Of a stretch of 64,000 nt of DNA, positions 1 through 64,000 are shown in pieces. Below the pieces are notes generated by a model. It worked only from the letters and a program-made list of their open reading frames with translations. It had not been told where the DNA came from and did no database searches. The stretch's first letter is position 1; every line of letters begins with the position of its first letter. The DNA is from Hemileia vastatrix. Taxonomy: Eukaryota > Basidiomycota > Pucciniomycetes > Pucciniales > Zaghouaniaceae. The position numbers were made by a program, and so were the translations under genes. The stretch is taken from positions 28,986,150-29,050,149 of the forward strand of contig JASXTE010000014.1 of assembly GCA_030280995.1 (NCBI GenBank). The letters run 5' to 3'.

Positions 1-752
1 CTTGCATGGGTAAATTCTTGACTAAATTTAGGCTAATTTAAGTGTTTTGATGAAATAAGACACCAAGAGTAAGGTTATTAATGAAATTAGTGCATATAAA
101 CAAGGTCAATGCATTATTAATTAAGCTAGGACACTAACTAAGCGCCTGTCACCTATTTTAGTGTGTTTCCCCACAGTGGGCGTAGAATGTGGGGTAATTA
201 TAGTGTGAAAAAGCTAAATTTGCTAAAAATGAAGCTATTAACACAGGAAAAAAGCAGGCAGTATGTGGCCAGTACACAGAAGCCATTTCTGGCATAAAAA
301 ACACCAAATTTGAAAAGTGTTTTTTATGCATTTAAATAGCCAAATCAATAGTCCTAAATGAGAAAAATTGATCTGTCAAAGCGCATTTTTGATATTCTCA
401 AATTTATGGCGCATATAGTCAACTTTTAAGTGAAATAAAGCGCATTTCTTGTTTTTTGCATAAAACAGTGAAAATAACAGCTTTAAGTGTACTTAAAAAT
501 TATGTAGCCTTATACTTAAGGTTATTAAGATTACCCTAACATATTCCAACTTAATATTAAGTACATAAGACTTATAAAAGGTGGATATATGCATGTATAT
601 AAGGTGTTATAATGGCATATTTTGTATATTATCATAATCTTACTTATGTATACTGTTTGCGTACTCTTAATTATTATTCCCATGTATAGTTCATGTGTTT
701 AACATAACTTATAAGTACTTTTTGCTCAGTCCTGGGGATATACAGGCTGACA
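1..752 (-). repeat. Partial LTR running off the window edge
   Basis: Read on the minus strand from 752, the sequence begins TGTCAGCC and its first 28 bases closely match the first 28 bases of the solo LTR at 38933. After that the two diverge, so this is a related rather than identical LTR. No coding sequence is visible. The other end lies outside the window, so it could be a solo LTR or part of a full element. Confidence 0.4.
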
Positions 753-2046
753 AAAGTTCTCCGAAATGTGCCAAAAAGTTTCAAAAAAAAGGGGCCAAAA
801 AACTTTCCAAAAAAGTGTTGCAAAAGTTTCCAAGAAAAAGTGTCACAAATTTTTCCCAAAAGTCCCTAAAAATAGTGTCCCAAATGTTCCTAGAAAAGTG
901 GAAAAAAGTTCAAAAAAAAAGTGCCCCAAATCACCTGAAAATCACTTTAAAATGCTTTTAAAACATTTTCAAATTGTTTCTGAATTTCTCTAAATGATTC
1001 CACATGATTTTAGTAAAAAAAAAGACCCAAAATAGCCAAAAACAAACACCTAAAAATCACTGGGAAATTCTCAGAAAACATTTTTAAGTTGTTTCAGCAG
1101 AAATAAAGACCAAAAGTTGCCCAAAAACACCTTAAAAGCATATTGTAAATGCTTGAAAACATTTCCAAATGGTTCTTGAATGATCCTGAATAACGTTGGA
1201 AAATAAAAAAGACCAAAAAAGTGAAAAAACCTAAAAATGACCACAAAACACCAAAAATTTAGTAAATCAAGAATAAAAAAAGATGGAGAACTAAGAAAAA
1301 AGGAAAAAAGAAAAGATAAATCAGTTAGTGAAACAAAAAATATGATAAAAAAAGAACAAAAAATAAGAGATAGAAAAAAAGACATTACAATTAGAAATTA
1401 AATTACAAAAATTGAAAAGTGACTTAACTTGAGAGCTGTGAAGTGAGAGGTATCAGAACCAAAAATGAGTGATGGAAGTGAGAGAAGAAGAGAAGATGAA
1501 ATATCTTAATGAGACTCAATCTTAGAAATTCTATTTGATACCAAGTCTGGGAGCTGAACTAAAAAAATGAAACAGGGAAATTGGGGAATTTAGTAGCACA
1601 AAATTGTAAATTAGTTAAATTAGGCCTTCAAAATGTGAAAGAGTGATAGGAAGTGTTTTAGCATTCATAGCACTGGTTTGAGATGATAAATTACTTCTAG
1701 ATTCTATTGGTGGGGGTATGACAGAATTGGAATCAGTATCAGAATTAACCATTAGATCAAGAGCTAGAGCTTTAGCTGTAATCTCAAGTTGACAGCAGAC
1801 TGAAATTGGCATGTTATGTTAGTGAACAGTGGTGAAGATAAAGTGTAAGTGTATTATAAAGATATTGATTAAGTTCTGGTGAGTAAAACACCTTATTTGG
1901 ATGAATAAGCCCTTAAGTATTAGGTGAAAAATATCTTGGTGTTGGTGCTTTTGTACCTAGTTCTGACTAATCATGATGAAGAAGGAAAGTTTTTTGATGA
2001 CTTGTTTGACCCACAAGAAGATGTCTTTGGGGAAAAATATGCTGTT
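753..2046. other. Gene-free A-rich degenerate repeat DNA
   Basis: From about 760 to 1390 the plus strand is a loose iteration of AAAAGT/CCAAAAA words about 15-30 bp apart, which creates lysine-rich pseudo-ORFs. The remainder to 2046 has no supported gene. I see no splice-supported exon or recognisable protein motif. Confidence 0.5.
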
Positions 2047-2077
2047 GAAATACACCTGTCTAGGGCAGGTGTATTTC
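2047..2077. repeat. Perfect 12-bp inverted repeat (hairpin)
   Basis: Arms GAAATACACCTG and CAGGTGTATTTC are exactly complementary around a 7-nt loop TCTAGGG. It sits in DNA without a gene. It may be a remnant of a foldback element or a transcript hairpin; no function can be assigned. Confidence 0.6.
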
Positions 2078-2208
2078 ATTTTTTGATGGCAGGTTCAGTA
2101 CCTGTTTGTGGTGTGTTTAAGTGGTGTATTTGGTAAGGTTTGAGACCCCCTATTGATAGATTTCTTGACTGGCTGGTCAAACAATTGGGTGGCAAAAGGC
2201 ACAAAATA

Positions 2209-2406
2209 GGGGGTATCAAAGTTAGAAATCTTCCATTTCAAAATACCTCCTTTTTCCACCAAATCAACCATGATTATTTTTTAACATATGTCATATTGTG
2301 CCCCAAAAACACCTTTTTACTGAGAATTACTGTCAACTCTGTAGCTTTATTTTTGTGTCATTAAATACCTTATACATAATTACAAATTTTTAACTTTGAT
2401 ACCCCC
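2209..2406. mobile_element. 198-bp MITE with GGGGGTATCAAAGTTA-type ends and TA duplication
   Basis: The left end reads GGGGGTATCAAAGTTA and the right end is its inverted complement with one or two mismatches. TA flanks both sides (2207-2208 and 2407-2408). There is no coding capacity. Related copies lie at 2975-3105, 8049-8226 and 8231-8311. The GGGGGT start and TA flanks are shared with the 3.7-kb Harbinger-like element at 57752, which could be the source of mobilising enzyme; that link is inference. Confidence 0.75.
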
Positions 2407-3873
2407 TAATGTTGTTAATTCTCTTGTGGTGTTAGTTTGTCTCACTGCTGCTCTCAGCATAGTCAATCCCATGCTAGTGCTGGCCATAGTCCGCCCTTTT
2501 AGGTCATAATGGATGAGTACTGTCTAGAATAGAAAAATAAAAGTAAATAAAAAATAGAAAGATGTATAAATAAAAATCTAACCAAAATTTAAAGTATGAT
2601 AAATACAAGAAATAAAACAATAAAATAAAAAATGGATTTGAAATTAGAAAGAGGGAACTGGGAAAAAGCAAAAAAAAAATGAGGGGGAGTTCTTAGCGCA
2701 GAGTTGCTTGGATACTTCTTGGTTAATCATTGGCTGGATGGAAGGATTTGCTGCTAATGACAGTTAATGGCCCAATTCAAGTCAGAAATTTTTTAGAAAA
2801 ATTACAACTTTGCACAAACCATTTTTGATATAGCTGTAATATTGAGGGCGGGACAAGTATCTGTTGCTTCTGTAGATAACTGTTTTAAAGTTGAACTAAA
2901 AGTTGTGAAAGCTCTTCAACAGTTATTGAAGCAGCTTTATGAACTTTAGAACTCAGATAAGGATGGGTAAATACCGGGTATCAAAGTTAGATATTAGTAA
3001 TTATTTAAAAGATATTTCACAAAACAAGAAGAAAGCCACAAATCTGAAATTAATTCTCACTAAAAAGGTGTTTTTGGGGAAGAATATGGCATATTTTTAG
3101 AAAAAAAAAATTTCTCACCAGTTTTGAGTTGACATAAAATATTTAAGGTGAATCTAGGTTGAAAATCCTGTCATTGGCTTCTGACCAACTATTCACTGCA
3201 GGTTTTTACACAGTCGCATTTTTGGCTATTATTAATAACTCATGATGAGATTGCAGGTCGCCTTATATATATATATATGCACTTATTTAGAAAATGAGTG
3301 GTTTTCAATTCTTATAACCCTTATATTATTATTTTCGCGGCTCTCTCTTACAAACTCGGGCATTCTTCTCATTGGCAGTGGAACTGTTACTGCACAATAT
3401 AAAAAATGCGTAGGACGAACATTGTGCCTGGCCACTTAACATGTTTATCAACTATGAATTTATTATCTTTTTAGCAAATGTGAGATGGAACCAAGTTTCC
3501 ATTGTTTCGATGTCATTTCTCTTTCATCGTAGACTTATGACATTCATACAACTTTGTCCTTTAATGAATTATAAGATACAGTTAAAACAGATAAGAATTC
3601 AAAGTATATGTCTAATGATTGTAACTCAAGAATTTGAGTAAATACAAGCAAGGTTTCATTAAAAAAACTAACATACTTTTTTTGGAGGAATGATTTGTAA
3701 CAATCCTAAAGCATAAACAGTTGAGAACAACTTACATAAATGGTGTGTTTGATAAATTATCCGTTATCCCTATGCAAATTTTCAATAGCAAAAAAAATCC
3801 AATTTTTCATGGATTCAGAATAAGAATATGTCCAGTTTATCATATATCACATTGCTTTATGTAGATGATAGGG
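2407..3873. other. Gene-free AT-rich DNA with a MITE fragment
   Basis: About 2975-3105 matches one end of the 198-bp MITE family (GGGTATCAAAGTTAGA followed by the ATTTCACAAAACAAGA block). The rest contains a short TA microsatellite near 3262 and no convincing gene. The short ORFs at 3242-3641 have no recognisable motifs or splice support. Confidence 0.45.
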
Positions 3874-5141
3874 TTATTCAGGCATCGTCCGGCCATCCTG
3901 CGCATGATCTACATCTAGAAAGTCAGATTCACGATCTTTGACCCAGCAACCGCAAAACAGCCATTCCATAACGCCTATTTTAGGCTTCTGCCGCGGAAAT
4001 TTACTAACAGGATATGTCGCGCAATGATCTTCATACCAATTAGCGCTGCGGAATAATGATGTGACTGATGGTTTGAGTAGGAATTGGCGAGACATGTTCT
4101 CCATTGCCTGTCCCATATACGTTTTTCTAGAATCGTCGCTGTCCAAAGTACTGAGTCGATCGGTCCCAATCTTCTGTGTTGAAGGACGATCGCGATGAAC
4201 TGGTGTGGTGTATAGTTCTGAGAACACAGAATCAGGGGATGAAACTTGACGACTTTGTACGGGATAGTGATTTGACTCTGATTGCCATACACTATCAGAA
4301 TTGGAATCAAGCTTGAAATCAGTGTCGGGCGAGCTAGGCTGGTTGGTGGTCCAATCACAATGTTCTACAAAGGCAGAACGGACTTTTTCAGCTCTTTTGA
4401 CCTTATCGATTCCCACTCTAGCATTGTCAGAAGACTGGAGGGTTCGAAAGGAAGGAAATACAACAGGACAGATAGTAGAGGCGGAACTTGAGGGAGAGGA
4501 AATGTTGGCCGAAGGCTGAAAGGCATTGGATGAGCCGGAGGGATAATTTTCAACATTGTTGCTTAACTGGGGGTCAGATGAATAAGGATGTTGAAAATTA
4601 TTTGCGAGTGGATCCGAATAAACTGAGTTCAAGATCAAACCAGGATCATGAGTGTTAGTGGAATACTGATGATTGACTGTGTAATCCTCATTGTCAGTGG
4701 GAGTGAATTTACTATTTCCTGGGTAGGAGCGAGAATCTCTGTTTCGTGAACGAGGCAAAGAAGGGCGGTCTACAAAGGGTGAACTGGGCAGAAAAACCAG
4801 AGTGTGCGAGTTTCTACTGGCCTTGCGCCTCAGTTTATCCCGAAGAGAAAGTTTCCGAAGATGCTGTAGCATTTACATGTGCACATGATGAAGATTAGAG
4901 TTAGCATTAGAATTGTAAGGAAGACAATACGTGCAGTTATAAACCCAATTCAGTTTATATCGTGTCAATATGAGAGATATCGATGTTTCCAAATCAATTT
5001 CAGCTGCTGGCAAAAACGCCCAAATGAATGGCAGACCATCTTACGAACCTGTTCAACTTTTCTCGATTCTTCTGTTTCTGTAAGTGTTTCTACCGCCACC
5101 TCCGCTTCTATTTTCTTCTCTTCCTGCTGATCATCCTCCAT
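3874..5141 (-). CDS. Hypothetical serine-rich fungal protein, two exons (probable host gene)
   Basis: Single-copy-looking gene. Exon 2 (4863-3874) alone gives a 332-codon frame if started at its own ATG. I prefer an upstream exon 5141-5049 starting MEDDQQEE, joined by a 185-bp intron (donor GTTCGTAAG, acceptor CTACAG) in phase 0. That gives about 360 residues, with an acidic N-terminus leading into the basic HLRKLSLRDKLRRKASR segment. The middle is Ser/Pro/Asn-rich and probably disordered. The last 35 residues are distinctive: MEWLFCGCW, an acidic stretch, then DGRTMPE at the terminus, a pattern I associate from memory with basidiomycete hypothetical proteins. No enzymatic motif is visible and function is unknown. 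It is not flanked by terminal repeats and has no internal stops, unlike most ORFs here. The upstream exon is less certain than the main exon. Confidence 0.65.
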
Positions 5142-6048
5142 CTTCGATCGATGGGGTGGCTTTCTTTGTTCAATATGACAAATTAGTTAATACTTCTGTT
5201 TTCTTGAGGTGACGCGAAAATAAATTATTGGGGAAAAATAGAGATGAGTTCCCAGTGTAAGGATTGGAAGTAATTAGACGATTCGGCCGGAAAGGTGCAG
5301 ACTGATACGAATGAATAAAATAAAGTGTTGACGCTAAGATAATGAAGAAAGAAAAAAGGAGGGTCAAAGCAGCCACAAAAAGGAGGGGTATAGGGTATAT
5401 AGCCCAAATAGAAGGCTTAGTAAAAAGGAGGAGATTCTGGGGCTGGCAAGCAAAAAGGCAATTCAATTGGATTGATTTCAACCAATTACTTTGGTATAAC
5501 AGTTTGATATAGATTGAAGGAAGGAAATATTCCTTGGTGTAAAGAATCTCCCGAAGAAAAAAAAGTAAAATGTAATTAAATCAAAGTTTAGGAGGGGAAA
5601 CCTAAAAATAATCAAGTGATAAAACATTTCAAAAAGCACTTGAATCATATTGCTATCAAAGAAACAATTGGTGTAGCCATGAGAGTCAAGCGCCAGTTCT
5701 CACAGCTATTAGCTATTAGCAGCTCAGGTAGCATCAGTGGATTAATCATTTCTTCGGTAGTTTTGGTTGGCCTAATATTAAAATTTATTTTTCCTCTTAA
5801 AATGTTTTACTTTTGAAACTTTCTGCCTATGCCATTTTCTAATTTGCTCTCTAGGAAACACGATTTTCGGTAGTGTTCATCTACACTGATCAGAAATAAG
5901 ATACCACTTAATTCCACCAAGGAATATGTAGCAAAAATGAGTAATTTCCTATGTTTCAAGACCCACTTACCTTTCCAACTACCCTAAAATTACTTATCTT
6001 GATCAATCATCGCCACGCATTTCCAGGGTAATTGTAAAAACTTTGTAG
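5142..6048. other. Intergenic region, no supported gene
   Basis: The first part is the presumed 5' flank of the minus-strand gene ending at 5141. The small plus ORF at 5616-5816 has a hydrophobic C-terminal third but no homologue I recognise and no splice or start context worth calling. Nothing else is seen. Confidence 0.4.
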
Positions 6049-7140
6049 GAGGTGTGATAGTTGTGGAATCAGCACTTACAAAGTAGCAATTAATTTTGGG
6101 CAGTAATCCGGCGACAACCTAGCTTTCTAAAAATAGTAACTACCTGCAAATCGTTCAACTATGCATTTAATTACTTCAACAACAACCTAGCTTATTAATT
6201 CAGTTTACTTACGACGACCAGCTATCTAACAATAACATTTAAAATGAAAAATAATGGCACTTTAAATCTAACTTTGAGGAGGAGTAACATTGAGTGAATG
6301 ATAATCCTAACTTTTTTGAGAAAATAATACTGCTAGCTTGTGTGATGGGACAATACTGCTAACTTACTTGGGTGAATAAGTTGTTGCTCAATTAATTAAT
6401 AAATACATTGAGGGTTGTGCGCGGCAGTAGGTTGAATAATATGAAGGTAATTACTATCTTTAGAATACTAGGTTATCGCTGGAGTAATTCCAGGTTGTCG
6501 CCCGATCATTGCCCTTAATTTTCATCGAATCAGCACTTAATCAGCTGCCAATTTGCAAAACATACTAACCCTAATACTGCTGTATTTAAAAATGGAAATA
6601 ACCTTTTTTTATTTTTTTTATTTTTTTTTTTATTTTTACCCAAGCCGCTCCTTCTTCACAAAAAAATTCAGGTTAATTGTCTTTGAAATAGCCCTTTTAT
6701 TTCAAAAGCTAAAGATTAGTTTGCAATGACTGATTTGGGCTGAAACCAGAAATTAATTTAAGTGCTGATTTGCTAACTTTGAAGCCTGTTTCTGTAGCCT
6801 TTAGAAAGTAACACTTCATCACCTCATACAATAAAAATTTATGATCATAGTTATCGTCGTTTACAATCTCAGGAAACACCGTCTTATTCATATTGTTTCT
6901 ACCACTACAATAAAGTTTTGTATCTGTCTCCCTCCTTCTCCTATTCGTCCATTCAATCTTTTAGAAACTTGTGCACATTTTAGGCTATAAACATGATCTT
7001 ATTAAAAATAAAAACCATGCTTGAAAATCCACTTTTTACCCATATATCCAATAAGAATGACGTCAGGGACAACTGTGTTCAAGTAAATAGGTAAGTTTCT
7101 TCACAACACGCTTTAAATGTCAATTTAATATCGTGAAAGA
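6049..7140. repeat. Decayed copies of the GGGGGTGTCAG-type DNA transposon ends
   Basis: Near 6049 (AGGTGTGATAGTTGTGGAA, then CAGCACTTACAAAG) and 6530-6600 (AGCACTTAATC, then ACTAACCCTAATACTG) the sequence recalls the left subterminal region of the element at 57752-57870. Both copies are heavily mutated and no complete terminal repeat pair remains. A T-rich homopolymer stretch lies at 6606-6640. No gene is supported. Confidence 0.4.
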
Positions 7141-7846
7141 GGGGGTTTCAAAGTTGGCAAATCAGCACTTCAAAAAAATGTTTTTGCAACCCAAATCAAC
7201 CTCGACAAACAAACCTCATGATTTTGAAGTAAATGAGTTATTTCAAAAAAAACGAAACCAAATTCTTTTGCGAAGAAGGTGTGCTTTCAATAGAGGGTCT
7301 CAAACATAGCAAATGTGGAACTACATTAGGGGGTGCCACAAACATTGCAAATCAGCCATTAGAAAATCTCATTTTTTCAATCAAAAAAATAGATTATAAA
7401 AAAACAGTTTATTTTATTTTTACTTCTAAATATCCTTCTTTTGATGACCTAATATAGATGGGATTCCTATTTTTTTGTGACTAGAAATGAATTTAGTGTG
7501 TTTCCACATTTTCCATGTTTGACACCCCACATTAAAGTCATTTTTAGCCATAAAAATAGGAATCTCGACCATGCTAAACAATCAAAAGAAAGATCTTTAG
7601 AAGTAAAAACCATCATAATTGAGAGTGCATTAGTTGTCTTTATCATTGAAAAAAGAATGTTTTTTAATGGCTGATTAACCATGTTTAAGTCCCCCTTATA
7701 AAAACAGGAGATCATTTATATTTTGAAATACACCAATGTTGTGGCTAGCGTGGTTTGAGAATAGAGAATTAATTAAGTGCTGATTTGGCCATACTAAATT
7801 GCTAATCTTTTTATATGTGTTGATTTGCCAACTTTGATACCCCCCC
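7141..7846. mobile_element. 706-bp foldback-type MITE with nested inverted arms
   Basis: The outer ends are GGGGGTTTCAAAGTTGGC at 7141 and the complement of GGGGGGTATCAAAGTTGGC ending at 7846; both continue with AAATCARCAC. Inside, about 7350-7500 and 7545-7697 form a second, imperfect inverted repeat of roughly 150 bp that itself starts AGGGGG. The structure is therefore an inverted repeat within an inverted repeat. No protein is encoded. TA duplication is not evident on the left, so one edge may have decayed. Confidence 0.6.
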
Positions 7847-8048
7847 ATTAAGGGATTTAAAGGTTGGAAAATTGCCATTACATAATGACGTTTTTTGACT
7901 GGATAAGACATGATAATTATACATATATAGAATTTCATGCACCAAGAGACCCTTTTTCTAATATTAAAAGTTGATTATGTGGGTTTATTTTGTGGTAAGA
8001 AATACATTTTAATTTATGACAAATTTCTATTTTTTACACCCACTATTA

Positions 8049-8311
8049 GGGGGTATCAAAGTTATAAATCTTCCATTTCAAAATTCATCTTTTTTCCACC
8101 AAATCAACCATGATTATTTTTTAAAATATGGCATAATGTGCCCCAAAAGACCTTTTTAATAAGAATTAATTTCAAGTTTTTGGCTTTCTTTTTGTTTTGT
8201 GATATACCTTTTAAATAATATCCCCTAATAGGGGGTATCAAAGTTAGAAATATGTAATTATTTAAAAGGTATTTCACAAAACAAGATGAAAGCCAAAAAT
8301 TTGACATTAAT
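8049..8311. mobile_element. Two truncated MITE copies, head to head
   Basis: Copy one (8049-about 8226) starts GGGGGTATCAAAGTTATAA and follows the 2209 MITE closely, but its right terminal repeat is eroded. Copy two starts GGGGGTATCAAAGTTAG at 8231 and carries the other end's internal block, stopping at 8311 where an LTR begins. The close opposite-end arrangement suggests insertion of one copy beside another. No coding capacity. Confidence 0.55.
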
Positions 8312-9129
8312 TGTCAGCCAGGCTACTAGACTTATCCAGTAAAATAATTAATTATCTTACTGAGATGAAGCCACACCTTTTAAATCCTTATTAGTAATTA
8401 ATTATTTATTACCTACTTATGTATTACTTACAACTAACTAGCTAAGTACACTAAGTAATGTAAATCATTTATAAAAGTAAGTAATTTTCCCATACATTTT
8501 TACTCCCTAACACCATGCTCAATATTACAGATGAGAGGGAATAAAAATAGTATTAAAATATAAAAAATATAAAAAAAATAAAAAAATAAAAAGATTTTTC
8601 AAATTCCTTTATTAAGAAATTTAGATTTTTGTTGAATCAACATTTTAAAACAAATGTTTTGTACTAAATGTGACAGTCCAAGGGAACTCAAGTTTTATTT
8701 CAAATAAAAGTGATACCTTTATTTGTGCACCATTTAGTATATCTTTTACTATTTCACATACTTTCTTTATTTAGTTTTTTTTTCTCACACCCTTGTATTA
8801 GGTGGTGTTAACTCTGTGTCTTTATTTCTCACATTTTTGCCTATAAAAGGCCCTCTCTTTTTGTACTTTTCAAACCATTCCTTACTTATTTACCAAACTT
8901 ATAATATATAAATTAAATCTTTTATTACTATATTTTATAACATTAGTACTTACATCCACATAATTCTAAGATATAAATTATACTAATATTTGTAATCACC
9001 TCTTATCATTTGATTAAAATAATCAAAAGATTAAAGAAAATACGTACATTGTTTTGGGAGCCCAATAAATCCACTTAAACCCTTGTAGGACCTCCAGATT
9101 TATCTTCTAGACCAAGAGACTCACCAACA
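8312..9129 (+). mobile_element. Probable LTR (TGTCAGCCAGGC start) with TATA box
   Basis: The segment starts TGTCAGCCAGGCTA, like the minus-strand LTRs of element G2 (TGTCAGCCAGGCTATACC), and also shares the following CAGTAAAAT word. A good TATA box (CTATAAAAGG) lies at 8841-8850. The proposed end ...CACCAACA is followed by TTGGGAGCC, which resembles the start of G2's presumed primer-binding region. The end could instead lie near 9050, where another TTTTGGGAGCC occurs. No matching second LTR was found in the window. Confidence 0.45.
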
Positions 9130-9237
9130 GTTGGGAGCCCATCCAAATCATCAACGGCACATTGTTATCTTGAGGCTGGAGACCGTGGGACCATTGCCAT
9201 TGAGGTACCTATAAGGACGAGTGGACGACAAAAACCA

Positions 9238-9840
9238 TGAACGTTGAAGACAATCCTATAGTACTAGCTATAGGCCTTGACCAAGGGAGTTGGAGAAAAA
9301 CCAGAGAGAAAATCCCCTGTCCCTTTAGAAAAATAGAGGGAAATTTACTTGCTAAAGTAAGTTGGTTCCTGTTTTGCTTAAGCCTCTTTTCAACACACTT
9401 GACTGCTTGATGAGCCAAAAAAGTAGTCCTCAGATAGACTACCAGACCAAAGAACTGAAATGTAGACCAATGTACACACCAGAGAAAGCAAAGATACTTG
9501 ATGTAGGCTGCAAATCCACACCAGAGACAGCAATAATACTTGATATAGCTTGCAAGACTATACCAGAGAACCTGTTGCCAAAGTTGAGTTAAATGAAGAA
9601 CTAACCTTGCAACAAACACAGCCAATTGTGGCCAAAAACAGTGAGAACTGAGTGAGGAACAAGGATATCACCTCCGGATGGTTGTATGATAATTAAAGTT
9701 GCCCCAAACTGTCTTATTCACTATGTACACACAGACCACTATCTAAGATCCCATGCACACCAACGAATTTGGCGCCTGTACCAGCCAAATTGAATAAAAA
9801 CCCTCCAGAAGCGCTCCCCAACCTTCTAAAACAGAGGCAG
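9238..9840. repeat. Dispersed 0.6-kb noncoding repeat, copy 1
   Basis: From GACAATCCTATAGTA to the terminal AGGCAG this region aligns with 32695-33285, including the blocks TAGGCCTTGACCAAGGGAG and AATTAAAGTTGCCCCAA. ORFs on both strands are not conserved between copies, so it is noncoding. It probably represents leader or LTR sequence of a retroelement. The similarity stops exactly at GGCAG, where copy 1 appears to be interrupted by the LTR at 9841. Confidence 0.6.
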
Positions 9841-11215
9841 TGTGGCATTCCAAATCTGGGTAGGCTACTTAGGTGAAAATTTGATTGGACCATGGTTGGA
9901 AGAAAATCATGGTATAAGCAGGTGTTAATTTGGTTGAAGGGAGTTAACTGGGTTTTTTTTGGGTGGATTTATGGTGAATTTTTGGAGGATTTATGGTGAT
10001 TTTTTGGAGGATTTATGGTGATTTTTTGAGGATTTATGGTGTTTTGGAATGGATATATGTTGGTATTCCTATTGTTATTTGATGGCTTCATGGATTTGGT
10101 ATTGGTTTTACTGGATTTTCTAGGGCTCTCTTGGTATTTTTGGTGGATGCAGTGTGCTCATGGAGTAGCCATTTTTTTCTGGTGTGCTATGGTTTGCTCC
10201 GGTGATTTTCCGGTGCAAAAGCAAAGTCACTGTGGCAAAGTTGGTCATTGTGGCAAAGTTTGGTCATTGCTGCAGAAAAGTCTAGGCACTGTGGCAAAGT
10301 TTGGTCACTGCAGAAAAGTCTGGGCCCTGTGGCAAAGTTTGGTCACTGTAGAAAAGTCTGATCACCAGTGCAAAGTTTGGTCACTGCAGAAAAGTCTGGG
10401 CACTGTGGCAAAGTTTGGTCACTGTAGAAAAGTCTGATCACCAGTGCAAAGTTTGGTCACTGTGCCAAAAGTTTGGCTATTGTGGCAAAATTTGGTTAGA
10501 AAGTTATTATTCTTACTAGATCAATAGTTTATTGTAGATCATATGAATGTAGAGTATTGTTGGAAAGGTCTGGAGCAGGAGAATTATATGGAGAGGAGAA
10601 TCTTAGTCTTCTACATGTTTTTTGTCGTTTAGTTTCGATAATAAGGGTTTTTTTTGATAATTAACAATATTTAACATGTCACAACAATTATAATAAAAAA
10701 TATCAACATATAGGGTACCATTGGATAGCTCTCATCCTTGGGGACTCAAATTTATTTCTTTTCTTATAAAATTTATAAAATAAAAATATAATAAAGAACA
10801 CTCTTTAATTTTGGTGGGAAACTGGGTAAATCTGGGGCAGACCTTTAATAAGGCACCTTTGAACAGATCATCCCAAGGGTAGTTTCTGGGGTACTTTACT
10901 GTACTTTTCAGTCTCTGAGGCAAGTGTTGCCGCTTGTTCTAAGTATTTGCTGTGACTTGTATCAGTGTAATCTGGTATTAGGTATTTGTTTTGGGGGTGT
11001 AATCATTGATTGCACTTATTTTTTTCTATATTATAGGTTTCCAACACTTTCAAAGTCTTTCTCTCAGATTTTCAACTTATCCAACTCTTCAAGCAGATCT
11101 TCAAGCTTAGTTAATTGAATCTTATGTTTACTAAGAGGGACAGGTATTTCTTTTTGTTTTTCCAACTCCCTTGGATTCTGCCTGCAGCAAGGTGACTGTA
11201 GGAGTCTACTCTACA
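9841..11215 (+). mobile_element. Probable Gypsy LTR of element G3 containing minisatellites
   Basis: The right end (CTGCAGCAAGGTGACTGTA then TCTACA) closely matches the right end of the solo LTR at 12962-14090. It is followed at once by TTTGGCGCCCAATGTGGGG, a classical primer-binding-site-like sequence. The left end, TGTGGCATTCC at 9841, is inferred from the TG start and the break in the dispersed repeat. The LTR holds two local tandem arrays (9963-10036 and 10213-10495). The plus ORF across the second array is repeat-derived, not a gene. Confidence 0.5.
10213..10495. repeat. Minisatellite with alternating 18-19 bp half-units
   Basis: The array alternates CACTGTGGCAAAGTTTGGT-like and CACTGCAGAAAAGTCTGGG-like half-units, about 36 bp per pair, over about seven and a half pairs with substitutions. 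A shorter array of GGATTTATGGTGATTTTTT units lies just upstream at 9963-10036. Both lie within the inferred LTR and could drive length polymorphism. Confidence 0.75.
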
Positions 11216-11240
11216 TTTTTGGCGCCCAATGTGGGGTTTG
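11216..11240 (+). promoter_or_regulatory. Candidate primer-binding site of G3
   Basis: TTTGGCGCCCAATGTGGGG directly follows the LTR end TCTACA. The TGGCGCC core is the usual complement of a tRNA 3' end in many LTR retrotransposons. The tRNA identity was not established. Confidence 0.5.
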
Positions 11241-11340
11241 AATTCTCTAGCTTCTGAAGAAACTTACTTGTTGGACTTCTGGATTTTGGTTTTCTGGTTG
11301 TTGGATTTTGATTGGTTGGTCATTTGGTGATTCTGGTAAC

Positions 11341-11480
11341 TGGCTGAACCAGTACAGGATCTGTGGTAGTATGGACCTAGTTATGGGGCTGAGCCCTTGC
11401 TAGATCTGTTGTTTTATCCTAGTAAAGGGCTGAACCCTTGTAGGATATTGTCAGTTGTCTGGTAAAGGGCTGAACCCTTT
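11341..11480 (+). repeat. Four iterated small hairpins in a retroelement leader
   Basis: TGGCTGAACCA (11341), GGGCTGAGCCC (11386), AAGGGCTGAACCCTT (11425) and the same again (11465) share the loop CTGA. The paired arms change together: TGG/CCA, GGGC/GCCC, AAGGG/CCCTT. They lie between the presumed primer-binding site and the gag start, where packaging or translation signals are expected. Confidence 0.6.
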
Positions 11481-11514
11481 CAGATTCTATTGGTTTCTGG
11501 TGCTATTTGGGATG

Positions 11515-11800
11515 TCTTCTCCATCTGGTGCTGGTGTTATTGCTGCTGCTGCTGATGGTGTCATGCCTTCAGTAAGGATTCAAACATGGGATGGGCCCAA
11601 GTTTGTTGGTGATGATGTAAAGTGGTTTTTGGGAAGATATGAGGCTGCTGCTGGAATTGATGGGGCTTCTCATTTAGATATGGTGAAGCAGGTAATATTT
11701 TTCATTGGTGATAGGGAAGTTGAGAAGGAGATTACTGAAATGGAGGGTTATAAGACTAGGGATTGGAAAAGGCTTAGTAGGGAAATGGTGGACAGATGTT
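11515..11800 (+). pseudogene. gag: 5' fragment of a Gypsy gag (element G3)
   Basis: The start ATG TCT TCT at 11515 opens a frame with the phrases RIQTWDGPKFVGDDVKWFL, RYEAAAGIDG and EMEGYKTRDW, a pattern I recognise from basidiomycete Ty3/Gypsy capsid N-termini. The frame runs on to about 11859, but the gag-like sequence stops near MVDR at about 11800, where unrelated DNA with direct repeats begins. No protease, reverse transcriptase or second LTR follows, so only the first quarter or so of gag remains. The break coincides with the start of the region holding the TET/JBP-like gene, which may have been inserted here. Confidence 0.65.
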
Positions 11801-11809
11801 GTTTCAAAG

Positions 11810-12100
11810 TCTCGTACTTGCTGAAAGCATACAGGACAATGCTACAATTTAAAAATTAATAATTTATTGAAGTATAACTTTCTAAGTCAATATATTGATC
11901 AGAGCAAGATTTTTCATTTTATATATGTGGATATCATAATTCCGTAAATTTTTTAATATTACTAGTGTATTGGAGTTATACTTTCATTATATTATTAATA
12001 TTAAGTGTAGAGCCAAATCTCGTACTTGCTGAATGCATACAGGATAAAGCTATACTCTTTATATGTATAATTTAATAAAGTATACCTTTGAAACGCTTTC
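11810..12100 (+). repeat. Pair of ~70-bp direct repeats 208 bp apart
   Basis: TCTCGTACTTGCTGAA followed by a GCATACAGGA block occurs at about 11810 and again at about 12018, each continuing with an AT-rich tail resembling the other. The first copy marks the point where gag homology stops. They could be terminal or subterminal repeats of a mobile segment carrying the downstream dioxygenase gene. No inverted partner was seen. Confidence 0.5.
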
Positions 12101-12295
12101 TTAATATTTGAAATAAAGAAAAAGTATATAAATTTACTAATATGTAGATATGCTAACTTTTGTATTTCTAATATTGAAGATATGATAAAGTTAAAGGTAT
12201 CATTGACTGATAATTGAAATTATTTTACTATTTTCTAATTTTTGATTTTTTTCTATTTTAAATCAAAATTGAATTCTCTTAGGATTGAACCATCA

Positions 12296-14638
12296 ATGAG
12301 TAACGATTTGAAAAAAAAAACGGCCAGGGAAGAACTCTAACAATAGGTGGGCGAAAGACATAGCTACTGGAATGAAACTTGTAAACGCTCTTGGAATGGA
12401 TACAAACGGGAAGAAGCCACATTTCTATGCACGATCTTATGCAAATAATATGACAGATTGCAATAATTATTACAATTTTTTTCCTGGATGTAGTATTTAT
12501 AAACCAAAAGGTGTCTTAATACCTAATGTTCTTGTGCAGACTTTTGAAATTCATGAGCTCAAAGAACTAGATATGTTAGAAGCTACGGTGCGATGCATTA
12601 AGGATCTTTCTTACTGCAAACATGAAATTAAAAATAATGGTTATCATCAAAGAGCTGGTGGTTTTGGAAAAATGTTTGGTGGTGGCTTTATTTTAGATAG
12701 AAAGAAATCTTTTCATATTTGTAAGTATCACTTTTTTTAATTTAAATACTGAATTTTTGAATGCTTTCCTTGCAGATGAATACACTGATGATATTGTAAA
12801 AACGGATGAATATAAAAAACGAATGAAGAGGATTGCAATGTACTTTGAATATTTTTTTAAAAAAATATCATATGTAAAGTACAATGAGGCAACTAATCTT
12901 TGCGCAAAACTTGGTATTCCTGGATTTTCAAAAGTTTCTAGTGAAGAAGAGGGTGTACCGTTGTGGTAGCCTAAAGTTTAGTACGGCACCTAAATAAGTA
13001 AATGGAGTTATTACGGCGTGCAAGATTGGCGTTATTATTTTTATTTTTTATATATAAAAGGGTTTTATTTAATTTATTTGAGTTTTAAATATGAAGAAAT
13101 TGGTTACGAGCAAATGCCTACACAAAAACAATTTATTTTACGGAGAAAACTTATTTTTACGGTCTGAAAAATTTATAAGTATCAAGTCAAGTCACTCAAG
13201 AACCTTGGGAAATTTTCCCAGAATTTTTACTATTTTTCTTATATTTTTAAATGAATTTTAAAGTTTTATAGAAATATTTACGTTTTCAAAAATTACTTAA
13301 CTTTGATGAATTTTCACGGGGTAAATAGAGCTGCGCAGACTACGAAAATTAATTTGGTATGTAAAGGGGAAGTAGCTCTATTATGTGTAATTTTTTTAGA
13401 TTTTTTATTATAGTTTTAAGGTTCTAATTGAGTCCGGAAGTCCGGACGGACTCCGCTTTGACTCCGTACAGACTCCGTACGGACTCCGTACGGGCTCCGG
13501 ATTGACTCTGGAAGAGCTCTGGAGGGGAAAACTTAGGCACGTGACTAGGAATACTTAAGCACTTCTCAAACTCGAAATTGAGAGGGGGGACACATCATAC
13601 AGCTTAATCATTAACTACCACAGTCTCATTTTTTATTACTCAACAAATTAAATAAATTTGTAATACCCTTATAACATTATTATTTTTTACAAAACATTTT
13701 AGAAATACAATTCAACAGTTTAAATAACACTTCATACAGGGTATCTTTAGAAAGGTCTTCATCACTGGGACTTGATTATTGCTGTCTCATAAAAATTTAA
13801 ATTATTATAAAAACATAAAAGTCAATCTTTTCAGATCTTTCACTGGTACACCTTAATTGTTGTTATCAGTATTTCTTTTATCAACAGCCACTTTCTTTAA
13901 ATCTCAATAAGCGTTAAATATTTTAGAGTTTCATTATTTTTATCAATCAGATCTAAGTAGATTGGTTAGCTTAGTGATTTAGAACACCTACTTTGTTATT
14001 TTTATTGGAAGGACGGGGTTTTCAGCTAAATCCACACATCTCCTCCGGATTCTGCTTACAGCAAGGCGACTGTAAGAGTTTACCTTACCATACCGTTTGC
14101 TAGTAATTTAACTTGGACATCTGGAGGGAATGGTAATGGGTTCTCTAATGAGGTTCATCTCGATAAGGATGCAAGTGAGTATACTTTAGGAATATTTTTT
14201 CCTAAAGATACAGAAAAAAACACCATTCATATGAAGTATGATAAGACCCAACCACGACAAATAGGTGGAGAACTTATGTTTCCCGAAATTCGAAGTAAAA
14301 CCAACTTTGAAGCAACTAATGGAATAACAGTGACATTATGGCCTGCCAATAAACTAAGGCATTTCACCTCAAGATGTCATGAAATTCCTGGCTTCACTAG
14401 GATAGGTTCTTCTATTCAAATCAGCACTAGACTTTTTCATGCTATAGAAAAGCTTAATGTTTTTGATATTGATATTTCAGAATACTTAGAAATTAAAAAA
14501 GAAAAATTTAGGTTAGAATATTTGATTAGTGCTTTGGGAGTTTTTTTGAAAAGAGATGACTTAATAGAGGAAGAAATAGAATCAGCAAAGTATTATTTAT
14601 CTAATGTTAAGACAAATCTAAAAAATCTAGATATATAA
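12296..14638 (+). pseudogene. TET/JBP-like 2OG-Fe(II) dioxygenase, split by a solo LTR
   Basis: The predicted enzyme would oxidise 5-methylcytosine or thymine bases if active. Exon 1 begins at ATG 12296; a run of ten A (12311-12320) is one base too long for the frame, so there is a frameshift there, real or technical. Exon 1 ends at 12720, a 55-bp intron (GTAAGT..TTGCAG) follows, and exon 2 resumes at 12776. A solo LTR interrupts at 12961; after removing it and one target copy the frame continues without a break from 14096 to the stop at 14638. Residues expected of the double-stranded beta-helix are visible: HxD as HLD (14156-14164), a distal His in RHFT (14360-14362), and a 2OG-binding Arg in GFTRIGSS (14399-14401). 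Preceding blocks such as HQRAGGFGKMFGGG fit the fungal Tet-like class from memory. Exons upstream of 12296 are possible. As it stands it is broken. Confidence 0.65.
12962..14090 (+). mobile_element. Solo LTR inserted in the dioxygenase gene
   Basis: The element starts TGTGGTAGCC and ends TTACCTTACCA. TACCG (possibly TACCGT) is duplicated at 12956-12960 and 14091-14095. Its right end matches the LTR ending at 11215, so it belongs to the same family as G3. No internal coding region is present, consistent with LTR-LTR recombination. It includes a run of GACTCCG-type short repeats near 13435-13515 and a tRNA-like A-box segment near 13955. Confidence 0.75.
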
Positions 14639-15437
14639 ATATTAAAAATTTATATTATATATACACAACTTAATGCAAATTTAAACATGATAAATACTGG
14701 GAGTAGCTGTAACATTTTCAGTTTTGATAATTATAGTATTATCTATTTTTTTTATTTGTGAAATAAAATAATTTTTTTTCATAATATTATAAGAAAACTT
14801 GATTTACTTTTGAGGAAATATATAAGTTGTGAAATCTTTAAATGTCATTTTTATTAAATTGGTAGCAAAGGTTCTAAAATAAAAAAAACTATAATAAAGA
14901 ATTTGAAATATATTAGCCATAAAAATGTGCTTTTAATGCTACCAAATTAACTGTATAGTATTTTAGGTCAAACAGGCTTATTAATAAAAAAGTTAATAAT
15001 AAAGAGTTAAGGAAAGAATTTTGAATCAATAATAGATTAAATTGTATTTTTTTAAGAATGTACTCATTTAATTATTTAAATTGTTCTACTTCTGATTAAA
15101 AATGTTACAATCAACGAAAATATTTGTAATAATTAATAGATTATATAATATTAAAGGTAAAGTAACAAAACTAGAGCAGTTATCATATTTTTATATAAAC
15201 AATAAAATATTTAAGAATTTAATACAAGTATTTGAAATCATATAAGTAGATTTTAAAATCTTTGTTATTGCTGGACTTACAATAATTTTTTTTAATAATT
15301 AATTTAGAAAATCATGTCAAAGGTTACTTAATAAATTTCAAAGATGGTCACATTTTTGACGTATTTGAAGGAAAATAACTTGAATTATACAAGATATATC
15401 ATATAGACAGAACTTTATCTATTTACATGTTGGAATG
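14639..15437. other. AT-rich spacer, no gene seen
   Basis: Very AT-rich DNA between the 3' end of the dioxygenase gene and the last exon of the minus-strand gene. No ORF, hairpin series or terminal repeat stands out. Confidence 0.5.
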
Positions 15438-18118
15438 TTAATTTATTGAAAGGCTATGTTTAGCAAAAAAAGGTGATACTGGCTGAATGGAGCTCCAGTG
15501 ATTAAGAAAATCTGCAGAAATAGCCCTAGCAATTCCCAGAGGACTTGGGGTATCAAATTTTAAAGGAAATGGATCACACTTGCCTATAAAAGGTTTTATT
15601 AATGTTAAAATATAGTTATTTAAATTTTTCCAAATTATTTCTTCCATCAAATGATTTTTTTTTCATGTAAATTAAGAAACTTTACTTCTGATATTACCTC
15701 CAAGCAATCAGCTGCTGAAGCCAATCTATGATCTTGAGAGCTCAGAAATAAACCACGGACACCATCAATTATATAGAATGTGAAAGATTGATATCGGTGG
15801 TGGGAGTATTCAGAATTTATTTTGTTTAGTGCAGCCTTTTGTTTCTCTCTCATTATAGTCAGTTCAGTATTTTTGTTTTTCTCACTTGATTGTTGAGCTT
15901 CACTAGTCTTGCCACTTGATATTGTTGCAGCACAATATTTTGTTTTAAGAATGATAATTGACATAATTATATCAATGATAATATTGCTTATTTGAAGAAG
16001 AGTTGACATTGATATATCACGGGTTTGAAGTGCAGTGGGACCAACTTCTAAGCCATCAGAAATCGGACTCTTCAGATTTGAAAGGTGATCTAGAAGCTGA
16101 AGACCACGTTCAATTGGACAATCTGAGTTAATGTTTTGATGTGATGGAAGCTGGCTGAATTCATGTGCGGTCAGATAAAGTGAAGATGATATAAGAGATA
16201 CCCATGAAGAACGGCAGTGGTCACTTGGGATCATTAATCTCATGAGCATTCGGATAAGATTCACTACGCAATATAGGGGGTGGACTTGCTAGCAAGTCCT
16301 CAACCTGAACTCAGATGGAACTCGGACTGAACTCATACTGAACTCATGCTGAACTCTACTTGGACACCCACCTAAAACTGTTCTGCTGAGTGGTGTTCAT
16401 CCCTGATTGTATGGTTCCTTTATCAATAGCTCAATGTGTGCTCAATCTGTGGTGAGTTTGGGTCCAAGGTTGCGGACTCGCTAGCAAGTCCGCCCCCCAT
16501 ATTGCGTGGTGATTGGATTCATGGTGATCCGTTTTCTTTGTTGAGGAAAGAATTTCAGTATTTAAACCATCAGGATCACATAAATCTTCCATTTTTTTGA
16601 AATCAATATTATCGAGTACCCATAGCTGTGAGCTATCAATCTCTAAAAAAATATTTGCTACAAAAGGAAAAAAAAATAAGTAAAAGAACAAAAGTCAAGA
16701 CTAAAAATTATGGTAACTTACATAACTCAGTAAGTTTTGAAAGCCAATCTTCTCCACAAGATTTTTCCCAATGAAAAGTAAACATTGGAATATTTGACAT
16801 GGGTTCTTGGGAAGAAGTAGAAGAGCGTAATTCGAGGAGAGTAACAATTTTCAACCACGACCTGAGGACCTTTGCGGTGCTGATTCTACCTTTATAAAAA
16901 TTATGAATTTTACAGAATTCCTCCTGCAAATCAGATTTTTTTAGAACTGAGGGTGAATAAGTTAGAGGTTTTTTCGATATCTTGATTGGAGTTGATTTCA
17001 TTGGTAGAGAAGCTTTCAAAGAGGTCAAAGTAGGTAATTTAGGAGGTGATGGGTATTGCTTCTTAGAAATGAAGGAATTTGGTGATGAGCTGTTTGAATC
17101 ATCATCTTTATCAAACATATCAACATGTCTTGAAGAAGATTTTAAACTTTGATTTTTTTGATGAACAAGCATAGCTTCATATTCTGACAGTTGATCATCG
17201 CTATTTTCATTGCTCTTTTCATCATCTTCATCAGGGAGAGGGCGTTTATGGATGGAACAATCTACAGCAGGTGAGTTTCTGGTACAAAATATCAAAAGAA
17301 AGATAAAAAGTACAATATGTAAGCAATAAAAGAGATATATGATAGAATTTTAAAGATAAAAGAATAACAATAAAAAAAAGGAAACAAGAATATACTCATT
17401 ATCAAAACCTTTGCTTTTTTTTTGAGATTTATTATTTGATACATCAGAAAATTCATTAGCAGAAGCCGGTTTAATACGTCGAACAAAAGAGGAGCCTTGG
17501 GATAATCTCTTTTTCTTGGAGCGGATAACAGGTGTTTCAAGATTTTCCTTAGAAGTTGAAGCATGAGTTGAAGCTGATGGTTCATCTGTCTCATCATCAT
17601 CCCTAATGACAATGACTTCATCAGGAGGAATCATACCCTCCTCATAAGCTACAAATATATATGAAGAAAAAAAAATATTAATAATCTTATCTACTAATTT
17701 AAAAGGAGACAAAAAAGGTGATGAACATACATTTTTCAAGGCTTTTCACATATTGGAGTAAGTCATTACAAGGGTTAGATAAATATGAAGGAGAAGGATT
17801 ATTGTTAAGGATCTTGACAAGCTCTTCTGTTTTATCTCTAGCCAATTCAAGTAAATTGCGATACTGAACTCTCGTTATTTCCTGCCTCTCATTGCTAAGT
17901 ACAGGAGGGTTAGGTGCCATGCCATGTGGCAGACATGGTGCAAGCTCAAAAGCTTCAAAGTGAGTATCAATCAGAGAGTGGGATGAAACACATTTGGGTG
18001 CTGGAAAATCAAATTTTTGAAAAAAAAAGATATAGAACATAAGTGAAATATATAAATTAAGAGAGAGGAACATGATATACATACAAAGTGGAGGTGTAGG
18101 ATTTTGTATACTAGACAT
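15438..18118 (-). CDS. Unrecognised multi-exon gene, interrupted by a MITE
   Basis: Exons on the minus strand: 18118-18085, 18000-17731, 17648-17396, 17278-16722, then 16657 down to about 15690. All four introns (84, 82, 117 and 64 bp) have GT..AG borders that keep phase, which strongly supports a real gene. A final exon around 15650-15438 is likely, but its acceptor is unresolved. The N-terminal half is Ser/Lys/Asp-rich and disordered, with basic patches (SKKKRLSQ, SQKKSKGF) suggesting nuclear location. The C-terminal half is structured, with hydrophobic helices (SNIIIDIIMSIIIL), a charged segment and the block SHHRYQSFTFYIIDG. The only break is a 250-bp CACTA-type MITE in exon 5; without it and one ATT copy the frame reads straight through (HESN-LIRML). 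I do not recognise the family. It may be a cargo or accessory gene of the neighbouring transposon cluster. Confidence 0.6.
16262..16511. mobile_element. 250-bp CACTA-type MITE with ATT target duplication
   Basis: The ends read CACTACGCAATATAGGGGG and, inverted, CACCACGCAATATGGGGGG, both running on into GGACTTGCTAGCAAGTCC-like palindromes. ATT is duplicated at 16259-16261 and 16512-16514. CAC ends and a 3-bp duplication are hallmarks of CACTA (EnSpm) elements. Subterminal DNA repeats GAACTCA-like words. It disrupts exon 5 of the minus-strand gene and encodes nothing, so it must have been mobilised in trans. Confidence 0.85.
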
Positions 18119-19150
18119 ATTGATTAATGAATATTAAAAAAAAGTATTCGATATCAAAAAATTATGATGTAATATGATGAATAATTATAAGAAACTCTAT
18201 TCTAGAAAATTGAAGTTGATAATTTAATAGGATAAAAAATTGAATAAGATTAAAATTAAAGTGAGGATGAAAGAAACAGAAAACATAAAGAGGGGGATTT
18301 TATATTATTTGAGCTTTTTTTAACATGTATTATTCATAGTGGGGTAAACTGAGTAACATGCTAAATCACAATCTGTTTATATTGAAGCGAAATTTGATGT
18401 AGCTAACAGAAAATACTAGTAATTCTTTGGGGACTTTTAGTGTGAAAAACAAATAATAACAAATTTATATCCCATATGCAAATTGCCACGGGTAAATACA
18501 AAATTTTTAAATTAGAATTTACTCCTAAACAATGGAGATACACTTAATTAGTATATTATATGAAAAAAAAGGATAATCCTTTATGAATATTTGTTAAATT
18601 TACTTTCAGATGACAATGCAAGATTTACATATATACTGATATGCCTCATCAAACAAGAAATGAATTATAAATATAAAATTGGTAACATTAGAATTTAAGA
18701 TAAGAATTTGTTTTTTAAGTGACAGGAGGAGTGTCAGGCTAGGGTGTGGGCACCGTGACCAAACCTTTGATAAACTTGGATACAACTAAGGGAAAAAAAA
18801 ATTGAATAGTTTTATTTTGCAATATATCTTAGTCTGCACAAGATATTGCATTGTTGTCCCTAACTATACCAAAATTGTTACTTTTCAAAAGTTATAGGAC
18901 TACTAAGTTGATAAAATATTATTATGAATCACCCAATGAAATACCTTAAGCAACATTCAAAATTATTAAAATATTAATATTCAATTTGAGATTTGGATTA
19001 GCTAATTTTTCACAACTTACCACAGTTTTGATTAATATAATAAAACTTGAAAAAAATTGTTGAGATAACCTAGAAATGGGTGCAAGAAAATGATGAAACA
19101 TATGACTTGAAACTTAACTCATACACTATTGATAAACTTCATGGATCCTG
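18119..19150. other. Gene-free flank of the dyad array
   Basis: AT-rich sequence upstream of the minus-strand gene at 15438-18118, so it should contain that gene's promoter. A G-rich patch (GTGTCAGGCTAGGGTGTGGG) at 18732-18751 stands out from its surroundings but matches nothing else in the window. No ORF or transposon end was identified. Confidence 0.45.
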
Positions 19151-19570
19151 ATTAATTTCTATCGAAATTAATTTTGAGACTAGCATATTGAATTTTAGCT
19201 ATGACCAAGTACTGTAAGTGCCATGGTTTGTATTCAATATATTGGTGTTGAAATTAATTTTGATAGGAATCAACAAGTATCACATGGCACCATGCATGAA
19301 ACACTGACAGAAACCATCAAATTTATGAGGCAATGAACCTCATAATTTCGATCGAAATTAATATAGACCCCTGCATATTGAATACAAGCCATTTCACATG
19401 GACTACACAGACATAGATAAAATTCAACACGCATGGCTTAAAACTAATTTTGATCGAAATTAACCAAGGCATTAAAACATCAATTTTTATATGGTGTACT
19501 TGATCAAACCAGTTTATCTAACTGCTTAGCTTACCTATACTTATAGGAATTTTATGCATAGTCCATGTCC

Positions 19571-19890
19571 ATATTAATTTCAATCAAAATTAATGTTGAC
19601 TAATACATAATGAATACATGCTATGCCACTTACACTTGCCAGGCATAGCTACCATTAAATATGCCAGTATCAAAAATTAATTTCGATCGAAATTAATGAG
19701 CATGATAATCATGAATTTCTGGAGTCAACTGCTTATTTTTATGCATGGTGCCTTGCCAACATTAATTTTGATCAAAATTACTTTTGATACTGGCATATTG
19801 CATGTATATATGCCTGGAAAGTGTAAGTGGCATAGTGTGTATTCATTATGTATTGGTCAACATTAATTTCGATCGAATTTAATGTTGACA
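19571..19890 (+). repeat. Left arm of a ~315-bp inverted duplication within the array
   Basis: This stretch, including four dyad sites and the spacers between them, matches the reverse complement of 20770-21089 at roughly nine bases in ten by eye. Shared blocks include GAGCATGATAATCATGAATT and CTTATTTTTATGCATGGTGC. The spacers are therefore duplicated units, not unrelated sequences. Confidence 0.75.
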
Positions 19891-20769
19891 TTTGCATATT
19901 GAACCCAAGGCAGAAAACAACCCAGAAGATTCTTCATAAAACTTCCCATTAATTTCGATCGAAACTAAGGCTGACCATATACATATTGAATGGTAGTTAT
20001 ATCTGGTCTGAGTAAGCAGAGATTACTTATATTCAATATGTATTGGTCAACATTAATTTTGATCAAAATTAATGAGCATTTTGATCATGAACTTTTTCAG
20101 TCAGTTAGTTGTTTCAATGCATAATGGCATGCCAACATTAATTTTGATCAAAATTAATGTTGAAATGATATAATGCTTTTTTGCATGACATGTAAAGGAC
20201 GGCAAGTATTTTTAAGTATTGAAATTTACTATACATGTTGAGGGTAAATATAAAATTTACATATCCATATTAATTTCTATAAAAATTAATGTTGACCAAT
20301 ACATAATAAATAGTAGATATGCCTGGCTAGTGTAAGTGGCATAGCTTTTTTTCAATCTGCACTTGGCAACATTAATTTCGATCGAAATTAAGGTTCATGA
20401 TTATCATCAATTTATTCAGTCAGTTGCTTACTGTTATGCATGGTAACATGTCAACATTAATTTTAATAAAAATTGAATTTGACATGCCACCAAGCATTTT
20501 TATGTAAGATGAAAAGTAGGGCACTCTATTCTTAAGTAAACACATTACAATGCATATTGAGCATGTAAATATCATTTACACATTAATATTAATTTCAATC
20601 AAAATTAATGTTGACCAATAAACATTGAACACAAGCTTTACAACTTACACACACCAGATATAACTACCATTCAATATGTATATGGTGCTCACTAATTTTG
20701 ATCGAAATTAATGAGCAGTTTTATGAAGAATTTTTTGGGTCGTTTGCTGGTTTGGGTTCAATATGAAAA

Positions 20770-21089
20770 TGTCAATATTAAATTCTATTGAAATTAATGT
20801 TGACCAATATGTAATGAATACACACTATGCCACTTACACTTTCAAGGAATAGACACCATGCAATATGCCAGTATCAAAAGTAATTTCGATCAAAATTAAT
20901 GTTGGCAAGGCACCATGCATAAAAATAAGCAGTTGACTCCAGAAATTCATGATTATCATGCTCATTAATTTCGATCGAAATTAATTTTTGATACTGGCAT
21001 ATTTAATGGTAGCAATGCCTGGAAAGTATAAGTGGCATAGCGTGTATTCACTATGTATTGGTCAACATTAAATTCGATTGAAATTAATA
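20770..21089 (-). repeat. Right arm of the ~315-bp inverted duplication
   Basis: Reverse-complement partner of 19571-19890, separated from it by about 880 bp of further dyad sites and spacers. Together they give a large-scale palindrome superimposed on the small ones. Confidence 0.75.
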
Positions 21090-21549
21090 TGGATACATAA
21101 ATGTGACATAAAGAGGTATGGACCATCAATTTGTTGAAAATACATTTTTATATCTCATACATTATTTGTTTTTCTTAAATAAAATGTTACTCTCTCTCAA
21201 TATCACTATATAACATTTACCAAGCTGCTTTGAAAAAAAACAGAATACATAAAATTCAATATAAGATAGCTATATTACACAGAAGATCACCGTTATACCT
21301 AAGTTATGATGATGTTGATGCTCTATTAATTGATTCCCGAATCTTTACCAGATCAATATCAGCTCCAACCCCAAGTGACTCACGTTCATTCACAGATAAT
21401 CCTTGCAAAAATGTTGCTGAATAGCAATTCTTGGGGAGGTATTTGGGAACATTGAATATACCATTTTGTGCAACTGTCCTTTCTGATTACCGTGAATATG
21501 TTTTTAATGCTGATTTTTTTTTGAGCTGGTGTATGGGCTAAGTCCTTTG

Positions 21550-22965
21550 TCATCTTATCCATTTTTTAAACAAATCATTGAGTTCAGGATTTCGCCATCC
21601 AGGAATAGCTCGGATAGGTGCAGTTGGGGCTGGTTCTGGGCCTTCCTCGATATCAGAGATGCACCTAGTATCATGAAAAAGCACAACAAAACCTGGCACA
21701 TCACTGCAGAGATCTCTTGCTAACTTGTAGCGTGCACTAGCAATCTGAATTCCAACTAAATCAGCTTCATAATAACAAAAAGCAAAGTAAAATAAAAAAC
21801 TTACCTTGGTCCGATAACGTTTTACTTGTGCCCTTGCCCTCTTTTCAATCTTTTCTCTTGCTACCCTTTCCTCTTCTTGCCCAAACAACCTTATCATCTC
21901 CTTCCCCTTATTAACTACCCATTTCTCAATAACACATTGAGTGAACTGAAGCTTTGACTGATCGATTGTATTCAAGGTGGTGAGCCATCTGGTACAGTGG
22001 TCGCATACTATGCTTCCCATGACTTGATTCCAAGTTGATTCTGAAAAATCACGGCAAGTCCAATCAAACGCGAATTTCCGAAAACCTTTTTCTTGCAATT
22101 CACACTCTAAGTTTCTTTTGACAGAAAGTGGGATCGGTGCTCCTCCTTTTAGTCCTTGAGGCTCAGGTGCTGGAAAAAATTCGGGTAGTCGAATTTTGGA
22201 TCGCAAGAAGGCTATAGAATTGGTTATCAGAAATTGTCAATCAGCTGCAGAATTGGCACGGTTAGAAGATTGGACTTGGGTTAGGACAGTTTGAATTGGC
22301 TCCAATCTTTCCAATTTTCAATCTCCAAAGGTGTTGGGCTCGCAGGATATTTTGATATTTGTGTTGGTCCCCCCAGACAATACTTCAGAAAGTGGTAAAT
22401 ATTTCTATTTAGACTGTCCGAGCTCCTGGGAAAATCATTCCTTCTAACTAAGCCTCTTACAGCCCTTAACCCCCGTTCTCGCTCATGAGACTCTGCTGAA
22501 TTGAGTCTGTGGTAATCACTGATACCCATAATGATTGAGGGATTCACTAACAATTCAAATAAGTTAATTAAATTGGTTATTTTTCAATAAAAGAATACAC
22601 TACAAATTTGACTTACCTGCTCCACTTGTGCTTGCTCCTTGGTTAGGCTGAGCAGATGATGATTGGTCTCCGAAAAATTCCCTCAATACTTCACTAGCCC
22701 AATCTCTTCCTAGCTGATCAGCTTGCTGATTAGCACTTTCAGAAGCAGAAGGATGATTGGGATTAAAATTTCTCGGTTCTGAATGAGACTCTTGGCCTGG
22801 ATTGGGATTAGGTGGTGGGTTAGGATTAGGTGGTACAGATTGAGATGCATCTGGAGGTGGATCAGCAGAGGGTGGTGGAGGAGTATTTCCAGTATTAGTA
22901 TGTTGAGGCGGAAAACAATCAGAATCGGTTGGGTCAACAGACATCCCTTCAAAATTATCATCCAT
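21550..22965 (-). pseudogene. Gene X: repeat-associated fungal protein family, frameshifted
   Basis: Exon 1 (22965-22617) encodes an acidic start (MDDNFEGMSVDPTDSD) and a Pro/Asn-rich low-complexity region. A 70-bp intron (22547-22616) leads into exon 2 with GISDYHRLNS. Around 22285 the frame shifts by one, and a TGA follows near 22240. The downstream part (from about 22206) reads through PAPEPQGLKGG, KFAFDWTCRDF and a Lys/Arg-rich helix. A further 60-bp intron (21745-21804, GTAAGT..TTCAG) precedes the C-terminal SDIEEG and WRNPELNDLF segment. The layout parallels gene X' (27846-28967): structured core, basic helix, intron, then a SD-E/WR motif. I associate this layout from memory with a large repetitive gene family of rust and other basidiomycete genomes; function unknown. 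It lies 0.4 kb downstream of the transposase gene on the same strand. Confidence 0.55.
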
Positions 22966-23391
22966 AATGAACTGTAATAAAATAAAATAAAATAAAAATA
23001 ATCAGTTGTTAAAATTTATACCTATCAAAGCTAAAGTAAAAAAAGATACTATGTATATAGTCTTGTAAACGTGTATGTTCTCTTGTCGAAAAATAAAGTG
23101 AATAATATATAGCTATCAGCTAAAGTTGGAAGGTCAAACTATTTATAGTAGATGAATGAGCAAGAAGATCATTCATTAAGTAAAAATTTTATCATATTTC
23201 TCATTATCATGATTTTATTTCTTTCATTCTTACATTTAAGATAAAAATGACTCATTGAAAGCATGGGTTCTCTCGCAATAAAAGCAACCAAAGTAATTGT
23301 TCACTGGTTTATGATAAGGTAAGTTGGATGCATTGCATTTTTTAATCGAGCATTGAATTATTTCTTTCACCATTTACAAATATCACCAATC
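22966..23391. other. Spacer between gene X and the transposase gene
   Basis: AT-rich; should hold the gene X promoter and the 3' end of the transposase transcript. An intron may begin at about 23475 (GTGAGTG, ending TTTGTAG near 23395), so a last short transposase exon could extend here. Confidence 0.4.
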
Positions 23392-26300
23392 CTACAAATT
23401 TCCCGAATCCCAAATTAACACAAAGATGTTAGTCAACAGAAAATAAATTTGATTAATTTTTTCACTCACTACTGTCTGCAGTCCAATGGCAGTGACAACC
23501 TCGTCTTTGATTCCAAACATTCCTTTTTTGTGCTCGACAGTAGCTGCATGTCCAATTATTGCATCTTTCTTAATCACAATTTGAGTTGCTTTGGCTACTC
23601 TTACTAACCGACAATGCACTTGTGGGAAAAGCTCATAGGGATCCTTTGATGTTTCTTCTGGACGGAGCTCTTTGAAAGGACTTACTATTAAATATATTTG
23701 ATCAATCTCTTCCTTTGATCTGAAAAGATCATCAATTTGCCCAAACTGGCTATCTTTTCCATAGTAGAATTCAATTGTTGAATTAGCAATGTGTTGATGG
23801 TAACTAGTAAACCTCTTTCCATGTATCAATATGCTTGCTACATTTTCAACTACCCGATCCCCACTTTTCTCCGATGGTGTCAAAGCCCGTCTTGAAGTTT
23901 CTTTTCCCATTCGTGCCCTTACCCATTTAGTAAATAATGCCATACTTAGATGGATCCATTTGTTTTGTTTATCGAGATCAATATGGATTTTTTTAGTCTC
24001 ACATTGATCATTATCTTCAGCTTCACCAAGATCTAATACCCTAGACTTCCGATACCAATGTTTGAGCATTGTTAGCGGTATCTCTCCTGTGGTAAATATT
24101 AATAAATTAGCACAGCTGAGTTTTTAAATCATTGCTTACAAACATTACATACGTGGATGGTGATTGTTTGGAATTTCAGATAATATATGATTCACCCACT
24201 CTCCAGACCAAGTAGCTGTACCTGATGGTGGACCAAGACGCTTTATCATTTCAGGATAATGTTGAGTGATATGCAGATTTGGCTTTGCATTAATATTCTT
24301 CCAACCCTCTTCAAGGCACTCACGATACTCTAACAGAAATTGATCTAGATCTTTAAGCTCCTTAGTCTGTATATTTTTTAATGTCAAAAAATTGGTGATC
24401 GAGCATAATGTTACAAGTGACTTGAGAAGATAATATTCTCTTGGTTTATCAGCTGAGGAAGGTGAAGATTCAGATTCTTTAAATTTTTCAAACCAAAGGG
24501 GTATAAGTGACAAAGGGAAGTAGAGAGTATACATCATGTTCCATTCTGCTGCCTTGAGGGATCCTGCCTTTTTAGATCCTACTGATTTTGGAACTTGTGT
24601 TAGCCAGGAAGGTCTTCTTACTTGATCAATCATCTTCCATACAACCTGTAGCTCTGCTGCTGTTATTCGTGGATTACTACTACCTTCATTTTCTTTCTCC
24701 TTACCTTTCCTTTTATTTTCTTCATCTCTAGCTGTCTCATTTGATGAGTGAGATCCTTCACTCTGTGATATGCTAATGCTTCTTTGCCTTAAGTTATACA
24801 ATGAATTCCTACTGTCACTGCTGTGAGACTGTATTGAGGCCACATCGCTATATGGAGGAATAAATTTGGAGCTGGATGACCTACTCTGGCTTCTTGATCG
24901 ATTTGTTCCCAATCCTTCATTATCTAGTCCATGATGACTTGATGACTGTCTTGAACTCGTATGTCTTTGCCGCTTGTGCTGTCTCGTGTGTCCTGTATCA
25001 TCATCATCATTATTCGTGGTGCTTAAGCTACTTCTACGTTTTTTCGAATGTTTGTGCAGTGAAGTATCAGAAAAGAAATCATCATCTTCTTCTCTTACAT
25101 GCCAATTTTTATCCTTTTCCAGCTTTCTTTCTAGATCTTTTGCTGCATTTTGGATTTGAAAATAGCTTAGACTGTGATCTTTTAGGTTGCCAAGCATATG
25201 TGAATGCATAACATCAATTGAGCAATATTCAGTTGGACGCCAATATTCAAGGTTATTCAGCTCACTCCATCGTACCCCATGATTTTGAACAATTGATACA
25301 CGCTCCCAATGTGACTTAGAATTTTTCCACTTTGTTGCCCAGCACATATGATCCTCATGATTCCGTAATGAAAAATTTCCCACATTCTTTTCACTAATTT
25401 CATCTTTAGAGATATTACAGAAAGAGCAGAACATTTTTTCAGAGTGACTCGAAAAGCCAGCCAATTTTCGTATTGCAGGAATGTCACCTATCAAAGAGAA
25501 CAATGCAACTCTTAATTTCCGGCCTCGTGGATAAATATGTGTCTTTTCAATCAATATACCATCTCATAGAGTTTGTAGATCATTAACCAGTGGTTTTAGA
25601 AGGTGATTAAGCTGTTCACTTGTGGGTTCTGTTGGTCCAGGTATAATAGCATACAAAAAAAGATTTTCCATTTTGTATCTATCTTCTTGAGGTAGGTTCA
25701 TACACACCATCATAATATTGCCTACAGACTTCTGATGACCTCCAATCCTATTGCCACCAGGCCTAAACCAGTCGACATATAAAGTAAACATTAAGTTGCC
25801 TGAAGTTATCGTATATTAATCATCATTGCTATCCAGAGCTGGAGTGGTTATGGGAAAGTTTTTCCAAATTGAACCATCACAAACATCCTTCATCAAATCA
25901 CACTCTACACGTTCTGCCACAGGGGTTTTCTTCTCAATCAGAAGCTCAAATTTGAACAGTTTGATCTTTTCCTTAAGCCATTCGATAAAAGAATGGTGAT
26001 GAAATGTTTTAAGAGATAAGTATTTTACATGTTCTTGATGTTCCTCCATCAAATACAGCCTTTCATCACATTTAACTGCAATTTGTCCTGCTCCAAACAT
26101 TTTTAAATAGCACTTTGATGATGAAAGAAACGGTTGATTGCAACATAGTATAGATGGTTGAGATTCAGAGTTATACTCATAAAGAGCAAAGCATTTAGGA
26201 CAGCATGTTTTAGTGAAAAATGATTGATTGAGCTTTAATCGACTAAAAACTGTATCTATCGAGCGTGGGACCAGGCGGACAATGCTATCAGAATCCAGTA

Positions 26301-26770
26301 TTCCACTATCACCTAGAAGTTTTAGCTTCTTAATTTCTTCATCCAAAAATTGAGTACAACCTTCTTTGCTCAAATGATGAATCAGAGAAAGCTTTGCTGC
26401 CTGCCACATAATTATTTGGCTATACCGTTCCCCAAGATTTGAGTTTCTAGAGACTGTTGAAGATACTTCTGCCCCCAATAGCAACTGCCCCTATGTAATA
26501 AATCATTGAAGCATCATAAAGACTTTTATTCTCACATTGAACTATAGATATACAGCTTACTGTTTCTGCGGAGCTGGAACTTCCAATTTTAAGTGGATTG
26601 TTGGAAGAAATAACCATCTGGGCCTTCCTATTTCTTTCCTCTTGATGTTTTGCATAAGAATTAGAGCTTTTGAAAGCCATACCAACTTCAAAGGACCCAG
26701 AAGAAGTTTGATACTTTCTATTGACACATCCAAGATCTTGACATTGACATACATGAAAAAATGGAGGCAT
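23392..26770 (-). pseudogene. Tnp2-type CACTA transposase with two nonsense codons
   Basis: Exon 1 (26770-26561) encodes a Cys-rich start (CQCQDLGC) and the helix of a zinc-finger-like N-terminus. A 70-bp intron leads to exon 2 (26490-24153), and a 66-bp intron (GTATGT..CACAG) to exon 3 (24086-about 23392). Recognisable Tnp2 blocks are CCPKCFALYEYN, MFTLYVDWFRPGGN (first catalytic Asp region), IIPGPTEPT, ALFSLIGDIPAIRKLAGF, MFCSFCNI and EYCSIDVMHSHMLGNL (later catalytic Asp). The frame is closed by TAA at 25816-25818 and TGA at 25564-25566; both could arise by single transitions (CAA, TGG) and lie in otherwise conserved sequence. An Arg/Ser/Lys-rich low-complexity insert of about 130 residues splits the catalytic half. 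The product would cut and paste elements with CACTA-like ends, such as the MITE at 16262; this copy is presumably inactive. Confidence 0.8.
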
Positions 26771-27845
26771 TGTAATTGTGATAATTGTAGGAATAAGTTA
26801 GCTATTCGAAGTTACCGATTGAAGGTATTCCTTTTTTTGAAAGGCACTAGCTAATATAAGCTACATTTTTTTATCAAAAGAATATGATGGAATATGTGTT
26901 GAAATTATTTAAGTTTAAATGTTTAATTTTTAATCGGATAAATTATATATTAATTTAAAGTTATGCAGTCTACTTTATTTGTATTCTGTATACTCTCTGC
27001 ATTTGTACAACAATGCATGCATGTTTATCAGAATATTTTCTATCATAGAAAAAATTCTGTTGTACGCACAAGCATCTTAATTATTTTTCTATCAAATGCC
27101 TTCTGAGTTATATCTAACTACCCTATAATTATTTGATTTTGATAAAAATTCTTAGTTATGGACTATAAGAAAAGTAATCCATATTTTTAACATAATTTTT
27201 AAAAAATTACCCCAAAAATCAAAGTTAAACCCAAAAATAAGTTTAATATTTTGTAAAAAACAATCACAAACATATTTCTTTCTATTTGAAAATTGGTCTG
27301 TACTAGGTAGAATTTTCTATAAAGAAAAAAATCAAAAATACTCAAATAATAGATGCTACAAAAGTGTAAACCTTAAAGAATTACATAAAAGCTGAAACCT
27401 TGTATAACTTTTCATACATAAATGTGATGAAGTGACACTCTAGTCTATTTATTCAGGTTGAAAAAAATTACTCAATAGAATATGTATTACTATCATATTG
27501 GACCAAAAATAATTTTTTGGTAATCAAAAAATGAACATAGCCTCACATTTAACAAATTATTTTTGTGGAAGAATTTTTTGAAAAGAAAAAAAAATCCGTT
27601 TCTTAAATGAGTCTGCTTTTATCACATAATCATTCTCTTTATTTTATACCATTCCTTTTGAGTTCAAGTTGCATATAAAAATATAATTTATGCATATTAT
27701 AATTCCATAAAGTCGAAATATTTCTTATTCTTAATTGTTGAGATATTTCTCCTTGAATCAACTTTGATCATAAAGTTTTGGAGCTCAACAATTTATCCTT
27801 CCTCTTTGGTTAATTTAATTGAACACTTTCTTAATCTAATTATTT
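26771..27845. other. Divergent intergenic region between transposase and gene X'
   Basis: A head-to-head promoter region about 1.07 kb long, very AT-rich. No dyad copies with the GATC-centred core and no terminal repeats were seen. Regulation of the two flanking genes cannot be read from it. Confidence 0.45.
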
Positions 27846-28967
27846 ATGAACCCTAGTAGCTCTTACTTTCCTCATGGAAACCTGCCCACAAACACAAGAA
27901 CACTTAATAGAATTTTTAATGAGACTTTGCCTCCATTCAATTCTCACTTTTGTAGATCTATACACAATTTTTGTCGTTCACTTTTGGATATGTCACCAGA
28001 ATCAAATGGATGGAAACAAAACCCTACTGAAGAGCAATTAGACAGATTTTCATCATTCGACATGAATTCTTGCAACATTGCCTTTGAACTACCTCATCCA
28101 GAATCAAATTCAGCGGTTTCGGAAAAGTTTCCACCAATTTTCCGTGAATCTTTTATTGAGCACCTTCGCATGTGTGGTTTCCCAGGATCAACTTTTGCTT
28201 GGAACCTAGATTGGTTTGACAAATGGAACCAGGTCTTGGCAAATATTCTCATTAAACACTGGGACAATGCCTTAAAAACCAATAATTTGATTGCATATCC
28301 AATTGACTCAACTCAAATTAGCTTCTCAAATCAAATAGGAGTTCTTCACCGTTGGTTTTTAGGTCATGCTGATAGATTAAGACTTGGGAAGGATTCTCAT
28401 AGCTCTCAAGAAATAATCAAAGTGAGAAAGCATAAATATAGAATAAAAAAAAAAGTATGAAAATCCCTTTTTTTTCAACCGTTTTTATTTATGACCTTTA
28501 TTTCAAATAACAAAGATTCTTAGAATTCAGTTAACCGAACTAAACTTCTTAAACAACTTCCACATTGTGAAACTTATCACAACCTTTTCACAAACATCAA
28601 GTGTTGTTCAGACACCGAAATTGATAATGATGGATTGTTAAGACGTATCTTAATGCAATGGAGGTCTGAAGATTTTTCTAAAGTTGCACAATATCTTGAC
28701 CAACAACACTTTGATATTCGAGATAATTCAATCTACTCTGGAAGTGTGCTAAAGGACTTGGCCTTGTACAAAAGAATCAGTTTGGTTTCAACATTATCCC
28801 CTAACCTTAATCCTTCTCATGTCCCCCGGGGTTCGCCGAATGACTGTTATTCTCCCTTATATCTTGCATCTCTAAATCCTCAACAACTCAGACTTTTAAA
28901 TCCTCAAAATCCCATAAATTTACCTGCTCTCCTTGAAATTCTTTCTTCCTCTAATGTGAGTGATTGA
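27846..28967 (+). CDS. Gene X': intact two-exon member of the X family
   Basis: Exon 1 27846-28454 and exon 2 28524-28967 are joined by a 69-bp intron (GTATGA..TTCTTAG) in phase 0, giving about 350 residues. The start MNPSSSYFPHG is the first ATG of an open frame. The order of segments matches gene X: a central core (FAWNLDWFDKWNQVLANIL), a basic helix ending RKHKYRIKKK at the exon junction, then KCCSDTEIDNDG, WRSEDFSKVAQYLDQQH and a C-terminal HVPRGSPNDCY block. The last segment recalls, from memory, a RGLPxxxY-type motif in repetitive basidiomycete proteins. No catalytic motif or membrane segment is evident. It is one of very few uninterrupted genes in this cluster and is convergent with the SNF2 gene only 130 bp away. 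Function unknown. Confidence 0.7.
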
Positions 28968-29099
28968 CAAACTCCCTTAATAATAGGTTTGCACACTCAT
29001 ACTCCTCATTTCCACTGTTTGGGACACTTAGCCTTGAAAACAAAAACATAATTTTAATGATTACTATTATCATTAAAATTTATAGAAATGAAATTTGGC

Positions 29100-31379
29100 T
29101 TACATTGTTAGCTCCATTTTTTTCCTTTGAATCTTATACATGCTGAATTCTATACTTCCTTGTACAAAATAATTCAAAACATTTACTTCATTTTGCTGCC
29201 CCATTCTATACAGCCGATCAACAGCCTGTTGCTCAACTGCTGGATTCCAATTTGGCTCCTATTTCAACATTGAACATATAAAAAATTTAATATTTTTGTT
29301 CTTAATATGAAATAAAAGACATTGAGCTCACCATTATATATACATTTTGAGCACACCTGAGATCTATACCCACTCCTTCAGCCTGAATTGTTCCAAACAA
29401 AACTTGGCAATTTTTATTAAAATGGAATTCATGCATATTTTTGTCTCGCTTTGTCCGGCTGAGTTCACCCGTAAGCTGGGTATACCTAATATTGTGGTCA
29501 TCTAAAGCCATTTTTATTCTATTTTGAAATATTAGAAAATTGTTTTTAATAAGCCAACACAATTTTGTAAAACAATTCATTATAGAATCACTTACATCTG
29601 CAAAAAGTCTGCAAAGTTGGAGAATATAACAGCTTTTGGAAAATTTATATCCCTTTCACCAGACAAAAAGTTTTTTAAGTGGCTTATAAGATGACAAATC
29701 TTTGCGGAATGCTGCCAGGTGAAATCAAAAGTTGGAGTTTCATCCAGATTTTCGTAGATTGGATGGTTGCAGAATTTTCTTAAAATCATCAGCTCTCTTA
29801 GAAACTCAGATGAGTCCCAAGGGAAGTCAGTGCTTCTGGAGGGCCCATATTGCTCAGTGATTCCTTCTTGAAGCACATCAAGTTTAGACCTCCATGGATC
29901 TGCTAATTGAACCGATATCCCCCTTTGAATCTTTTTTGGAAGAGACAAAATTGCATCCTTTGTTCTACGTAGGCTTATGACTTTCATTAAGTGATTGATT
30001 GATTTAATAGAATTAGCCTTTCCTTTTTGCAAACCTGGAAAAAGGAAATTCTTCCATAACCAGTCTTCTTGCCAATTTTCGATTCTAAGAAAAAATATGA
30101 GACTTTGAAGGTCAGTGGGCCTGTTCTGAAGTGGAGTTCCAGTCAAGCATAGTCGGTGTTGGGATTCCAAGTCAAATATTGTTTGAGCCCTCTGCGAGTA
30201 AGGATTTTTAATGTAACTAAAAGAATATTTATAAAAATTGATTATAAAAATTAAGTTTTAAGTTTTAGATATAGAAATGGGCACTAACTGAGCTTCATCT
30301 AAAACAATTCTATACCAAAAGAGCATTTGAGTCACCAGTATATTTTTTTGGCTTTGATTTTTTGACATCGTTGGGCTAGCTATTTCATAGGTTGTTAAAA
30401 CAATAGCAGTGTCCTGTAGCTCATTGACATTAGTATTTTGACAATCCTTCCCATAAAGAACCTTGAAAGGAAGCGCATTATCTTCAAAGTGCACACTTAT
30501 TTCATTGATCCAATTTGATAGTGTTGCCAGGGGGCATATAATCAGTGTGGCTGAACTCCAATTAATACCTTCTTGATTTTCTGATACCTGGAATTGTCTT
30601 GCTTCACCTTGAGTTGCACTTAAAAGAGAAAGAGTTGAAAGTGTCTATCCCAAACCCATATCATCAGCAAGTATTGACCCGTTTCCTTCAGGCGTTAATT
30701 GATTGTTATGAAACTGATCTTTATAGTCATCGAATCCAGTTCTAAGCCAATGGTTGTCCTGGTGCCTCCACATGATATCCAACTTTTCCTTTAACATTCA
30801 TTCATTGTCAATCATAAAATTTATTGCTTGAAGTTGATGTGTTTTGAGAACTGTTTTGATTCCTTGGATAAGTTGATCAGCTTTCCAATCTTGAGTACTC
30901 TGAGATATTTGGAAAGAGCCTTCAAAAATTACATGCGGGATATTAAAAAAGATAGTGGAGTCGTAGTTCAGGATTGGACATAAATCGATTTGTGCAGAAG
31001 AAAATGCTTCTTTAGCAAGACTGATTAGTGTACTTGAAGAAAAGAGGCATCCACAAAGTTGATACTGATTACCAAAAACTGGAACCAAGTAAGCATGAAA
31101 ATAGAAAGGCTTCATAGGATTCAAGGCACTTCTTTGGTTTAAATGGTGAGATCCAGAGCCAATGTCACCCAATAGTGGTCCAATGTGCTGACTCTGCACT
31201 TGAGAAAGATTACCGACAAGGGTTGGTTTTCTTTCTTCAAATAGTCCAAAAATATGAACATTTGAATGGCCTCGCTGTAAAATTGTGGGGGTCGGTGAGT
31301 TTTGAAATCTTGAAATTACATTCATATAAATTTGATTGATTGTTATTGAGAACTGTCCAACACATCTGAGACTTGACAT
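29100..31379 (-). pseudogene. SNF2-family helicase/ATPase with a stop at the Walker-A lysine
   Basis: Reads ILADDMGLG-stop-TLSTL where motif I should be GLGKT, so the ATP-binding lysine codon is TAG (30645-30647). A TGA at 30798-30800 lies about 50 codons earlier. Otherwise the frame is well preserved. Motif II DEAH is created by splicing (LDEA, intron, H-YIKNP), motif III region is LCLTGTPLQN, and the C-terminal lobe shows LSRTKRDK, GTIQAEGVGIDL (motif V) and QQAVDRLYRMGQ (motif VI). Introns of roughly 50-90 bp fall after DEA, after FADFLQ and after NVYIM. The final stop is at 29100-29102. The intact form would be a nucleosome remodeller or translocase of the Rad5/HLTF-like SNF2 group; the N-terminal 190 residues are unrecognised. 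The 3' end faces gene X'. Confidence 0.8.
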
Positions 31380-32040
31380 ATTAAGTAAGAATAGTATCTG
31401 AAGATAGTGGTTGTTAAAAGATGAATTGAAGCAAAAAATGAAGAATCAGTTTTGAATAAAATGACAAAATAACTTTTTAGCATATGCTATGCTAAGCTCA
31501 TAATTCTTTCACATGTATTATTATTATCTTTTTAATAAATATTGGAAGTAAATCAATGATAACTGAAATGAATAATATGGCTTAAAAATAAATCTTGAGC
31601 CTATAGAGTAAATTTTGGTTTGTGGAGGAAGAAAAATTTTCTCAATAAAAATGTGCTTTATTGTTACATTATAATCACAAAATAGAATAATTTCACTCTT
31701 ATTACACTTATTTATGTTTCTGTCTAATAGTAAAATGCTTTAGATGTCAGTTCAAAATCCAAATTGAAACTACTACCTAGAACGATGTCTTGATACTAAC
31801 ATACTTTTTGTAAGTCTTTGGAAAGACACTTATGGTGATCTCAATAATATTAAAATTGATTTGAATTGTATGTTTTATCAAATATCTATGTAGTCTAGTG
31901 TAATAATTGAGATACTACAGTTTAACCTTCTGTTACCAACTTGGCAAGAAAATATATGTAGATATTCTTAGAACGAATATCAAATTTTGTTTTCCACAAG
32001 ATGGGAAAGTGAATATTATGATATGTTAAGTGATATGTTC
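31380..32040. other. AT-rich upstream region of the SNF2 gene
   Basis: No gene, terminal repeat or hairpin recognised. It should contain the promoter of the minus-strand SNF2 gene. Confidence 0.4.
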
Positions 32041-32275
32041 AAGCTTTGCTCAATCTGTGCTCAGCTCAAAATCAAAGTAATCACCAAGCTCCAAGAAACG
32101 TGTGATTGAGTTTGGTTGAACCTATGTCTAACTGATTACCAAATCTTTGTCCAATTAATTTAAATCTGGTTTCACAATGAACTCCCAACAGCCTTCCAAC
32201 AGCTTTCCAACCACTTCCCATCATTTTTAAATGAGGGGTATTGCTAGCAATACCCCCCCAAATTTTCTGTGGTGA
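32041..32275. mobile_element. Isolated right end of a CACTA-type element
   Basis: Read inward from 32275 on the minus strand: CACCACAGAAAATTT, a G run, then a perfect 22-bp palindrome (32235-32256) centred on TTGCTAGCAA. The same arrangement occurs facing the other way at 57437. Subterminal DNA contains GCTCAATCTGTG, resembling the MITE at 16262. AAT follows the end at 32276. No matching left end was found to the left in this window, so the element is truncated or its partner has decayed. It could have been the right border of an element carrying the transposase cluster, but nothing proves that. Confidence 0.65.
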
Positions 32276-32694
32276 ATGATGCCCCAAAATAGCAGTTACA
32301 CATGCACATCAACACAAAGATTATCCAATAACTAAATAAGAATCATATCACAACCTAAAATACAAGAATAACATGGGCTAATAAATTTATCAAAAGAAGG
32401 TAACAAAACAAAAAGAGAGTATATGGGTTGTGGTACACATCTTTCAGGAATGCAGAAAATGTCTTAGGAGCACAGATGGTGTCTTGGTTCTCAGGAAGTG
32501 CAACAATAGGGTTTTTATGATGGATGGTTACTGAAGCACAACAGATGGGGTCTTCAAAAGCGCAGAAAGACTAGTCCCTCCACACTCAGTTTTTTTTTAG
32601 CATGGTTTGGGAGAAACATCCCATGTCAAGTAGAGAAGTACATATTAGTCTAAAGACAAAGAGAAAATTATGTACTTGGAGATAACACATCTAG

Positions 32695-33285
32695 CGCTGT
32701 TGACAATCCTATAGTAATAGCTATAGGCCTTGACCAAGGGAGTTGGAGTAAAACTGGAGAGAAAAACCCTTGTCCCTTTAAGAAATACCAGGTGAGATTT
32801 ATTTGCTACAGAAAATTAGAGACTGTTACTCTACCCCTTCTAAAAACTTCTTGACTGTTTAAAAAGTCAAGAAAGTAGCCTAGATAGACCACAGACCAAA
32901 GAGAACCTGAAATGCAGAAAGATCCACACCAGAAAAACAAAACACTGAGCACTTGTTGCACAGAAAACAGCAATAATACTTGATGAAGGTTGCAAAGCTA
33001 CACCAGAGAAACCAGTTTCCAAATTTGACTTAAATGAAGAACTAAACTTGCAACAAATGCAGCCAATTGTGGCCAAAAAAAAGTGAAAACTGAGTGAGAA
33101 AAAATGATATAATTACCAGATGGATGTATGATAATTAAAGTTGCCCCAAGCTGTCTTATTCAGTATGTACACCAAGACCACCTATCTAAAAATCCATGCA
33201 CAGCAACTAATTTGGCACTTTTGACAGCCCAATTGAATAAAAACCCTCTAGAAATGCTCCTCAGCCTTCTTTAACCAAGGCAGGC
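32695..33285. repeat. Dispersed 0.6-kb noncoding repeat, copy 2
   Basis: Second copy of the repeat at 9238-9840, starting GACAATCCTATAGTAATAGC and ending near CAAGGCAG. Unlike copy 1 it is not interrupted at its end and runs on into different sequence. It is probably the leader of a degenerate retroelement continuing to the right. The flanking stretches 32276-32694 and 33286-33847 contain no supported gene. Confidence 0.6.
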
Positions 33286-33847
33286 CGACCTCCCTGAAGC
33301 CAGAAAACCACCAAAAACATCCAATAAAGCCCAAAATACTTAGAAAAATCCACCACAACTACTAAAACCCTTAAAACACAAAATTAAGCTATGAAAACAT
33401 TGGGAAATAAAATATAGAGCCAAATTAGCTCTACTTAATGGTACTAAGCACTTAACCCTAAGACTTAAGGTTAGCCCATAAAACACAAAAAAAAAATTAA
33501 ACAGCTATCTTTTAGATATGAAAAGTGAGCAAATGACCCCTTAAAACTTAGAATATGAAAAATTTCAAATAGACATCAAATATAGAGAAACTCTAGAGCT
33601 ATCCAATGGTAGTACCCACATACTCATAGTCCCAAAATTCACTAAATAAAACCAAAATATCCCCTAATTCTTTGCCAATGTCAATTAAGACTTAAAAAGC
33701 AGTGCCAAACAGACCAAAAAAGGACTCTGCCAATTTTGGAAGAGCACACCCTCCCTCCAATTAAGAATGTCCACATTCTCCTTCATCAGATCCACCATGT
33801 TCAGCTATCTTTTGAAATCTGTCTCTGACATGGGCCCTTGCCAATAA

Positions 33848-34438
33848 TGCATTGACAACAATCTGAATTGCACCATCACACCACCAGCTCATCCTTACAG
33901 ATCCTTCTGTTATTTCTGCCAATCCAGAAAGAAGACTTGCTTCAGACCTGGTCCATTATTATCTTCAACAGCTTCACAACCAACTCAACCTGGTACATCT
34001 TCCACCAGCACCAAAAGATGCAGGCCATCCATCCTGATACCTATATTAGTCAAAAAAACACCCTTCAAAAAAGAGTGCCAATACCAGTGCAGAAACCAAT
34101 ACCGCCATTCTTGTTCCATCTGATGGTAAAAAAAACTTTTATTCCTTCCTTCTACTTTTAAAACTGATGACTTCTCATTTCCTCCATCTTCTGACAGTGA
34201 TGATAACAATGTAGGATCCAATGAACCACCAACTCTTAACCACTTGCCCACCATTAAGGCCAAGTTTAAACAACAATCCTCTAAACAAAAACACCTGCTA
34301 CTAAGCTACTTCCAATCCACTCCTACTAGAAATCCACAGGACCTTGAGAAAAGGCAACAACTCATCCACCAGTTCAGGCTAATGCTGAACACTTTGTTTC
34401 ATATCTTGATTCTCTTCTGCCACTTTATTCTTGATTGA
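33848..34438 (+). pseudogene. Degenerate Cys-motif ORF of a retroelement accessory type
   Basis: One reading frame is open from 33848 to 34438 except for TGA at 34121 and a TAA shortly after. It contains CYFCQSRKKTC (CX2CX6C, 33908-33940), then Ser/Thr/Pro-rich sequence, an acidic SSDSDDNN patch and a helical, Gln/Lys-rich tail. The same CX2CX6C signature followed by acidic and helical segments occurs in the antisense gene of G1 (CEFCRWRRVAC). The two may belong to one class of retroelement accessory proteins. Evidence is the motif and layout only. Confidence 0.4.
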
Positions 34439-34521
34439 ACTTATTGATTTAGAGATAAAAATTCTTGACCACTCTCCAGACTTCCTGGATGTAGCCTCTC
34501 ATAAGGAATCCCTCATTTTAC

Positions 34522-34939
34522 AGTCTTGGGGGACTCATCATCAGTTTTAAGTCTTGGGGGACTAACAGCCCTCTTTTTATAGTCTTGGGGGACTCAAAAA
34601 CCTCAGTTTAGAGTCTTGGGGGACTCAAAACCTAAATCATAAAGACAGAATCAGAGATCAAACCATTAACTACCAAAAAAATAAACTAACATTCTGGGGT
34701 ACCAGTTCTACAGAGCAGCCAGCTCATCAGTTACCCCCACACTTGCCTTTAAAAATTAAGAGACTCCCCCGTTAAATGCCTTCTTCCAGAATCACACCAA
34801 CACCAAATTATCATTTTATAGTCCTGAAGGACTCAACCATCAAACCACCCTCAGTTTATAGTCTTGGAGGACTATACCATTCTTCAGGTAAATGTCCTGA
34901 TGGAATGAACACAGTGTTCATTTAAAGTCTTGAAAGACT
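34522..34939 (+). repeat. Seven iterated AGTC...GACT hairpins with covariation
   Basis: AGTCTTGGGGGACT occurs at 34522, 34550, 34581 and 34612; variants are AGTCCTGAAGGACT (34820), AGTCTTGGAGGACT (34860) and AGTCTTGAAAGACT (34926). Two variants form perfect six-pair stems and the others keep pairing with G-U wobbles. Position in the presumed leader of the element that hosts G2, just before an exon at 35090, parallels the hairpins at 11341. Confidence 0.7.
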
Positions 34940-35089
34940 CTCCACACTTTACATAAAAAAGCAGAGCTAATTCAATGCACAATACTCAACAACAAAACTA
35001 CTGAACTTCCACTTTCTCTTCATCATCTACCAATAATTGATAAAAATTTTCTTCTTATCTCTTTTCTCTTCATTGTTGTCTCATCACAG

Positions 35090-35283
35090 ATCATAGCTGG
35101 ATCCCCAAATTTTGACCCATCAGACCTTCCTTGTTTCACTGCTCCCAAGGACTATTCTTGCAAACAGTGTATCCACATGTGCAGACATTGCACTTTCACT
35201 CTTCCAACCCCTGAGGCCAAAATCTACAACAGGGCCTGTGATTGTTGCAACTCCAAAAAGAAAAGTGTTACAGAGACCCCAAT
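35090..35283 (+). pseudogene. Cys-rich ORF, 5' part, split by insertion of G2
   Basis: After a pyrimidine-rich acceptor-like CATCACAG, an open frame encodes DYSCKQCIHMCRHC and then CDCCNSKKK, a probable zinc-binding cluster. At 35283 G2 begins. Skipping G2 and one CCAAT copy, the same frame continues at 55582 and ends at a stop at 55808-55810, with the helical tail KQNLSLQIQLNQLQNKL. The restored frame has no internal stop over about 140 codons, so the host ORF was intact when G2 landed. Start codon and upstream exons are not determined. Probably a gag-type or accessory protein of an older retroelement. Confidence 0.5.
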
Positions 35284-36550
35284 TATTGGCTGGTTGTATG
35301 GAAAAAAGATAAGAAGATGGGAAAATGGAGAGGAGGAAAAGGGTTGATAAGAGTTAAAATTAATAAATTAATGAAATTATTTAGGTATTTTTAAAAGGAA
35401 GCATCAACTTTTTTTTAAGACTTTACACAACAGTGAGGGTTTATATAATAATAATATATTTATTTTAGTAAGTATTTATCTTCCATGTGCAGAAAAAAAT
35501 TATAATTACTATTAGACTTAGAGCAACTGTGGAGTATTTATTTACTTATAAAAATTCTAATAAAAATAAAATAAACGTAATATAATTAAAAATGCATTTT
35601 AGTTGAGTGGTTCATAAGTGATAGAGCTACTGGGGGTTTTCCAAGGCACTTATATAGGCAAGGGGCCCTCTGAAGCGCCACAAGAAATTATATCCTATTA
35701 AAAATAAGATAAGAAATAATTAATAGTTAAAATTAAGTGTACCAAATCTGTAAGGGAAAAATATAAAACAATTAATTAAAAAGTAAGTAAGAGCCCAAAA
35801 AATCCACCAATTAAACCCCAAAAAAATCTTTAAAATAAGTGAGTAATTAAATAAGATTGAAACACTTGAAGTATTAACTAATTCAATTTATAACACGTTT
35901 GATAATAGCCCATTTTAAGTGAAACATAAAAATTAAACTATTTTAATATAATAATTAGTTTAATTAATTAATTAAGTCTGTAACATAAGATATTAATTAA
36001 TATAACCCATTTTATTAGTGTAAGAATTAAATTAGGTTAAAATAATTTATTAATTTAATATTATTAATAAATTTTAGAATACAACATTAGTAATTAATTA
36101 AATAAAATGTTTTAACTAATTTAAAACCTTAATGACATAATTATGAGTTAAAAAGCGCTAAATATTCATAATTCATTAGATATAAAAGTTTTATTTTAAT
36201 AATTTAATTTAATTTATTTATTTAATTATATTATAAGTTAATATTTTGATTTTTTAACTATAATATATTCAATAAATTAATTAATAATTTATAAGTATTA
36301 TATACATGAAAAATGCGCCAAACGTTTATAGAATATAAAGTATTTTATGAGTTTTAATTGTATCTATAAATAATTTAATAATAGATTTAATATAACCCTT
36401 ATTTTGCTATATTACAATACAATTGTTATATAATTTTATTATGCAATATAATATTAATTTATATACATAAAATGCATCATTTTTTGCCCTCATTAAGCTC
36501 CAATAGATTAACATACATTTTACTGGGCTCCTGGTATAGCCTGGCTGACA
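35284..36550 (-). repeat. 3' LTR of G2
   Basis: On the minus strand it begins TGTCAGCCAGGCTATACC at 36550 and ends at 35284. It aligns along its length with 54290-55576, differing mainly by small indels and substitutions. The block GAAGCGCCACAAG and surrounding GGGGCCCTCTG are shared by all three copies of this LTR family here. Confidence 0.85.
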
Positions 36551-36780
36551 CTCCCTCACTCTAAAAAAAATAAAAAATGCTAAGATTTTTTCTTTTTGAA
36601 CTTCTTTAACAGAGTAGGAAGATTTGAGATCTCCTCGCAAGGTATCCATGCATCATGTTCAGATGATATGTTCTTATATCTCAATAAATATTTGGTACCT
36701 CTTTCAGAAGTGATAATTATATCATTGAGAATTTTATTAATTTCTGCAGTTTCTGTGACTTCCTGAGGGTTTTTCTTAGG

Positions 36781-39700
36781 TCATCCCCTTCTTTTGGGAA
36801 ATAAGTCACTATTGGAAGTATAAGGCTTAAGCAAAGAAATGAGAGAAACAGGGTGTTTCCTATCATATGGAGAATACAATACAACTTCTACTGCATTATC
36901 TCCAACCATTCTTATAACAACAAATGGTCCTACAAAAGGATCTTTTAATTTGTTGTTACCTTGTAGATTGAAATGGAAAGTAGAAATAAACACTTCATCA
37001 CCCTTGTTAAATGTGTATTCTTAATGGGATTCATCCCTTCTTTTCTTTTCATATTCAAATTCTTTATTAATACAGCTTTGAGCATGTTTTCTGCATAGCT
37101 GTTACATTTGCATAAAAGATTTTACACCAGGGTGTATTTCCAAATTAGGTAATTTATTATTAAGAATCTGAGAAGAAGTATTTGGGACTTAACCTAACCA
37201 AAGCTTAAAAGGCTTTTTCTCAGAGACAGAATGAACAGCACTATTATATGCAAATTCAAGATCAGGCAATAGAGTGACCCAGTCATGAGTAAATCTGTCA
37301 TTGTCTTTATATTCTAATCCAAAGGCACAATACCTTCTAATAATATCTTCCAGAGTTTGAATCTTTCCTTTAGCTAGACCATAAGTCTGAGGATGGTGAG
37401 CTGTAGACAACTTTAACTCACAGCCACAAATATCCATCAAAGAGGTTTAAAACTCAGAAGTAACATTTAGATCACTATCAGAGATAATGGCTTTTGGAAA
37501 TCCAATAATAATGAAAATGTAAGTCCACCATAAGAAAGCTAAGTCCTTTTGTGGATACATCTTTATGGGTGGGAATAAACTTGCACATTTTTGTGAATCT
37601 ATCCACTATTACCCAACAAGAGTTATAACTGTCTTTACCTGCTACAGGAAGACCAGTGACAAAATCCATGTTAATGATTTTCCAAGAAGCATCAGGTGCT
37701 TTAATATGTTGTAATAACCCTGCTCTTTTACCTGTCAATATTTTAGATTTCTGGCAGGAATCACAAGATTCAAAATATAATTTTGTATCTTCAGACATAT
37801 AAGCCCACCAAGCAGTGTTTTTGATTCAAATTAATGTCTTTTCAAGATCGAAATAACCAGCTAATATGTCATCATGACAAAAATTGAGGATAGTTTCTTT
37901 CATAGAAGGAGGAATCACAATTACATTAGTAAGCTTTCATCTATAATATATATAACCATCTTCAATAGAAAACTTTCCTTCAACCAAAGCATTTTGATAC
38001 TTTTCAGGAAGAGTTTTAATCAATGCTTGAATTGAAGAATTCTTAGGATCATTTAAGATAGTAACTAAATTATTTAAATCACAATCTTTATCATATGAAT
38101 CCAGAATTAATTGTAATAACTCTTCTTCCATATCAACTATAAATATACCATGGATATGAACAGTATCATCTACAGGTACATAAGAAGGATTGGAGTCATT
38201 ATTTGGCAGAGGCAATCTTGACAGCATATCAACATTGGAGTGAAAATTTCCAGCCCTATGGATAATTGTCATTCTTCCTCTGTATTCTTGAACAGCAAGC
38301 TGCCACCTGAACATATGTCTATTAGGTGTTTTCAGATCTAAGAGGGACTTCACAGCACTACAGTCAGTTACCAATTCAAAATTTTGGTCATCTAGGTAGT
38401 AATGAAGCTTCTCAAGAGCCCAAAAAACTGCTAAGCACTCTAATTGAGTGGCACCATATTTCAATTCACTATTTCACAAGGTTCTTGAAATATAACAAAT
38501 TACAACCTCTGAGGATTTATAATTAATAATTTGTTTCTGGTGAAGGACAGCACCCAGACCAACAAAGCTGGAATCTGTATACAGGACAAAAGGTTTGTTT
38601 AAATCTGGAAGAGCTAAGATAGGAGCTGTCATTAAACAAAATTTTAATGCATCAAAAGCTTTTTGACAGTCAATATTCCAGATGAATTCAACATCTTTCC
38701 TAGTTAGTTTGGTAAGAGGCAAAGCTATGACCTGATAATTTTTAATATCTTGTCTATAATAGCCACACATACACAAAAAACTTTGGATTTCTCTTACAGA
38801 AGTTGGTGCCTTTAAATTTTGAATTGCAGCAACTTTGTTGTGGTCTACACAAATTTGTAGGCCTGACACAACATGGCCAAGGACTTCTAAAGATTGAAAG
38901 CCAAATTTTCACTTTTTTAAGGAAAATGTCATTGTCAGCCTAAATATCCTTAGGACTGAGTATTTCTTATGCTAAAATAAGATAACCTTAAGTAGATTAA
39001 GCTTATATCTTAAAAATAAGGTTAAAATAATAATATATATTATTTTATTATATATATATATAATTATTATTCTATTATATAACTTATAATAGTTTAAATA
39101 GCTTATCAATGGCCTAATAATACTTATTAGGGTGTTAATGGAGTCATAATATACTTATCTTAAGTGATATGAAGTAATTATTGACATACATAAGCTTATA
39201 TGTATACATAAATCTCATATTCAGTGAAATATGCGGTATATTATGTATATTTAGGTATATAAGTGGGTTTTAGCCCCTTAATAGCCTATAAAATTTTTTT
39301 TTCTGCTTATTTTAGGTCATATGGAAGAAATCAGTGGACTCACAACGCCTACAGAAGCATAGACACCTATATCAGGCGCATACACCCAGTTTGGACAACT
39401 AAAATTACTTCCTTGGATGGTTATTCACGGATTTATGGGTTGTAAGGATGTTTCTGGGTTAATGTGGATGCTTGGGGATGTTATTGGGGGCTTGGACGTT
39501 TTATTTTTTTCCTTTATATGCTTTTAGTTTCATTAAATCTCTTTTTGATTATTTATTTTACCTGTTTCTTTATGGTATCCGCTTTTATCTGGGTTTTCTA
39601 TTTATGGTATGGATCAGTGTTATTATTAATAGTGATGGAGGGTCCTTACTGGAGGTCTAGGTGTTGAAACTGCTTGAAGTGGACGCAATGGGGAGGTGAT

Positions 39701-41871
39701 GGGCCCTCACAGTGCTGTAATTGCCAGGGATAGCAGTGACATCATCTGGATTGAAGGTATGTGCACTCCAGTGGATTAGGGTATAAGTAAGGAGGAATTT
39801 TGACGGTTATTAATCATCAATCAATTACTACAACTCCAACAAACACTACTATACAATTATTAACCCTTAGAAATATATTATAAAGCCACTATAAATTGAT
39901 TTTATCTTTAGATAAAGCTATAACTATATTTTATTCATCTATTTTCCACCACTAGCACGCACTTAAATCCAAGTATTGTGAGTTTGACTTGAGTATAACT
40001 ATTTTATTAGTCTTCCCCTGAGGTTTAATCACTAAATCATTTATTAATAAGTAATAGGACCATAAATAAACACTATTATGTCATACTTATATACTAGACT
40101 ATACTGACAGTCATATTGATTTCATCCATTCTTTGAAAAACTATATTTAAATGAATCATATGTTCATCAAAAGTTTTAGAAAAAACTATGATATCATCAA
40201 TATACACCATAAGCCATCCTTCATTTATTTCCTGATGGAAAGTGTTATCCATTACTTTTTGGAAAACTGAAGGTGCATTTTTAGGGCCAAATGGCATTCT
40301 AACATACTTATATATGCCCATATGAGTAGCAATAAGCAAAAAATTCTGAGAATTTTTCTCAACTGGAACTTGATGATACCCTTTATTACCATCCAGTCAA
40401 CTAATAAATTTTTTACTTGCAAGGTAGCATGTATTGAAATAATTCTGGGTAAAGGATAAATATCATCAACTGTATAAGTGTTTAATGCTCTGTAATCTCC
40501 AAATAATCTAGCCTTATCCTTTTCATAAGAAATCAAGACTGGGGAGATGACACAATATTTGGGGATGACATCCACTTTCTCAATGATATTCATTTTTAAT
40601 AATGTGGAAATATTATCTTCAATATCCTATCTTTTTGTTGGAGAAGCAGGATATGGGTTTTTCTTAAGACTAGGAAGAATATCACTCAAGTTACAGGATA
40701 AGGAAATTTTCATTTCTTCCTGAACACTTCCTAAGACATGAGAACCATAAGCAAAATCCATAGGGAAGGAGGTAATTGAGACAATTATAGAATCCTTTTG
40801 TTCACTAGTTAGCTGAACACCAAAAGAAGCAGTATTTATTTCATTTAATAAATCATTCATCTCAATTGTTAGTCTGCCTTTGCACTGGATCAGTGAGTTA
40901 CAAGACTTTAACAGATTCCCAGAAGGTTTTCTAGGGAAGAAAATTTTGAATTTTCTTTTGCAATTCAATCCCAAGGTGAATCAATTATTTTCTGGGTCCA
41001 ATTTCACACCAAACATTTTTAAAATATCATTACCCATAATAAAACAATTGCTTAAATTATCATTTTTCATGACAACAAATTCACAAATAGATCTGACAAA
41101 ACCACCATTATATTTGAAGAGTACAGAGATTTTGTATTTGCCAATAGGAAACAAGGTAGAACCATACCTTCTCCATTTTCCAGAAGTCATAGATAACAAT
41201 TTACTCAAATAATCCTTATCTAATGAAGCTAAGGCTCTTTCAGACACTACACTTCCTCCAGCACCAGAGTCAAGAACTACATCAAAATTTTTACCATTAA
41301 TGATAACAGGTGCTTTCAAAGGAGATATGGCTATAGAATTGTTAGTAATATCTTTAATTATTTCAGCATTTACTACTGAAGTTAAATCCAATACACATTC
41401 TTCAGATATATTATCTAAATAATGGACATCCCATTCCAAAATTAAAACATCTTTAACAGATTCATTTTCATAGGAGATATTACTTTCACAGTCACTAGAA
41501 GAATTGTTTATATCAATTTCAGCCTCATCAGTGTCTTCATTTTGTTCAACAAGATGAATTTTCTTGTCACAAACATGACCCTTTTGCCATGATTTTTTAC
41601 ATTTATAACAAGTATTTGTTGCATATTTTTTAGGTTCAACTGGGGAAGAGGGTTTACCAAATTTTTCTGGGGGCTTTGTAGAGGGTTTATTTTGATCATG
41701 ATAAGATTTTCCAAGGTAATTCTTTGGTTCATATCTATGGTTGAGCAGTACCTCATTACAGATATTAATGAAAGAAGAATGTTCCCTCACATGCTCAGTT
41801 CTAGCTAAATTTAAATCTCTAAAAGAATTTGGTAATTTATACAAGATTTTATCTCTCCAAATATCATAATC
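36781..41871 (-). pseudogene. pol: G2 pol and 3' gag (Ty3/Gypsy), degenerate
   Basis: In minus-strand order: gag C-terminus with the zinc knuckle CYKCKKSWQKGHVC (about 41580-41620); protease VVLDSGAGGS near 41250; RT pieces with DYRALNTYT, FGPKNAPSVFQK and the YIDD box (about 40200); then, beyond a solo LTR, RT/RNase H connection (38869-38474) with YTDSSFVGLG and RNase H to 37937; integrase CDSCQKSK, NMDFVTGLP (about 37680) and AHHPQTYGLAKGKIQ (about 37360); and a C-terminal segment to 36781. Several frameshifts and stop codons separate the blocks. No chromodomain was noticed at the end, unlike G1. Confidence 0.8.
38933..40109 (+). mobile_element. Solo LTR inserted in the G2 reverse transcriptase
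   Basis: Begins TGTCAGCCTAAATATCC, ends ATACTGACA, and is flanked by GTCAT on both sides (38928-38932 and 40110-40114). It splits the RT domain just after the YIDD block. A TATA-like GTATATAAGTGGG lies near 39253. Short plus ORFs inside it are not convincing genes. The first 28 bases match the partial LTR at the left window edge. Confidence 0.85.
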
Positions 41872-41875
41872 CATC

Positions 41876-42651
41876 TGTCACGCGCCATGTGACACTCGAA
41901 GCAAAATTAACTCAACAAATCAATAATATCGAGTCCTAAATCTATACTCGAAGCGCAGAAAGCAATTCTCCATAGCAACTGTGATTTTTCCTTTGTGTAC
42001 TGCTATTTAACTGCGCTAGCCTAAACTCTAAATCTAAATTAGTCAATCTCCCAATAGGGTACCTTAGTCCTTTTCAATAAGCGACGCACAGCGCTAGGAT
42101 CAACAAAATAGTATAGTAGTAGTTTTTTTCATTAAAGTTTTGTTAATTAATTAAAAAGGGACAAAATGAGCATGAACGGATATTTAGTAGAGAGGGTCTA
42201 AGTGTATGTTAGTAATGGTCAATGGAACGGGAATGCTGTGATGGAAGGGAGGTCAATGGGAGGAGGAAAAAAGGATATAAAAGGAGTTGGGTATTTGGTT
42301 CGATATTCCTTAGAATTAAATTATAATATCGTATTTACATTAATAGTGGTAAATCCTTAAAAGTTAAATCATTGTTATTGTATCTTTCTTTTACCTTCTC
42401 AATATTCATTTCTAAATCCTAAATTTTTGATTATTGAGTTTCCAACCCTTCGTGAGATTTTAAGAATTATTATTACCTTGAAACTAGTTTATAATTCTTC
42501 TCGAATAGAACCTCGAACCTATAGCTATTACTTTGAGTGACCTTCAAATCATTTCCTTGAATCATTCCTCTGTGCTTTGAAGAAGTTTCTAAAATCCCTC
42601 ATCTCACTTACAGGAACATCCTCGACCTTGTGCGTAGGTCGTCTGGTGACA
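41876..42651 (+). repeat. 5' LTR of G1
   Basis: 776 bp, TGTCACGCGCC to CTGGTGACA. A TATA-like GGATATAAAAGG lies near 42273. It is followed by GTATAATTTAATTC, with no obvious tRNA-complementary primer site; self-priming, known for Tf1/sushi chromoviruses, is possible but not demonstrated. Confidence 0.9.
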
Positions 42652-42722
42652 GTATAATTTAATTCTCCGTAGTTCTCATTCTTTGCACTACTACGTCTTT
42701 TTAGGTGCTTCTAAAATTTTAA

Positions 42723-43910
42723 ATGGCACCTGTTCAACGCACTCCTCCTACGGGCGCTACTACTAGAGCTCGCGCTAGAGGCAGGCCAACAGCCACAAGG
42801 TCTGTTTCTCGCACTCACTCTTTGGAACCACTTGACCTTAGGGAACGGCAACATTCAGTTCAATCTGTAGAAGACATTCCACAAGATTTTGAGGATTCTA
42901 GTGATGAAGAAGAAGGAGAGGATACAATGCATGAGGCACCATCCGCCCCTGCCAATCACCCTTCTGGCCAATCCTCAGAACCGGGACCATCTAACTCTCT
43001 GGAAGATTTCATGAGACTTTTTATGAAAACCCTTTCAAATCCAACGTCTTCAGAGGGATCTAAGTTCAAAACTCCTTCTATGAAATCTCCTGACAAATTC
43101 GACGGAGATCACCCCGACAGATTGCAACCCTTCTTGCAAACCTGCAAGCTACTGTTCCATAATGACCCTCGAACATTTAACAGCTACCGATCAAAGGTTG
43201 TTTACGCTTCTTCATTCCTAGCCGGGAAAGCAGCAAGATGGTTTGAACCTTATCTACTCATGCTTTCTTCGACAGAAACCCACTTACTTATCAATAATTG
43301 GGAAAAGTTTGAAGACCAACTTTTTACGTTGTTTGGGGACCCTAATGAAACGGACAACGCAGAAATTGAACTTGATTTTCTTCGCATGAGTGATAATGGT
43401 AAAGCCTCTGAATATATCTCGAACTTCAGAGCACTTCAAACTCGAGTAGGTTGGAATGATGCTGCCCTTAAGTATCATTTCAGGAAAGGACTTCCTTCGA
43501 GGATTCTGGATCAATTAAATCTTCACGGTCAGAAGATGACTACTTTAACGGATTTAATGGATCGAACCCTCGAACTTGACGGCGTTTATCAAGGACAACT
43601 TCAACATCGTCGATATGCCAACAAATCTCAAGGTCTAAATTTTAAATAAGGACCTTCTTCACACCCACTACCAAATCAATCCTCCTCGACTCAATCCAAA
43701 CCCAATAAGGGAAAGGATAAACCTCAACCAAAAGGGTCGACCCCAGGCGATATCAGAAAAGTACTGGATCCTAAAGGGGAACTTAAAGAAGCTGAAAGGA
43801 AGAGAAGAGCAGATAATGGGTTATGTATGTATTGTGGGGGTAAGCACAAGTTGGAAGACTGTGTAAAGTTGAAGGAAAGAGAAGGTACTAGTTCGAAGTC
43901 AAAAAACTAG
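42723..43910 (+). pseudogene. gag: G1 gag with one in-frame TAA
   Basis: Starts at ATG 42723 (MAPVQRTPPTG). An Arg/Ser-rich N-terminus is followed by an acidic patch (SSDEEEGED), the capsid-like region (FDGDHPDRLQPFLQTCKLLF and FRKGLPSRIL) and, after a TAA at 43647-43649, the same frame continues to the zinc knuckle CMYCGGKHKLEDC and a TAG at 43908. The knuckle is CX2CX3HX4C, one residue shorter than the usual spacing. The single stop could be a CAA-to-TAA transition. About 395 codons in total, normal for this class. Confidence 0.85.
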
Positions 43911-43912
43911 TA

Positions 43913-46900
43913 GATAGTTTACTTGTGTGCAAAGAGAACTATCTTATCTCTCCCAGTGCACAGAACCTCCATGTCTTAAGGACTGGAGTTGCCTTAAACC
44001 GCTTGAGATTCATTCTTTTTAAGGAGGATATCCCCTTCAGTTGTCTTATAGACTCTGGAGCTTCAATTTCTTTTGTTAGTTTATCTTTTGCCGAAAAGCT
44101 TCAACTAACATTTACAGATATCGATCGAACTACCATCTATTTGGTCGAATCAGAGGAACCCAAATATTGGGTAAGTAAGAAAGTTTTATGGGTTTTCAAC
44201 TTTCCGAATTTTACCCCCTTCGAGTGGGAATTATCAGTCTTGGACGCCACAAGAATGGACGATACCATTCTTGGCCATGACTTTTTAACGCATTGGAATC
44301 CGGAAATTGATTGGACTAGGGGATTGATCACCCCACGCTCTAAGTATATTTCTGATTCTTCAATGCAGGTCAATAGGGAGTTAAACAACCCGCCTGACAA
44401 CGTCCTGCTAGAGGACAAATCTCTGCCAGATGACTTGCAAGCATCTGTACCTTCTTTAAATGAGAAATTGGCTAACCCTTCTAGCTCGATGAATTCACTC
44501 AAAGAGGATTTAAATTGCCTCGAAGTAATCGAATTATGCTCTCTCAATACAGGTATCCCCTCGACAGATACTCTCGAAGATGAAGAGGACAACCAAATAA
44601 ACGGTGAAGACATCAAATAAACTCTACCGGAAATCTACCACAATTTCCTCAATGTTTTCTCAATCCGCAAGGCCGATAAGTTACCACCTCATCAACCCTA
44701 CGACCATCAAATAGAGTTGATAGGCCCAGTACCTCCGGCAGGTCCTGTCTATTCTTTATCGAAGGACGAATCTCAAGTTCTTCAAGACTACATTGCAGAG
44801 AATGTAGCCAAAGGTTTCATCAGAGCCAGTAAATCTCCAACCAGCTCCCCTGTCCTCTTTGTAAAAAAGAAGGACGGTAGTCTTAGGTTGTGTGTTGACT
44901 ATAGAAAGCTCAACACAGTCACAAAGAAGAATGCATATCCTGTTCCTCCTATGTCATCACTTCTTACCCTTTTCAATGGTGCTAATTTCTTTTCTAAAAT
45001 TGATCTTAGAGGCTCTTACAATCTTATTCGCATTGCGGAAGGTCATGAACCACTGACTGCAATGCGCACTAGATTTGGTAGTTTTGAATATTTAGTTATG
45101 CCTTTTGGATTATGTAACGCACCTTCAACTTTTCAAACTTTTGTTAATGATATCTTTCAAGATGTTGTTGAACAATTTGTAGTCGTCTATTTAGATGATA
45201 TTTTAATATTCTCGAAAACACTGGATGAACATATTCATCATGTTCGACAGGTCCTAAATCGTCTTCGAGATCATGGTCTCTACGCCAAGCATAATAAATG
45301 CGAATTCCACCTCAAATCAATTGATTTTTTGGGTTTTACGTTGTCCACTGACGGTTTAGTCATGGATGACAAAAAAGTCCAGAAAATCCTGGAATGGCCT
45401 GAGCCAAAAAACATCAAATCACTCCAAGGATTTTTGGGTTTTGCAAACTTCTATAGAAGATTTATTAAAGATTACTCTAAAACTATTTCCAATCTTACTT
45501 CTCTTCTTAGAAAAGATATTCCTTTTGTTTTTACTTCTACAGCACAAAAGGAATTCGAAGCACTAAAAACGGCGTTCACCACAGCCCCAATTCTTTGGCA
45601 TTTTGATCCTTCTGCCTCGACAATAGTTGAGACAGATGCGAGCGATTATGCTATTGCAGGGGTCATCTCCCAATTAAATCCTGAAACAAATTAGTTTCAT
45701 CCTGTTGCTTTTGAGTCACGCAAACTCATAGCCGCGGAATTAAATTATGAAATTCATGACAAAGAGCTTTTAGCTATTATCCATTGTCTTAAAAAATGGC
45801 GTTCTTTTCTTCTCAGCCTAGATAGTCCTTTTCAAATTTTAACAGATCACAATGCTTTGAAATACTTCATGTCTTCTAAAGTGTTAACCAGGCGTCAAGC
45901 CAGGTGGGCTGAATTTTTGTCTGAATTTTCTTTCTCTATTTCCTATCGCCCAGGAAAAAACTGCAATGTCCCAGATATCTTGTCACGTTGGGACGACGTT
46001 TACCCACAGCGGGGGGACGCATTTGCTGACAAGAACCCAGCAAATGTGCAATCAATCTTCAACGAATCAATGTTAACGACTCATCAACTTAATTCGATGA
46101 CAATTCAATCTTTTCCAAATCCACTATCCAACATCCTCGAAGCTCAGTCAAAGGACGATTATTGTTTAGGGTTAAAAGACAAAATACTCTCAAAGCAAGG
46201 GGCCAAAAGATTTAGTATTGAATCAGGTCTATTAGTCTTCGAAGGTAGAGTAGTCATACCCGACAACAATGAGATAAAATTATGGATTTTCAATAGTCGA
46301 CATGATTCTCCGTTAGCTGGTCATTTTGGGGTTGATAAAACCTACCAGTTAATAGCGAGGGATTTCTTCTGGCCAGGTATGACCAAGGAAATCAAGGCCT
46401 ATATAAAAGCTTGTTACGAATGTAATAGGAATAAGGCTCCCCGTCACCGGAAGCATGGGTTGCTTCAACCACTTCCTATTCCCTCTAAACCTTGGGAATC
46501 TTTATCGATGGATTTCATTTCTCAACTTCCTATTTCTAATGATTTTGATGCTATATTAGTAATAGTAGATAGATTTTTAAAAATGTCTATTTTTATTAAA
46601 ACCACTACTACTGCTACAGCAGAAGATTTGTCAAAATTGTTTTTAGAATATGTATTTTCTAAACACGGCTTACCAAATTATATTATTTAAGATAGAGGCT
46701 CATTGTTTGTATCCACATTCTGGACCCAACTGTGTCGACAACTCAATATCACGAGGAATCTCTCCACGGCCTATCACCCTGAAACCGATGGTCAAACAGA
46801 AAGAGTTAACCAAATCCTCGAACAATATCTTCGAATGTATGTTAGTTACCAACAAAACGATTGGACCACATTGCTACCATTGGCCGAATTTGCTTATAAT

Positions 46901-47557
46901 AACTCGACTCATTCTTCGACACGACAATCTCCCTTCGAAACCATTTATGGACGACATCCTCGATTCAACTCAATTCATGTAGGAACTAATCATCCTGCAG
47001 AACATTATCTTCGAACTATATCACGACTCCAAGAAGAACTTAAAACAAATTTGGAATCAGCGATTCGAAGATACAAGGAACAGGCCAACAAACATCGACA
47101 ATCTGCTCCTTCCTTTAAACCAGGCGACAAAGTATGGCTCGATGCACGAAACATCCGAACAACAAGACCATCAAAGAAACTAGCTGAAAAGCACTTGGGA
47201 CCGTTCGAAATCGACTCTGAAGTCTCTAAAACTGCATTTTGACTCAAGTTACCTCCTAAATGGCAGGCGATTCACCCTGTTTTCCATGTATCTCTCCTGG
47301 AACTGGCTCGAGAAATATACCCGGGCAAGAACCAACCCCCTCCGGAACCGGTCGAAGTAGAAGATCATCTAGATTGGGAAGTAAGTCGTATCCTTGATTC
47401 AAGAATATGCAAGGGGAAACTTCAATACCTTGTGGAATGGGAAGGCTTCCTCAATGACTCAGACAAAACATCCTGGGAACCAGCCATCAATGTTTTTAAC
47501 GCTCCTGAACTCCTAAAATCTTTTCATGCGAAATATCCTTTAAAACCAAAACCTTAA
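43913..47557 (+). pseudogene. pol: G1 pol with chromodomain and four in-frame stops
   Basis: One continuous frame of about 1,215 codons, shifted relative to gag. Domains in order: protease CLIDSGASISFVS (about 44040); RT with VDYRKLNTVT, FGLCNAPSTFQ and YLDD (about 45190); RNase H with ETDASDYAIAG and [10 protein letters not shown]; integrase zinc finger [10 protein letters not shown]...CYECNRNK, core [20 protein letters not shown] and HPETDGQTERVNQ; and a chromodomain near the end (WEVSRILDSR, YLVEWEGF, SWEPAINV). Stops are TAA 44618, TAG 45692, TAA 46688 and TGA 47240. Two fit TGG-to-TAG and CGA-to-TGA transitions. There are no frameshifts. The chromodomain would direct integration to particular histone marks. 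Confidence 0.9.
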
Positions 47558-48474
47558 AATTTCTTTACTTAAATTTTTTTTTCTTTTTCTTTCTTTCTTT
47601 AAAATCTAAAACACCTCTTAAATTTCTTAGCCTTGTTTTCTTTTTTCTCTCTTCTTTTTCTTTCTTCTCCTTCTATAAATTTCCTCCAAAACCAACTAAA
47701 AATAAAATCAAAATTAAAATTAAATACAATAAAATAAAATAAAATAAAATCAAAATTAAAATTAAATAAAATAAAATTAAATTAAATTAAATAAAATAAA
47801 ATAAAATAAAATAAAATAAAATAAAATAGAATAAACATAAATAATAAAATAAAATAAAAAACTCATAAATCTCTCTAAATATTTTCATTTTTTTTCTTCT
47901 TCAATTCTTTAAATACATTCTTTTCTTAAATTTAAAATTCTCTTCAAAAATTTCTCTTTCAAAAAATTTATTCTCTCTTTTAAAGACTTTCTTTCCTTTG
48001 AATCATCAAATCCTGTATGGCACGACCATTTCCTCGAACTTAACTTCAACCCCTGAATCTCCCTATAATAATTCTTCAAAACAAATAAATCTTCTTTTCA
48101 AACTCTCTTAAATTCTACACTTTGTTTTTTTTTTAAAAATCCTCAATTTAACAAACTCATCTCAATCACAAAACCGTTTCTTTTTTCTCTCTCTTTTCTT
48201 ACGTAAAAATTTTCCTTTTAAAAACACTAAAACTTCCTTCAATTAAAACAACCTTTTTTCTTTCTTTAAAAATCTTCTTTCAAATTCTAAAATTTTTTAT
48301 TTAAAACTTCTTTTTTCTTTTTTTTTCTATTCTTTTTCTCTCTCTCAAATCTTGTAAAATTAACAACATTCACCTACAATAAAAAAAAATAATACTAATA
48401 ATAAAATAAAATAAAAATAAAATAAAACTAAAATACAATTTTTTTTTTCTACTTCTTTCCATCTCCTTTTAATT
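47558..48474. repeat. AAAAT-repeat and pyrimidine-rich spacer in G1
   Basis: Includes long ATAAA/ATAAAATAAA microsatellite runs (47700-47860, 48380-48430) and TTTCTTTCTTT tracts. It separates the convergent pol and antisense accessory genes and probably supplies both polyadenylation regions. Confidence 0.7.
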
Positions 48475-49426
48475 TCAAATTTTTTCTTTTAATTTTTCTC
48501 GAACCAATCTTTTCATTTTCTCCAAAACTACCCTTATCTCCTTCCTGCATTTATCAAATACCTCCTCCTCTCCTACCGGAACCACCTCTCCAATCTCCAA
48601 GAGCTCCTCCGCCACGTCGAAGGAAGCAGCCTCAATAATAGCGTTGACCTCCCCACATAGTTCTTCCGCGAACCTTACTCGTTGACCTTGACGAGGTTTC
48701 TTCGACCACACCTGGTCCAGGGTGTCTTCGGGCTCTTCAACTACTTCCGTGGCTGGAGGGTTTGCCTCAGTTGGTATAACCGGCGCAGGCTCCGCAATCT
48801 GCTCTTCCAGGTTATTCGATGTCTAAAACAAGACTCATCAGTAACTTCATCCTTGAAATAAAACAATTAAAACTTACCTCAAAGATGGTATCAGGCTCCA
48901 GAAATAACCTGGGCGCCACTTCGACTTCTACCTCTCTCTCTTCCTCATCGTCCTTGATGACCACCCGACGTTTCTTGGGTGCCCGCCCTGGAACAGGGAC
49001 TTCATCTTCATCCTCCTCCACCAATTCGTCGACCTCTTCCTTGACACCTCGCTTTGAACTTGTGGCCTGGGTTACCCAGGTTGAGATCTCGTTGTTCATC
49101 TCCTTATCATTTTCCCCCACCGATTGTTCATCTTCAATCGAGACATCCCAAATGTCTTCGACCAGCTCTTTGGTCTTCAGAACTACCCAAAATTTTGTTT
49201 TTGTAAATCGTTTTTTGATTTCCGCGTTCTTTGTCAACGCATCGCACGCCACTCGCCGCCAACGGCAAAACTCGCATTTCTGGCGAGGGCCTTGAGTCGC
49301 CGTACTTTCGACACAGAAATATTCCATGCTTTCACAAGCCGTGAAAGTCTGTGACAACTGTTGTGTGATTATTCCCCCATCCGCTTTAGGGTGTGGAGGC
49401 GTCGGTGTGGGGGTAGGGCAGTTCAT
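48475..49426 (-). CDS. Antisense accessory gene inside G1, two exons, nuclear-type Cys motif protein
   Basis: Transcribed against gag-pol. Exon 1 49426-48878 starts at ATG (MNCPTPTPTPP); a 55-bp intron (48823-48877, GTAAGT..TTTTAG) joins in phase 0 to exon 2 48822-48475, about 298 residues in all. A TATA box (TATAAAAA, 49516-49523) lies about 90 bp upstream of the ATG, a few bases from the 3' LTR. Features: CEFCRWRRVAC (CX2CX6C, half of a Zn2Cys6-like pattern), an acidic region (ELVEEDEDEVP), a nuclear-localisation-like APKKRRVVIKDDEEER, and a C-terminal region with QGQRVRFAEELCGEVN and a basic helix MKRLVREKLKEKI. Alternating acidic and basic stretches suggest DNA or chromatin binding. It has no internal stop although gag-pol has five. 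Base composition is richer in G and C than the surroundings. The family is not recognised; silencing suppression or transcription control are only guesses. Confidence 0.75.
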
Positions 49427-49514
49427 TATAAAATAATAATTGAGAGATGAGGGAAAAAGTATTAGACAAGGGAAATTAGTGTGGGAAGATGGTTCAAGCT
49501 CAACGGAGTTCGCG

Positions 49515-49530
49515 TTTTTTATACCCGGGC
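49515..49530 (-). promoter_or_regulatory. TATA box for the antisense gene in G1
   Basis: The minus strand reads CCCGGGTATAAAAAACG immediately inside the 3' LTR. It is well placed to start a transcript running into the ATG at 49426 and away from the LTR. Typical polypurine tract sequence is not directly at the LTR edge; a purine-rich run lies at 49441-49487. Confidence 0.6.
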
Positions 49531-49533
49531 ATC

Positions 49534-50310
49534 TGTCATGCGCCACGTGACACTCGAAGCGAAATTAACTCAACAAATCAATAATATCGAGTCCTAAATC
49601 TACACTCGAAGGGCAGAAAGCAATTCTCCATAGCAACTGCAATTTTTCATTTGTGTACTGCTATTTAACTGCACTAGCCTAAACTCTAAATCTAAATTAG
49701 TCAATCTCCCAATAGGGTACCTTAGTCCTTTTCAATAAGCAACGCACAGCACTAGGATCAACGAAATAGTATAGTAGTAGTTTTTTTTCATTAAAGTTTT
49801 GTTAATTAATTAAAAAGGGACAAAATGAGCATGAACGGATATTTAGTAGAGAGGGTCTAAGTGTATGTTAGTAATGGTCAATGGAACGGGAATGCTGTGA
49901 TGGAAGGGAGGTCAATGGGAGGAGGAAAAAAGGATATAAAAGGAGTTGGGTATTTGGTTCGATATTCCTTAGAATTAAATTATAATATCGTATTTACATT
50001 AATAGTGGTAAATCCTTAAAAGTTAAATCATTGTTATTGTATCTTTCTTTTACCTTCTCAATATTCATTTCTAAATCCTAAATCTTTGATTATTGAGTTT
50101 CCAACCCTTCGTGAGATTTTAAGAATTAATATTACCTTGAAACTAGTTTATAATTCTTCTCGAATAGAACCTCGAACCTATAGCTATTACTTTGAGTGAC
50201 CTTCAAATCATTTCCTCGAATCATTCCTCTGTGCTTCGAAGAAGTTTGTAAAATCCCTCATCTCACTTACAGAAACATCCTCGACCTTGTGTGTAGGTCG
50301 TCCGGTGACA
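49534..50310 (+). repeat. 3' LTR of G1
   Basis: 777 bp from TGTCATGCGCC to CCGGTGACA. It aligns end to end with the 5' LTR; several differences fall at CpG sites (for example GCGACGCACAGCG against GCAACGCACAGCA). Confidence 0.9.
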
Positions 50311-50315
50311 CCATC

Positions 50316-53300
50316 TTTGGATCAATTTCTCTCAAGATTCTGTTACTTTCATAAGAAAAACAATGAGTTTTCAACCGAGAAGGATACATATCTAGTATTT
50401 TGGCTGGTCTTCTAGAAGACGGAGAAGAGGAGAGGAAAAATAAAGAAGAAGAGGAGGAATAATCTGGAGAAGATAATAAAAAATAAAGAAATGAAAATAA
50501 AAATTATAATTGTTCTGAGAGGGAGAGACAACAAAGTTCCTTTGGACTTGGTACAATAGTGGCAGGTATTAAATTATAAGATATTTATATAAGTAAGTAT
50601 TATTTTCAATGCGTGGCAAACACCAATATTATTATTAGACCTATTGAAACCGTAAAATATTTATTTACTTTTAAATTTAGATTTTATTAGGCTAATAAAA
50701 AATAAAATAAATGTAATAGAATTAAAATTGTATTAAGCTGAGTGTATATAATAAGTGATGGGTTATAGGGGATTACCCAAGGCCCTTTTATAGACCAAGG
50801 GACCCCTGAAGCGCCACAAATCAATAAGTATAAAATAGAAATAATCTAAAACAAAATATAACAGAGTAGAAATGAAACATGACTATTAAGAGAAAAAGAT
50901 GAAACAATTAACTAAAACCCGTGAGTAATTAACCATTTTCCCACCATAGCTTCCCAAAACACTTAATTAAAATAATTATTAACCAAGTAAGTCTGAACCA
51001 TGAGAAAAATGAGTAAAATGATTCAAAACAGACATTATAGTGACATGTAAAGTATTTAAGTAAAAAAAATAAAATTATTTTCACGCCAAAATTCATGTTA
51101 TAAATTTAATTCAGTTTAAAGCAATTTTAATTAATTTTTTTTAACTGTGTAATTAATTAAATAATTAGTTTAAGTGAAACATATAATTAATTTAATGATA
51201 TTTGTAATTTAAAGTGGGGATTTTAATACTATTTTATTAAATAATAATTATAATCTATTTAATAATATTTTTCTGACACAATTAAGGGTCAAAAGAAGCG
51301 CCCAATATTTTTTTTAATAATATATGAAGTTTTATTTAATATATAAATTTAAATAATTAATTTAATTACATTAAAAGTCAATTTTACATATATAATTATA
51401 ATATATGTTTGTAATTAATTAATTATAAATTTATAATTATTAAATACATAAAAATGCGCCATTATTTGTAGAATATAAAATATATTATGCTTAATTTAAA
51501 TGTAAAAAAATTTATATAACAATAAAATTAATATAACACTTATATTTAGTAAGATACTTATATAATTTTATTATGCAATAAAATATTAATTTATATACAT
51601 AAAATACAATTCTTATGCCCTCTTTCAGGTCCAATAAATTAACATATCTTTTGCTTGGCTCCTTGTATAGCCTGGCTGACAAGTATTCTCATACAGTCTT
51701 TGCTGAGCCAACCTGAATTTTGAACCACCAAACGGATTCTCAATCAAGGATTTTAAATCATTCCATGTATAATGGCTGTTATCCAATAGAACAGATTCAT
51801 ACCACATCAAGGCTACATTTGAAAAAAAGAAATTAGCTTAGAACCAATTTCCTCATCAGGTAGTTTATAAGATCTCTTTAAATGATCAATTCTTTGGATA
51901 AAGTGTTGCCAATCAGATGAAGAATCACCATCAAAGGTAGGATATTGGTCCAATTTAGGCCAATTTTTCTGACTACTGGGATGGTCCATCTTTTGGTTTG
52001 AATTATTTATAATTAATTATTCCTGAAGTTTAGCCAGGTGTTCAGAAATTTCATTATTTACAGAAACAGCTGGTAAATGACCATCACAAGATTTTTTGCT
52101 AGTAGCAAAAGACTTTACAGACTAATTGTCAGTTTTTTTAATGGCTGAAATATGAAAAAAGAAAAGAGGAGCTCTGTTCAGGTTCTTTTCCCTTATTTTT
52201 ATGCAGCTTATGGGTGGCATTCATATTTATACCATAATTATTGATGGTTAAGGTTGAAAATTTTTCCTGCAGGTCAGAAACATAGTTTCTTTTCCTTTGA
52301 ATTTCAGACATCTGTTCATTTACTTTTGCAAGGGATAAAACATTTCTGTCCTCAGAAACTGTGTGTTTGGCACTTAGTGCATGAGAATCATACTTTAGCT
52401 TTTAAAACTCATATTGTAGAGATTTAATTTCACCTTTTAATGAATAATTTTCTTCAATAAGGGGTTTCAGTTCTCTCAAGGTTTTATGCAGATTGATATT
52501 CTTATCTGAGATAGATCTATGGTCACTCCTTATTTGTTTTTGTTGGCTAAGAACAATATTCAAGGATTCTTAGATTTTAAAATAAGCTGTATCTTGTACA
52601 GCAGAACTTACTTTACAATGAAAGTGCAAATTATTTAATCTATCACTCTCATGGATTAACACATCTCTCAAATGTTTGTCTTTCACAACATTAAAATCAA
52701 GGGTATCTTTCAATATTTCTTCAGAAGTTTTCTCAATTAAATATAGAATTCAGGGTAAACAGAATCATTCTTAATTGCAAGAAATGGATTAATTAAAGAA
52801 GTAGAAGTCAAATGTAAAGGTTCATCAAACGATAATTTTCTAATTACATCATTGGGGCTACTCATTAAAGGAAGTTCTCTTTTTAAGGGTTTGACTGTTC
52901 TTTCACCAGGAACCACAATATAACCTGAAGAAGATTTGTTATTATACATACCAACATGTTTATCAAACAAATTATTTACCATGGCAAGGGAGGAAACTTC
53001 CCCTGTGCCTTCTTTCTTCTGCCTCCCTGATAAGAATGGGGCTGAGGAGATGGATGTCCTGGATGGGCCAGGGTGTTGAGCTTTTGGTTGCTGAACATTC
53101 TGTTGGTAATAGCTCATCAAGTAATCCAATTTCCACTGCTTCACCTGCAGAGTGCTTTGATTTTGCGTGAAGGAGCTGGGACCTGATTGGTCTGAGGTTG
53201 AGGCTGAGGCTGGGAGGCTGGGAAATGGGGAGGTTGAGCCTGTTTAGGATATATAACTCCTGCATCTGCTGCCAGAGTGTGTCTACTTTTGCTTTGTACT

Positions 53301-53608
53301 TCATACTTTCTGCTTTCAGTTATTCAATGTGACTGGACAGGTTGTTTACTTGTTTAGTCAGTGGCATCTTTTTTATTTTTTTACCTTTGAGTTGATTTTC
53401 CTCATTTATTAGAGGTTTTAATTCTTTCAGAGGTGTTTGGCGAGTGGGGTTTTCCAGTTCTCCTGCCATTTCCAGGTCCTGAAGGTTTTTTGTCAGCTGA
53501 AAATTTTTTGCAAGTTAATTTAGAAGAAACTACAGATTCAGTGTCAACATCCACTTCAATCTTATCCACATGTAAGTTATCCGTGCTGTTAGCCAAACTA
53601 CTGGACAT
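50316..53608 (-). pseudogene. gag: G2 gag, 5' portion, interrupted by a solo LTR
   Basis: Starts at MSSSLANSTDN (53608). Blocks follow in shifting frames: MKYKAKVDTLWQQMQELY (53304), YIVVPGERTVKPLKREL (about 52900), and QQRLYEN near 51700, where a solo LTR of the same family intervenes. The frame resumes at about 50390 (SYESNRILREIDPK) and reads into MDYDIWRDK at 41871 once G1 is skipped. Charged coiled-coil-like sequence fills 52000-52700 but is broken by stops. Start and flanks are clear; the exact frame history is not. Confidence 0.6.
50399..51681 (-). mobile_element. Solo LTR of the G2 family inserted in G2 gag
   Basis: Related along its length to the two G2 LTRs (shared GCCTGGCTGACA edge, GAAGCGCCACAA block) but more divergent from them than they are from each other. 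AGTAT is duplicated at 50394-50398 and 51682-51686, showing a separate insertion into the gag of a relative of its own family. Confidence 0.8.
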
Positions 53609-54289
53609 TTAAACTGTGAAAAAAGAATCAAAATTATTTTAATGATTCAAATTGTTAATTTCAAAATAAAATATAAATTATTGAATTTTTAACAAAACAA
53701 TTTTTTTTTAAAAATTTTAATCAAAAATCAATTAATTAACAAAAAAAATGTAATACAAATAAATATAATTACAATTATTTTTATTAAGAAATAAAAATAA
53801 CTAAAATGGGACCAGCCAACAAAGGTTTATAAGTCAACCAAAATTAATATATTGGCAATTTTGAGACTAAGTACTGAGTGCTATTATGGTCAACCAACAA
53901 AAAAAAATAATAATAAAATGAATTTATTAATTTATTAAAATTTAATTGTCTTCTAGGACTAAGAGTTTTACTCTATGATGGTCAACTAGGAAAAAAAATT
54001 AAAAAATAATGAACACTTACACTCAGTGAATCAGCAATTAAGCCACAAACACTGTTATTGCAGTAAAAATATAATAATATGAGTGAGAGGTGAAAAGGTT
54101 AACTTACTATAGTGATCGTAAAATCACTTCAAAATAATATATGATTTAATTTAATATAAACCTAAATGATTGAACCCAAGTTCAAAACACAGTTACGGCA
54201 AAAGTTTACTTTTTGGTTGGGTTGTCCATGTGCTATGTCGTTTGTTGCAAGTATCATAGTTGTTGTCATCATTTGAAAAGGCTCCCAAT
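53609..54289. other. G2 leader between 5' LTR and gag
   Basis: AT-rich leader of the minus-strand element. On the minus strand it starts ATTGGGAGCC next to the LTR, a candidate primer-binding region similar to TTGGGAGCC at 9130. No gene. Confidence 0.5.
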
Positions 54290-55576
54290 TATTGGCTGGT
54301 TGTCGAGAAGAAAGATAAGAAGATGGGAAGATGGAGAGGAGGAAAAGGGAATATAAATAAAAGGGTTGATAAGAGGTAAAAGTAATAAATTAATGAAATG
54401 ATTTAGGTATTTTTAAAAGGAATCAAGAAATATTTTTTGAGCCTTTACACAACAGTGAGGGTTTATTTAATAATAATATATTTATTTTAGTAAGGATTTA
54501 TCTTCAATGTGCAGAAAACACTTATAATTACTATTAGACTTAGAGCAACCGTAGAATATTTATTTACTTTTAAAAATTCTAATAAAAATAAAATAATAAC
54601 TTAATATAATTAAAAATATATTTTAGTTGAATGGTTAATAAGTGATAGAGCTACAAGGGGCTTCCCAAGGCCCTTATATAGGCAAGGGGCCCTCTGAAGC
54701 GCCACAAGAAATTATATTCTATAAAAAATAAGATAAGAAATAATTAATAGTTAAAATTAAGTGTACCAAATCTGTAAGGGAAAAATATAAAACAATTAAT
54801 TAAAAAATAATTAAGAGCCCAAAAAATCCATCAATTTAACCCCAAAAAAATCTTTAAAATAAGTGAGTTATTAAATAAGATTGAAACACCTGAAGTATTA
54901 GCTAATTCAATTTATAACACGTTTGATAATAGCCCATTTTAAGTGAAACATAAAAATTCAACTATTTTAATATAATAATTAGTGTAATCAATTAATTAAG
55001 TCTGGGACATAAGATATTAATTAATATAACCCATTTTATTAGTGTAAGAATTAAATTAGGTTAAAACAATTTATTAATTTAATATTATTACTAAATTTTA
55101 GAATACAACATTAGTAATTAATTAAATAAAATGTTTTAACTAATTTAATACCTTAATGAAAGAATTATAATTCAAAAAAGCGCTCAATATTCATAATTCA
55201 TATGATATAAAAGTTTTATTTTAATACTTTAATTTTATTTATTTATTTAATTATATTATAAGTTAATATTTTGATTTTTTAACTATAATATAATTAATAA
55301 ATTAATTAATAATTTATAATTATTAAATACATGAAAAGTTCACCAACATTTTATAAAATATAAAGTATTTTATGAGTTTTAATTGTATCTATAATTTATT
55401 TAGTAATATATTTAATATAAACCTTATTTTAGTTATATTATAATACAATTGCTATATTATTTTATTTTGCAATATAATATTAATTTATATACATAAAATG
55501 CATCATTTTTTGCCCTCATTAAGCTCCAATAGATTAACATAAAGTTTAATGGGCTCCTGGTATAGTCTGGCTGACA
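54290..55576 (-). repeat. 5' LTR of G2
   Basis: Starts on the minus strand TGTCAGCCAGACTATACC at 55576. Very similar to 35284-36550 over its length. CCAAT follows at 55577. Confidence 0.85.
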
Positions 55577-55581
55577 CCAAT

Positions 55582-55810
55582 TATCCTATACCACCACCTT
55601 CAAGTACATATAAATACCTCACCAGATCCCCTACTTGATCCCCAGAACTTGGTCCTGCTTCTTCTTCTTTATCATCAGCTCCATCCAGAAGATCCTGCTA
55701 CTCAGTCCCCAGAACACTCTCCAAAAGACCTACTTTATCCTCTCAATAAACAGAATTTATCTCTGCAAATTCAGCTTAATCAGCTTCAAAATAAGCTCCC
55801 AGGCTACTAG
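55582..55810 (+). pseudogene. Cys-rich ORF, 3' part, separated by G2
   Basis: Continuation in frame of the ORF at 35090-35283 (see that entry), ending at TAG 55808-55810. Leu/Gln-rich and probably helical at its end. Confidence 0.5.
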
Positions 55811-56934
55811 ACTGTGTGCAGGAGGCCTACCTGCTTTGCTATGAAGCAAAAATCAGGCTCAAAACCTCCAAATTCAGCCAGAAAACAGCTAAATTACACA
55901 ACAAACACCAACAAATCCACACAACCACCTCTCAGTGCTCCCAGAGCAATGCGCTCAAACTTTCCTTTGTCAAAAAATTCTAAAAACTCCAAAAATTCTA
56001 GAAGACCTGCCAGAGGACTCCAAGAGGACACCAGAGCACCAAAAACTGCTCCCAGGAAAAAATCTCCCTCTCAAACAAGAAAAATTAACTACACCTCTCT
56101 TCTACCAGCCAATTATTAAACTGAAGGTTCAATTCCTTCCATAACTTCATCCAGAAGATCTCAATCAGCTTCCAGGTCACCTTCTCCTGCTCCATCCTAC
56201 AATAACCCTGGTACTCCATCACCAGTACCCAGCCAAACTGAACCAAGCAACAATATCAACAACAAAAACCACAGCCCTGCTGCTCCAGCTAGGCCATAGG
56301 AGCTTCCTCATCCTAGCTCATATTCTCAACACCATTTAGATGATGACCACTAAAATCCATATCTCCACATGGTTGATCCTCCTAAAACCTCTATTCAAAA
56401 CCCTTCAACAGTCCAAATTATGGCCGCCTACAAATTTGATTAGCTTCCAATCAGTAAGTACCAAGTTAATTAATCCAATTTCTTCAACAGAAAAAAATCA
56501 CTGATCCAATTCTTCTGTTTAGTTGGCACCTCACCTCCTGAAACTACTATTGGGATTGGCCAACCTCTGGAATCAACATTGACACTGGATTACTCCAATA
56601 TGAAGCAACACCTAAGAATGATGTGTTCAAACATGCTTAAGGCCATTTCTCTTCATGGGCCATTGAATGAATTTGAGGAGAACCTGTGAAAATAACTTTT
56701 TGATGACCACTGGAAGATGTCTAGGATAATTAAGCACAACTTCCAACACTCCATCCCAGAATCTTCTACTTCTACCAAAAAATTTCCTTAAAATCCAGTT
56801 CCTGACCATTACAATCCCTACACTCTCTCAAGCCGACTACACCACAAGGAACACAGTTCTTCCCCCCAATCCCAACAAGAAACAAAAACACAAACATAAT
56901 CCAGACCAACCATCAGAGGCTTCTTTTTCCAGAA
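55811..56934 (+). pseudogene. Remnants of a basic, Ser/Pro-rich retroelement ORF
   Basis: 55814-56119 is open and highly basic (RAMRSNFPLSKNSKNSKNSR, KTAPRKKSPSQTRK). After a TAA the same frame gives SSRRSQSASRSPSPAPSYN and further scattered open stretches to about 56690 (PPETTIGIGQ, LNEFEENL). Stops are frequent. It looks like the disordered nucleic-acid-binding part of a gag or accessory protein from the element that G2 invaded. No RT or integrase motif was found nearby. Confidence 0.4.
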
Positions 56935-57436
56935 ATTAATTAAAAAAAAGAAATCAATAAATTAATAAATAGAGAGAACAATAATAAATAACAAATATAA
57001 AAAAATTTATTTTATTTTTATTTTTATCTTTATTTTTATTTTAATTTTAATTTTTTTATTTTATTTTATTTTATTTTTTTATTTTTAATTATTTTATTAT
57101 TCTTATTTTTTACAGATTGCTACTTAAAACTTCTATAATACTAAAAAATCTTGAAAAGAATTAAACAAAATTTCCCAAAAAATACAAGAGCTGAGAAATT
57201 AAAATGAAATGAGTAATAATAGGATGAAATAAAAAATAATTACAAATGGTATCCACCAGCCAATTGATGAGCTGATCCCCTGATACCTTAACCACATCCA
57301 AGTGCACTTTGATGTGGATACACCTTTAAATAAGTCTTAAATGAATTGTGATAAAGATAAATTAAGAATAATAATATAAATAAAAATAAAATGAAATGAA
57401 TATAAATTAAAGTAAATAATAAAAAAATGAGATAAT
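56935..57436. repeat. Low-complexity TTTTATTTTTATT tract and gene-free DNA
   Basis: A nearly pure A/T repeat of TTTTA units covers about 57000-57115, followed by unremarkable AT-rich sequence up to the CACTA-type end. No gene. Confidence 0.6.
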
Positions 57437-57751
57437 CACCACAGGAAATTTGGGGGGGGGTATTGCTAGAAATACCCCTTGTTTAAACTCCATTGAGCCA
57501 CAAGTCTATGCCTGAATTATGCACACATAATTACCATGGAGGAAATTGTTTGGCCTTACATTCAGTCAGAGATTTGTCACAAATTCAGCCCAAGATGAAC
57601 CTACATTGATCACCGTTTGATCTTGCATAATAATAATTTGATCATGAGTTGAACTCCCTTTGAGCTCACTTTTATCTGACATAAGCTTTTAAATATCCAA
57701 TATGTCAACTATTCACTTTTAAAATGATTTATAATGAAGTTCACATGGAAT
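57437..57751. mobile_element. Isolated left end of a CACTA-type element
   Basis: CACCACAGGAAATTTGGGG begins at 57437 after AAT, followed by a near-perfect 22-bp palindrome around TTGCTAGAAA (one mismatch). It is the mirror image of the end at 32275 and belongs to the same family. The Harbinger-like element begins 315 bp further in. No right end was found before the window closes. Confidence 0.65.
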
Positions 57752-58037
57752 AGGGGGTGTCAGTTCTGGCAAATCCGCACTTACAAATCCGCACTTAAAT
57801 AAGTGTGGATTTCCAAAACACACTAGCCCCAATACTGGTGGATTTCAAAATGAAATAAGTCACTTATTTCACTCAAATCCGCACTTTCTCAACCAAAAGT
57901 GCTGATTTCACCATCAAGTCCCATTTCACTGATTTGTCAGCATCATCCCATTCATACGCAGCACCCCGCAGAATAACACTTCATAACTCAAAACATCGTA
58001 CATCACTTACATCTTCATATCATATCATATAATAGTC

Positions 58038-58568
58038 ATGCCTTCCTCACTTTCAAATCGTGATAAATTACATAAAGCAATGACTTTCATGGCGCTTGAA
58101 CTGCTCTTGGACTCTGATTCCGATTCTGATCTAGAAGAAGATTTTGTCGTTTTATCAAAAATGGCCAGGAAACGTTACCTTCTTCCCAGAAAGCCTCAAG
58201 TACTTCATACCCCCAAGTACACCATCCAAACACTTCTTAACCTATCTACACCCAGTTTTAGACAGCTGTTCAGGACTTCTCAGGAATTTTTCCTTAAATT
58301 GCTTGAGCTTATTCAGGATCATCCCATATTTCACAATAATTCTCAAAAAGAACAACGACATCCTTCAATTCAATTGGCCATCACACTATGCCGTTTGGGT
58401 TCAAATGGTAATGGAGCCGCTTTGAAACGTTTAGAAAATGTCTTTGATTTAGGGTATGGTTCAGTTAACACTTATACCAAACGATGTATCACTGCCATCA
58501 ACTCCTTGGAATCATCCCCCTTTTCCCCCCTTTGGCTGCCTCATTCACCCCTCTTTGGCTCACTCTAA
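58038..58568 (+). pseudogene. Harbinger-type transposase, N-terminal fragment
   Basis: Starts MPSSLSNRDKL. The diagnostic block is QLAITLCRLGSNGNGAALKR followed by DLGYGSVNTYTKR, which I recognise as the helix-turn-helix-like region before the DDE domain of HARBI1/PIF transposases. The catalytic DDE domain that should begin about 30 residues later is absent: after AINSLES the sequence dissolves into a C-rich tract and the tandem repeat. The surviving part is about 160 residues of a usual 350-450. This copy cannot encode a working transposase. Confidence 0.75.
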
Positions 58569-58711
58569 CCTCCCTTTTCTCCCTCTTTGGTCTCATCTCT
58601 CCCTTTCTCCCCCTTCTTGGTCTCCTCATATCTTCCCCTCATTCCACTCTACCCCCCACCAAATCCCCCAAATCCTCCCTCCAAATCCCCACCAAACCCG
58701 CCTCTAACCCC
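58509..58711 (+). repeat. C-rich polypyrimidine tract
   Basis: A run of about 200 bp almost without G apart from CTTTGG words, with many CCCC blocks and CCTCTTTGG-type sub-repeats. Strong strand asymmetry gives G-quadruplex or triplex potential on the other strand. It lies where the transposase reading frame is lost. Confidence 0.7.
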
Positions 58712-59732
58712 CTCTGTTCTTCGGGCAAAGAACAGAGTTCACTTCCATTCACTTATATTTCTTTTTTCTCAACTCATCTCTCCAGGTAAGTCATTTTATT
58801 CTTTTTAAACAGAGTGTGAAAATAGGAGGATGAACTCTGTTCTTCGGGCAAAGAACAGAGTTCACTTCCATTCACTTATATTTCTTTTTTCTCAACTCAT
58901 CTCTCCAGGTAAGTCATTTTATTCTTTTTAAACAGAGTGTGAAAATAGGAGGATGAACTCTGTTCTTCGGGCGAAGAACAGAGTTCACTTCCATTCACTT
59001 ATATTTCTTTTTTCTCAACTCATCTCTCCAGGTAAGTCATTTTATTCTTTTTAAACAGAGTGTGAAAATAGGAGGATGAACTCTGTTCTTCGGGCGAAGA
59101 ACAGAGTTCACTTCCATTCACTTATATTTCTTTTTTCTAAACTCATCTCTCCAGGTAAGTCATTTTATTCTTTTTAAACAGAGTGTGAAAATAGGAGGAT
59201 GAACTCTGTTCTTCGGGCGAAGAACAGAGTTCACTTCCATTCACTTATATTTCTTTTTTCTCAACTCATCTCTCCAGGTAAGTCATTTTATTCTTTTTAA
59301 ACAGAGTGTGAAAATAGGAGGATGAACTCTGTTCTTCGGGCAAAGAACAGAGTTCACTTCCATTCACTTATATTTCTTTTTTCTAAACTCATCTCTCCAG
59401 GTAAGTCATTTTATTCTTTTTAAACAGAGTGTGAAAATAGGAGGATGAACTCTGTTCTTTGGGCGAAGAACAGAGTTCACTTCCATTCACTTATATTTCT
59501 TTTTTCTAAACTCATCTCTCCAGGTAAGTCATTTTATTCTTTTTAAAAAGAGTGTGAAAATAGGAGGATGAACTCTGTTCTTTGGGCGAAGAACAGAGTT
59601 CACTTCCATTCACTTATATTTCTTTTTTCTAAACTCATCTCTCCAGGTAAGTCATTTTATTCTTTTTAAACAGAGTGTGAAAATAGGAGGATGAACTCTG
59701 TTCTTCGGGCGAAGAACAGAGTTCACTTCCAT
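58712..59732. repeat. Eight 123-bp tandem repeats, each with a 15-bp-arm hairpin and CAG|GTAAGT
   Basis: Unit starts at 58712, 58835, 58958, 59081, 59204, 59327, 59450 and 59573, with a partial ninth at 59696. Each begins with an inverted repeat (arms AACTCTGTTCTTCG and CGAAGAACAGAGTT, two-base centre) and contains TCTCCAGGTAAGTCA, an exact consensus splice donor. Units differ at only a few positions (CAAAG/CGAAG, TCAAC/TAAAC, TTCGG/TTTGG), so the array is young or homogenised. The 123-bp period is a multiple of three. Confidence 0.95.
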
Positions 59733-60078
59733 AAAATATTAGCTGAAACATAGTTTTCAATTCTGTAAAAACAGTTGTAAGTAATAGAAAAAGTCACTGA
59801 TTTTTTTTATATGTAATCTGAAATTTTTTAATAAAATTATTGTATTTAAGAATTGCAATATTGTCAATCAATCTTTATTGATCAACTTAATTTAATAAAG
59901 TATTATTTAAATAAGTTGCTTCAAAAAATACTTTGCATTGAACCTAGTTTCTAGACTTGATCTGAATTTTGGCTTAAGGAATTGTCATTACTTTAAAAGT
60001 AGTATACTTGACATATCTTATTTATATATTAATTAATTTATTTAATTATATTGTATTTTGATGACTTTCACCCTTTAC

Positions 60079-60264
60079 TTCAATAAAATGCAGGGGAGGG
60101 TATTGCCAATTTTTTAAATCTGACATGTGAAATTGATGACTTAGAAAAATTTGGTGGTACCCACCCCTTGTTTCAATAAAATGCAGGGGAGGGCATTGCC
60201 AATTTTTTAAATCTGACATGTGAAATTGATGACTTAGAAAAATTTAGATAAGCAAACTTATTGA
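60079..60264. repeat. Two-unit 93-bp tandem duplication
   Basis: TTCAATAAAATGCAGGGGAG begins at 60079 and again at 60172. The two copies are nearly identical, with one clear difference (GGTATTGCC against GGCATTGCC). A recent local duplication between the repeat array and the minus-strand gene. Confidence 0.85.
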
Positions 60265-60399
60265 CTAGAAAGTAAAGATAGAAAATTTTTATTATACATT
60301 CAAATTTTTGTCAAAAATAACGTACTATATTCTTTTCCTTTTATAAGTCAGCATATAAGAAAATATTACCAAAATTAAATTAACTAGAAAAACAATTTA

Positions 60400-61190
60400 T
60401 CAATTGAAAAGGTCAAGTAATTTTTTAATGTCCTCATAAGATTGGCCATTTTTAACACATTCCATAATGAAATCTTTTTTTTTAAAACTCTCTTGTTTTT
60501 CCAATTCACAAGTAGCCATTTCTCTTTGAAATTGACGGTCATTTACTCTTTCCATCTGCTCTACCTCAAATATTTTTTCTTCCAAATCTAAGGCTTGCTG
60601 ATCTTTCCTTAGCATATGATCAAACTTCATCTTCTCAAAGTCAAGGGCATTATTTGCAATAGTTGATTTCGCTGAGAAAATTAAATTGAAATAAATAAAT
60701 AAATGAGTTAATGATTAAGATATATAGTAAACAAAACTTACTTATATCTTTTTTTTCAAAATAATCCTCAAGGGAGCCAAATGAGCTTGTTGAAGTATTA
60801 CCACGTTTTAATAGATGGTTCAAGTTCATTGAAGTTGAGGCTCGACGCTTTAGTTTGGAGTTTGAACAAGAGGCTTCAGGAAGTTCTTCTAAAGCAGCTT
60901 CTAAAGAGGTATTCACATTTCCAGAATTGAGATTATTTAATGGAGATTGAGTTTGAGTAGGAGGAGACTAGAAAGAAAGAGAAATTCAGAGAAGAATTGA
61001 AGAAAAAACAAAAAGTAAACATACATTTAAATTTTGGGCCTCTGAGGATTCAGATCTTCTGCGATATAATTGTTCTGCTTGATAGTTGGGATCATCTTCA
61101 GCTGAACTATGGTTAGAAGGTGGAGGGGATTGATCTTCTTCAAGTAAAGGTGTTAAAAAAGAATGTAAACATGCCTGGTCAAAATATTGA
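60400..61190 (-). pseudogene. Harbinger accessory (MYB/SANT-type partner) gene, 5'-truncated
   Basis: Three segments with matching splice sites: about 61190-61024 (EEDQSPPPSNHSSAEDDPN, ending at GTATGT), 60969-60740 (acceptor TTTCTAG, NTSLEAALEELPE, LKRRASTSMN, donor GTAAGT) and 60672-60400 (acceptor TTCTCAG, FEKMKFDHML, a charged coiled-coil, QSYEDIKKLLDLFN, stop). Acidic linker, basic patch and C-terminal coiled coil fit the second gene of PIF/Harbinger elements, a DNA-binding partner that imports and positions the transposase. The N-terminal SANT domain that should precede is missing; the right terminal repeat begins too soon to contain it. Confidence 0.6.
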
Positions 61191-61474
61191 AAATGTCAGG
61201 AAGGGGTGTGTGCCGAGGATTGATGGGTAGGTAGCGAGGAAGGTCAGTGTGTCACATGTGACAGGGATGGGGTAAGAAAGGAAGGGATGTTTTGTGGCCA
61301 AAATGTGGTTGTGAAAAAAAACGGGAAAAAAGTGCTGATTTGAGGTCATAACTGACACCCTTTTTTGAAATAAGTGACTTTTTTGCAAAATTTAAGTGCT
61401 GATTTGTAAGTGCTGATTTGGTTTGAAATCCGCACTTAATTTAAGTGCGGATTTGCCAGAACTGACACCCCCTA

Positions 61475-64000
61475 TTTAAGGTATTGTACACCTTTGTACA
61501 TATGGTGTTGTGCTGATAGAAATTATCTCTGTTTGAAGTCAACTTTATTGAAGCTTGATTCCAGAGTGATACATATTTTATAACAATTTTGAATAAAAAG
61601 TCACTAGTAATGAAGTTAGCCTTTTATCTGTCCTTTATTAAACCTCACTTAATCCTACTAAATCCAAATTGACCCACAAAAACCTTATTCAAGATCTTTT
61701 TAGCCCAGGTTGATTCAAGATTGGAGCAAAATATTATTTTACATATCCAATATGCCTATTGATTAAATTTCATCAAGCTTACTTAAAATTCCAATTAACT
61801 TTAACTTTCACTGGAAATATTTAACACAAATCTTGAGACTTTAGTATGTAAAATCAAAATAAATCTAATATAATATGCTTAAAACAAATTTTTTTTTCTG
61901 GATTTATTGAAACAAAAAATTGTTCATTTGTGAAAATAGAAAAAATACTATACATCCTGAATTTAGAATTTATTTTTAAAATTTTAATTCTCCCTCACTT
62001 TCAAGTTTAGCATGTAATTCAAAAATTATATTTTTAATAATTTCTTGAATAGTACACCTGAAATATAAACCTTGGGGATATCAAAAAACAAAACATCAGC
62101 AAATTGAAATATTTTTTATTGATATGAATGGAATTAATGATTGAAAAACACCATTAGAGCAAGTTTGATTTTGAATAATAGGCATAATTTCTCATGTAAA
62201 TTTCAATAAAAATAATTATAATTCTTACATAAGTTGAAGTGGATACATTTGAGCTCAAAAAGAATTAAAATTTACAAAATGAGACTTCAATAATTCATAT
62301 TTAAAAATGAAATCAGCCTTCATTATCTACCTGTAAACTAAATAAAATTAAATAATTTCAAAGTCAGTATATACTGATGTTATTTTTTCTTCTAAAAGAA
62401 TTTATTATATAGATTAATAGTCATAAAAAGTTGACATAGATTTTACTTTTATATAAGCAAACTTCAATGCATAAAATGATAAAACTATCTTTTATGTAAA
62501 AAGTGAAGTAGGAAGAAAATATTGTTATAGTTTTGATGCACTATCAAAAGAATTGAAGATAGAGCATATAAAAAGTTTAAACTTAATTTCAATTTTTATA
62601 TCATCATTTAATTTTATTTTACTTGAGTAGAAAACAGATTTTAAATCTCAATATAAGTATATATCCCATTAGTTTTTAGATTTAAACATTTGAAACTATG
62701 AAATAAATATTTTTGAAAGAATTTTACAATATTTGCCCTTCTAAACACTCATAAATCCCACTTCAAATCTTCTAACCTTCACAAGTAACCACAATTCATT
62801 CTGAAAATACTCTATATTTAAATAATTAAAGGTAAAAAAAAATGATGTTTTTATTTTTTATTTCAATTTTTGAAAAATAATATATATATATATATATAAT
62901 TCCTTGAATAATCTAAGAGGGAACTTAAAAGTTTTTTTGGTATTAAATATATAGAATCAACTTTCAAAAAATTTGTTTGGAATAAATTACAAAGACAAAA
63001 AGGATATGTTTTGATGAAAGAATACTGATTTAGGTTCTCTGAAAATTTTATCAACTATTTTTATGGAATATCAATCCATTGTTATTATTCTTTATGATAT
63101 TATCATAGAGTTTTTTCCTTTTTTAATGTAATGATTTTCTATTGTGTGGTATGTAGGTTAAGATACTCTCAAAAGATTTATTGAAGATATATATACCAGA
63201 CACCGTAAAATCTGTAGATTTATAACTATAACTTACTTTTCTGATGTTTTACATTCTTGATAAGTAGCTCATGCATTACACAAGTAAATAATTATAGCCC
63301 CTGGAAATAAGTCCTTGTGAATTCCAAATTTTTTAGTATTCTTAAAATCGTTACTCAAATAAACTGAAACATCTTCAATCACTAATTGAAAGAAGGAGTT
63401 TCAAAATCTTTTTTTGTAGTTAGAAAAGTTCAAGTTATTTTTCATTTAATCAAATATAATGAATATTTGTAAATTTTTTCTTAAAAACTAGTGACTATAG
63501 CAAAGTAATGCTGGAACAATCAGATAAACAGGGTGGAATAAAGTAATATCACAACAGGAAATGATACAAAATTGTTGATTTTCGTCTCACAAAATTCAAC
63601 ATATTTTTGACATATTTTTCCAACATAAGATAATTTTTAGTGGATTTTAACATTATTATAACAAAAAAGCTTAACAATGTTTTTTTTTTTACAAAAATAA
63701 ATATCATTAGATCATTTTTTAAATATGACTTATTTTTATGCTTTATCTACAATAGTTAGTAGTTTTTTTTGCAGAAATCACTTGTTTTTATATTCTCATT
63801 TTGAACTTTTTAAGAAAATTCATTGCATTAAAGTTTTGTATCCATTTTTTCTTAAAACATCATATTTTAAATCTAGAGATTTGGGTTTTAAATAATATAT
63901 ATTTTTATGTTAATTGACTCATTATTTTGGGATTAATCAATTATGTTAAAATTGGAATTGCTTATTTCTAGTGAGTGTACATCATAGTTGGTTTTCAAAT
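61475..64000. other. Gene-free AT-rich DNA to the window end
   Basis: No ORF with recognisable motifs, no terminal repeats and no tandem arrays beyond a TATATA microsatellite at about 62881-62898. The small minus ORF at 62863-63054 spans that microsatellite and is not a gene. Confidence 0.5.

What the first reader, a model, noticed from the sequence alone, without database searches (positions are those of the whole stretch)
48475..49546. Independent two-exon antisense gene inside a chromodomain Gypsy retrotransposon
Seen: a TATA box next to the 3' LTR, an ATG, a phase-0 55-bp intron and about 298 open codons on the strand opposite gag-pol, with a CX2CX6C motif, an NLS-like basic run and acidic stretches. 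gag-pol of the same copy has five stops, but this gene has none. Inference: it is a selected accessory gene, perhaps acting on chromatin or silencing, and possibly able to act for related elements in trans. Antisense accessory genes are known in some plant and animal LTR elements; I do not recognise this protein.
Basis: partly seen in the sequence, partly recalled or inferred. Interest (0 to 1): 0.9.

Follow-up and report, generated by a model that had tools for sequence, protein, structure and literature searches.

The report
Conserved antisense gene in fungal retrotransposon
A jumping element with many copies in a large fungal genome, probably that of a rust fungus, carries on its opposite strand a small spliced gene for an unknown six-cysteine protein, and the gene shows signs of having been kept by natural selection while the element spread.

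Summary
The gene structure is real. On the minus strand, between pol and the 3' LTR of a complete chromodomain Ty3/Gypsy element (41876-50310, 5-bp target duplication), two GC-rich exons joined by a canonical 55-bp intron encode 298 residues behind a TATA box. The element's genome holds thousands of candidate copies; 40 were scored. In the 39 others, splice sites are kept in 39, lengths in 38, and the whole gene is intact in 26. Private changes are neutral (observed/expected N:S 1.00). Non-CpG changes shared between copies are depleted of amino-acid changes (0.16, p=0.0006, 15 sites); RT of the same copies gives 0.38. The motif is six cysteines, CX2CX6CX12CX2CX6C, invariant in 38 of 38 in-frame other copies; the window copy has lost one. 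No database relative was found. Antisense genes are already described in plant Gypsy elements and in the chromodomain element Boty of Botrytis, so this is a new variant of a known kind. Best reading: a selected nuclear, probably zinc- and DNA-binding, regulator of the element. Transcription and function are untested.

The parts
41876..42651 (+). 5' LTR of the element
   Evidence: LTR pair alignment, TGTCA...TGACA ends; 20 substitutions and 1 indel against the 3' LTR
42312..42325 (+). 14 nt in the LTR complementary to the sequence just inside the 5' LTR; sits downstream of a TATA box, so perhaps the start of the element RNA
   Evidence: exact 14/14 match
42653..42666 (+). likely self-priming primer-binding site
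   Evidence: reverse complement of 42312-42325
42723..43646 (+). gag, up to its first stop
   Evidence: Pfam Retrotrans_gag 5.3e-11
43892..47554 (+). pol: protease, RT, RNase H, integrase, chromodomain; four in-frame stops in this copy
   Evidence: Pfam RVP_2, RVT_1, RT_RNaseH_2, Integrase_H2C2, SH3_Tf2-1, Chromo 9.1e-13 on separate pieces; stops
47555..48474 (.). AT-rich spacer with AAAAT-type repeats between pol and the antisense gene
   Evidence: 19% GC; repeats; sequence
48475..48822 (-). antisense gene, exon 2 (stop codon at 48475-48477)
48823..48877 (-). antisense gene, 55-bp intron GTAAGT...TTTTAG, phase 0
   Evidence: GT-AG kept in 39 of 39 other copies
48878..49426 (-). antisense gene, exon 1, with the six-cysteine motif (residues 28-61, first cysteine missing here) and a basic run before an acidic tail
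49427..49515 (-). presumed 5' leader of the antisense gene
   Evidence: between the TATA box and the ATG; 16 of 107 promoter-plus-leader columns vary among 39 other copies, but outside CpG it varies as much as the exons
49516..49523 (-). TATA box of the antisense gene
   Evidence: TATAAA present in 40 of 40 copies
49544..49549 (.). CACGTG palindrome at the LTR edge, upstream of the antisense TATA box
   Evidence: sequence; present in 35 of 40 copies
49534..50310 (+). 3' LTR; probable upstream region of the antisense promoter
41871..41875 (.). target site duplication CCATC, left
50311..50315 (.). target site duplication CCATC, right

Best explanation
This is an accessory gene of a chromodomain Ty3/Gypsy family in a fungus, probably a rust. 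It sits antisense between pol and the 3' LTR and is read, as inferred from sequence, from its own TATA promoter at the inner edge of the 3' LTR. Its intron is not lost during retrotransposition because the genomic RNA carries it in reverse complement, where these splice sites do not exist (established logic). Shown: the structure, its conservation in the copies read, and constraint on the protein. Inferred: the product is a nuclear protein with a six-cysteine zinc cluster, a basic run and an acidic tail. It binds DNA or chromatin of the element (LTR or AT-rich spacer) and regulates transcription or silencing of the family, so that lineages which lost it stopped spreading. Comparable ideas have been put forward for antisense genes of plant Retand and Grande elements.
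For: Conservation: 39 other copies, with differing flanks (2 of 741 flank pairs alike over >600 bp), keep GT-AG (39/39), the 549+55+348 layout (38/39) and the ATG (38/39); 26 of 39 are wholly intact. In a wider best-first list, 126 of 150 exon-1 matches (window copy included) have no stop. Selection: singletons N/S 65/23, observed/expected 1.00; shared non-CpG 5/10, observed/expected 0.16, p=0.0006. RT yardstick, shared non-CpG 11/9, 0.38, p=0.034. Motif: the six cysteines are invariant in 38 of 38 in-frame other copies. Coding signature: GC by codon position 59/37/52%, AT-rich intron. Promoter: TATAAA in 40 of 40. The gene is part of the element: RT lies at the expected distance in 38 of 39 other copies, two of them partial.
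Against: There is no RNA or protein evidence. No homologue, fold or significant domain was found, so zinc and DNA binding are inferred from spacing alone. The selection test rests on 15 non-CpG shared sites, in the copies nearest to the window copy, and treats sites as independent. Shared CpG sites show no constraint (0.87). One overlapping plus-strand frame whose third positions face those of the gene gives the same signal (p=0.0075); outside that shadow ORF the direction is kept but p=0.075. Synonymous codon choice does not resemble that of gag-pol (score -0.144) and some wrong frames score higher. Outside CpG the leader (9.1%) and intron (11.3%) vary hardly more than the exons (8.4% and 8.2%). 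11 of 39 other copies carry a premature stop, and the window copy lacks a cysteine.
Confidence: 0.6

Rival explanations
1. Selection acts mainly on antisense transcription, not on the protein: convergent minus-strand RNA makes double-stranded RNA or interferes with gag-pol RNA and so tunes copy number; the ORF is secondary.
For: TATAAA in 40 of 40 copies. Antisense RNA inhibits Ty1 and may restrict Tf2 (passages), and a regulatory role is discussed for plant elements.
Against: The constraint follows the codon frame: shared non-CpG changes are 5 amino-acid changing to 10 synonymous, and four of the five other frames show no such shift. Six cysteines and the intron are kept. Outside CpG the leader is not more conserved than the exons.
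Confidence: 0.15
2. A captured host or foreign gene that hitch-hiked with a recently successful master copy; its intactness reflects youth, not need.
For: LTR pairs are 96.0-99.4% identical in 18 of the 20 copies tried (20 of 39 fetched). GC3 of 52% and codon use differ from gag-pol, as a captured gene might.
Against: Pure hitch-hiking predicts neutral N:S also among shared changes; 0.16 was found at non-CpG sites where private changes give 1.11 (1.00 over all sites). No related protein was found in databases, though host genes of this genome were not searched separately.
Confidence: 0.12
3. The plus-strand shadow ORF (48819-49295, 158 aa, serine-rich) is the real coding frame.
For: It shows the same shared-versus-private shift because its third positions face those of the gene.
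Against: It is interrupted in 15 of 39 sequences against 8 of 39 for the longer minus exon 1. It covers about half of the conserved stretch and reads across the minus-strand intron.
Confidence: 0.02
4. Chance open frame.
For: Low-complexity acidic and proline-threonine stretches; exon 1 alone has a 3% chance over six frames (61 of 2000).
Against: 0 of 2000 shuffles leave both exons open in frame; layout kept and protein constrained in other copies.
Confidence: 0.01

Closest known systems
Boty-like retrotransposons of Botrytis cinerea with antisense gene brtn (Zhao et al. 2011; seen only as a title in reference lists; passages in PMC8365987 and PMC4227169, text of PMC7264820)
   Same: Fungal element with gag, RT, integrase and chromodomain and an extra antisense gene, listed among antisense ORFs between pol and the 3' LTR
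   Different: Ascomycete host. The original paper was not read and the brtn sequence was not at hand, so homology, introns and motifs could not be compared.
Plant antisense additional ORFs: Grande gene23, RIRE2, Retand ORF4/TRP28, PvRetro13
   Same: Antisense, between pol and the 3' LTR; long spacer often with tandem repeats in Retand; own promoter and nuclear product in Grande; kept in most copies; regulatory role proposed
   Different: Retand is stated to be a non-chromovirus lineage; the others were not checked. No Pfam match to their domains was listed here.
HBZ of HTLV-1 (antisense retroviral protein)
   Different: That HBZ is a bZIP regulator is recalled; only a functional analogy, no sequence test.
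VANC anti-silencing proteins of Arabidopsis VANDAL transposons
   Same: Element-encoded protein that removes methylation from its elements; targets often form tandem repeats (abstract). The present family decays mainly at CpG and has a repeat-rich spacer.
   Different: Plant elements of another class (recalled); the sequence match is not significant (VANC21, E=0.63).
Fungal Zn(2)-Cys(6) binuclear cluster proteins
   Same: Six cysteines with spacing inside the family's range (range recalled); residues 51-63 align to the start of the Pfam profile
   Different: Pfam PF00172 E=2.7, 8.6 bits against a cut-off of 21. The basic stretch lies between the fifth and sixth cysteines, not between the second and third as in the known family (recalled).

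Membership tests
Antisense additional ORF between pol and 3' LTR (aORF-3R) | Lies between pol and 3' LTR, opposite to gag-pol | tested here: met
Antisense additional ORF between pol and 3' LTR (aORF-3R) | Present in most copies with conservation like other element proteins | tested here: inconclusive
   Kept in the 39 other gene copies examined, with constraint not weaker than that of RT (difference not tested), but copies were chosen by having the gene; the share of family members that lack it was not measured.
Antisense additional ORF between pol and 3' LTR (aORF-3R) | Transcribed from its own promoter | not testable with these tools
   TATA box kept, no RNA data
Chromodomain Ty3/Gypsy (chromovirus) | RT before integrase, chromodomain at the end of pol, LTRs and short target duplication | tested here: met
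Self-priming (Tf1-like) elements | Start of the RNA complementary to the primer-binding site next to the 5' LTR | tested here: inconclusive
   14-nt exact complement placed after a TATA box; the RNA start itself was not determined
Fungal Zn(2)-Cys(6) cluster (PF00172) | Score above the curated cut-off | tested here: not met
   8.6 bits against 21 for one other copy; not listed for the window copy
Fungal Zn(2)-Cys(6) cluster (PF00172) | CX2CX6CX5-12CX2CX6-8C spacing (recalled) | tested here: met
   CX2CX6CX12CX2CX6C in 38 of 38 in-frame other copies; not in the window copy
VANC anti-silencing proteins | Sequence homology | tested here: not met
   Only against solved structures: E=0.63
brtn of Boty | Sequence homology | not tested
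   Sequence not at hand; two protein searches listed no relative of any kind

The most novel reading that the evidence does not exclude
The gene encodes a fungal transposon's own anti-silencing factor: a six-cysteine protein made from the opposite strand that binds the element's LTR or repeat spacer and strips or blocks CpG methylation or heterochromatin. It may act in trans, and so help explain how one Gypsy family reached very many copies in a genome that seems to methylate it.
Probability: 0.12. Interest if true: 0.85.

Novelty: new variant of a known kind. Interest (0 to 1): 0.5.

Why it matters
Antisense genes in LTR retrotransposons are known, but their roles are not. Here is one in a fungus with a spliced structure, a clear motif and a measurable signature of protein-level constraint, in an abundant family. 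That makes the open question of what such genes do testable with a 298-residue protein and rust RNA and methylation data.

Tried and rejected
Protein relatives: two searches of 5.8 billion proteins gave none, although the RT of the same element finds thousands. I do not take this as proof of novelty: fast evolution, splicing and left-out records of the own genome would give the same result. L001 looked like a relative at 55% over 52 residues, but the match lies opposite a long open frame in a contig whose genes look like those of a T4-type phage (my reading); rejected as chance. RT and gag scans of viral contigs gave no relatives. Structure of exon 1 alone: pLDDT 35, not used. The gag-pol stop contrast was rejected as evidence of selection. 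Codon choice like that of gag-pol was tried as a coding test and did not favour the true frame. A first neutral model included some host flank; it was redone with a shorter LTR stretch, with nearly the same result (2.83 and 2.82). The test over all shared sites (p=0.00013) is not relied on because it mixes CpG and other sites. Distant subfamilies could not be reached: only best-scoring copies are returned, and a search with a second RT did not complete.

Rows dropped before counts: L002 is the window copy itself and is not among the 39 others; it is the window copy's row. L019 (frameshift) was left out of N/S counts. Two partial RT copies were left out, and one copy had no RT at the place. Columns with three or more bases were skipped in N/S counts.

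Full report
What is there. The finding lies in a complete LTR retrotransposon. The LTRs are 41876-42651 and 49534-50310, ends TGTCA...TGACA, flanked by the 5-bp duplication CCATC. They differ at 20 sites and one indel; of 16 transitions, 11 change a CpG of one LTR and two more form a TG/CA pair (my count from the list). Separate pieces of the plus strand match gag, protease, RT, RNase H, integrase and chromodomain families. Five stops interrupt gag-pol. On the minus strand, next to the 3' LTR, two open exons of 549 and 348 bp are joined by a 55-bp GT-AG intron and give 298 residues. Exon GC is 50% and 49%, intron 27%, spacer 19%. In dinucleotide shuffles of the exons 13.3 in-frame stops are expected and 0 of 2000 leave both open; exon 1 alone is open in its frame in 1 of 2000, and some frame of six is open over 182 codons in 61 of 2000. 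Codon choice does not resemble that of gag-pol, and some wrong frames score higher on that measure, so it neither helps nor settles the matter.

The gene has no stop in 298 codons and gag-pol has five in 1525; the difference is not significant (Fisher p=1.0). By my arithmetic from the LTR difference (about 1.3% per copy) and the share of changes that make stops (about 5%), about half a stop is expected in the gene by neutral decay.

Host. Of the RT matches ranked 2 to 20 in the protein search, 18 of 19 are from the rust Austropuccinia psidii, up to 64% identical. The window's genome has 747.6 million bases. I infer a rust fungus; the species is not established.

Other copies. The genome search found 3720 candidates for the gene region and scored 40: the window copy and 39 others at about 97%. 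All 39 others were read. They sit at different sites: 2 of 741 pairs of flanks are alike over more than 600 bp. The intron borders are GT-AG in 39 of 39; exon and intron lengths are unchanged in 38 of 39 (one has a 1-bp deletion); the start codon is present in 38 of 39; 11 of 39 have one premature stop; 26 of 39 are wholly intact. TATAAA is present in all 40 copies. A search with the exon-1 protein scored 150 of 6813 candidates: by my reading of the rows they cover 182 or 183 of 183 residues at 91-100% identity, and 24 of 150 contain one stop. That list is ranked best first and so leans to intact copies. LTR pairs were compared for 20 of the 39; 18 could be paired, at 96.0-99.4% identity, one of them over 324 bp only.

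The motif. Residue 28 is cysteine in 38 of 38 in-frame other copies and phenylalanine in the window copy. The pattern in the family is therefore CX2CX6CX12CX2CX6C (residues 28, 31, 38, 51, 54, 61), with all six cysteines invariant in those 38 copies. I had written this down as an inference from the window copy's spacing before the copies were read (note). The spacing is that of fungal zinc binuclear clusters (range recalled), but the Pfam profile does not accept it (E=2.7, 8.6 bits, cut-off 21), and the basic stretch lies between the fifth and sixth cysteines.

Selection. Among 39 sequences (window copy plus 38 in-frame others), changes seen in one copy are 65 amino-acid changing and 23 synonymous. 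With mutation rates taken from private changes in the adjoining LTR, 2.82 to 1 is expected, so these are neutral (observed/expected 1.00). Changes shared by two or more copies are 38 and 34 (Fisher p=0.008 against private ones). Split by context, shared non-CpG changes are 5 and 10 against 3.14 expected (ratio 0.16, p=0.0006), while shared CpG changes are 33 and 24 against 1.58 expected (0.87, not significant), as recurrent methylation-type mutation would give. In four of five other frames no such shift is seen; in the frame whose third positions face those of the gene it is (p=0.0075), as geometry demands. The ORF in that frame is interrupted in 15 of 39 sequences against 8 of 39 for minus exon 1, and outside it the gene keeps the same direction (non-CpG 23/9 private, 2/5 shared, p=0.075). 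RT of the same copies (37 sequences used, two partial ones dropped) gives 11 and 9, ratio 0.38, p=0.034; without the CpG split RT shows no significant shift (p=0.31). So the gene is constrained during spread about as RT is, perhaps more (the difference was not tested), and decays freely once inserted. Outside CpG the promoter and leader (9.1% of columns) and intron (11.3%) vary hardly more than the exons (8.4%, 8.2%), so plain variability alone would not show the constraint.

Pol and trans action. Of the window's two stops inside the stretch examined, one is shared with one other copy (2 of 38 sequences) and one is its own (1 of 38). Other stops are shared by 4 to 8 sequences, and 27 of 39 sequences, the window copy included, have at least one stop in 44501-45798 (some are partial). 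In RT, five shared stop columns are not CpG. Lineages with broken pol may thus have been moved by others; whether the antisense product also works in trans is open.

How it most likely works. An antisense gene with an intron can persist in a retroelement because the genomic RNA carries the intron reversed. The promoter lies at the inner edge of the 3' LTR, with a CACGTG site in the LTR in 35 of 40 copies. No relative or significant domain was found for the protein, and the single-sequence model is useless. From the cysteines, the basic run and the acidic tail I infer a nuclear DNA- or chromatin-binding regulator of the element. The nearest functional ideas are Grande gene23 and Retand TRP28 in plants (PMC7264820, parts 1 and 2 of 3 read; PMC11963269, abstract and discussion), HBZ (PMC10186651, abstract) and, more boldly, VANC (PMC5735166, abstract).

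Known and new. [quoted passage not shown] Boty-like elements have a chromodomain and brtn (passages, PMC4227169; PMC8365987). A survey of fungal chromodomain elements has basidiomycete clades Puccy1 and Puccy2 and mentions an additional ORF of unknown function in a figure legend (passages, PMC2864245). A 2025 study of rust transposons has no occurrence of the word antisense in its main text (PMC12210899). Searches of the open-access library for antisense genes in fungal, basidiomycete or rust elements showed me no report of one in a basidiomycete, but only the first 20 (10) of each list were seen, as titles and starts of abstracts, and subscription papers are not covered. I therefore call it a new variant of a known kind.

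Noticed in passing
42312-42325 and 42653-42666: A 14-nt stretch just inside the 5' LTR is the exact reverse complement of an LTR stretch downstream of a TATA box, as in Tf1-like self-priming elements (passages).
   Followed up: partly
49500-49533: No polypurine tract touches the 3' LTR on the plus strand (sequence there is CCCGGGCATC); the nearest purine run of 9 or more is 49449-49459, inside the antisense leader. How second-strand priming works here is unclear.
   Followed up: no
41876-42651 and 49534-50310: 11 of 16 transitions between the LTRs change a CpG (my count), and 67 CpG columns of the gene show 526 TG/CA cells against 2126 CG cells over 40 copies, which suggests cytosine methylation of the family.
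   Followed up: partly
44501-45798 in the other copies: Some pol stops are shared by 4 to 8 of 38-39 sequences, hinting at spread of pol-defective lineages with help in trans.
   Followed up: partly
37937-41877, minus strand: Remains of another retroelement (RNase H match; weak protease match below the cut-off) into which this element seems to have inserted; its frame runs up to the LTR edge.
   Followed up: no
29595-30257, minus strand: SNF2-related domain (E=1.9e-22), perhaps a host gene.
   Followed up: no
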